From: Bacteroidales bacterium
Lineage (GTDB): Bacteria; Bacteroidota; Bacteroidia; Bacteroidales; JAAUTT01
Reading direction: 5' to 3'
NCBI GenBank assembly: GCA_025361285.1
Contig: JANYAP010000165.1
Location: forward strand, 1-42,289
Length of the DNA: 42,289 nucleotides
Below, piece after piece: positions 1 through 42,289 of this stretch; within the stretch, counting starts at the first letter, position 1, and each line of letters starts with the position of its first letter. Below the pieces are notes generated by a model. It saw only the letters and a program-made list of their open reading frames with translations. It was not told the origin of the DNA and made no database searches. Position numbers and translations under genes: made by a program.

Positions 1-192
1 CTCACATTTCCTCATTCTCACATTTCCTCATTCTCACATTTCCTCATTCTCACATTTCCTCATTCTCACATTTCCTCATTCTCACATTTCCTCATTCTCA
101 CATTTCCTCATTTTCACATTTCCTCATTCTCACATTTCCTCATTCTCACATTTCCTCATTCTCACATTTCCTCATTCTCACATTTCCTCATT
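1..192. repeat. Tandem repeat, 12 copies of a 16-bp unit
   Basis: The unit CTCACATTTCCTCATT is repeated head to tail twelve times. Every copy is identical except the eighth (113-128), which begins T instead of C. The array stops 7 bp before the start codon at 200 and continues past the left edge of the window, so the true copy number is unknown. Copies abut with no spacers, so this is not a CRISPR array. The same words (CACATTT, CATTTCCTCATT) recur in degenerate form at 14451-14544 and 21780-21954. Confidence 0.97.
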
Positions 193-199
193 TATAATT

Positions 200-826
200 A
201 TGCCCTTCCTCCTCTCCACCTCATATTTTGCTCCAATACAATACTTTGCAAAGTTGGCTACTGCCGATGTCGTTATTTTGGAGGCGTACGAGCATTACCC
301 AAAGCAAACGTACCGTAATCGTTGTGTTATTTATGGGGCTAATGGAGCGCAAACGCTTACCGTTCCGGTGGTGCGAGGTGATACCTTGAAAATTTACACT
401 AAAGATGTTCGTGTCGATTATTCGATGAATTGGCAAAACAATCACCTACGAGCCATCGAATCGGCATACCGCTGCTCGCCTTTTTACGAGTATTACATCG
501 ACGATATTGAACCGTTGCTCAAAAAAAAGCATACGTTTCTTATCGACTTAAATTCCGAAATAACTTCAACCTTTGTCCAATTAATTGGAGTTACTATTAA
601 CTTACAGATAACCAACGAGTATATAAAGCAAATATCGCCCGATATAATCGATTTGCGCAATGCCATTCATCCAAAGCCACAAACCGCAGCACCCGACAAG
701 ATGTTTGTAGCACCAACCTATCGGCAAGTTTTCCAGCCCAAACTAGGCTTTATTAAAAACTTAAGTATCATAGACTTACTATTTAACGAAGGTCCCGAAA
801 CTTTTAAGTATCTTCATGATCAGTAG
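200..826 (+). CDS. WbqC-like family protein
   Basis: This 208-residue protein matches my knowledge of the WbqC-like family (PF08889). Family-type motifs are TSYFAPIQYF (residues 7-16), HYPKQTYRNR (32-41), LTVPV (53-57) and a Trp-rich to Tyr-rich stretch SAYRCSPFYEYY (88-99). Members are often found in O-antigen or envelope gene neighbourhoods, but their chemistry is not firmly established, so the function is left open. No signal peptide or membrane segment is seen, so it is probably cytoplasmic. The ATG at 200 is the only good start and lies directly after the 16-bp tandem array, leaving almost no room for its own promoter. It may be read from an upstream gene through the array. It stands alone on this strand; the next gene converges on it from the minus strand. 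Confidence 0.8.
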   Translation: MPFLLSTSYFAPIQYFAKLATADVVILEAYEHYPKQTYRNRCVIYGANGAQTLTVPVVRGDTLKIYTKDVRVDYSMNWQNNHLRAIESAYRCSPFYEYYIDDIEPLLKKKHTFLIDLNSEITSTFVQLIGVTINLQITNEYIKQISPDIIDLRNAIHPKPQTAAPDKMFVAPTYRQVFQPKLGFIKNLSIIDLLFNEGPETFKYLHDQ

Positions 827-1018
827 TTCGGTATGTATTCAAATTCTGCTATTTTCATTATTCGTAATGTGATGAAATACATAGAAATAATGAAATATTT
901 CTAACGTATTAAATATGAATGGTTTGAAAAATATTCTCCAAACTATTGCACCCTAGCTCCAATAAAAAAAGCCGCCCCCTTACGGAACAGCCTTCAACCC
1001 AAAACCAATTAACAAAAC

Positions 1019-2554
1019 CTAAAACCTAAAACCTAGTGTGGCAACGAAACGATTAACCTGATAATTGATATCGGCAATAGTTGGGTTATTAACGTACTCT
1101 ATATTGCCGTTGTTGTTTACCTCCGTCCAGTTGTAAAGCGTGTATTTATCGGGATAAAGCATAGCTACATAAGCGAAATCTATATAAAAAGTTTTTCCTC
1201 TAAACCCTATACCACCAGAATACGAGGTAGTTTTTAACGATTTCAGATCCGCATCCTTAAATGGTGTGCTATAAATACCATAACCACCACGAAGAGAAAC
1301 ATTAGCCAAAACTTTTATTTCAGCTCCTATCTTAATATTATTCACAGCGTTATACCAATCTTTAACATCTTCATTTTGAAAGTTAATGTTATCGCCCGAC
1401 AATTTCGCATTTTGGTAGTTTAAACGCTCATAATCAACGCTAAGTAAGCCAAACCGGGGAAAAACAAGCGCCAAACTGCCAATTGCTTTCCAAGGTGTGT
1501 TTAAAGTATTATTTTCGATACGTGGAGGGTTTTGCGTTCCTCCAGAATAAGTTGGGTCGTTTGCTGCGTTCGGCTTAAAATATGCGTCTATGTTGGTGTA
1601 GAACTCCGAATCGATATTATAAAAAGTTGGTGTATGGATAGCTAATCCTAATCGCAAAAAATTTACTGGTTTAATTATTCCCCCTAATTTTATGTTCACC
1701 CCCGTACCCGACAATTTATTATGATAGCTGAACGTAAAAGATCGTAAATTTGGAAAGTTAGGCACATCGTAGGTATCCTCGTAATGATTATACAATTCTT
1801 CGTATTTTAAACGCTGAATACCAATTGTTGCTCCTAAATAAAGCATGTTACTATAATTGCCCGCAATAGAAAAAGCATATTCGCCTATACCACCTTTTGT
1901 TGTAAGCTTGCGTTCCTGATAATGCCCATAACTATTTTTATTTACTGTGAAATCTGAGGCATAACTATCGTCACTAAAATAATCGTTAAAAAGTAATTGA
2001 TTGTCGTGCGCCAAGCCTTCGTAAAATTCGTATAAGTCATTAATTGGCACAGGTTTAACCGCTCCCTTTGATACTTCTCCATTTGCATAATATACAAATT
2101 CGTCAAGTAAAGAGCTAGTGCCTATTGGGTTTTTCATTACAGCAGTCCTGTTAAAATCGTTAAGCCGGTTAAATGCTAAACCAAGGCTAACACTTATCAA
2201 ACCCTCATCTTTATTAAGGTTACTTGTATAAACATAACCTATGTTTCCAATATTCAATTTATTAGTAAAATCGCTGGTTTGGGTACCCCAATTAGCCACA
2301 GAAGTATTGCTGTTATGCGAAAGCGATATCGCAAAATCGGAAGTTCTAAAAAAACCAATTCCAGCTGGGTTTATACTCATCGATGTTTGGTCGGCTCCCA
2401 ATGCACCGAACGCACCATTTAAGCCCATTGCGCGAGCTGTACCCCATGGGTAGTTTTGCGAAAACCTAAGCATATCGGAGGCGCTAATATTCTGAGCCAT
2501 AGTAATCGTATTTGCGATTACTGATATTGCAATTATTATATAAAGCCTTTTCAT
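1019..2554 (-). CDS. OmpP1/FadL-like outer-membrane beta-barrel protein
   Basis: The 511-residue product starts with a signal peptide (about residues 1-20, ending TMAQ). It continues with a stretch typical of Bacteroidota relatives of the OmpP1/FadL/TodX transport family: aromatic residues followed by a Gly/Ala-rich part and SINPAGIGFFR near residues 59-69. The rest alternates short polar and aromatic strands, as expected for a beta-barrel, and ends in an aromatic residue (GFRF), a common outer-membrane signature. FadL proteins pass hydrophobic molecules across the outer membrane; databases often label this subgroup 'hemin receptor', but the ligand is unknown. It lies 32 bp downstream of the lipoprotein gene on the same strand, so the two may be co-transcribed. 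No intact terminator was recognised after its stop. Confidence 0.75.
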   Translation of the reverse strand: MKRLYIIIAISVIANTITMAQNISASDMLRFSQNYPWGTARAMGLNGAFGALGADQTSMSINPAGIGFFRTSDFAISLSHNSNTSVANWGTQTSDFTNKLNIGNIGYVYTSNLNKDEGLISVSLGLAFNRLNDFNRTAVMKNPIGTSSLLDEFVYYANGEVSKGAVKPVPINDLYEFYEGLAHDNQLLFNDYFSDDSYASDFTVNKNSYGHYQERKLTTKGGIGEYAFSIAGNYSNMLYLGATIGIQRLKYEELYNHYEDTYDVPNFPNLRSFTFSYHNKLSGTGVNIKLGGIIKPVNFLRLGLAIHTPTFYNIDSEFYTNIDAYFKPNAANDPTYSGGTQNPPRIENNTLNTPWKAIGSLALVFPRFGLLSVDYERLNYQNAKLSGDNINFQNEDVKDWYNAVNNIKIGAEIKVLANVSLRGGYGIYSTPFKDADLKSLKTTSYSGGIGFRGKTFYIDFAYVAMLYPDKYTLYNWTEVNNNGNIEYVNNPTIADINYQVNRFVATLGFRF

Positions 2555-2586
2555 GTGTGTGTTTTTATAAGTTAAGCAACCCTCAA

Positions 2587-3885
2587 TTATCGTCTGCCTC
2601 CCGAAGAGCGAGAGCCGCCTCCCCCACCGCCACTGCTTCGTGATGATGATGAAGATGATGGCGATGAATAAGAATTGCTACTACTCGATGGACTATAACT
2701 ACGAGTACTATTGTTACTGTTTGATGGAGTGTAACTTCTGTTGCTACTTCCGCTCGAATAATTACTTTCAGCCGATCTACTTGGACGCGATTCGCTATTT
2801 GAGCTTTGACGTGTATAACTTGGTGTAGATGACGATCTTGGAGCGCTATACGATTCCGTACTGCGTGCCGATGACCGTGAGGAATTATCGTTATACGATG
2901 GTCGACTATATGTTCGTGGCTGGTTGTATGATGGAGTATAGTTCCGTGAATTGGATGTGCTTTCGGCACTTTTTAAGTTCGATCTTTCGCGTGTGCTACT
3001 TTCTCGTACTGTTCTGTTTCCCATAGAATTAGCTCGACTATCACTATTTGCTCTTGTGTATCGGTCGTTTGAATACGATCTATTTGTTATTGCCGATCGA
3101 GTGGGTGCAGATGTGTAACTTCTGGTGTACGATCCGCCAGTTGAACGACTATTTATTCCACGGTAACGCGAATTACCCGATGAACCATAACTATTATAAT
3201 CGTTGTAAAAAGCCCCATTACTATACCTTCCGCCGCTTCCGTAATAGTAACCATCGTTAAAACCATTGTAATATCCGTTATAATATCCGCCGTAGCCGCC
3301 ATAACCGCCATAGCCATAATAGTCGGAATAGAACGGCGAATAACCATAGCCATATCCACAACCATACCCGTAGCCCATCGAGAAACTTAAACCTGGCGAA
3401 TACCAAAATGGATCGGAATAAAAGGGATCGTAGTAGCTGCCATAGCCATAGCTATGAAACCTGCGAATACGCGATGAATAACGATAGTCGTCGTAATTAT
3501 CGTCTAAATAGTAATTATTTACTACAGTGCCACTTTCGTTCCCATCGGAGTATTGTGGCTGCTCACTTACAGGCTCGCGAGAGTCGCGCTGGCTGTTGTA
3601 AGCTGTATATTTACTGTCGGGCTGTATGGTAGTATCTGTAGCCTGATCATAAGAAGTATCATTAGCTACGCCATTTTCCATTTGCTGACGATATTTTTCG
3701 TAGTCCGACACATTTTCGCTTTTCCGACTCGATTGCGAAACTACGGCGTTGTTGCTTTGTCCATTTCCGTAGTTTTTTCCGGGTGTGTAGTATAAATCGT
3801 CGTTGCCGGTGCTGGCATAATAAGTGGAAGAGCAAGCACTAAAAAACAGTGCAACTATAAGTGGTACAATTAATTTTGCTTTCAT
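2587..3885 (-). CDS. Gly/Tyr- and Ser-rich lipoprotein of unknown function
   Basis: The 432-residue protein has a lipoprotein signal peptide ending LFFSAC, giving a lipidated Cys at residue 18. An acidic, Gln/Asn-rich segment follows. Then comes a Gly/Tyr-rich block (about residues 140-235, with repeated GYG and YGGYGGY) and a long Ser/Arg/Asn-rich tail ending in poly-Ser and poly-Gly with terminal GRR. This composition suggests an extended, low-complexity surface or periplasmic protein, not an enzyme. I do not recognise a domain. It faces proS across a 105-bp divergent gap and precedes the FadL-like gene. The low complexity creates long open frames on both strands inside the gene; those are composition artefacts. 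Confidence 0.75.
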   Translation of the reverse strand: MKAKLIVPLIVALFFSACSSTYYASTGNDDLYYTPGKNYGNGQSNNAVVSQSSRKSENVSDYEKYRQQMENGVANDTSYDQATDTTIQPDSKYTAYNSQRDSREPVSEQPQYSDGNESGTVVNNYYLDDNYDDYRYSSRIRRFHSYGYGSYYDPFYSDPFWYSPGLSFSMGYGYGCGYGYGYSPFYSDYYGYGGYGGYGGYYNGYYNGFNDGYYYGSGGRYSNGAFYNDYNSYGSSGNSRYRGINSRSTGGSYTRSYTSAPTRSAITNRSYSNDRYTRANSDSRANSMGNRTVRESSTRERSNLKSAESTSNSRNYTPSYNQPRTYSRPSYNDNSSRSSARSTESYSAPRSSSTPSYTRQSSNSESRPSRSAESNYSSGSSNRSYTPSNSNNSTRSYSPSSSSNSYSSPSSSSSSRSSGGGGGGSRSSGGRR

Positions 3886-3932
3886 AACCCGTCCTCCGTT
3901 TAGTTAAATGTAATTTTTTAGTTCAAATTTAT

Positions 3933-3940
3933 TTACTTTG
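3933..3940 (+). promoter_or_regulatory. Possible -7 promoter element of proS
   Basis: TTACTTTG is one mismatch from the Bacteroidota -7 consensus TAnnTTTG and sits 50 bp before the proS ATG. No clear -33 TTTG is seen at the usual distance, so the call is tentative. Confidence 0.35.
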
Positions 3941-3990
3941 CAAGTTTAATTATTCATTTCATCAATACAAATACTATACCAAAAAATAAT

Positions 3991-5463
3991 ATGGCGAAGG
4001 AAATAACGAATAGAACAGAAAACTATTCACAGTGGTACAACGATTTAGTTATAAAGGCCGGATTGGCCGATAATTCGGCTGTGCGTGGGTGCATGGTAAT
4101 TAAACCTTATGGTTATGCAATTTGGGAGAAAATACAAGCAGCTCTCGATAAGATGTTTAAGGACACAGGACATTCCAATGCCTACTTTCCGCTATTTATT
4201 CCTAAATCGTTTTTTAGTAAGGAAGCCAGCCACGTTGAAGGGTTTGCCAAAGAATGTGCGGTTGTAACACATTACCGTTTAAAAAACGATCCTAACGGAA
4301 AAGGCATTGTTGTTGACGAAGATGCCAAATTGGAAGAAGAATTAATAGTTCGTCCAACATCCGAAACAATTATTTGGAATACTTACCGCGGTTGGATACA
4401 AAGCTACCGCGACTTGCCATTACTTATTAATCAGTGGGCCAATGTGGTACGCTGGGAAATGCGTACCCGACTTTTCCTTCGAACTACCGAATTTCTTTGG
4501 CAGGAAGGACATACAGCACACGCCACGCAAGAGGAAGCATTAGAGGAAACCTACAAAATGGTGAACGTTTATGCCGATTTTGCCGAAAACTTTATGGCAG
4601 TGCCTGTCATTAAAGGTGTAAAAACTGCCAACGAACGTTTTGCTGGAGCCATCGACACTTTGTGCATTGAAGCTTTGATGCAGGACGGAAAAGCATTACA
4701 ATCGGGAACTTCGCATTTTCTTGGGCAAAATTTCGCGAAAGCGTTCGATGTAAAATTTACAAACAAAGAAGGTAAACCCGACTACGTTTGGGCGTCGTCG
4801 TGGGGCGTTTCAACGCGCTTAATGGGTGCGCTTATTATGGCACATTCCGACGACAATGGTTTGGTATTACCTCCAAAACTAGCTCCTATACAAGTAGTTA
4901 TAGTTCCAATATTTCATAAAGAAGAGCAGTTGACACTTATTTCCGAAAAAGTACTACCTTTAAAGAAACAGCTCGAAACTCGTGGCATTTCGGTACAGTT
5001 CGATAATCGCGACAACCTAAAACCTGGCTTTAAATTTGCCGAGCACGAACTTAAAGGAATACCCGTGCGCATTGCCATCGGACCGCGCGATATCGAAAGC
5101 AACACACTCGAAATTGCTCGCCGCGATACTCTCGAGAAAAAAACTGTTTCGGTAGATAATATTGAAGATTACATAGTTACATTATTAGACGATATTCAAA
5201 GCAATATTTTTCAAAAAGCTTTAAAATTTAGAGAAGAAAGTACCTATAAAGCTGATACATACGAAGAATTTAAGCAACTTCTCGAAAAAGGCGGTTTTAT
5301 TTATGCCCACTGGGATGGAACGCCCGAAACCGAAACGCTTATAAAGGACGAAACCAAGGCAACCATTCGCTGCATTCCGTTCGACAATCCTTTGGAAGAA
5401 GGTAAGTGCATTCGTACCGGTAAACCATCGACACAACGGGTTTTATTTGCACGATCGTATTAA
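3991..5463 (+). CDS. proS: Proline--tRNA ligase, archaeal/eukaryotic type (ProS type 3)
   Basis: The enzyme charges tRNA-Pro with proline using ATP in the cytoplasm. At 490 residues it has the short archaeal/eukaryotic-like architecture and lacks the editing insertion of the longer bacterial ProRS; this form is usual in Bacteroidota. Class II signatures are visible: RPTSE at 121-125, the motif 2 region [15 protein letters not shown] at 154-168, and QEGHTAHAT soon after. An anticodon-binding domain follows ([11 protein letters not shown] onward). The protein ends FARSY; a terminal Tyr is characteristic of this ProRS type. The ATG at 3991 gives the expected N-terminus. Its stop is directly followed by the open frame of the POTRA/beta-barrel gene. 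Confidence 0.96.
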
Positions 5464-5618
5464 TAAGTAATAATTTAGTTATCAATATAATACGGTATTA
5501 TTTAGTAGGTTTTGCAAGTGCGGCAATATTACTAATTGCAAACTCTCTTGCCGCATTTAGTCAGGAAGAAACATACTCCCGACTAAAGTTAGATTCCGTT
5601 GCTCTAAAAACGGGACAA

Positions 5619-7454
5619 TTGCTTGTTATTCACAACAAAACCTATTTAATTAAACGAGATACGGTTCTAGTTATTCCATCGTCGGTAAAATATAGTGTTA
5701 AAAAAAACAGAGGCGATGTGTTTTTTGGCAATTTGGAGCAGAGTGTTACTAAACGCAAATGGACTAGAGAATTACATAACATAGTTATTGCACCTAAGCG
5801 AAATAATGGCAATGCCGACTCTCTGAAAACTAGTTTTTCGGAAAATCAATTTATAAATTATAGCGGGCGGCCTATTAGACATATACGTATAAAGCAAATA
5901 GATGTATTTGGACCTACAGTTTTCGATACCACCCGTACTCCAAAATCGTGGATTGAGCGAACTGGAAATAAAATTCATTTTACGTCGAAAGAGTACCTGA
6001 TAATGAAGAGTTTGCTGTTTAAAAAGGGCGATTACCTAAGTCCTGAAACGTTTTCGGACAATGAACGTATTCTAAGAGCTTTGCCATATCTTGAAGATGC
6101 TTATATATCAGTGCATTCCGCTGGCGAATTAAGCGATTCGGTGGATGTAACGATTATTACGAAGGATTTATGGGCCGAAGCCTTTAATATTCAAATAGAT
6201 AATATATACTCAGGGCAGGTTCAGTTGTGGAATAGAAATATTTTGGGTTTTGGGCACGAAATGCAAAACAATATCCCGTGGGATTCGCGCAAAAAGTCCA
6301 CAATTGGTTACAATGGTCATTATAAGGTTAATAATATAGCTGGCACATTTATTAAAGGCAATTTTTCGTATTTAAATAGCTTTAACACCGAATCGTTTGC
6401 CCTAAATCTCGATAGAGGATTTTTTACGCCAAACATAAAATATGCCGGAGGTTTATCGCTCGAAAACACAAACACTTTAACATATTTTAAAGTAGATACT
6501 GCTTTTAGCGATGTTCCCCTAAAATACAATAGATATGATGGTTGGATAGGTAGGTCGGTTTCGATAAATAACCATGACGGATTTACAAAATTACGCCAAA
6601 ACATTACTTTTTCGGCACGAATATCGCATAACCTATATACTGAACGCCCAAATATATCGAAGGACACTTATTATCAATTCCAAAACAAAACACTATTGTT
6701 GGGTACCATATCGTACGAACGGCAAAGTTTCTTTAAAAGTAATTTAATTTACAATTTTGGTAGAACTGAGGATATTCCGGTAGGAGGTCAGGTTCAGTTT
6801 ACTTTAGGTGTCGAAAATAACGAGTTCTTTACACGTAAGTATTTAAGCACCAATATTAAAGCAGGAAAGTTTTTAGGAAATATAGGGTATTTATATACCT
6901 CGTTTGCAATAGGCGGGTTTATTACCAAGCAAAATGAACTGGAACAAGGCGCTATTGCTGCTTCCGCTAACTATTTTTCGAATATATTTACATTTCGACG
7001 GTTTAATTTTCGTCAATTTATAAATACCTCATTCACAAATGGTATAAACAGGTTTAGCACCGAACTTATCACTATTAATAAACAGTACGGGATAGCGGGA
7101 TTTTCGAACGATTACGTTACTGGAAACCAGCGCTTTAACATGCACTGGGAAACTGTTTGTTTTACGCCATGGTACTTTTACGATTTTAGGTTTGTGCTTT
7201 TTGCTTTTGCCAATCATTCGTGGATAAAGCAAAATAGTAGTCCGTTATTTGGCCGATGGCCCTATACTGGCATTGGTTTGGGAATACGAATTCGTAATGA
7301 ACGACTGGTATTCAATACAATACAAATACGATTTACCTTGTACCCTAACATACCAGCCAATTCGCAGAGCCAGTTTTTCGAAATGTCGGGCGAACCATTG
7401 TTAAATCCTCCGACTTTTGCGCCACAAGCACCAGAATTGTTGGAGTATAGGTAA
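5619..7454 (+). CDS. POTRA-like/beta-barrel outer-membrane protein (Omp85-like), start uncertain
   Basis: From the TTG at 5619 the frame encodes 611 residues. A POTRA-like segment (about 83-193) contains LLFKKGDYLSPETFSDNERI and LRALPYLEDAYISV, which resemble the chained modules of BamA/ShlB-type proteins. A long C-terminal part is rich in alternating aromatic strands and should be a beta-barrel. The frame stays open upstream to a stop at 5421-5423. From about 5487 it encodes a convincing signal peptide (Arg-Tyr-Tyr, then VGFASAAILLIANSLAAF and a Ser-Gln cleavage-like site near 5561). No ATG, GTG or TTG lies between 5424 and 5618. True initiation is therefore probably at a non-standard codon (for example ATC 5481 or ATA 5487), or a start codon has been lost. 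Starting at 5619 would leave the protein without an export signal. The specific role is unknown. Confidence 0.65.
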   Translation: MLVIHNKTYLIKRDTVLVIPSSVKYSVKKNRGDVFFGNLEQSVTKRKWTRELHNIVIAPKRNNGNADSLKTSFSENQFINYSGRPIRHIRIKQIDVFGPTVFDTTRTPKSWIERTGNKIHFTSKEYLIMKSLLFKKGDYLSPETFSDNERILRALPYLEDAYISVHSAGELSDSVDVTIITKDLWAEAFNIQIDNIYSGQVQLWNRNILGFGHEMQNNIPWDSRKKSTIGYNGHYKVNNIAGTFIKGNFSYLNSFNTESFALNLDRGFFTPNIKYAGGLSLENTNTLTYFKVDTAFSDVPLKYNRYDGWIGRSVSINNHDGFTKLRQNITFSARISHNLYTERPNISKDTYYQFQNKTLLLGTISYERQSFFKSNLIYNFGRTEDIPVGGQVQFTLGVENNEFFTRKYLSTNIKAGKFLGNIGYLYTSFAIGGFITKQNELEQGAIAASANYFSNIFTFRRFNFRQFINTSFTNGINRFSTELITINKQYGIAGFSNDYVTGNQRFNMHWETVCFTPWYFYDFRFVLFAFANHSWIKQNSSPLFGRWPYTGIGLGIRIRNERLVFNTIQIRFTLYPNIPANSQSQFFEMSGEPLLNPPTFAPQAPELLEYR

Positions 7455-7661
7455 TGTAATATTTAGGCTATTAAGCTGAAGAAAATATATGCCGAAGATT
7501 GTTTATTTTATTGGTGTTGTGTGCTAAGTGTCTTCAACCTAATAACCTAGGTCTTTACGTGCATTTGGAACTTGAATCTGCGGAACGAAATTTGGGACAA
7601 AAAAGGATTTTAATAGTTATTTTTTGCGAACTTGCGACTTCAATTTTGAATAAACAAATAA
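7455..7661. other. Intergenic region upstream of the restriction-modification island
   Basis: No coding potential was recognised. A TTTG at 7591-7594 followed after about 22 bp by TATTTTTTG (7618-7626, one base longer than the TAnnTTTG consensus) could be the promoter of the methyltransferase gene. This is a weak call. Confidence 0.3.
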
Positions 7662-8552
7662 ATGAAGACTAAAGAGAAAATAAGCATAGATGAATTTGAC
7701 GGTAAACGCTTTCAAATTCGACTTGTCGAACCAAAAGACAATAAAAAAGCTGTATTAACTCACTATTTGCACAACATTCACAATGGAGTTTCAAAGCATT
7801 ATAAAAATGACGCTTTGAACGTTCTAAAAGAATATGTTCAATATAAGGAACTAGACGAAAACATCTCACTTGTTGCTGAAGAGGCAATTCAACAACTGCT
7901 TTTTGAAGTTGAAAATGTTCCATTCCCAACACCCAAAAATTATAAATTTCAGTTTATCGACCTTTTTGCAGGTATTGGTGGTTTCCGACTTGCAATGCAA
8001 AACCTTGGAGGAAAGTGTGTATTTACAAGTGAGTGGGACAAAGAAGCACAAAAAACCTATCGAGCAAATTTTGGGGAAATTCCATTTGGCGACATAACTA
8101 AACCACAAGTGAAAAAATATATTCCAGACAATTTCGATGTTCTATGTGCTGGATTTCCTTGCCAAGCATTTTCAATTGCTGGCAAACGTGGTGGCTTTGA
8201 CGACACAAGAGGAACGTTATTTTTTGACGTTGCAGAAATTATCAAGAAACATAAACCAAAAACGATTTTCCTTGAAAATGTAAAAGGTTTAAGAAGCCAC
8301 GACAAAGGCAAAACACTTGAAACGATTTTAAATGTTTTACGCAACGACCTTGACTACTTCGTTCCCGAACCTCAAATAATAAATGCAAAAGAGTTTGGCG
8401 TTCCGCAAAACAGTGAAAGAATTTGCATTGTTGGTTTCCGCAAGAATTATTTGGGCGTTTCCCTATCGGGTCGGGCTTTGCGTTCCAATCTTTTTGTTCG
8501 TTCCTCACAAAAAGGATTTCCACTTCAATCCCTAACGCAAATCGCAGCATAG
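7662..8552 (+). pseudogene. DNA (cytosine-5) methyltransferase, N-terminal part, interrupted
   Basis: The frame carries the catalytic half of a C5 DNA methyltransferase. It has motif I (FIDLFAGIGGF, residues 98-108), motif IV with the nucleophile (GFPCQAFS, Cys167), motif VI (ENV, 205-207) and motif VIII (QNSERICIVGF, 249-259). A 90-residue N-terminal extension of unknown role precedes motif I. Native sequence ends near residue 261 (nt about 8446). The remaining 35 codons are read through the left inverted repeat of an inserted cassette and end at a TAG. The target-recognition region and motifs IX-X are found 1.1 kb downstream (9610-9998). Without them the enzyme should be unable to recognise or methylate DNA. 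The neighbouring restriction gene points to a former type II system. The codon style (fewer TCG/GCC codons than the flanking core genes) suggests horizontal acquisition. Confidence 0.88.
8447..8541 (+). repeat. Left inverted repeat of the HNH cassette, with internal hairpin
   Basis: It aligns to the reverse complement of 9521-9614 over nearly its whole length with roughly three quarters identity (counted by eye). The best-conserved blocks are CGGGTCGGGCT (8467-8477), CAATCTTTTT and AAAAAGGATTT. Inside it TTTTTGT (8491-8497) pairs with ACAAAAA (8507-8513) around a 9-nt loop. Beyond one bulged G the stem continues AAT/ATT. A second pairing, TTTGCGTT with AACGCAAA, encloses the hairpin. Confidence 0.85.
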
Positions 8553-8558
8553 AAGTTT

Positions 8559-9329
8559 ATGGCAAGAGATAATTGGAATAGAAAACAATTGATTGTAGCG
8601 TTAAATCTTTACTGGAAAATTCCATACAATAAAATTAGCGGTAGTTCCAATTCTGTTATTAAACAAATTGCTCCAATTATTGATAGAACCCCAGCAGCAT
8701 TAGCTTATAAACTAATGAATTTTGCAAGCCTTGATGCTGAAAAACAAAAAATTGGAAACAAAGGGAAAAGTGCTGCAAGTTCATCAGATAAAGAAATTTG
8801 GAATGAATATTTGGGGCAGTGGGAAAAACTGGCATTTGATAGTTCCGTTATTCTCTCTACTATTCAAAATAAGCCATTTGAAGCAACAATAGAATTTGAG
8901 CCTGAATTAAAATTTGCTGAAGGAAAAGAAAAAGAAAGAATTGTAAAAACACGAATTAACCAAAATGATTTCCGTCAAAGAATTTTAGCATCATATAATG
9001 AAAAGTGCTGCATTACGGGTATTTCGATAACTTCTTTATTAGTTGCAAGTCACATCATTCCGTGGTCAAAAAATGTCCAAGAAAGACTAAATCCTAAAAA
9101 TGGTATTTGTTTAAATAACATCCACGATAAGGCATTTGATAAGGGTTTGATTACGATAACAAATGATTTTAAAGTAAAACTTTCTAATGCTATATTGGAA
9201 AAGAGAAAGGAAAAAAACATTCAGAAATATTTTATTGAATATGAAAATCAACCAATAATTCTACCAGACAGATTTAGTCCTTCAGTTGATTTTTTAGAAT
9301 ACCACCATCAAAATATTTTTAATAAATGA
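8559..9329 (+). CDS. HNH endonuclease (HNH_2 type)
   Basis: The 256-residue protein has a C-terminal HNH nuclease domain of the kind grouped as HNH_2 (PF13391). Visible elements are EKCCITG (residues 148-154), VASHIIPW with His165, RLNPKNGICLN with Asn178/Asn181 (176-186), and IHDKAFDKG with His189 (188-196). All expected metal-binding and catalytic positions are present, so the nuclease looks intact. The N-terminal 60 residues (DNWNRKQLIVALNLYWKIPYNKI) form a conserved-looking module of unknown function that could bind DNA. Such proteins are often labelled putative restriction endonucleases, but substrate and role are unproven. The ATG lies 17 bp after the left repeat. The stop overlaps the next ORF (ATGA), implying translational coupling. 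No methyltransferase partner lies inside the cassette. Confidence 0.88.
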   Translation: MARDNWNRKQLIVALNLYWKIPYNKISGSSNSVIKQIAPIIDRTPAALAYKLMNFASLDAEKQKIGNKGKSAASSSDKEIWNEYLGQWEKLAFDSSVILSTIQNKPFEATIEFEPELKFAEGKEKERIVKTRINQNDFRQRILASYNEKCCITGISITSLLVASHIIPWSKNVQERLNPKNGICLNNIHDKAFDKGLITITNDFKVKLSNAILEKRKEKNIQKYFIEYENQPIILPDRFSPSVDFLEYHHQNIFNK

Positions 9330-9529
9330 AACATTCAATCAAAATAATTTTCGGCAAAGAACAAGTGAACAAATTTTTGTCAGAAACTCCTTTTTCTGAG
9401 GAGGAAAAAAGCATTAATGAAAAAGAATATCACTTTGAAACCAAATCTGAGTTAGATGCTTTTGTTAAAGGCGTTAGTGAAACTGTTGGATGGTTGGAGT
9501 GCTACATTGTTGAAGGTGCTGCCGTGTGA
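9326..9529 (+). CDS. Small protein of unknown function, coupled to the HNH gene
   Basis: This 67-residue product begins in the ATGA overlap with the HNH gene and ends inside the right inverted repeat. It is acidic, has no signal peptide or membrane segment, and contains YHFETKSELDAFVKGVSETV (about residues 36-55) followed by GWLECYIVE. I do not recognise a characterised family. The tight overlap suggests it is made together with the nuclease, perhaps as an accessory or inhibitor, but that is inference from arrangement only. Confidence 0.6.
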   Translation: MKHSIKIIFGKEQVNKFLSETPFSEEEKSINEKEYHFETKSELDAFVKGVSETVGWLECYIVEGAAV

Positions 9530-9614
9530 GGGATAGAAGCGAAAATCCTTTTTTTCTTTTTCAGAAAAAAAGATTGTAGCGAATAGCCCGACCCGTAGGG
9601 GCACACCCAAAATA
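9521..9614 (-). repeat. Right inverted repeat of the HNH cassette, with internal hairpin
   Basis: This is the inverted partner of 8447-8541; the core AGCCCGACCCG is at 9585-9595. CTTTTTTTCT (9548-9557) pairs perfectly with AGAAAAAAAG (9563-9572) around a 5-nt loop. One bulged C (9547) separates it from an AAT/ATT extension. This is the same architecture as the left copy with different apical bases. Confidence 0.85.
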
Positions 9615-9998
9615 CTTTTTATCAACCCAATATGTGCAATCACTTGTAAAACACAAAGCAAGACACAAGGGAAAGGGAAACGTTTTGGATATGAAATTAT
9701 TCCCGACACAGGCATTGCAAATGCGATTGTCGTAGGTGGTATGGGACGCGAGAGAAATTTAGTATACGACCATAGAATTACAGATTACACTCCTACTACT
9801 CATAATAAAGGTACTGTAAATCGTGAGGGAATTCGTAAAATGACTCCTTTAGAATGGGCGAGACTTCAAGGCTTTCCCGACATATATGTAATTCCTGTTG
9901 CAGACGCTTCAGCTTACAAGCAATTCGGCAATTCTGTTGCCGTGCCAGCAATTCAGGCGACAGCAACAAAAATTTTAGAATTAATTTTAAATAAATGA
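9610..9998 (+). pseudogene. DNA (cytosine-5) methyltransferase, C-terminal part, detached and frameshifted
   Basis: Directly after the right repeat a frame encodes KYFLSTQ and then HKARHKGKGN (to 9681), typical of the target-recognition region of C5 methyltransferases. The following FGYEI, together with motif IX (NREGIRKMTPLEWARLQGFP) and motif X (AYKQFGNSVAVPAI), is in another frame. A single missing base near 9682 (AAC GTTTTGGA where AAC GGTTTTGGA is expected) explains the shift. An internal ATG at 9741 could give an 85-residue peptide with motifs IX-X only. The stop at 9996-9998 overlaps the restriction-endonuclease start, so the original gene pair was translationally coupled. The fragment has no catalytic motifs of its own. 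Confidence 0.85.
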
Positions 9999-10618
9999 AC
10001 AAACTAAATCAATTAGGCATAACCGTAGGAAAAGACAATAAAGCGGAAGTGGTTTTCGACAGCTTATTTCCAAGTTTTATGACTGTGAAATATAAAAAAC
10101 CATCTGACTATATTTTGACATATTGGGAAGCATTTCAAAAACATCCCGAAGGAAATAATAATTTGAATGGAAAAATATTTGAATATATTTTGGCGACTTT
10201 ATTTGTACGTGAAAACATATTGCCTTTGTACATGAGTGCAAAAGTTGCGTTTGTTCCTAATGTAATTTACGACCTAATGTTTTATACTGCAGAACGGGGA
10301 CCAATTTGTATTTCCGCAAAGACAAGTTTGCGTGAACGCTACAAACAAGCAGACCTTGAAGCAATTGCATTGAAATATGTTCATAGGAAGGCATTAAGTT
10401 ATTTAGTTACACTTGAAGCAAACGAAGCAAAAAGTGTAAAAGCAAAAATTAAATGCGGAGACGTTATAGGGCTTGACAATGTAATAGTGGCTACAAATAG
10501 CGACTTCAATGATTTAATTGAAGAATTGAAGACGTTTAAGTTTTCTGAACCGCCTACAGTTAAAGTAATTGAGAGCAATCAAATAATTACCATAGATAAA
10601 GTAAACGCATTAAAGTAA
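9995..10618 (+). CDS. Probable type II restriction endonuclease, PD-(D/E)xK superfamily
   Basis: The 207-residue protein starts within the methyltransferase stop (ATGA), the usual layout of a type II restriction-modification pair. Its centre shows Asp93 (VIYDLMFY), then SAK at 107-109 in PICISAKTSLRERYKQ, and Glu122, exactly 13 residues after Lys109. This D...SxK-x12-E spacing is the displaced-glutamate active site known from the SsoII/EcoRII/NgoMIV/Bse634I group of nucleases, several of which pair with C5 methyltransferases. Glu63 (GKIFEYILATLF) could be the additional acidic residue. No frameshift or internal stop is seen, so the nuclease looks intact despite its broken partner. Assignment rests on context and this motif; recognition sequence unknown. 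It is shorter than SsoII-type enzymes. Confidence 0.7.
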   Translation: MNKLNQLGITVGKDNKAEVVFDSLFPSFMTVKYKKPSDYILTYWEAFQKHPEGNNNLNGKIFEYILATLFVRENILPLYMSAKVAFVPNVIYDLMFYTAERGPICISAKTSLRERYKQADLEAIALKYVHRKALSYLVTLEANEAKSVKAKIKCGDVIGLDNVIVATNSDFNDLIEELKTFKFSEPPTVKVIESNQIITIDKVNALK

Positions 10619-10792
10619 CTTGGCTTACATATTGAAAAAAGCACAAGGCATAACTCGCTGTATAATACATTTGTTTTTATAGATCTCTGCCTTTCGACAA
10701 ATCATTAAGTTTGGTGTAATTGAACAGGAAAGCATTATGCAATAGGCAAATATTCGCAGTACAATAGTTATAAACAACTAATTTTAAACAAC
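10619..10792. promoter_or_regulatory. Leader of the helicase gene with two candidate -7 elements
   Basis: TACATTTG (10666-10673) and TAAGTTTG (10706-10713) both fit TAnnTTTG, but neither has a TTTG at a convincing -33 distance. Either would give a leader of roughly 75-115 nt for the helicase gene. No other structure was recognised. Confidence 0.3.
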
Positions 10793-11935
10793 ATGTCATT
10801 TTCATCGCTAGGCTTATCCTCATCGCTTCTAAAAATTATTGCCGAACAAAATTATAACAAGCCATATCCTATTCAAAATGAGGCAATTCCAGCCATTTTG
10901 CAACGTAAAGACGTTTTGGGAATTGCTCAAACTGGTTCAGGTAAAACGGCAAGTTTTGTACTGCCAATACTGGAACTAGCTCAAAATAAAACGCTTTCGC
11001 GGAATCGCCACATAAAAACGCTAGTACTGGTTCCTACTCGCGAACTTGCTATTCAAACGGCCGATGTTTTTCAGCTGTTTGCATCGTCGTTACCAAAAAA
11101 GGTTAAAGCAATGGCAGTATATGGCGGCGTTTCCATTAACCCACAAATGATGAAACTGCAAGGCACCGAAATTCTTGTGGCTACAACTGGCCGATTGCTC
11201 GATTTGGTTGCATCGAACGCGGTAAACCTTTCGGAAGTTGAAACGTTGGTTCTCGACGAGGCAGATAAAATGCTCAATCTTGGCTTTAAAGATGAAATGA
11301 CTCAGATTTTTAATCTGTTACCAAAAAATCGTCAAAATATTCTCTTCTCGGCTACACTTGGCAGCGATATAAGCTCTTTTCGCGATGTGTTATTGCACAA
11401 CCCAGTATTAATAGAAATTAAAGCAGAAAGCAGTGATATAGAACTTATTACACAAACAGCTTATCATGTGGAAGCCGAACGCAAAGGACCTTTACTTCGC
11501 TATCTTATAAAGCACCTGAATATGACGCAAGTGCTTGTATTTGTGTCGTCGAAACATACTGCCGACCATATTACTGATAAACTTAACATTAACGGCATTG
11601 AATCAGCTGCTATGCATAGCTTAAAAAGCCAGGGAGCTCGAAATGAAGCATTACAAAAATTTAAGAAGGGTAAATTGCGGGTTTTGGTTGCTACCGATAT
11701 TGCTTCGCGAGGTATTGATATTCAGTTTCTTCCGTATGTAATAAATTACGAGTTACCACGTTCGCCAAAAGATTACATTCATCGCATTGGGCGAACAGGG
11801 CGTGCCGATTCGCCTGGCGATGCCATTTCGCTAATAAGTCCCGATGAGGTTCATCATTTTGTAGTAATTCAAAAAAAGATGGGCAAGCGCATAACGCTTA
11901 TTCAAACTAACAAGTTGGAATTGAAGGGGTATTAG
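10793..11935 (+). CDS. DEAD-box RNA helicase, RhlE-like
   Basis: The 380-residue protein unwinds RNA duplexes using ATP, most likely in ribosome assembly or RNA decay, as known for the RhlE group. All helicase motifs are present: Q motif (FSSLGLSSSLLKII through YPIQ, residues 3-28), motif I AQTGSGKT (45-52), Ia PTRELA (81-86), II DEAD (155-158), III SAT (186-188), V VATDIASRGID and VI HRIGRTGR near residue 331. It has only a short tail after the helicase core and lacks the long basic extension many RhlE proteins carry. Cytoplasmic. It lies just after the accessory restriction island but has ordinary host-like composition and no obvious functional link to it. Confidence 0.93.
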   Translation: MSFSSLGLSSSLLKIIAEQNYNKPYPIQNEAIPAILQRKDVLGIAQTGSGKTASFVLPILELAQNKTLSRNRHIKTLVLVPTRELAIQTADVFQLFASSLPKKVKAMAVYGGVSINPQMMKLQGTEILVATTGRLLDLVASNAVNLSEVETLVLDEADKMLNLGFKDEMTQIFNLLPKNRQNILFSATLGSDISSFRDVLLHNPVLIEIKAESSDIELITQTAYHVEAERKGPLLRYLIKHLNMTQVLVFVSSKHTADHITDKLNINGIESAAMHSLKSQGARNEALQKFKKGKLRVLVATDIASRGIDIQFLPYVINYELPRSPKDYIHRIGRTGRADSPGDAISLISPDEVHHFVVIQKKMGKRITLIQTNKLELKGY

Positions 11936-12002
11936 ATACTTTTAGATGCCAAAACCTTCCATGTAACCAGTATTAAATAAGACCTGATGCGTTCGTATGC
12001 AT

Positions 12003-12635
12003 TTATTTTACTTCAAATGGGAATCGACGATGCCAAAAATCGTCAGGAAGGTTCTTTTTGTCTCCAACTACAATCACTTTTGCTTCATAAAGTCCGCTCT
12101 CTAACTGAACCCAGCAACCCAAGTGATACGATTCACTTGGTTCAATGTAAAAAGCAGGGTCTTTTAAATCATCAGGAATTTCAATATCCTTAAGCAAATT
12201 AACATGTTCAATTACAGTATCATACTGATTAGTGTCGAACCAATCAAAGGCTACTTTACTTTGTTTAACTTTTTTTATTTGAAGCTCTATTGAATATTTT
12301 ACAGTTTCGATAGAATCTTTCCAAGTGTATTCAACTTCAGTTGATTTTCCGTTTTTATCCTTTCGAAATCTCTTAAACGTTCTAAGTTCAACAATACCTT
12401 CATTTTTAAAAATCACATCCAAATATATTTGATTTACATTGTTTATCAAATAATTAGAATTTAATAAATCTATAGTCAATTTAGTTTTTCTCCCTCTTTC
12501 CCGTCTATATTTCAGTAGTACCCATATAGCAAGTCCAAATGCTCCAAATCCAGTTAATATAGCACCAATTGCCGAACCTATTGGCGCTATTCTACTAAAA
12601 AAATCTAAATGATTACAACAATCAAGTATAATCAT
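12003..12635 (-). CDS. Hypothetical membrane-anchored protein
   Basis: The 210-residue product has one N-terminal membrane segment (about residues 18-42, IGAILTGFGAFGLAIWVLLKY). A basic stretch (RRERGRKTK) follows, consistent with the long C-terminal part lying in the cytoplasm. That part (IYLDVIFKNEGIVELRTFKRF and onward) alternates hydrophobic and polar residues like a beta-rich domain, but I do not recognise a family. It is isolated, with unrelated genes on both sides and a 90-bp gap to the glycosyltransferase gene's 3' end. Its AT-rich codons resemble those of the restriction island more than those of neighbouring core genes, so it may be accessory. Confidence 0.65.
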   Translation of the reverse strand: MIILDCCNHLDFFSRIAPIGSAIGAILTGFGAFGLAIWVLLKYRRERGRKTKLTIDLLNSNYLINNVNQIYLDVIFKNEGIVELRTFKRFRKDKNGKSTEVEYTWKDSIETVKYSIELQIKKVKQSKVAFDWFDTNQYDTVIEHVNLLKDIEIPDDLKDPAFYIEPSESYHLGCWVQLESGLYEAKVIVVGDKKNLPDDFWHRRFPFEVK

Positions 12636-12725
12636 ATTTTACAGAATTTGTTTCTAAAATATAAGCAAAAAGTTTAATTGCATGATTAGTAAGTGGCTCT
12701 GTTCTAGTTGCAGCCAACACCCTTG

Positions 12726-13673
12726 CTAAAACTCCTTGTCAATCAAGTAATTATTTCTATCGGTTGAGCTACGCGATATTAATTCGCCTAAAAAGCCAGC
12801 CAGAAATAACTGTGTACCTAAAACCATGGTTGTAAGCGCTATGTAGAAATACGGACTATCTGTAATAAGCCCTGCTTTTATATGCGCGGCCATGCAGTAA
12901 AGTTTGTGAATACCCAAATAAAGCGATGCACATAAGCCCACCATAAACATTATCATTCCAAGCGAACCGAAAAAATGCATAGGTCGATTGCCAAACTTCT
13001 GTATGTACATAATACTAAGCAAGTCGAGCGGACCGTTAATAAAACGCTCCAAACCAAATTTGGTAACGCCGTATTTGCGTTTTTGGTGTTGCACAACCTT
13101 TTCGCCAATCTTTAAAAAGCCTGCCTTCTTGGCCATGTATGGGATGTAGCGGTGCATTTCGCCATAAACTTCCACGCATTTTACCACTTCGTTGCGGTAA
13201 GCCTTTAAGCCACAGTTAAAATCGTTTAATTTAATGCCACTCATAGCACGTAGCGCGCCATTGTATAATTTTGTTGGTATAGTTTTCGATAATGGATCGT
13301 AACGTTTTTTCTTCCAGCCCGATACCAAGTCGAATTTTTCTTCTTTAATCATTCGGGAAAGTTCGGGAATTTCGTCGGGGCTATCCTGCAAATCGGCATC
13401 CATGGTAATAACTACGTCGCCTTTGGCTATTTTAAAGCCACAGTGCAATGCAGCCGATTTGCCATAATTACGGCGCATGTGTATGCCATGAATATTTAAA
13501 TTCGTTTTGTGCAGATTTTCAATCACTTGCCATGAATTGTCGGAACTACCGTCGTCGATAAGGCAAATTTCGTACGAAAATTTGTTTTCGTTCATTACTT
13601 TATCAATCCAACTAACCAATTCGGGTAGCGATTCTTCTTCGTTAAAAAGAGGTATTACTAAAGAAATATCCAT
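12726..13673 (-). CDS. Glycosyltransferase family 2, polyprenyl-phosphate (DPM1/GtrB-like)
   Basis: The 315-residue enzyme has the GT2 fold signature: SLVIPLFNEEESL (residues 4-16), CLIDDGSSDNSW, RRNYGKSAALHCGF and the nucleotide-sugar/metal motif DADLQDSP. In this subgroup it usually transfers a sugar from a nucleotide donor to undecaprenyl phosphate at the inner membrane. Two C-terminal membrane helices (about 236-256 and 273-298) anchor it, as in GtrB-type proteins. It sits 16 bp after the DUF4199 gene on the same strand, a pairing I have seen in other Bacteroidota, so the two are probably one operon. The actual donor sugar and acceptor pathway cannot be told from the sequence. Confidence 0.88.
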   Translation of the reverse strand: MDISLVIPLFNEEESLPELVSWIDKVMNENKFSYEICLIDDGSSDNSWQVIENLHKTNLNIHGIHMRRNYGKSAALHCGFKIAKGDVVITMDADLQDSPDEIPELSRMIKEEKFDLVSGWKKKRYDPLSKTIPTKLYNGALRAMSGIKLNDFNCGLKAYRNEVVKCVEVYGEMHRYIPYMAKKAGFLKIGEKVVQHQKRKYGVTKFGLERFINGPLDLLSIMYIQKFGNRPMHFFGSLGMIMFMVGLCASLYLGIHKLYCMAAHIKAGLITDSPYFYIALTTMVLGTQLFLAGFLGELISRSSTDRNNYLIDKEF

Positions 13674-13689
13674 TTGTAAATATCAGTAT

Positions 13690-14235
13690 TTATGATTGTT
13701 GTGTATTTCCCTTAGTATCGAAAATACTTGGTTCTTTTTTCAAAAAAGCTGCAATAACTAGCGAGAATATTGTTCCCATAAAAACCGACATAGGTATAAC
13801 CATAATACTAATTAATCCCGGTGTCATTATTTTACTGCTCATATTAATAGCAGCTTCAACTTGATCGTCGGACATACCGTTAGTGGTTAGTTGCTCGCGG
13901 CTCATATCCAACATCTTTTGAATTAAGCTTGGGTCGATAAATTGGTATAGTGCGTAAGTGTAAAGCGCAACAAAAACCGACGAGAACAATACTGTTAACA
14001 CACCAACGCCTAAGGCTTTACCATAAGTAATGGCCTTTTGCTCGCTTTGGTCGCGAAACGATTTAATTGCTAGATAGATACCGCCAATAATTAATACATA
14101 ACTTATATAACTTAGTGGCTTATTTAGTGTTAGGTCGGCCACATATAAAATAATATTATACAGAACCATCGATATGCCCAGAATGGCTCCGTACGTCATT
14201 GTGCTTTTTAGCAAATTCGGGTTATTGTTTTCCAT
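13690..14235 (-). CDS. DUF4199 family membrane protein
   Basis: The 181-residue protein has four hydrophobic segments. The first begins GAILGISMVLYNIILYV, followed by ISYVLIIGGIYLAI, LGVGVLTVLFSSVFVALYTYALY and a C-terminal ISIMVIPMSVFMGTIFSLVIAAF. The pattern matches DUF4199, a Bacteroidota inner-membrane family of unknown function. An Asp/Gln-rich stretch between segments three and four would face one side of the membrane. It is the first gene of a probable two-gene operon with the glycosyltransferase (16-bp gap). Its start is about 110 bp from the divergent SRP RNA gene. Confidence 0.82.
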   Translation of the reverse strand: MENNNPNLLKSTMTYGAILGISMVLYNIILYVADLTLNKPLSYISYVLIIGGIYLAIKSFRDQSEQKAITYGKALGVGVLTVLFSSVFVALYTYALYQFIDPSLIQKMLDMSREQLTTNGMSDDQVEAAINMSSKIMTPGLISIMVIPMSVFMGTIFSLVIAAFLKKEPSIFDTKGNTQQS

Positions 14236-14335
14236 AAAAAATAGGTTTTAAAAGGTTTGCACAAATATATCAGTTTTTTTGTGCCTTGATTTTAAAATTG
14301 ATTAGTTTTTGCATTTACATTTACAAAAATATTTA

Positions 14336-14343
14336 TACTTTTG
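14336..14343 (+). promoter_or_regulatory. -7 promoter element of the SRP RNA gene
   Basis: TACTTTTG matches the Bacteroidota -7 consensus TAnnTTTG exactly. It lies 4 bp before the predicted RNA 5' end, close to the spacing expected for transcription start. A TTTG at 14308-14311 is 24 bp upstream, slightly far for a -33 box. Confidence 0.7.
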
Positions 14344-14347
14344 CGGC

Positions 14348-14443
14348 GGGTAAGTCTTATACGACCAGCTCCTATTTAACTCCCCCAGATTCGGAAGAAA
14401 GCAAGGGTAAATGGTTGAGCGGTGCGATGTAAGTAGCTTACCC
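14348..14443 (+). ncRNA. ffs: Signal recognition particle RNA, bacterial small (4.5S) type
   Basis: About 96 nt form the single long hairpin typical of bacterial SRP RNA. The ends pair (GGGTAAG at 14348-14354 with CTTACCC at 14437-14443). The apical part carries the conserved Ffh-binding core: TTCGGAAGAAAGCAAGGGTA (about 14390-14409), where GGAA forms the tetraloop and AGCA the asymmetric loop. The RNA scaffolds Ffh and FtsY for co-translational protein targeting. A consensus -7 element lies just upstream and a T-run (14446-14450) follows the closing stem, consistent with termination. Ends are estimated from pairing. Confidence 0.88.
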
Positions 14444-14450
14444 ACTTTTT

Positions 14451-14544
14451 ATTTCCAATAATCAGTAATTTCCACATTCCCTCATCTGTCATCTTCCCAT
14501 TTCCTCATTTGCCATCTGCACATTTGTAAATTGTCATTTGTCAT
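14451..14544. repeat. Degenerate intergenic word repeat beside the purL 3' end
   Basis: Near-repeats such as CATTTCCTCATTTG, CACATTTG, GTCATTTG and CATCTTCC are strung together. Read on the purL strand they become AAATGAC/AAATGTG/GATGAGG words. The array begins at the purL stop codon and ends at the SRP RNA T-run. It resembles the arrays at 1-192 and 21780-21954. Confidence 0.75.
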
Positions 14545-17500
14545 CAGTCATTTTTCATCTTCCTCATCCACTCCCTAGCATTCACAAACGCCTCAATCCA
14601 AGGCGACACCTTATCGTTATTTCGTTCATGCGGATAATAAGCCCAATTCCAAGGAAAAATAGCTCGTTCGAGGTGTGGCATCATTACTAGATGTCGGCCA
14701 TCGTTAGAGCAAATACCAGCAACGTTATATGCCGAACCGTTGGGGTTGCCAGGATAGGCTTCGTAACTGTATTTCATAGTAACGTTGTAGTCGTTTTCGG
14801 CATAAGGAAATTCGAATTTTCCTTCGCCATGAGCTACCCAAATACCTAATCGGCTTCCAGCAAGCGATTTTAACATAACCGATTGATTTTGTGGTATATT
14901 AACGTTCAAAAAAATAGATTCGAACTTGTGCGAGCTATTGTGGCGCATCTTAGGTTTTACTTCGTGGTTGGTGGAAAGTAAACCTAATTCAATCATTAAT
15001 TGGCAACCATTACAAACGCCTAAGCTAAGTGTATCGGTGCGTTTATAGAAATTATCTAATGCTGCTTTAGCTTTTGGGTTGTACAGAAAAGCGCCTGCCC
15101 ATCCTTTTGCCGATCCAAGAACATCCGAATTGGAGAAACCGCCAACAAACACAATCATTTGAACATCTTCGAGTGTTTCGCGACCAGCAATGAGGTCGGT
15201 CATGTGCACGTCTTTTACATCCATGCCAGCCAGATACATGGAATACGCCATTTCGCGGTCGCCGTTAACCCCCTTTTCGCGAATAATTGCAGCCTTAACT
15301 CCAGTTTTGCTTCTCCGTTTCGCATCAATGCCAAAAGGTTCAAACGTACCAGTAAATTTTGGATTGAATTGATATTGAAGTGGTTGATTTTTATAATTCG
15401 TAAACCTTTCGAGGGCTAATTCCGAGCCGCTTTGATTACAATCGAGCAGGTAAGATGTTCTGTACCAAATATCTCTCATTTTATCAATTTCGAACGACCA
15501 TCTTTCGTTGTCCTTTTTAATGTTGAGATATCGGTCGGTTGAAATATCGCCAATCCAAATGAAGTCGATTTTATATGCGTCCATAAATGTTTGAACAGCA
15601 ATGGTATCTTTAACCTGAATAACTAATCCGGGGTTTTCGCTAAATAGCAACTTAATAATGTCGGTTTCGCCTGCATAGGTTAAATCGATATTCATGCCTA
15701 ATTTTTCTGACGCAAAAGTCATTTCGAGCAACGTGGTTATTAACCCACCCGACGAAATATCGTGCCCTGCAATAATCATCTCATCGTCAATTAATTGCTG
15801 TACGGCGTTGAAAGCAGTAGCAAAGTATTCAGTGTCGGATACTGTTGGTGTGGCGTTTCCTATTAAGTTAAGAATTTGCGCAAAGCTACTACCACCTAGG
15901 TAATGCGGCGATTTCGAAAGGTCGAGGTATAATAAAGCCGAACCTTCAACAGCTTTAATTACTGGCGAAATGGCTTTGCGGATGTTGAACACCTCGGCAC
16001 TAGCCGAAATAATTACCGTTCCCGGAGAATAAACCACATCGCCATTCGGGTATTTCTGTGTCATCGAAAGGGAATCTTTACCTGTAGGAATATTTATGCC
16101 CAAAGCAATAGCAAAATCGCTAGCAGCTTTAACGGCGCGATACAATCGAGCGTCTTCGCCAGAGTTTTTACATGGCCACATCCAGTTGGCACTAAGCGAA
16201 ATACCCTTTATTTTATCTTGTAAAGGAGCCCAAATTATGTTTGTAAGCGATTCGGCAATGGCAAGTATCGAACCAGCTGCAGGGTCGATTAAAGCTGCTG
16301 CGGGAGCATGGCCTAATGCAGTGGCAATGCCGCGTGGCCCCTGATAGTCGAGAGCTACAATGGCCATATTGTTTAACGGTAATTGTATTTCGCCCGCGGT
16401 TTGCTGCAAGGCAATTCGTCCGGTAACGGAACGGTCAACTTTATTGGTAAGCCAGTCCTTACATGCAACCGATTCTAATTGAAGTACTTGTTCTATGTAT
16501 TCGTTAAGCTTATCTTTCTTATAAGTTACATCGGCAAAATTTGTTTGCTCGGTTTGGTCGCGCATATAGGTTTTAGGCGGATTACCAAGCATATCTTCAA
16601 TTTTTAAATCGATAGGCTTTGTATCGGTTTTTCTATCGAGAAACGTAAACTGATGATCGCCAGTAACATCGCCAATAACGTACATTGGAGCGCGCTCGCG
16701 GTCGGCTATACGTTTTAGAAGGTCGATATCCTTTTCGTTCAACACTAAACCCATACGCTCTTGCGATTCATTCCCAACAATTTCCTTTGCCGAAAGTGTA
16801 GGGTCGCCAATAGGTAGCTGATCGGTATATATAACGCCGCCAGTAGCTTCCACCAATTCCGAAAGGCAGTTTAAATGACCGCCAGCACCATGGTCGTGTA
16901 TCGAAACCACTGGGTTGTGCGAGGCTTCGCTTAACGCACGAATGGCGTTGCTTACCCGCTTTTGCATTTCGGGGTTGGAACGTTGTACAGCGTTTAGTTC
17001 GATAGAATTGCCAAACTCGCCAGTATTTACCGACGATACAGCACCCCCACCCATTCCAATACGGTAATTGTCGCCACCAAGCAACACCACTTTATCGCCT
17101 TTAATAGGCAGCGCTTTTAGCGAGTCGCGTTTAACGCCAAACCCAATGCCGCCAGCTTGCATAATAACTTTATCGAAGCCATATTTTTTCGAGCCTTCGT
17201 GGTGCTCAAAAGTCATTACACTACCGCATATAAGCGGCTGTCCAAATTTATTGCCGAAATCGCTGGCGCCGTTTGAGGCTTTTATAAGAATTTCTTCGGG
17301 GGTTTGGTATAGCCATGGGCGGGCTTCAATTTTCTTCTCCCAAGGGCGGCCACCATCTAAGCGCGGGTACGATGTCATGTAAACTGCTGTTCCGGCCAAC
17401 GGAAATGAGCCTTTCCCACCTGCCATACGGTCGCGAATTTCGCCACCACTACCAGTTGCAGCCCCGTTAAATGGCTCCACAGTTGTAGGGAAGTTGTGAG

Positions 17501-18242
17501 TTTCGGCCTTTAACGATATAACTGTTTCAACGTCGTTAATCTCGAAAAAGTCGGGTTTGTCGTGCGTTTTTGGCGCAAACAAGCCAACTACTGGCCCTTG
17601 AGTGAAGGCGCAGTTGTCGCTATATGCCGATACTATTCGGTTAGGATTGGTTTTGCTGGTAAGTTTTATAAGCTGAAACAGCGACATTGGTTTTTCTTCG
17701 CCATCGATTATAAAAGTGCCATTAAATATTTTGTGCCTGCAATGCTCGGAGTTAACTTGCGAAAAACCAAATATTTCCGAGTCGGTAAGTTTTCGTTCAA
17801 GCTTATTACTTAATGCTTTAAGGTACGATATTTCTTCCACGTTCAACGCCAAACCTTCTTTGGAATTGTACGACTCAATGTTGTCGATATATAGTATTTG
17901 TTCGGGTTGTTTGTTGATAGTGAACAAGTTCTGAGTCAAATTTTCGTTCATGCGTTGAAGCATGCGATCGAAAGCAATATTGCCCGATTCAACTGCTTTG
18001 AATTCTTCAATACGTTCAATACCAGCAATTCCCATATTTTGGGTAATTTCAACGGCGTTGGTGCTCCATGGGGTAATCATTTCAACCCGCGGACCAACAA
18101 AAAAACCCTTTACAGAGTCGGTTTTTATTAGCTTTCCGCCACTAAATAACCATTCTAACTTGCTAATATCGTTGTTTGAAAGCGGCTGTTTTACTGAAAC
18201 AGCATAAATTTGTTTTTCGGCACCCTCGAAAAATGAAATCAT
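14544..18242 (-). CDS. purL: Phosphoribosylformylglycinamidine synthase, single-chain
   Basis: The enzyme converts FGAR and glutamine to FGAM in purine synthesis. It is the long fused form: an N-terminal domain, the FGAM synthase core ([34 protein letters not shown]), and a C-terminal glutaminase with nucleophile Cys in GVCNGCQ (about residue 1077) and His/Glu in PHLER (about 1190-1192). An ATG twelve codons upstream (18276-18278) extends the frame. However, a TACTTTTG -7 element at 18268-18275 overlaps that extension, so transcription should start after it. The ATG at 18240-18242 ([15 protein letters not shown]) is therefore chosen, giving 1232 residues, normal for Bacteroidota. It is monocistronic as far as can be seen. 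Confidence 0.96.
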   Translation of the reverse strand: [1232 protein letters not shown]

Positions 18243-18267
18243 CGGATATCTATTTTTATTTTCGCCG

Positions 18268-18275
18268 CAAAAGTA
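18268..18275 (-). promoter_or_regulatory. -7 promoter element of purL
   Basis: On the minus strand this reads TACTTTTG, an exact TAnnTTTG match, 25 bp before the chosen purL ATG. No clear -33 TTTG was seen. It decides against the upstream in-frame ATG at 18278. Confidence 0.6.
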
Positions 18276-18319
18276 CAAAAAGAGAGTGGTTTTATGGTAA
18301 AAAAAGGTAAAGGAATTTG

Positions 18320-18327
18320 TATTTTTG
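18320..18327 (+). promoter_or_regulatory. Possible -7 element for the 18431-19499 gene pair
   Basis: TATTTTTG fits TAnnTTTG and lies about 100 bp before the next plus-strand ATG, in the divergent gap with purL. No -33 element is evident. Confidence 0.35.
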
Positions 18328-18430
18328 GGGCAGCAAAAAATGATATAATATTCAGTCGCTTTTACTACTTTTTCTTAAAGCCATTAAACCATTTCTGTTT
18401 TACAAAGTCTAAGCAGAAAAAATTTACAAC

Positions 18431-18751
18431 ATGAAAACAACTATAAAAATGATGCTGTTAATGTGTATCCTAGCAACGGGAACAATTATGGCACAACAGA
18501 TTGATGGTATTACGCCACCACTCGACAAGAAGAAAATAGCTCTTCGCCCAAACAGCCGCGATTACGGATCTGTTATTCTAAACAACTCTCATCAGCGGCA
18601 AAGTCGCGTGCATAATAAAGCTAAGTTGATGAAAAATAAGCCTGTATTGAAAAACAAGATGATAAAATCAGGTAAAAATTCGGGTGTTAAGAAACAACAG
18701 ATGCAGCAAAGGCGGCAAATAATGCGGCAACAAAGAAATCTTCGAAAATAA
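18431..18751 (+). CDS. Small basic exported protein of unknown function
   Basis: The 106-residue product has a signal peptide (residues 1-21, MLLMCILATGTIMAQ). After a short linker the mature part is very rich in Lys, Arg and Gln (GVKKQQMQQRRQIMRQQRNLR at the end), giving a strongly basic, probably unstructured secreted or periplasmic peptide. I do not recognise a family. The gene lies 34 bp upstream of the TPR gene on the same strand, so co-transcription is likely. The clear signal peptide supports it as a real gene; codon use otherwise says little because of the biased composition. Confidence 0.65.
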   Translation: MKTTIKMMLLMCILATGTIMAQQIDGITPPLDKKKIALRPNSRDYGSVILNNSHQRQSRVHNKAKLMKNKPVLKNKMIKSGKNSGVKKQQMQQRRQIMRQQRNLRK

Positions 18752-18785
18752 TGCGTCAATTTAATTTTAACTAAAGCAATTACAA

Positions 18786-19499
18786 ATGTTTCGATATATT
18801 TCATTTATAACACTTTCCATATTTGCCATTACCAATAGTTTTGGGCAAAAAACAATAAGCGAGCTAATTAACGATGGCAATAAACATCAGATCGAAAAAA
18901 ACTATAAAGAGGCTATTGTCGATTTTAACGAAGTTATTAAACTCGACCCGAAAAACGCCGATGCCCTCTATTTTAGGGCAAATGCACTATTTGGGTTAAA
19001 CGATTTTAAGAAAGCATTAGACGATTACACGGAATGCTTAAAAGTTGATGCGCATTATGTTTCGGCGCTGTATAACCGAGGTAATTGCTACTACGAGCTT
19101 AAACAGTACGAACAAGCAATAGCCGACTTTACATCGACCATTACCATGGATTCTTCAATATACGATGCTTATTTCGATCGAGGTAATACGTATTATAAGC
19201 TTAATAATTACACTGTTGCAATTGCCGACTTAAGCAAAGGATTGCTCATAAAACCCGATTTTGCAGATGGCTATTACGACCGAGCAAATGCTAAATTTCA
19301 ACTCGAACTCTATTCCGACGCTTTAACCGATTACTCCAAAGCTATTGAGTTGAGCCCCAACGAAAGTTTCTATTATTTTAACCGTGCTGTAAACGAATTT
19401 AACCTCGAAATGACCGCGGAAGGATGTGCCGATTTATCAAAGGCTAAAGAATTGGGAGACACTGAGGCAGAGGATTATATAAAGGAGTTTTGCGAATGA
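18786..19499 (+). CDS. Exported tetratricopeptide-repeat protein
   Basis: The 237-residue protein starts with a signal peptide (residues 1-20, SIFAITNSFG) and is then almost wholly tetratricopeptide repeats. At least five consecutive 34-residue units carry the pattern YKEAIVDFNEVIKLDPKNADA, with the expected Ala, Tyr and Pro positions. TPR solenoids bind partner proteins; no catalytic domain is present. It is likely periplasmic. Its neighbours are a basic secreted peptide upstream and, 145 bp downstream, a PorP/SprF-like protein, so a role at the cell envelope is plausible, but no specific partner can be named. Confidence 0.85.
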   Translation: MFRYISFITLSIFAITNSFGQKTISELINDGNKHQIEKNYKEAIVDFNEVIKLDPKNADALYFRANALFGLNDFKKALDDYTECLKVDAHYVSALYNRGNCYYELKQYEQAIADFTSTITMDSSIYDAYFDRGNTYYKLNNYTVAIADLSKGLLIKPDFADGYYDRANAKFQLELYSDALTDYSKAIELSPNESFYYFNRAVNEFNLEMTAEGCADLSKAKELGDTEAEDYIKEFCE

Positions 19500-19644
19500 T
19501 GATTTTACTCCGAATTAAATCCCAATCTTTTTTTTCGTCATTAAAAATATATCGCCGCTCCACAAAAAGTGGTATTCAATGTAATATATTTATTTGCTGG
19601 TTATTAAACACGTATCCGATTACGAATTTGAAATCGTAAGTTTA

Positions 19645-20628
19645 ATGACTAGACAAATACTAAAATCTGTTTCGTTTCTAATAGTTTTCTTTACTGCTGC
19701 AGCTCCTTCGGCATTTTGTCAGCAAATGCCACTTTATAGCCAGTATATGTTTAACCGATTTCTTATAAACCCAGCTATTGCTGGCTTGGATGGCTATACT
19801 ACCGTTAATCTTACCGCTCGCGAGCAATGGTTGGGCTTAAAAAATTCTCCAAAAACACACTCGGTAAGTGCACAAACCCGCTTATTACCCAATAATTTTA
19901 TCACTAAAGTTTTACCTGTTCATCGCAAACCTAATGTTAGTTCGCGAGGTGGAAGAGTTGGCTTAGGGGTAAACGTGTTTAACGACAAATCGGGCATTAT
20001 AAATCGTACTGGGTTTCAGTTTACTTATGCTTACCATCTTCCGTTCGAGGAATCGGAATTATCCTTTGGCTTAACCGCGTCCGCACATCAGTTTTCGATT
20101 AATCGGCAAAATGTTGTTACCGATACTGATGATAAATTGATTTCGAGATCGAGTTTAAACATATTTACTCCCGATTTTAGCCTAGGATTATTCTATACAG
20201 CCAACTCCTATTATGGTGGAATATCTGTTAATCAATTATTTCAGTCGGCTATACAATTTGGGCAAGCCAATAATACCGAATATCGCCTTTCCAGGCATAA
20301 TTACATAATGGGGGGTTATATATATCAGATAAACAGAAACCTTTCGTTCGAGCCTAGTTTATTATTGAAGGTTACAAATACAGCAACTCAACTCGATTTG
20401 AGCGCCAAAATAAATTTCCGAACCGACTATTGGGGTGCAATATCATTACGAACTGGCAGCGCATTTATACTTATGGGCGGCATAACTGTTGACAATTACA
20501 GCTTTGGATATGCGTTCGATTATAATTTAAATAGTATTCGTCGGCATAGTTTTGGCTCGCACGAAATAATGCTAGCAATTAAGTTTGGTGATAACGCACG
20601 CCGATACAGATGGTTACACAGGTTTTAA
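19645..20628 (+). CDS. PorP/SprF family outer-membrane protein
   Basis: The chosen ATG at 19645 gives 327 residues with a signal peptide ([18 protein letters not shown]). It is followed by the family hallmark [21 protein letters not shown] and [15 protein letters not shown]. An upstream in-frame start at 19594 would put 17 extra residues before the signal and is rejected. PorP/SprF proteins are outer-membrane barrels linked to the type IX secretion system, anchoring or exporting surface adhesins such as SprB; many Bacteroidota encode several paralogues. The partner adhesin is not in this window. The TAA stop overlaps the stop of the convergent smpB gene by 4 bp. Confidence 0.9.
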
Positions 20629-21083
20629 TGCTTCATTGCTCTGTCCATCTCGCGTTTATGATCCTTTTTCTTAATATCCTCGCGCTTATCGTAATCGTGC
20701 TTTCCCTTTGCAAGAGCTAACTCTAGCTTAGCCAATCCTTTTTCGGTTACAAACAGGTGAAAAGCAATTATTGTCAAGCCCTTTTCTTGAGTTTTGCGCT
20801 CGAGCTTTACTAATTCCTTTTTCTGAAGTAGAAGTTTGCGGTCGCGCTTTGGGTCGTGGTTGTTATAAGTTCCCCACCAGTATTCCGATACGTGCATTCC
20901 TTTAACAAATAGCTCGCCGCGATGAAAATAGCAGTACGAATCAACTAAACTGGCCTTACTGCCTTTAATCGATTTAATTTCGGTTCCTGAAAGTTGTATG
21001 CCGGCAACGTATTTTTCGAGAAACTCGTAATCGTGCGAGGCCTTCTTATTTCTTATATTAACATTGAATTTGTCGTCTGCCAT
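20625..21083 (-). CDS. smpB: SsrA-binding protein SmpB
   Basis: The 152-residue protein binds tmRNA and delivers it to stalled ribosomes in trans-translation. Family landmarks are NRKASHDY-like [20 protein letters not shown] near the N-terminus, [18 protein letters not shown], and the basic C-terminal tail ([23 protein letters not shown]), which enters the mRNA channel. The length is normal. The gene ends on the same TTAA tetranucleotide as the convergent PorP/SprF gene, so the two stop codons interlock. The tmRNA gene itself is not in the window. A weak TACTTTCG resembling a -7 box lies about 20 bp upstream. Confidence 0.96.
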
Positions 21084-21140
21084 ACTAAAATATTAAGCTT
21101 GCGAAAGTATTTCGCCAAAAATAGGTAACTAATACGTTTC

Positions 21141-21731
21141 TTATTTCATTAAAATACCGATGCCGAAAATACCGGTTAAAATTGCACCCAAAATGAGAGT
21201 TAGAATTGAAAAAACGCCGATAATTATTAGGTTCGAAACAACAACAAAGCCTACTTTGTTATCTTCGGGAGTGTTTAAAACCGTTGTGCTACCAACCCAG
21301 AAAAGATAAATTGAGTATAAACCAAGAATATACAATTCGCTTAAAAATGGTAAAAGGTTAGTAATCACCGAAATGGCAAAATATGCACTTAGAGAATATA
21401 TTACAAGGCGGTAACACGAGTTGATGTCCTTCTTCGAGTTAAAACTAGTAGCAAGTTCGGTTATTATAATTGCCGATATATACATGCCTGTATAAGCAAT
21501 TCCTATAACAAAAAGTGCTTTAAATATAATTGCAGCTATCGAAAATGTTAATCGCGATTGAAATATGGTATCGCCTATTATCGAGCTTAATGCAACCATT
21601 AGCATTAATGGTAAGGCATATCGATTTATTAATTGCTCTTTTGTATGCCCCTCTAATTCAATCACTTCCCATTCGGTTTTTGGATTTAGAATCAGATTTT
21701 TCAATCTATTGAACACAAAGTTGAAATTCAT
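21141..21731 (-). CDS. Yip1 domain family membrane protein
   Basis: The 196-residue protein begins with a short cytoplasmic stretch (LKNLILNPKTEWEVIELE), typical of bacterial Yip1-domain proteins. Five hydrophobic segments follow (for example LMVALSSIIGDTIF, IIFKALFVIGIAYTGMYISA, LYILGLYSIYLFWVG and the last, LTLILGAILTGIFGIGIL). Function in bacteria is unknown. Its promoter looks good: TAACTTTG on the minus strand (21755-21762) fits TAnnTTTG exactly, with a TTTG 24 bp further upstream. It is probably transcribed alone. Confidence 0.82.
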   Translation of the reverse strand: MNFNFVFNRLKNLILNPKTEWEVIELEGHTKEQLINRYALPLMLMVALSSIIGDTIFQSRLTFSIAAIIFKALFVIGIAYTGMYISAIIITELATSFNSKKDINSCYRLVIYSLSAYFAISVITNLLPFLSELYILGLYSIYLFWVGSTTVLNTPEDNKVGFVVVSNLIIIGVFSILTLILGAILTGIFGIGILMK

Positions 21732-21754
21732 GGCTCCGTAATGTTTTAGTAAAG

Positions 21755-21762
21755 CAAAGTTA
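21755..21762 (-). promoter_or_regulatory. -7 promoter element of the Yip1-family gene
   Basis: The minus strand reads TAACTTTG, an exact TAnnTTTG match, 24 bp before the ATG. A TTTG lies 24 bp upstream, the same long spacing as at the SRP RNA promoter. Confidence 0.55.
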
Positions 21763-21779
21763 GTAAAAATTGCCTAAGT

Positions 21780-21954
21780 CCCTTTTCAAAAACATCCGTC
21801 ATTTCCACATCTTGTAATTTTTAATTTTTAATTTGCATATTAGTCATTTGTAATCTGTCATTTTCACATTTGTCATTTCCGCATTTGTCATTTCCGCATT
21901 TCCACATCTTGTAATTTGTAGTTTGTAATTTGCACATTAGTAATTTTCACATCT
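21780..21954. repeat. Degenerate intergenic word repeat beside the S9 peptidase 3' end
   Basis: A 175-bp run of near-repeats (GTCATTTCCGCATTT twice, CACATCTTGTAATTT twice, GTAATTTGCACATTAG) fills the space up to the peptidase stop codon. It belongs to the same word family as 1-192 and 14451-14544 and has no coding potential. Confidence 0.8.
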
Positions 21955-24048
21955 TCACACTTTCAACCATTTATCGAGCCATCCAAAAAATTCGCGTTGC
22001 CAAAGAATGCTGTTTTGTGGCTTTACCACCCAGTGACTTTCGTCGGGGAAGAAAAGCAATTTGCTCGGTATTCCTCGAAGTTGGGCTACGTTAAAGGCCT
22101 GTAAACTTTCGGTATATGAAATGCGAAAGTCGTTTGCGCCAGTAATAAACATTATGGGGGTATCCCATTTATCAACAAACAAGTGTGGCGAAAAATGCGT
22201 AAAACTCTTTGGCTTAGGCTTATCCCAATAACTACCACCTAAATCGTGGTTGGTAAAAAACACTTCCTCGGTACAAGCGCTTTCGCTTTCGAGGTTAAAC
22301 ATTCCGCAATGAGCAATAAATGCTTTGAAACGTTTTTCGTGGCATCCAGCAAGGAACATTACCGAATATCCGCCGTAGCTGGCACCCACAGCGCCAATGC
22401 GGTCGGCATCAACGTATGGTTCCTTCTTAATATCGTCAACCGCACTAAGGTAATCCTTAATGTTCTGGCCGCCGTAATCGCCCGAAATTTGGTCGTTCCA
22501 AGCCTGTCCAAACGTTGGCAAACCGCGTCGGTTGGGAGCAATTATAATGTAATCGTTGGCAGCCATAAGTTGAAAATTCCATCGGAACGAAAAGAATTGC
22601 GACACAGCACTTTGTGGGCCACCTTCGCAGAAAAGTAATGTAGGATATTTCTTATTTGCATCGAACATTGGCGGGTAAATTACCCAAGAATGCATGTTTT
22701 GACCATCAGTGGTTTTTGTCCAACGTTCCTCAACCTTACCAAATTTAATAACGTCGTAAATGTTTTTATTAGTGAATGTTAGCTGGGTTTCGGCACCAGT
22801 TTCGGCATCAATCTTAAATATTTCGGGCGACATCGATATCGACATTTTTGTACCAATCATAATCCCACTATTTAGCGAAAGCGATATGTAATCGCACGCC
22901 CCTTTGGTTACTTGCAAAGTTTGGTTGGTTTCCGTATTTGCCGAGTAAATTTGATAGGTAGCATTTACGCCGCTAATAAAATAAATAATCTTCGAATTGG
23001 CACTCCAGTTAAAGTTTGCAGCACTTTGATCGAGGTTTTCGGTAATATACTTATTGGTTTTAGTTTCGATATCGTAAACGAACAAACGTGCTTTATCGGC
23101 CTCGAAACCTGCCGTTTTCATGCTTTGGAAAGCTATTTGTTTGCCGTTGGGCGAAAACACAGGATATTTATCGTATCCCATCATACCTTCGGTAATATTT
23201 TCGGTAGTTTTATTTGCTACGTTATAAACGTAAATGTCAGAATTTGTGCTAATTGCAAACTCCTTGCCTTTTAGTTTTTTACACGAATAGGCCAATAATT
23301 TCCCATCGGCACTCCAAGCAATTTCGGAATTGTCGAAATAGGGTGGTAATGGAGAGTCGAACCGTTGATCTTTCAAAATATCAACTCCTTCGGCTATTTT
23401 TCCGCTTTTTATTTCGGAAACAAAAATATGGCTGTATGCATAGTCGTGCCATGTATCCCAATGACGATACATTAAATCGTCGATAATTTTTCCTTTCGCC
23501 AAAGGCAGGTCGGGGTATTTGTCGTTAGTTGTCGAATCTATTTTAACATCCTGCAAATAAAACAAGCTAGTTCCATTGGCGGCAATTTCGAAACCGTTTA
23601 TATCGCCTTTAACCGCCGACAACTGAGTTTTAGAAGATCCATCGGCCTTCATACTCCATATCTGCGACGTTTCGTTGTTTGTGGTAATGAAGGCAATGCT
23701 TTCGTTCGAAATCCAGCGCGGATTGTTGCACGAAGCAAAATTGGACGTTAGGTTTTGTGGTTCGCCGCCCTCGGTAGGCACGCTATATATCCAAGTATGC
23801 CGCTTGTTAGTTTTTGCATCGTAGCGCAACACATTGTAAATAACCGTTTTGCCATTTGGCGAAAGTTGAGCTTCGGCTACCCGCCCAAATTTCCATAACA
23901 GCTCGGGCGTAAGCTTACCGCCATGTATTTCGGTAGGCGTAAGTTTATTAGTAAAATCGCCTTCTTCTTTATAATCGTTGCTGTGAGGTTTGCAACCCCA
24001 AATAATTAACAACGAGGCAAATACAATGGAGTGGAGTAAGTTTTTCAT
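21955..24048 (-). CDS. S9 family prolyl-oligopeptidase-type peptidase, probable lipoprotein
   Basis: The 697-residue protein has an N-terminal lipoprotein-like signal (MKNLLHSIVFASLLIIWGC, Cys19; Trp before Gly-Cys is unusual). A seven-bladed-propeller-like region of WSADGKLLAYSCKK-type repeats follows. A C-terminal alpha/beta-hydrolase domain carries Ser557 in GASYGGYS, Asp640 in GANDFR and His672 in DESHW. Such S9 enzymes remove dipeptides or acylated residues from peptides in the periplasm or at the cell surface. The frame extends 27 codons upstream, but the internal ATG at 24048 precedes the signal peptide and matches the start of the degenerate duplicate at 24380-24722. A HicB-like gene lies 38 bp upstream on the same strand. 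Confidence 0.92.
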   Translation of the reverse strand: MKNLLHSIVFASLLIIWGCKPHSNDYKEEGDFTNKLTPTEIHGGKLTPELLWKFGRVAEAQLSPNGKTVIYNVLRYDAKTNKRHTWIYSVPTEGGEPQNLTSNFASCNNPRWISNESIAFITTNNETSQIWSMKADGSSKTQLSAVKGDINGFEIAANGTSLFYLQDVKIDSTTNDKYPDLPLAKGKIIDDLMYRHWDTWHDYAYSHIFVSEIKSGKIAEGVDILKDQRFDSPLPPYFDNSEIAWSADGKLLAYSCKKLKGKEFAISTNSDIYVYNVANKTTENITEGMMGYDKYPVFSPNGKQIAFQSMKTAGFEADKARLFVYDIETKTNKYITENLDQSAANFNWSANSKIIYFISGVNATYQIYSANTETNQTLQVTKGACDYISLSLNSGIMIGTKMSISMSPEIFKIDAETGAETQLTFTNKNIYDVIKFGKVEERWTKTTDGQNMHSWVIYPPMFDANKKYPTLLFCEGGPQSAVSQFFSFRWNFQLMAANDYIIIAPNRRGLPTFGQAWNDQISGDYGGQNIKDYLSAVDDIKKEPYVDADRIGAVGASYGGYSVMFLAGCHEKRFKAFIAHCGMFNLESESACTEEVFFTNHDLGGSYWDKPKPKSFTHFSPHLFVDKWDTPIMFITGANDFRISYTESLQAFNVAQLRGIPSKLLFFPDESHWVVKPQNSILWQREFFGWLDKWLKV

Positions 24049-24086
24049 AGAAAGGAAAATAAGTTGAGGTGTAAAATTATATTGAA

Positions 24087-24281
24087 TCAATAATGCTCGA
24101 AACGATTTTGAAAATTGGTTGTAAAGCATAAAACTTCCAAATATCCTTCAATAGCTTCTTTTGCCATGTCAATAGCGTGGTTAACATTATCGCCATAAGT
24201 TATACAGCCTGAAAGGGACGGAACGATAACAGTATAGCCGCCTTCCGGTTCTTGTGTCAAAATAATACGGTATGTATGCAT
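24087..24281 (-). CDS. Short HicB-like antitoxin-fold protein, no HicA partner seen
   Basis: The sequence HTYRIILTQEPEGGYTVIVPSLSGCITYGDN followed by AIDMAKEAIEGYLEVL is the HicB N-terminal fold, a degraded RNase H-like domain that masks HicA toxins. The ATG at 24281 is preferred; an in-frame ATG 7 codons upstream (24302) is possible. At 64-71 residues it lacks the C-terminal DNA-binding domain found in longer HicB proteins, and the tail (CFTTNFQNRFEHY) looks non-conserved. No HicA-like ORF lies next to it. It sits between the S9 peptidase gene and a broken copy of that gene's 5' end, so it may be a leftover of a rearrangement. Confidence 0.7.
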   Translation of the reverse strand: MHTYRIILTQEPEGGYTVIVPSLSGCITYGDNVNHAIDMAKEAIEGYLEVLCFTTNFQNRFEHY

Positions 24282-24379
24282 ATTGTTATTAAGCATTAGC
24301 ATAAAAATTATATTACAAAATTAGCATAAAAACCAAACCCTAGTAAGTGTATTGGGACAAGTGAGCGAGAAAGTTTAGT

Positions 24380-24722
24380 TGTCGAAATCCAACGCGGATT
24401 ACTGCACAAAGCGAAATTGGGCGTTAGGTTCAGTGGTTCGCCTCCCTCGGTTGGCACGCTATATATCCAAGTGTGCCGCATATTAGTTTTTGTATCGTAG
24501 CGCGACACATTGTATATCACCATTTTGCCATTTGACGAAGGCTGAGCGTCGGCTACCCGCCCAAATTTCCATAACATTTCGGACGTAAGCTTATCCTCCG
24601 CTATTTCATTAGGCGTAAGTTTATTAGTAAAATAGCCATCTTCCTTAATCGCTGTCGTGAGTTTTACAACCACAAATTACTAACAACGAAATAAACACAG
24701 TGGAATTTAACAATGTTTTCAT
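24380..24722 (-). pseudogene. Degenerate partial duplicate of the S9 peptidase 5' end
   Basis: From the ATG at 24722 the frame reads MKTLLNSTVFISLLVICGCK, closely matching the intact gene's signal peptide, then stops at a TAA. A 2-nt deletion relative to the intact gene shifts the frame there. After it, homology resumes (FTNKLTP, LLWKFGR-like LWKFGRVADA, HTWIYSVPTEGGEP, NPRWIS) and breaks off near 24381, so only about the first 125 codons are represented. The long frame at 24308-24673 is this remnant read in the shifted frame. The match covers both signal peptide and propeller start, so it is a tandem-type duplication remnant, not a functional gene. Confidence 0.9.
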
Positions 24723-24850
24723 AAGTGAAGGTTATTTGACTAGGTAAATTTACTATAAACGCTAATTTTAGTAACTAACTTTATTAAAAATATTGAGCAT
24801 AATACAAGTATAAATCCGATAACACAATTTGCAGCTTAGACTTTGAATAA

Positions 24851-24876
24851 AAAAACCGTCGCAAAGGACGGTTTTT
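24851..24876. terminator. Rho-independent terminator of the SusC/SusD operon
   Basis: AAAAACCGTC (24851-24860) pairs perfectly with GACGGTTTTT (24867-24876) around the loop GCAAAG. A/T-runs on both sides allow function in both directions. It lies 27 bp after the stop of the last operon gene and separates the operon from the peptidase pseudogene. Confidence 0.9.
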
Positions 24877-24902
24877 TTTAATTACTAGAATGTACGGAAA
24901 CC

Positions 24903-26234
24903 CTATTTTTTAGAAGGTAATACAAATTTTCTAACCGATGCTGATTTTCTTATAGATTTCACCGCCGATTTATCTAACATTATCGTTGCAACAAATGTAG
25001 GTGTAGATATAAAGCCCTCATCATTACAATAACCAGCAGTACTGAAGCCATCCTGAACAAGATCATAATTTATGGTCATAGAAGGACTATCCACACCCCA
25101 GATAATAGTACCTGTACCAACCAGATTATAAGGAGTTTGGACAGCTCCCTTATAAATAGTGGTCATATAATATTGATCTGCAATATTTACAGTTCCCGCA
25201 ACTGTGTCTATTTCAATAATAGCTGTACCCCCAGATTTCACTTCTTCTCCCCAAAAATCATTCATCCAGCTTAAACCCAAGTTTTTAATCATCAAATCAC
25301 ATCCTTTAAAAATCTCAACCTGACTAGAAAATGGTACTGAAACTGCGTCTTGATCAGGGAAAAAATCCATTTCGTCGCCACTCCAATCACCGTCGAATGG
25401 TGTAGAAGGTTTTTTTACAGATTTTTCAACTGTATAATTCGACCCTGCTTTGGTAACCTTGGAAAGGTAAACCCTATAACTTGAGCAAGCAAACTCATTA
25501 GTCATATCGTTAGGGAATTCTAATGTTTGATCGAGAATACCTAATTGAGAAAATTTTAGAGCAATGGCCAATTTAATAGGTGCATTAAAGTCGCCAGCAT
25601 TAATAGTACTAAAAATATCTACTGCAAATAAGTATTCTCCATCAGCAAGTGTGTCTAATCCACTGTACGTCTCAGACGACTTGCCAGTATTGACAGTAGA
25701 AATTACCTTCATTGTGCTTTTATTTACAACTCTAAGGCGGAGGTTAACAACCTGATCTGGAGTAAGATTTAAGCCAACAGCAGTTAAAGCATCAGTTGTA
25801 CACGACAAATCAACTGAAATTTTAGGATTCAAGCCGCTTACTGCAATAAAACTATTAACTTCACTGGTAGTAGTAATTCCTCTTGAGTCGGCAATTTCAA
25901 CTTTCCAATAATAGGTTTGGCCATCAATAACAGGCACAGAAATAGTATTGTGAGAAACATTGCTTTGGAATAATGCAGGTGCTTTACCAGTACCAAAATA
26001 CACATTCCACTTAACTGCATCTCCATCCTTGTTTTCCGAAACCCAAGTTAAATCAACGGTTGAATCACTAAATAATACAGTACCGTCGGGGCGCACTTCC
26101 GGAGAAGTGGCTACAGGCTGTGTAAATGCCTGTTTTGTTGTAATTGTAGTATTGTCATCTTTTGTACAACTGTGTATTGCAAAGAAGCCTAATAACAAAA
26201 ACAACAATAAAAAATATATATTTATTCTTTTCAT
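24903..26234 (-). CDS. SusC/SusD-locus surface lipoprotein with Ig/FnIII-like N-terminus
   Basis: The 443-residue protein has a lipoprotein signal (LLLLGFFAIHSC, Cys at about 23) followed by acidic KDDN. Bacteroidota surface lipoproteins often carry such an acidic export signal just after Cys. Residues 40-130 resemble an Ig/fibronectin III-like module (VDLTWVSENKDGDAVKWNVYFG and TYYWKVEIADSRG). The rest is beta-rich without a recognised enzyme motif. As the fourth gene after susC, susD and a DUF1735-like lipoprotein, it probably is an accessory substrate-binding protein of the uptake complex (SusE/F-like in position). The substrate is unknown. Confidence 0.7.
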   Translation of the reverse strand: MKRINIYFLLLFLLLGFFAIHSCTKDDNTTITTKQAFTQPVATSPEVRPDGTVLFSDSTVDLTWVSENKDGDAVKWNVYFGTGKAPALFQSNVSHNTISVPVIDGQTYYWKVEIADSRGITTTSEVNSFIAVSGLNPKISVDLSCTTDALTAVGLNLTPDQVVNLRLRVVNKSTMKVISTVNTGKSSETYSGLDTLADGEYLFAVDIFSTINAGDFNAPIKLAIALKFSQLGILDQTLEFPNDMTNEFACSSYRVYLSKVTKAGSNYTVEKSVKKPSTPFDGDWSGDEMDFFPDQDAVSVPFSSQVEIFKGCDLMIKNLGLSWMNDFWGEEVKSGGTAIIEIDTVAGTVNIADQYYMTTIYKGAVQTPYNLVGTGTIIWGVDSPSMTINYDLVQDGFSTAGYCNDEGFISTPTFVATIMLDKSAVKSIRKSASVRKFVLPSKK

Positions 26235-26291
26235 AATATAAATATTAGTGTTTTAAAAAAGTTTATATGCTTTCGCTAAAAACCATTTTTG

Positions 26292-27224
26292 TTAAATTTT
26301 CGAATTGGTTTCACGTAATTTACGAGGAGCTGCCTTATTATAGAAATAGTATAACTCAAACACTTTGGTTATTGGGTTGTAATAATTCATTGGAGCGCCC
26401 TTGTATGTATCATAAACACCCATATCAGTTGGGTCGGAAAGGCCTGTAATTTGAAGTACGCATTTATTAACAGTTACCCCCGAAACAACCATTGTTTGAT
26501 CAGTGATGGTTATATCAAGACCATAACCAGAATAATTTCCAACCTGAGCTTTATGAACTGTATTGGCATTAACTGTAGAAAAGCCAAGTTTAGGATATTT
26601 AAATGGCTCAATACCATTAACTGGGTGATCTCTAAACCCTTCCGATAAATAGTCGCCTTCATATTGATTAGCCAATGGTAACCCAAATAATACAGTTTTC
26701 ATATTCGATGCAATTGGTATGCCACCGCTAGCTGTAATAAGTGTTATTGCTGCCATATAGTTACCTGTTAGTTGCACAGTGTCGGCGCGAGAAACCTTCA
26801 CTCTAACATACGCATTTCGGCTTCCAGCAGGTATTGTAATTGAAGGATCTAATAATTGTACAGAAGGAAATGGTTTAAAGTTTTTCCATTTAAGTTTTCC
26901 ATCGTCGGTGGTGTCCTTAGCAATTATGGCAGCTTGCTTCAACGTAGAATCGTAAGCCGATATAGCTTCGTTATCGAGAATAAAAGTTAACGTAACATCG
27001 CTGGTAGGTGGCTGGTCGGATGCAATATTTACTAAAAAACTAACTATAACATCGTCGGCAACTGGCAACAAGCTTTTTGCTCGGAAACCAGGCTCAGAAA
27101 TAGTTGCGTATGTTTTTCCCGATAAATCGTCGGTCCAATCTTCGCCAATATCATCCTTAAGGCATGATGATATTACGAATAAATTAATTACCGAAAATAG
27201 AATTAGCAATATTTTATTTTTCAT
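26292..27224 (-). CDS. DUF1735-like lipoprotein of the SusC/SusD locus
   Basis: The 310-residue product has a lipoprotein signal ending VISSC (Cys at about 21), then acidic LKDDIGEDW. The following part (VIVSFLVNIASDQPPTSDVTLTFILDNEAI, and SITIPAGSRNAYVRVKVS) matches the BT_3987-type/DUF1735 beta-sandwich found in many SusC/SusD loci. The C-terminal part resembles the ligand-binding extension often joined to it. Such proteins sit on the outer face of the outer membrane and bind the imported substrate. It lies 34 bp after susD and 57 bp before the last lipoprotein, consistent with one operon. Confidence 0.8.
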   Translation of the reverse strand: MKNKILLILFSVINLFVISSCLKDDIGEDWTDDLSGKTYATISEPGFRAKSLLPVADDVIVSFLVNIASDQPPTSDVTLTFILDNEAISAYDSTLKQAAIIAKDTTDDGKLKWKNFKPFPSVQLLDPSITIPAGSRNAYVRVKVSRADTVQLTGNYMAAITLITASGGIPIASNMKTVLFGLPLANQYEGDYLSEGFRDHPVNGIEPFKYPKLGFSTVNANTVHKAQVGNYSGYGLDITITDQTMVVSGVTVNKCVLQITGLSDPTDMGVYDTYKGAPMNYYNPITKVFELYYFYNKAAPRKLRETNSKI

Positions 27225-27258
27225 ATACTATATTTTTTTAGTTAATTAAATTGCGGCA

Positions 27259-28773
27259 TTAATTTGATTGCCAAAATATTTTAGATGTAAATACATTGAT
27301 AGTACCCTGTGCTAAAACGGCAGCGCTATTGTATTGCAACTCGGTTTGTGGGTATAATAATCTAACCGGCGGAGTTGGGTTTTTTTTGTTGCCATCTTCA
27401 GTAAAATGAATAAAGTTTGGGAAGCCTGTTCTGCGGTAGTCTGTCCAAATTTCATATGGTGTTATTCCATTCAATGCTGCCCATTTTTGGGTTAAAATTA
27501 ATTGCTGCTTATTAGGTGCTAAGTCGTAATTAACCTCAATGTTTTGCTGTCCCAAATATTCGGAAGCCTGCCCTAACGATAAACCCAAATAAACAAAAGA
27601 TTGCTTAACAGCCGATTCATATAGTGCTTTGGCATCGCCTGTTATAATGCCATAATAAGCGGCTTCGGCTTGCAGGAATAAGCTTTCAAAATCGGTTAAT
27701 ATGATGCCCTGTTGATCAAATGCTTTGAGCAAGCCTTCGCCGATAGGAGATGTTTCAGTTGCGTTTTTAAGAAGTTTAGCACCAAAATAATTACCTCCTA
27801 TGCTTGTGCCTTTATATGGCGCAAAAAATTTAAGCCCTCGTGGATCGTTGGTGCCAGTATAAAAGTCAACTGCATCGCTGCCAGCGAAATAATAGGTTGC
27901 GGCATCGGCTTGCTTTGTATCGTCGCTTTTAAAAAATACTTCCCAAAAAGGGTTTTGTTTGCCTTCCGATTTTGAATATCCAGGCTTTACCATTGCACTT
28001 TCACCAACCCCAATAAATTGCTCTGTTTTTATAGTTGATATAGAAGGTTTAATATAACTATCAATTCGTCCAGACATAGCAGTTTGATGCATAAGAATTC
28101 GCAGTTTAAGAGTGTTGGCAAATTTTATCCATTTGTTCATGTCCCCATTAAACATAACATCGTATTTACTAGGATTTTCTGCTGTTAAACTTGCATTTGC
28201 AATTAGTATTTTTGCGTCGTCGAGTTGTTTAATTAAATCTTCATATATCAACTGATCCTTATCATAATTGGGTTTGAAATTGCTATCGGAAGCTTTAAAA
28301 GCATCGGTGTAAGGAATGTTGCCATAGCAATCAACCATAATATGAAAAATAAAGGCTTTCATTATTTTTGCAATTGCTAAATAATTTTGCGAATTAGCGT
28401 TTTGCGAAGCTTTTTCGATATAGTCGAAATTGCCAGCCGTTAAGTAATTTTCGCGCCAGTTGTCCTGATAATTTCTGTTAAACAAGTTATACTGAGTTAG
28501 GTTTGTTGGCTGCGAATATCCTTGGCTTATTGACCATTGACCATACCATAAGTAAACAAAATCGAAACCTCTTCTTACAGGATTAATTGGATCCGTTAAA
28601 TCGAGATTCATATTAATATTTCTTACAGTGCTGTTCAAAGCCGACGTAAGAAGCAGCCCAGGAGGCACAGATGAAGGGCTGTTAGGATTGGTTTCATTTA
28701 CCGAAAGAAAATCTTTCGAGCATGAAACTAAAATGGTTATTATAAGTGATAATAATAATATATTCCTTTTCAT
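27259..28773 (-). CDS. SusD/RagB-family nutrient-binding lipoprotein (SusD-like 2 type)
   Basis: The 504-residue protein has a lipoprotein signal (IITILVSC, Cys18) followed by SKDFLSVNETNPNSP. This N-terminal ETNPN-type motif and the helical YLTAGNFDYIEKASQ and AIAKIMKAFIFHIMVDCYGNIPYTDAF region are typical of the SusD-like 2 group (PF12771). SusD proteins form the lid over the SusC barrel and capture the substrate at the cell surface. The gene follows susC by 19 bp. The SusD-like 2 subgroup occurs in loci for glycans and also for peptides, and no carbohydrate enzyme is present here to decide between them. Confidence 0.92.
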   Translation of the reverse strand: MKRNILLLSLIITILVSCSKDFLSVNETNPNSPSSVPPGLLLTSALNSTVRNINMNLDLTDPINPVRRGFDFVYLWYGQWSISQGYSQPTNLTQYNLFNRNYQDNWRENYLTAGNFDYIEKASQNANSQNYLAIAKIMKAFIFHIMVDCYGNIPYTDAFKASDSNFKPNYDKDQLIYEDLIKQLDDAKILIANASLTAENPSKYDVMFNGDMNKWIKFANTLKLRILMHQTAMSGRIDSYIKPSISTIKTEQFIGVGESAMVKPGYSKSEGKQNPFWEVFFKSDDTKQADAATYYFAGSDAVDFYTGTNDPRGLKFFAPYKGTSIGGNYFGAKLLKNATETSPIGEGLLKAFDQQGIILTDFESLFLQAEAAYYGIITGDAKALYESAVKQSFVYLGLSLGQASEYLGQQNIEVNYDLAPNKQQLILTQKWAALNGITPYEIWTDYRRTGFPNFIHFTEDGNKKNPTPPVRLLYPQTELQYNSAAVLAQGTINVFTSKIFWQSN

Positions 28774-28792
28774 ATTGTTCGTTTTTAAATTA

Positions 28793-31700
28793 TTAAAAGG
28801 TTAAATTAACTTTAAAGCCATACACACGGGTTGGTGGTGTTTGATCAACAGTGGTATAGCCTATAGCGTTGCTGTTCCCGTTTTGATTATTAAATTCGGG
28901 GTCGCCCCATGTGTTAGTTTTAGGCACAAACATTAATAGATTTCTACCTACTAGCCCTATTTGAGCATTTTTAATATATCCCTTCAATATTTTTGATGTC
29001 GGAATATCATAACTAATTGATACCTCTCGAAGTTTCCAAAAAGCTGCGCTAACTACGTATGGTCTGTCAACGTTGCAATAATCAGAGTTTGTCCATAATT
29101 CTCTACCAGCATCTGTTACTACAACATTAGTGTTAGGTGTAAAGCTACCATCGGCGTTTTCTAAAACCGAGTTAGGAATTACAAAACTCTGACGACCATT
29201 TTGGGCAGAATGCCAGGATACGCCAGTGAAATCAAGATCTCTACCAGAACGGTAGAATATTACATTACCGTTTCGGTATTCTGCTAAAGCATTTATAGTA
29301 AAACCTTTGTAGGTAAAAGTATTGTTTATCCCAAGTATGTGATTTGGGTTTCCATGTCCTACTGTACTCAATTTGGTTTCCTTTATTGGCATACCTGTTA
29401 TTGGGTTAACGACTATTCTACCTTCATTGTCGCGCTTAACATCGGTAACTTTAATCGAAGGGTATTGTTCGCCAACTACTGCGTATGATGCCGACGAGTT
29501 GTTGAATATATCTGTTATAGGTAGCTCATTTATTAAGCCAGGCATTATACTAATTACTTCGTTAATTGTGTACGAATAATTTATTGATGCGCTCCAATTA
29601 AACTTTCCTAATTCTAATACAGGTGTAAAACGTAAATCCATTTCTATTCCTTTGGTTTCAAGTTCGCCAGCATTAATATATGCTCGTGTGTAACCCGTTG
29701 TTGGAGAAATTGATGCAGGAATTGTTTGATCCTTAGTGTTGGTTTTAAACAAACTAATTTCGAAATGATATTTACTTTGAAGGAAGCTTAATTCCAATCC
29801 AGCTTCCATTTCAGATGTTATTTCGGGTTTCAGATTTGGATTACTGAGATTAGTTGACAATGCATAGCCAGGCTGTCCAAGAGGAAAGCCTTCGCCAGGG
29901 ATGAAAGACGGTAGAGTTGCATAATAGTTATTTAGAGTTACCATGCCTGTTTGCGACCAACCTCCGCGAAGTTTTGCATAATTAACTATGTTTTGATTTT
30001 TTAATGCCGAAATGATTTCCGTTAAAATTACACTTCCATCAATTGCGGGGTAAAAGAAAGATCGGTTATTTTTAACAAGTCGCGAATCCCAATCATTACG
30101 CCCCGATGCGTGTATAAACGCCATGTTTTTATAACCTAATGAAAGATCGACAAAAGCCCCTATTGAATTTCTATCCTTCATTTCCCCCAACACATTTGCA
30201 CCACCAACTCTGTTAGAAATGTTGTAGTTGTTTGGCACCACAAGCGATGTTGCATCATTTTTTACTAAGCGGTACTTGTATGAGTATGTTGAGGTGCCTA
30301 TTATTAACTTGGATGAAATACTATTAATAAGTTTTTTATTAAATGTTGCTAGAAAATCGCCAGTTATAGAGTATTGATTCCATAATTGATCGCCAGCATT
30401 GCCAGTCCACACCTGATGCCCCGATGCCATATGGCTTGCTCCCCACGGGTCGCTAACATTATAATTATTAAACGTAGCCTCATCCCTAAAATAATTAATT
30501 GCTTTAGTTGTGTAAGTGAGGCCAGTTCTATAGGAAAGTTCAACCCATTCGGCTGGTTTTACCGCAACGGATAAAGACCCTAACAAATCGTCGGTTTTGG
30601 AAATATTCCTTGAATGGTTTAGTTGCCAATACGGATTAGGGTAATATGCATTATAGTAGCCGTTTACATCGCCAAATTTACTATTTATATCCTCATATTG
30701 TGTAATTGGTACATGTGCGGGCGTATTCAATAAGTTCCAATAAACAGGTCGTTGTTGAAAAAAATCGTCGCCAGAAATATTGGTATTCGTTTTAGTGTAA
30801 CCAATAGTAAAATCGGAGTGTAAAATACCGTAAGTACGCGATGCGCTCATTCTAGTTCCAGTTCTGCGGTTTTTGTCTTGTGGTATTATTCCAGTTGTGT
30901 TAACATCTTGAGCCGAAATGTAAAAGCTACTATTATCGTCGCCCGATGAAAATGACACGTCATTTTGTGTTGTAACACCTGTGTTAAAAAAATTGCGTTT
31001 TTGATTTTTAATAGGGCTGTATTTTATTGTTTGGTAGCTACCATCGGCAAGTTTACCGCCTAATATTACATCTTGCCCATTAAACTCAGGGCCAAAACTT
31101 TGATTTTCATACGAGGTATATGGTCTGGTAGATCTACCTGAGCCAATCCAATAGGTGTAATTTGCAGGGTTATTTATCGTATCTTCGCCAGAACCACCCC
31201 CAAAGCGATCCTGCAATTTGGGTAAATACGATGCCGATTCGAAGGTTGTTATGTTACTAATTCTAATTATTGGTTTTCTGCTACCTCCTTTTTTAGTAGA
31301 TATTACTATTACTCCATTAGATGCATCGTTGCCGTATAGCGCAGATGCTCCTGCTCCCTTAAGGATAGATACGTTATCGATGTCATTTGGGTTGATTGAG
31401 TTTAAATAATTTGCCGACACAGGCGCACCATCTAATACAACAAGTGCCTGATTGCTGGCAAGAAAATGCCTATTTCCGCGGAGTGTAATACGTGTATCGG
31501 GGTTAACACCATTGTTTACTGTATTTATTTGTAATCCAGACACTTTGCCAACCAGTCCATTAACAATGTTCGAAGATCCACTTTGAGTAATTTCTTTATC
31601 TGAAACCTTAGCTGTGGCAGTCCCAATCTCGCGTGTTGATCGTTTAATCCCAAACGCTGTTACAACCACTTCTTCAATACCAATTTGAGATGGTTCAATT

Positions 31701-31984
31701 GTGGCATCGACAATGGATTTGCCGCCTATGGCAACTTCCATAGTTTTCATACCAACGAAACTGAAAACTAAGGTTTGGGCATCGGAAGGGATTGTTAGCG
31801 AATACTTTCCCTGAAAATCGGTTACACTACCTATAGTAGTACCCTTAACTGTTACCGATGCTCCAGGTAGTGGTTGTCCGTCTTCGGAGCTCGAAACCAT
31901 ACCTGTAATTTGCACCGTTTGCGCCATAGTTAAATACAACCCTACGAACGCAAAGAATGCAATAAACATTGCAAGTCTTTTCAT
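28793..31984 (-). CDS. SusC/RagA-family TonB-linked outer-membrane transporter
   Basis: The ATG at 31984 gives 1063 residues with a signal peptide ending TMAQ. A frame extension to 32035 is rejected because a candidate -7 element overlaps it. An N-terminal carboxypeptidase-regulatory-like beta domain follows (GMVSSSEDGQPLPGASVTVKG). Next is the TonB-box region (IEEVVVTAFGI), the plug domain (LVGKVSGLQINTVN and TRITLRGNRHF) and a long 22-strand barrel ending in TF. It imports a substrate through the outer membrane with energy from TonB-ExbBD. It is the first gene of a four-gene operon with susD and two lipoprotein genes. No sigma/anti-sigma regulator pair is encoded next to it. Confidence 0.95.
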   Translation of the reverse strand: MKRLAMFIAFFAFVGLYLTMAQTVQITGMVSSSEDGQPLPGASVTVKGTTIGSVTDFQGKYSLTIPSDAQTLVFSFVGMKTMEVAIGGKSIVDATIEPSQIGIEEVVVTAFGIKRSTREIGTATAKVSDKEITQSGSSNIVNGLVGKVSGLQINTVNNGVNPDTRITLRGNRHFLASNQALVVLDGAPVSANYLNSINPNDIDNVSILKGAGASALYGNDASNGVIVISTKKGGSRKPIIRISNITTFESASYLPKLQDRFGGGSGEDTINNPANYTYWIGSGRSTRPYTSYENQSFGPEFNGQDVILGGKLADGSYQTIKYSPIKNQKRNFFNTGVTTQNDVSFSSGDDNSSFYISAQDVNTTGIIPQDKNRRTGTRMSASRTYGILHSDFTIGYTKTNTNISGDDFFQQRPVYWNLLNTPAHVPITQYEDINSKFGDVNGYYNAYYPNPYWQLNHSRNISKTDDLLGSLSVAVKPAEWVELSYRTGLTYTTKAINYFRDEATFNNYNVSDPWGASHMASGHQVWTGNAGDQLWNQYSITGDFLATFNKKLINSISSKLIIGTSTYSYKYRLVKNDATSLVVPNNYNISNRVGGANVLGEMKDRNSIGAFVDLSLGYKNMAFIHASGRNDWDSRLVKNNRSFFYPAIDGSVILTEIISALKNQNIVNYAKLRGGWSQTGMVTLNNYYATLPSFIPGEGFPLGQPGYALSTNLSNPNLKPEITSEMEAGLELSFLQSKYHFEISLFKTNTKDQTIPASISPTTGYTRAYINAGELETKGIEMDLRFTPVLELGKFNWSASINYSYTINEVISIMPGLINELPITDIFNNSSASYAVVGEQYPSIKVTDVKRDNEGRIVVNPITGMPIKETKLSTVGHGNPNHILGINNTFTYKGFTINALAEYRNGNVIFYRSGRDLDFTGVSWHSAQNGRQSFVIPNSVLENADGSFTPNTNVVVTDAGRELWTNSDYCNVDRPYVVSAAFWKLREVSISYDIPTSKILKGYIKNAQIGLVGRNLLMFVPKTNTWGDPEFNNQNGNSNAIGYTTVDQTPPTRVYGFKVNLTF

Positions 31985-32555
31985 AGATTTAGAATTTTGG
32001 TTTATAAATAGTAAGTAATAATTATTCGGATGCAAAGTATGAAAAAATATTATAACTAACTACTAATTATACATTGTGTTAATTATTATTTTTGAGGAGA
32101 ATAAAATAATGAACATTAAATGTAGATTTCTTTTAATAGTTAATAATACTGTAAATATCTTATAATGAAGCGCTTTTGTTTTTTTGTAATGAAACATCGG
32201 TTTCTATTTTGTTCATTTTCTTACATTCCATAGTAAAGAAAAGTATATGAATGCTCTTAATAAACTAATACAACACATAACTAAAGGGGATTTGCACGCC
32301 CTGTATTATGATAATTATATTTCATTGATAAAGAGCAATATAATAAAAAATGCAATATAAAAATTGAACAATCAAACGCCTTTCAAAATCTTTTACGCAT
32401 CTTTGAATGAATTTACGTTATTTAGAACTTAAATTTAAGCTTCGCTAATCATCTTTTTTTTATAAATAATCGCAACTCATCATAAAAAAGTTCATTTTTT
32501 TTAGTAATTTAAACTTAATTTTAACAAGTCGGAATTTAATTAAAAATCGTGTAAC
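31985..32555. other. Divergent intergenic region between susC and the chemoreceptor
   Basis: About 570 AT-rich base pairs without a convincing gene. On the minus strand ATACTTTG (32033-32040) resembles the -7 element and may drive susC. A 37-codon micro-ORF (32247-32360, plus strand) encodes KLIQHITKGDLHALYYDNYI, which weakly resembles the N-terminus of ECF sigma factors (a KGD...A...LY..YY pattern) and may be a remnant. Nothing else was recognised. Confidence 0.4.
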
Positions 32556-34286
32556 ATGGAATGGAAAAATCTTAAAATAGGTGTAAAAATCGGGCTTGGT
32601 TTTCTTGCAATGATAATCATTGCATCTATTATTGGTGGCATAGCATTTTACAATATGGGGGTAATTAAACAGGAAACCTTCGTGTTAACTGATGAATATA
32701 TACCTACCATAAATAATTCATCGCAACTCAATCAGTCGTGGAACGAAATTGTGCTGTTAATGCAAGCATACGATTCGAAAAGCGACGATTACTTTATCAA
32801 AAAAGCAAAGGCGAAACTCGCTAAATTTAAAATAGTTATAAATAAGTTGGTTGAGATAGCTAACAATTCGGAACGGTTAAAAAAGAACTTGGATTCATTT
32901 TTGAAAATTCAAAAGGATGTCAATCAGTACGAAAGAATGATCGTTAATTACGAAGCCAAAACTTCAGAGGTTTATATAGCCCTAAACAATATCGATAAAG
33001 TAAAAACAGCTTTAGATCAGCGCGGCGCAGGCACTTCGCCACGTATGAACGAAATATCGGCCAGCATATTTAATGCTGTAAGCATGGAGCGACCAGCTTT
33101 ATTGAAAGGGCTGGAATCAAAAATAAATGATCTTGAAAATGGTACTAAAGGAGGCGGTGTCAATGAAATGAAAGTATTTATTGAATCGGCGCGTAAATTT
33201 GTAGGTGGTTTTGCCGATGCAAAAGCTTTAGAACTTGCCCGTTTGGAGTTGTCGGGCAATATTTCGTGGGAAATTAAAGGGACATCGGATATTGGACTCG
33301 ACAAAGTACTTGAAATGGGCGAAAATACGAATGCAACAATAAATGCCGAGCGCACAATTCTTATCATCTCTACATTTGTGGTTATTATTTTGGGAATAGT
33401 ATTGCTTTATATTATAACACAATCTATTACAGCTCCTATTCACAGAGGAATACAGGTGGCACATTTAATTGCCGAAGGCGATTTAACTCAAAAACTCGAT
33501 ATTGATCGTAAAGACGAAATTGGAATATTGGCCGAGGCTTTGAACAAAGTAAGCATGAATCTGAGGTCGATTATAGGTCACTTAGTTGAAAACTCGAGTT
33601 TAATCGAAGAGTCGAGTTTGCGACTTCTCGAAAGTGCCAACGAAATATCCGATGGAGCCAAGCAGCAAGCAGCTGCATCCGAGGAAATATCCTCGTCGAT
33701 GGAAGAAATGTACGCCAATATTCAACAGAATACCGAAAATGCTCAGCAAACCAAGATGATAGCTGAGTTGTCGGCCAAAGAAGTTAAGAAAAGTCAGGAG
33801 TCGTTTCACATGGCAACTAAGTCGTTAAGCGATATTACAAGTAAAGTATCGATAATTAACGATATTGCATTTCAAACCAATATTTTAGCGCTTAATGCTG
33901 CTATCGAAGCTGCCAGAGCTGGCGAGCATGGTAAAGGATTTGCTGTAGTTGCAGGCGAAGTTAAAAAACTTGCAGACAAGAGCCGCATAGCTACCACCGA
34001 AATAAACGATGTTTCGCAGAGTACAATTATCATGTCAAAAACAGCTGGGCGAGAATTAGAAGCCCTAGTTCCAGAAATTGAAAAAACTGCGGCACTTATT
34101 TTCGAAATTACCGAAGCCAACCTCGAGCAATCGTCGGGTGTTGAGCATATTAATATGGCTATGCAACAATTAAATACTGTTATTCAGAACAATGCACTGC
34201 GTTCCGATGAAATGGCGATTAGCTCGAAAGACTTGTCGCGGCAATCGGAAGAAATGAGTAGTTTAATAGCTGCATTTAAAGTATAG
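32556..34286 (+). CDS. Methyl-accepting chemotaxis protein
   Basis: The 576-residue receptor has a first membrane helix (about residues 10-31), a helical sensor region of about 235 residues outside the inner membrane (four-helix-bundle-like), and a second helix (about 268-290). A HAMP domain ([20 protein letters not shown]) and a signalling domain follow, the latter with the highly conserved hairpin tip [20 protein letters not shown]. It senses an unknown ligand and controls the CheA/CheW kinase, neither of which is in this window. A repeated [11 protein letters not shown] segment marks a methylation helix. No CheR-binding pentapeptide is visible at the C-terminus. The stop codon lies inside the left direct repeat of a MITE-like element. 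Confidence 0.94.
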
Positions 34287-34546
34287 GTATTAATGTCGTT
34301 TAGTTAAGCCTGAAGGGCTATAATTTGAATAACCACGGGTGTAAAGCCCGTGGTTATAACAACAAAGGAATAACAACCCTTAAGGGGTTGAATGTAATGA
34401 AATTCAACCCTTTACCTTCGGCGAGACCGCTTCGCTATGTTCAGGGTTGTGAGACTTGAATTTATATTTACCGCCAGTTATACTGGCGGCTATTCAAATT
34501 AAAGCCCTTCAGGCTTTCACAACCTTAACTAAACGGTATAGGTATT
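34281..34546. mobile_element. MITE-like palindromic element with direct-repeat flanks
   Basis: The 12-bp ends CGTTTAGTTAAG (34297-34308) and CTTAACTAAACG (34524-34535) are perfect inverted repeats. Inner arms continue with GCCTGAAGGGCT and ATTTGAATA on both sides. Internal hairpins are ACCACGGG/CCCGTGGT (34331-34354) and CCGCCAG/CTGGCGG (34471-34489). GTATAGGTATT flanks the element as an 11-bp direct repeat (34281-34291 and 34536-34546), the left copy containing the chemoreceptor stop codon. No ORF is present, so it would need a transposase from elsewhere. Confidence 0.7.
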
Positions 34547-34707
34547 GTTATTAATGCGAATTAAGGGTTAATTTTTCTCTTTGAAACTCTGTGTAACAAT
34601 CTACAATTTCACTGAGAGCCACAGAAAAGTCACAGAGAACCACTAAGTTAATTTTTCAGCTCCTAATTGGCATTATTAAGCTAAATTCAATTTTTGGGTA
34701 AAAAACC
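34547..34707. repeat. Intergenic segment with CTCTGTG/CACAGAG words
   Basis: CTCTGTG (about 34588) faces CACAGAAAAGTCACAGAGAACCAC (34619-34642 region), forming imperfect inverted words. No gene is seen. Such low-complexity CACAGAG runs are intergenic in other Bacteroidota as far as I recall. Confidence 0.4.
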
Positions 34708-34738
34708 TTGACAATATCGTTATACTTAATTACTTTTG
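34708..34738 (+). promoter_or_regulatory. Promoter of the IMP dehydrogenase gene
   Basis: TTG at 34708-34710 (-33) is followed after 20 bp by TACTTTTG at 34731-34738, an exact TAnnTTTG -7 element. The spacing fits known Bacteroidota promoters. The start codon is 31 bp downstream. It is the best promoter in the window. Confidence 0.75.
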
Positions 34739-34769
34739 CCAAATTTTTATTATCAAAAAAACATAAGGT

Positions 34770-36266
34770 ATGGCACAGTTTCTTAACGAAGTTTCGCGGA
34801 CGTTTAACGAATATCTGCTAATCCCCAATTTAACAACCAAAGAATGCACACCCGAAAATGTCTCATTAAAAGCACCTTTAGTTAAGTTTAAACGAGGCGA
34901 AAAACCGGAAATAGAGTTGAATGTGCCTTTTGTTTCGGCAATTATGCAATCAGTTTCCGACAATAATTTAGCAATTGCTTTGGCTCAGAACGGAGGGCTA
35001 TCATTTATATATGGCTCTCAATCTATCAAAACACAATCCGAGATGGTGCGTAAAGTTAAAAAATACAAAGCTGGATTTGTTATCAGCGATGCAAATTTAA
35101 CTCCCGAAAACACCTTGGAAGATGTAATAAAATTAAGGAAGCTAACAGGGCATTCCACCATGGGCATAACCTCCAACGGTTTACCAAACGGAAAGTTACA
35201 AGGAATAATTACAAGCCGCGATTACCGCATAGGGCGCGACAGCCTCGACGCCAAAATTAAGGCATTTATGACTCCCTTTTCGAACCTAATTGTAGGTAAA
35301 TTGGGCGTTTCGTTAACCGATGCAAACGAAATTATTTGGGATCATAAGCTCAATTGCCTTCCAATTATCGACGAAAACGAAAACCTTCAATATTTTGTTT
35401 TCCGCAAAGATTATGACGATCACCGCGAGAATCCACACGAACTTTCCGATTCCAACAAAAAATTAATGGTAGGAGCTGGAATAAATACAAAAGACTACGT
35501 GGAAAGAGTAGCTAAGCTAGTAGAAGCGGGCGTTGATGTTCTTTGTGTCGATTCGTCGGATGGCTTTTCGGAATGGCAAATGGAAGCAATTAAATACATT
35601 GCTGAAAAGTATAGCGGCAAAGTTAAAATAGGCGGAGGCAATGTTGTTGATAAGGACGGCTTTCTTTATTTAGTTAACGCAGGCGCCGACTTTATAAAAG
35701 TGGGTATTGGTGGTGGTTCAATATGTATTACTCGCGAGCAGAAGGGTATTGGGCGTGGTCAGGCAACGGCTATAATTGATGTAGCTAAAGCGCGAAACGA
35801 GTATTTCGAAGAAACTGGTATTTATATTCCTATTTGTAGCGACGGAGGTATTGTTCAGGATTACCACATGGTGCTAGCCCTTGCAATGGGTGCCGATTTC
35901 CTTATGATGGGTCGCTATTTTGCACGTTTCGACGAAAGTCCTACCAAAAAACTTAAAATAGGAAACAGCTACGTAAAAGAATATTGGGGCGAAGGCTCTA
36001 ACCGCGCTCGTAACTGGCAGCGATATGATATGGGCGGTAACGAAAATCTAAAATTCGAAGAGGGCGTTGATAGTTACGTGCCTTATGCTGGTAAATTAAA
36101 AGACAACCTTGAAGTTACAGTAGGAAAAATAAAATCGACAATGTGCAGCTGCGGTGCAATTTCAATTAACTACCTTCAGGAACGAGCAAAAATCACTTTA
36201 GTGTCGTCGACAAGTATAATTGAAGGCGGAGCACACGATGTAATATTAAAGGAGACTACGATTTAG
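34770..36266 (+). CDS. guaB: IMP dehydrogenase
   Basis: The enzyme oxidises IMP to XMP with NAD, the first committed step of GMP synthesis, in the cytoplasm. The 498-residue protein has the N-terminal barrel start ([13 protein letters not shown]), a CBS-domain pair inserted at about residues 105-220 ([12 protein letters not shown] and [14 protein letters not shown]), and DSSDGFS at 261-267. The catalytic loop holds Cys319 in [20 protein letters not shown]. The phosphate site SDGGI and the flap YVPYAG follow. A good promoter precedes it. It is followed by palindromic REP-like repeats, and its neighbour larE is convergent. Confidence 0.95.
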
Positions 36267-36327
36267 GACTTGTAAGTAAATAATAGGAACGGCTAAGCCC
36301 ATAGCCGAAGGTAAGCCATAAAAGTGT

Positions 36328-36461
36328 GCTGTCATACCGACGTAGGTCGGTATCCATAAAGAGAGGGTTATTGCATTATCATCGTTAGTTCGTTTGAGAT
36401 CCCGACCTGCGTCGGGATGACAGCGCCACTACTGCAATTCGACCTGTGTAGGAATGAACAC
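36328..36461. repeat. REP-like palindromic repeats
   Basis: Two 27-bp arms (36328-36354 and 36398-36424) are near-perfect inverted copies beginning GCTGTCAT and ending ATGACAGC. Each arm is itself a palindrome (CCGACGTAGGTCGG and CCCGACCTGCGTCGGG). The stem pairs differ between arms in matched positions. A third, worn half copy lies at about 36437-36461. No gene is seen from 36267 to 36470. Confidence 0.8.
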
Positions 36462-36470
36462 TCAACCGTC

Positions 36471-37277
36471 TTACTTCAGCACCTCATTCAAACTACCTTG
36501 GCGATAGCCCTCCAAATCGACGGTAACATATTTATAGCCTAGCGATTTTGCTTTCTTAACCACTTGTACACGTGTTTCTTCTTCGAAAAATCGTTTTAAG
36601 TGTGTAGGTCCAACTTCAATTTTTAATGTAGATCCTTGGTGGCGTGCTCTTATATTACGAAATCCTAAATCGAACATAAAATTCTCTAACTCATCTACCA
36701 TCCTAAGTTTTTGTATATCAATATTTTCTCCGTACGGAAACCTTGACGACAGGCAAGCCAACGCATCTTTATCCCATGTAGGTAATCCTAAACGATTAGA
36801 AAGCTCCCTAATATCAGCCTTTGTAAGTTCGGCCTCTTGCAAAGGGCTACGAATTCCTTGTTCTTTCAATGCCTTCATGCCCGGACGATGATCGCCCAAA
36901 TCGTCGAAGTTAGAGCCATCTACCAAGTTTTTATATTTATTACTTTCGGCTAGCTTTGTAATTTCGGTAAACAATTCACTTTTACAGAAATAGCACCGGT
37001 CAACAGGGTTCGATCGGAATTTATCATCGTCCATTTCGTTGGTTTCGATAATGGTTAACCTTGCCCCAATGGCAGTTGCAACCTCTTTGGCTTTTTCAAA
37101 CTCGCGCGAAGGATAAGTTGGAGAAATAGCAAGTACAGCCTGGGCTTTATCGCCTAATGTATCAAAGGCGACCTTTAATAAAAATGCACTGTCCACCCCA
37201 CCAGAATAGGCAATTACAGATTCTTCCATTTCGGTGAGTATAGTCTGTAATCTTTTGTACTTATCGTCGATATTCAT
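36471..37277 (-). CDS. larE: LarE-type ATP-dependent sulfur transferase, three-cysteine form
   Basis: The 268-residue protein has the PP-loop ATP-binding motif SGGVDS (residues 25-30) and the LarE signature NPVDRCYFCKSELF. LarE thiolates a pyridinium precursor to build the nickel-pincer cofactor of lactate racemase and related epimerases. Three cysteines are visible: Cys95 and Cys98 in RCYFC, and Cys175 in ACLSSRFPYG. From the literature, LarE proteins with all three can carry an iron-sulfur cluster and need not sacrifice a cysteine, unlike the one-cysteine Lactobacillus form. LarB, LarC and a racemase are not in this window. A -7 element (TAGTTTTG, minus strand 37307-37314) lies 30 bp upstream, supporting the ATG at 37277. 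Confidence 0.88.
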   Translation of the reverse strand: MNIDDKYKRLQTILTEMEESVIAYSGGVDSAFLLKVAFDTLGDKAQAVLAISPTYPSREFEKAKEVATAIGARLTIIETNEMDDDKFRSNPVDRCYFCKSELFTEITKLAESNKYKNLVDGSNFDDLGDHRPGMKALKEQGIRSPLQEAELTKADIRELSNRLGLPTWDKDALACLSSRFPYGENIDIQKLRMVDELENFMFDLGFRNIRARHQGSTLKIEVGPTHLKRFFEEETRVQVVKKAKSLGYKYVTVDLEGYRQGSLNEVLK

Positions 37278-37306
37278 ACTTGTAGGTCTTAAATTGTATA
37301 GACTTG

Positions 37307-37314
37307 CAAAACTA
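37307..37314 (-). promoter_or_regulatory. -7 promoter element of larE
   Basis: The minus strand reads TAGTTTTG, an exact TAnnTTTG match, 29 bp before the larE start codon. No clear -33 box. Confidence 0.5.
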
Positions 37315-37443
37315 ATACTATTAACAATCGATGTAGCTTTATTACTTTAAAAATTCGCCCTTTTTATCAATAACTCAAAAATACAGGCATTGGAAAACTT
37401 TCCAGTAGTAAAAAAGCTTTTTCTTTGCATTTCAAATTTTTAT

Positions 37444-38352
37444 ATGAGCAATTCGTCGGAACACGTTAAAGGAGTTGGTTTTGCTGTATTAGCTGCGCTT
37501 ATGTGGGGCATGTTGGCTATTGCGCTGAAGGTTTCGCTTACCGATTTACCATCGGTAGCTATTATTTGGGTTAGGTTCGCCATAGCTTTTATTTTCATGT
37601 TTGTTTTTCACATTTTTTACCGACGCCATGCTTTTGTAATATTCCGAAAACCACCACTTAAGCTAATATTTGCCTCTTTATGCTTGGCTCTAAATTATTA
37701 TGGTTTTATGAAAGGCGTTGAATACACAACCACATCAAGTGCTCAAGTGTTTATTCAGCTTGGTCCAGTACTGTTTGCTATTGCTGGTTTTTTTATCTTT
37801 CGAGAAAAAATAACTTGGAAACATGTTGTAGGGTTTGTTATTTTAATGGTAGGGTTAATACTTTTTTATCGCGATCATTTACATGCAGTTACAAACCAAA
37901 GTGAATATTCCATTGGGATAATGTGGGTGTTAATTGCGGCTATATCGTGGGCTGGATATGCTATTCTTCAAAAGGATTTAACTAGCTCGTATTCAAGCAA
38001 TCAGTTAAATCTCTTTATTTATGGGTTTTGTGCAGTAATTATCGCTCCTTTTACACCTTTCGATGGATTTATTCATTTAAGTTTTAGCTCGTGGATGTTA
38101 ATGTTGTTTCTGGGAATAAACACCTTAGTTGCTTATGGGGCAATTGCAATGGCATTTCGATATCTCGAAACCAATAAAGTTAGCGTTATCATTACCATGA
38201 ACCCAATTATTACGTTTGTGTTGATGTACATTTTTGCCGAAATGCAAGTAACATGGATAAAACCCGAGCATTTATCGGTTATAAGCATAGCTGGTGCAAT
38301 AATTGCTCTGGCGGGTGCATCGTTTGTATTAATTTTTACGCGAAAACGATAG
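37444..38352 (+). CDS. EamA/DMT-superfamily transporter
   Basis: The 302-residue inner-membrane protein has ten hydrophobic helices arranged as two EamA halves (about residues 10-140 and 155-300). The first starts GVGFAVLAALMWGMLAIALK and the second IGIMWVLIAAISWAGYAILQK. The family exports or exchanges metabolites; the substrate cannot be read from sequence. The ATG at 37444 puts the first helix at the expected distance; an alternative TTG at 37390 would add 18 residues and is less likely. The gene ends just before a strong bidirectional terminator. Confidence 0.86.
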   Translation: MSNSSEHVKGVGFAVLAALMWGMLAIALKVSLTDLPSVAIIWVRFAIAFIFMFVFHIFYRRHAFVIFRKPPLKLIFASLCLALNYYGFMKGVEYTTTSSAQVFIQLGPVLFAIAGFFIFREKITWKHVVGFVILMVGLILFYRDHLHAVTNQSEYSIGIMWVLIAAISWAGYAILQKDLTSSYSSNQLNLFIYGFCAVIIAPFTPFDGFIHLSFSSWMLMLFLGINTLVAYGAIAMAFRYLETNKVSVIITMNPIITFVLMYIFAEMQVTWIKPEHLSVISIAGAIIALAGASFVLIFTRKR

Positions 38353-38372
38353 TTATTCTTTGGCCTCAATAA

Positions 38373-38414
38373 AAACAGAAACGCTCCAGAATTACTTCTG
38401 GAGCGTTTCTGTTT
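38373..38414. terminator. Strong bidirectional terminator hairpin
   Basis: A perfect 19-bp stem (arms 38373-38391 and 38396-38414, centre CGCTCCAGAA/TTCTGGAGCG) closes on the loop TTAC, with A- and T-runs at its ends. It lies between the convergent EamA and DUF3467 genes and would terminate both. Confidence 0.9.
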
Positions 38415-38427
38415 ACTTAAATATTTG

Positions 38428-38754
38428 TTATGCTTGAGCAGGAGGCCCACCAAAATTCATTGGTATAACAGCTTGACCGCCCATTCCTTCAATATTTTTT
38501 ATAGAGCCATTTATCGATTCGAATTTTGCAACATTATCCTTCAACGCATAAAGCAAGCGCTTTGCGTGTTCGGGAGTAAGAATAATGCGCGATTTAACCT
38601 CGGCCTTAGGAACACCTGGCATAATTCGAACAAAATCGACTACAAACTCCGATGTGGAATGGGTTATAATAGCCAAATTGCTATAAATACCTTGAGCTAT
38701 GTCTTCTTTTAGCTCAATGTTTATTTCGTTTGCATGTTGTTCGTTATCTGCCAT
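38428..38754 (-). CDS. DUF3467 family protein
   Basis: The 108-residue protein matches DUF3467: IQLKEDIAQGIYSNLAIITHS-like sequence near residues 12-33, FVVDFVRIMPGVPKAEVKSRIILTPEHAKRLLYAL in the centre, and a Gly/Pro-rich tail. It is small, acidic and probably cytoplasmic; function is unknown. It lies 38 bp downstream of rpoC on the same strand, so it may be read from the rpoBC transcript, and it ends at the shared terminator. The pairing with rpoC is common in Bacteroidota from memory, which suggests a link to transcription, but nothing in the sequence proves it. Confidence 0.85.
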   Translation of the reverse strand: MADNEQHANEINIELKEDIAQGIYSNLAIITHSTSEFVVDFVRIMPGVPKAEVKSRIILTPEHAKRLLYALKDNVAKFESINGSIKNIEGMGGQAVIPMNFGGPPAQA

Positions 38755-38792
38755 AATTATCTAATTATAAGGTCAATTCTTTAAATATCGAA

Positions 38793-41700
38793 TTAATTTT
38801 CAACTTCCATTACTTCTTCGCCATCAACGGAAACAATACGTTTCACGTTAACAAGTTTTTCGTAATCTTCCATGGAGCCAACAATCATGCGTTGATATTC
38901 GCGTCCGCCAGTACCAGCAGGAATAAGGTGTCCAACAATTACGTTTTCTTTCAAACCTTCGAGGTTGTCAACTTTACCACGTATAGCGGCTTCGTTAAGT
39001 ACCTTTGTAGTTTCCTGGAACGATGCTGCCGACATAAAGCTTTGTGTTTGTAACGCAGCCTTGGTAATTCCTTGCAGTATTTGGTTAGATGTTGCTGGAA
39101 TTGCGTCGCGAGCTTCAATAAGTTTTGCATCGCGGCGTTTTAGCAACGAATTGTCGTCGCGTAACTTACGGGCAGTAATAATCATGCCAGCACGTAGGTT
39201 CGAGTCTCCAGCTTCAACAATTACTTTCTTGCCGAAAATAAAATCGTTTTCATCCATAAACTCCCATTTGTCAACTACTTGTTTTTCAAGGAATTTAGTG
39301 TCGCCTGGATCCACAATTTCAACTTTACGCATCATCTGGCGAACAATTACCTCGTAATGCTTATCGTTAATTTTCACACCTTGCATACGATAAACTTCTT
39401 GCACTTCGTTCACAATATACTCCTGAACGGCAGTAGGTCCTTTAATGGCAAGTATGTCGGAAGGCGTGGTAGCTCCATCGGATAGAGGAATACCAGCTCG
39501 CACGTAGTCGTTTTCCTGAACAAGGATTTGACGCGATAGTGGTACTAGATATTTTTTAACTTCTCCAGTCTTTGATGTTATGGTAACCTCGCGATTTCCA
39601 CGTTTAATTTTACCAAAGGTTACTTCGCCATCAATTTCCGATACAACTGCAGGGTTTGAAGGATTACGAGCCTCGAACAATTCTGTTACACGTGGCAAAC
39701 CACCTGTTATATCGCCCGATTTACCTACCGAGCGTGGAATTTTCACAAGAATATCGCCAGCCTTAACCGTATCGTCCTCGTTTACCATAATATGCGCGCC
39801 CACAGGTAAGTTGTAGGATTTATGCACATCGTTGGCTGAAACGATTTTAACCATTGGGTTCTTGGTTTTATCCTTCGTTTCGATGATAACCTTTTCGCGG
39901 TAACCAGTTTGTTCGTCCGATTCGTCGCGGAATGTAATACCATCAACTAGTGCGTCGAATTCAACTTTACCGTCAACTTCCGAAATGATTACAGCATTAT
40001 AAGGATCCCATTCGCAAACAAGAGTGCCTTTTTTAACATCATCGCCATCATTAACGTAAAGTTTAGAACCATAAGGTATATTATGGGTTGAAAGAGTAAT
40101 ACCGGTATTCTTATCGATAATTCTCATTTCGCCCAAACGACCTATGGATATGCTATATTTTTTACCAAGTTCATCGGTACGTTCCAATGCACGTAGTTCT
40201 TCTATTTCTACCTTACCATCGTATTTGGTAATTATGCTTGTTTCGGTTGCAATACTCGATGCAGTACCCCCAACGTGGAAAGTACGCAAAGTTAACTGTG
40301 TACCTGGTTCACCAATAGACTGAGCAGCAATTACGCCAACAGCTTCGCCAAACTGAACCATGCGGCCAGTAGCTAGGTTACGACCATAACATTTCGCACA
40401 AACACCTTTCTTCGACTCGCAAGTTAACACCGAACGAATTTCGACTTGTTCAATAGGCGAATCTTCAATTTCACGTGAAATATCCTCACTAATCTGGTCG
40501 CCCGAAGCAACAATAAGTTTGCCAGTTAAAGGATGGTACAAATCGTGAACAGCAGTACGTCCTAATATTCGTTCGAACAACGATTCAACGGTTTCTTCGT
40601 TATTTTTTATTGCAATAGCAATAAGTCCGCGAAGTGTTCCGCAATCAGTTTCTGTAATAATAACATCTTGAGACACATCCACCAATCGACGGGTTAAATA
40701 ACCTGCATCGGCAGTTTTTAATGCTGTATCGGCCAAACCTTTACGAGCACCGTGGGTTGAAATAAAGTACTCAAGTACCGAAAGACCTTCTTTAAAGTTC
40801 GAGAGAATAGGATTTTCGATAATCTCGGAACTTGTTGAACCCGACTTTTGAGGTTTTGCCATCAAGCCGCGCATACCTGAAAGCTGACGAATTTGCTCCT
40901 TCGAACCACGAGCTCCTGAATCGAGCATCATGTAAACCGGATTAAATCCTTGTCTATCCTTCGACAATTTGTTCATAAGGATATGTGTCAACTTGGCATT
41001 TGTATGTGTCCAAATATCAATAATTTGATTGTATCGTTCGTTGTTGGTAATGAAACCCATGTTATAGTTGTTCATTACTTCGTCAACCTGTCCGTAGCCT
41101 TCTTGAACCAAAATTTCCTTTTCAGGTGGAACAATTACGTCGTCGAGATTAAACGACAAACCACCTCGGAATGCCATTTGGAAACCTAAATGCTTAATAT
41201 CGTCGAGGAATCGAGCAGTACGTGCAGTACCAACCATCTTCAACACTTTGCTAATAATATCGCGCAAAGACTTTTTGGTAAGAATTTCGTTTATATATCC
41301 TACCTCAATTGGCACACATTCGTTAAATAGAACGCGACCTACCGAAGTGTCAATAATACGTTTAACTATTTTACCCTCAACAACATCGTTAGTGCGAACT
41401 TTTATAAGTGCGTGAAGGTCAACCATTTTCTCATTAAAAGCAATGGTAACCTCTTCGGGAGAATAAAATGTTTTTCCTTCGCCCTTAACAATAGCTTCGG
41501 GTGTTGATTGTCGTTGTTTTGTTATATAATATAGCCCAAGAACCATGTCCTGCGAAGGAACAGTAATTGGAGCGCCGTTAGCCGGATTTAAAATATTATG
41601 AGCGGCAAGCATTAAAACCTGTGCTTCCAAAATAGCGGCATTGCCAAGTGGCACGTGAACAGCCATCTGATCGCCATCGAAGTCGGCGTTGAACGCAGTA

Positions 41701-42289
41701 CACACTAATGGGTGCAATTGAATGGCCTTTCCCTCTATAAGTTTAGGCTGAAACGACTGAATACCCAAACGGTGCAACGTTGGCGCACGGTTTAATAATA
41801 CAGGATGACCTTTAAGTACATTTTCGAGAATATCCCAAACTACAGGATCTTTTCTATCAACAATTTTCTTGGCCGATTTAACTGTTTTTACAATTCCTCT
41901 TTCAATCAATTTCCTGATAATGAAAGGCTTGAATAGCTCAGCAGCCATATCTTTAGGCAAACCACATTCGTGAAGTTGCAATTCAGGTCCAACAACAATT
42001 ACCGAACGAGCCGAATAATCGACACGTTTACCCAAAAGGTTTTGACGGAAACGACCTTGCTTACCTTTTAAACTATCGCTAAGTGACTTAAGCGGACGGT
42101 TTGCATCGGTTTTAACAGCATTCGATTTACGTGAATTATCAAATAGGGAGTCAACCGATTCCTGAAGCATACGTTTCTCGTTACGGAGAATTACTTCGGG
42201 GGCCTTTATTTCAATTAGTCGTTTTAAGCGATTGTTGCGAATAATTACGCGGCGGTACAAATCGTTCAAGTCGGAGGTCGCGAAGCGGC
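38793..42289 (-). CDS. rpoC: DNA-directed RNA polymerase subunit beta', 5'-truncated by the window edge
   Basis: About 1165 C-terminal residues are present; the frame is open to the right edge ([20 protein letters not shown]) and the start lies outside the window. It holds the catalytic core [12 protein letters not shown] that binds the active-site magnesium. It also has the bridge-helix and trigger-loop region ([14 protein letters not shown]) and the second zinc-binding site (TDCGT, and [12 protein letters not shown]). The C-terminal part is the usual beta' jaw and dock region ending EVEN. It is the largest catalytic subunit of RNA polymerase. Its stop is 38 bp before the DUF3467 gene. Residue count is compatible with a full protein of about 1430-1480 residues, typical for the phylum. 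Confidence 0.97.

Follow-up and report, generated by a model that had tools for sequence, protein, structure and literature searches.

The window, that is, the whole stretch of 42,289 nucleotides of a Bacteroidales contig (JANYAP010000165.1) analysed here, contains a C5 DNA methyltransferase (MTase) gene that is interrupted by an HNH endonuclease gene and a small overlapping gene. Closely related MTases exist as empty alleles, six filled alleles share the same left junction and vary in the right one, and the histories of the HNH gene and of the MTase conflict. On balance, it seems probable that the insert is a restriction-type HNH module which homologous recombination passes from one restriction locus to another, giving a homing-like pattern, and is not a repeat-ended transposon.

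Organization of the interrupted methyltransferase locus

The initial annotation had described an HNH gene and a coupled 67-codon open reading frame (ORF) lying between inverted repeats inside a C5 MTase gene, with no transposase. ORF analysis, Pfam searches and alignment of the repeats agreed with this arrangement (Table 1), and no transposase ORF was found inside the insert.

Table 1. Features of the interrupted locus (positions in the window).
Feature	Position	Strand	Basis
N-terminal half of C5 MTase	7662..8552	+	motifs through VIII; Pfam DNA_methylase profile 1-165 of 324, E 1.1e-69; ORF
Left Flavo-1 element	8450..8538	-	Rfam match 8465-8543, RF01705, 57.5 bits; edges by sequence comparison
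HNH endonuclease gene, 256 aa, HNH_2	8559..9329	+	Pfam PF13391, E 8.4e-13; PADLOC HNH PDLC04132, E 1.7e-89
Small gene, 67 aa	9326..9529	+	ORF; 4-nt overlap with the HNH gene
Right Flavo-1 element	9528..9611	+	Rfam match 9516-9597, RF01705, 71.5 bits; edges by sequence comparison
C-terminal MTase remnant	9612..9998	+	distal TRD, motifs IX-X; Pfam DNA_methylase 228-323 of 324; ORF; frames
207-aa gene after the MTase	9995..10618	+	ORF; conserved behind the MTase in uninterrupted alleles

The reading frame of the N-terminal half follows MTase sequence up to about position 8444-8449; its remaining tail is read from the left repeat, which overlaps the end of the truncated frame. Motif VIII reads QNSER in the window and QNRER in loci L031, L032, L047, L048, L049 and L052. 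The C-terminal half contains an in-frame stop codon and a 1-nt frameshift, with an open ORF downstream (9741-9998). In L031, which carries a related insert, the frame of the C-terminal half is open from a TTG codon located inside the right Flavo-1 element.

Between the window and L031, dN/dS (NG86) was about 0.05 for the N-terminal half of the MTase, 0.09 for the C-terminal half (after the frameshift), 0.03 for the 207-aa gene, about 0.06 for the HNH gene and 0.11 for the small gene. The low values of both MTase halves indicate that they were maintained until recently, and that of the HNH gene indicates that it is maintained by purifying selection.

The 207-aa protein is encoded behind an intact MTase in L032, L039, L040, L044 and L057, with 85-96% identity. 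At the thresholds applied, it matched no Pfam, NCBIfam or PADLOC family, and the best PDB match had an E-value of 0.06. It is probably the cognate restriction enzyme of the MTase and a candidate for an uncatalogued enzyme of this kind. Further downstream, positions 14341-14447 hold a Bacteroidales-type small SRP RNA (RF04183, 92.1 bits).

The HNH protein belongs to the HNH_2 family, with 48.4 bits for PF13391 against a curated cut-off of 21. The NF045808 model aligned with residues 113-254 only and remained under its cut-off (63.7 bits against 180). Pfam recognised no modification-sensor domain. The AlphaFold model had a mean pLDDT of 60.2, with most of the HNH half below 50, and was used solely for noting three helices near the N-terminus, within the better-predicted half; Foldseek with this low-confidence model gave no match at E <0.001. 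Scans of IMG/VR with the HNH protein and with the N-terminal half of the MTase confirmed no viral relative.

The 67-aa protein, for which no Pfam match was found, terminates where the right repeat begins on its inner side. Homologues occur in L031, L049, L215, L216 and L225, and longer ones are located near HNH genes in other genomes. Two homologues of approximately 155 aa follow HNH genes in L227 (4945-5433) and L228 (3565-4032), the latter starting directly at the HNH stop codon.

Empty and filled alleles of the methyltransferase gene

Contigs of GTDB genomes were scanned with the N-terminal half of the MTase, which yielded 56 confirmed loci. The gene runs through the junction uninterrupted in 49 of these and contains an HNH gene in four (L031, L048, L049 and L079); the remaining three could not be judged (L059, whose contig ends before the junction, L084 and L086). 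The unit is therefore an insert and related MTases have empty sites, as the initial annotation had supposed. Two further filled cases were found outside the 56 loci, L152 through a pattern for Flavo-1 ends and L231 through the HNH protein alone.

The left junction is common to the window, L031, L048, L049, L152 and L231: within 3 nt, at a position just after motif VIII, the MTase gives way to a Flavo-1-type element and the HNH gene follows, with one extra small ORF in between in the case of L048.

The two MTase halves had been thought to resume cleanly at the repeat edges, which was not confirmed. When L031 was compared with the uninterrupted allele L032, to which it is 96.5% identical in the left flank and 87% in the right, 88-92 nt of MTase sequence were absent and no target-site duplication was seen; the window copy has, in addition, the stop codon and frameshift described above. 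Comparison of L048 with L052 (92-93% identity in both flanks) showed the replacement of 606 bp, which comprised the C-terminal half of the MTase and the beginning of an HpaII-like gene. In L049 the sequence picks up again at residue 77 of the 207-aa gene, and in L231 at residue 97 of an HpaII-like protein. The resumption points of L031, L048, L049 and L231 differ, and only the window and L031 agree; the right joint is thus variable and the left one constant. Two fixed junctions, as looked for under homing, were not found.

The unequal similarity of L031 to the two flanks of L032 makes it a mosaic, so that the change can be read in either direction, and L032 may have been filled once and have lost its insert. 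The contig of L031 is filed under Limnohabitans, a betaproteobacterium, yet its restriction-modification (R-M) locus is Bacteroidota-like, which probably reflects a binning error or a recent transfer.

Repeated arrival of the module

The DNA tree of the MTase N-terminal half comprised 51 rows; L076, L078, L080, L081, L082, L084, L085 and L086 were omitted, and L231 is absent from this tree and from the HNH tree. The seven filled rows require seven changes, at least five of which are forced by supported branches; L059 was labelled empty in this tree and the count is the same without its label. A single MTase clade of the window, L031, L048 and L049, which have close HNH genes, was rejected (p-AU 1.35e-33). 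A clade of the window and L031 was less strongly rejected (p 0.016) and one of L048 and L049 was not rejected (p 0.09).

Divergence at synonymous sites gave conflicting orders for the two genes: dS between L048 and L049 was 0.27 in the N-terminal half of the MTase and 1.15 in the HNH gene, and between L031 and L049 it was 1.20 and 0.65, respectively. The informative sites for the four-way split were distributed 75:2:3 in the MTase and 9:13:11 in the HNH gene (p 1.6e-12).

In L049, a locus of Flavobacterium alvei HR-AY, the MTase sequence next to the insert differs from the rest of the gene half. Compared with L052, 80 of the 100 bp immediately preceding the insert are identical, versus 645 of the other 683 bp (p 7e-6), and every other 100-bp stretch of the gene half is more similar. 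Comparisons that do not involve L049, namely L048 with L052 and three among uninterrupted alleles, showed no drop in this stretch (96, 93, 91 and 89 of 100). The foreign stretch is closest (89%) to L071 and L085. Judged from its sequence, the tract matches the footprint that import by recombination within the MTase would leave. No such tract was seen in the left flanks of L048 and L031, so that one of the three flanks tested was positive.

The conflicting histories and the foreign tract of L049 indicate that the module arrived repeatedly, through MTase sequence. The unit is thus mobile in effect, as originally proposed, having been gained several times at the same point of diverged MTases.

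We propose that an HNH_2-family module of restriction type, consisting of the HNH gene and its overlapping small partner, moves from one R-M locus to another when the conserved N-terminal halves of their MTase genes recombine as homologous sequences. Recombination is the suggested carrier because of the shared left junctions, the conflicting histories and the donor tract of one allele. The joint formed by the MTase N-terminal half, Flavo-1 and the HNH gene would be imported as one block and the right end would fall wherever the exchange resolves; the import would break the MTase and often the restriction gene too.

The same observations bear on active homing, in which the HNH enzyme would cut intact MTase alleles close to the junction at motif VIII, and repair of the double-strand break would copy the module in, disabling the MTase. 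The shared left junction in six alleles, the scatter of filled alleles on the MTase tree among empty ones, the different histories of insert and host gene and the 100-bp donor tract in L049 are all compatible with this process, and they resemble the pattern of free-standing HNH homing endonuclease genes. These genes differ from the present family in that the right end here is not fixed and the target gene is broken. With its right junctions variable, and in view of the genomic settings of related HNH genes described below, homing is in our opinion unlikely.

An extended version, a gene drive by which a free-standing HNH gene targets R-M loci, is rather unlikely. In this version the enzyme would cut intact alleles of one C5 MTase family by motif VIII, its gene would be copied in together with a Flavo-1 hairpin needed at the left end, and it would dismantle the R-M system and install itself as a new defence gene.

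Flavo-1 repeats at the ends of the insert

The inverted repeats are complementary over 54 nt at 74% and over 28 nt at 86%. Both score above the Rfam gathering score for Flavo-1 (42 bits) and are members of RF01705 by this threshold; their occurrence as inverted repeats is therefore not due to chance. Flavo-1 has been presented as a candidate RNA motif without known function (PMC2864571, PMC9723704), and one of these two descriptions mentions matches lying sense or antisense to transcribed regions. The window differs from this general picture in that its inverted pair brackets an inserted module. In the window genome (3.2 Mb), with 150 of 432 first-look candidates scored, the only Flavo-1 matches found were the two of the insert.

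The left element of the window is identical at 87 of 89 positions to that of L031 and at 84 of 89 to that of L049, far above the four-fold degenerate sites of the HNH gene (36 of 59 and 32 of 56, respectively). This conservation suggests, from the alignments, that the element has a function, and it may serve as a leader or terminator. The left element exceeds the Rfam threshold in the window, L031, L048 and L049; those of L152 (36.1 bits, E 1e-4) and L231 (29.1 bits, E 0.009) fall short of it. Of the six same-site copies, just two, the window and L031, yielded a right element; one of the other four, L152, has a truncated insert.

Elsewhere, Flavo-1 is dispersed. At E up to 0.001, it occurred in at least 17 of 198 genomes of the order and at least 57 of 395 genomes of the phylum, 11 and 46 of which, respectively, were over the cut-off; strict filters make these values lower bounds. 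Up to 106 matches were found in a single genome and most copies had no neighbour inside 5 kb. Four genomes with at least 217 matches in total, also lower bounds because at most 150 candidates were scored per genome, contained 16 adjacent pairs within 5 kb. Inverted minus-plus pairs numbered 4 in G476, compared with 0.66 expected from random placement, and 1 versus 0.39 in G403; no excess was seen in G526 (3 versus 3.34) or G254 (0 versus 0.32).

The genes located between 11 of 15 inverted pairs were read (all but L127, L128, L130 and L131). Several appeared to be housekeeping genes, such as trpA and argD, and others could not be assigned a role; the names trpA, argD, era, der and hsd are our interpretation of translations and not search results. 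In one genome of the same order as the window (G015), an inverted pair surrounds an apparent type I R-M operon of 6.2 kb (L118, G015:C4:365000-374000) and another surrounds a 407-aa gene without assigned role (L116, G015:C3:69000-74500).

L031 likewise has a Flavo-1 pair around its HNH gene. Flavo-1 pairs were rejected as general cassette ends on account of the apparent housekeeping genes between several of them and of the mostly unpaired copies.

It had also been suggested that the cassette is moved by a host factor acting on its structured ends; a REP-type Y1 transposase acting in trans would be one candidate. Flavo-1 at both ends in the window and L031, the strong conservation of the left end, Y1 matches in seven of the eight genomes tested, the window's included, and the inverted pairs above random in G476 agree with such movement. 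Against it, the right end was not found in four of six copies, the right junction varies, about 90 nt were lost in place of a target duplication, and Flavo-1 is mostly unpaired, with several inverted pairs enclosing genes interpreted as trpA, argD and others. Two ends in every copy and a target-site duplication, the marks of an inverted-repeat transposon, were not observed. No Flavo-1 was present in the 18 Y1 transposase loci scanned out of 21, and G015, with 17 Flavo-1 matches, gave none for Y1; Y1 transposase was accordingly rejected as the mover. Movement in trans by these ends is very improbable.

Under the recombination model, Flavo-1 would be a dispersed hairpin repeat carried at the left joint and not a pair of transposon ends, probably retained for its hairpin as leader or terminator. 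The strength of its conservation suggests a point against this model, which explains it only loosely.

HNH relatives in restriction neighbourhoods

Relatives of the HNH gene occurred in 39 of 395 genomes sampled from the phylum, the window's own included, and in 17 of 376 genomes sampled from the order of G403. Genes for Vsr, C5 MTase or HpaII-like proteins were located within 2.5 kb in 11 of 41 HNH loci, compared with 1 of 87 control loci, and the sole positive control locus (L152) itself carries an HNH gene; by this test, the other 30 HNH loci had no such gene nearby. The loci had been found by HNH alone, and the controls were of similar total length, about 1.5 kb on each side. The test covered 41 of 48 distinct genomes other than the window's own (omitting G198, G254, G388, G444, G506, G509 and G548), with wide flanks in 28 loci (about 4 kb where the contig allowed) and about 1.5 kb or less in 13. 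L229, with Vsr residues 1-31, fell below the threshold and was not counted. The commonest Pfam family among the neighbours was C5 methylase, in 6 of 74 proteins scanned, chosen from 98 listed from 28 loci.

HNH relatives were also found at other points of MTases, at residue 163 in L162 and residue 195 in L079, and in restriction loci with no Flavo-1 match (L079, L162 and L166). On the HNH tree, the MTase-inserted genes, together with those of L164, L166 and L167, form a single supported group that takes up 10 of the 40 rows. In L162 (5326-6738), a Neisseria gonorrhoeae record filed as a plasmid, the region lies between pheS and pheT by translation; a Vsr gene is located upstream, the MTase is cut at about residue 163, and a 96-aa ORF and an HNH gene 42% identical to that of the window follow, so that remains of a C5 R-M locus are present in another phylum. 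In L164 (3913-5715), the unverified phage scaffold MT837792.1, an HNH homologue (35%) lies directly upstream of an open C5 MTase frame.

HNH_2 (PF13391) nucleases are reported from C5-MTase/Vsr/paraMORC restriction neighbourhoods (PMC8011034, PMC2292703). The window HNH has the same Pfam domain, and the companions Vsr, C5 MTase, GHKL ATPase and Response_reg_2 are found around some of its relatives; the window module differs in lying inside the MTase gene, breaking it, and recurring at one point. The positions at other MTase points or near open MTases, and the restriction association of the family (PMC8011034), are the further arguments against homing.

The broken neighbours allow another reading, conflict-driven replacement: a methylation-dependent HNH enzyme would attack DNA modified by this MTase and settle only where the MTase is broken. 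In its favour, HNH genes lie in broken MTase, Vsr or HpaII-type loci with several break points (L079, L162, L195, L228, L230 and L231), and a sequence comparison of the HNH domain with the PDB gave 6yex as the best match (E 1.3e-12), which we take to be VcaM4I. However, at least three further C5 MTases in the window genome are free of stops, related HNH genes lie near open C5 MTases in L196, L197 and L211, and no sensor domain was recognised. Strict incompatibility of the HNH gene with any C5 MTase was ruled out by such coexistence.

A parallel exists in the solitary methylation-dependent HNH enzyme R.PcaRCII, which conflicts with a Dcm-like MTase (PMC8989522). The C-terminal half of PcaRCII contains the HNH domain and its N-terminal part is predicted to form a three-helix bundle; it is silenced by methylation and has no MTase gene in the vicinity. 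The likeness, by description, is to the three N-terminal helices of our low-confidence model; the window HNH differs in being placed within an MTase gene. Taken together, conflict-driven replacement appears quite improbable. Homing and incompatibility with methylation by the MTase are nevertheless two live rivals to passive recombination, which we hold to be the most likely mechanism.

Comparison with split methyltransferases and significance

The two-subunit C5 methyltransferase M.AquI is described as divided in the variable region that follows motif VIII (PMC3404938), at about the place of the window insertion. It differs from the window, in which the C-terminal half is frameshifted and the two subunits are not both open. 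Given the position of the M.AquI split and the open C-terminal half of L031, a working split MTase is conceivable in L031 and not in the window.

No account of an HNH module inserted in an MTase gene was found in the literature searched, judged on titles and abstract openings. The present loci show that a nuclease module has repeatedly cost restriction loci their MTase, each time at the same point of the gene. Filled alleles have close empty relatives, which makes them suited to direct comparison of cleavage and transfer, and Flavo-1, a motif without known role, gains a concrete natural setting.
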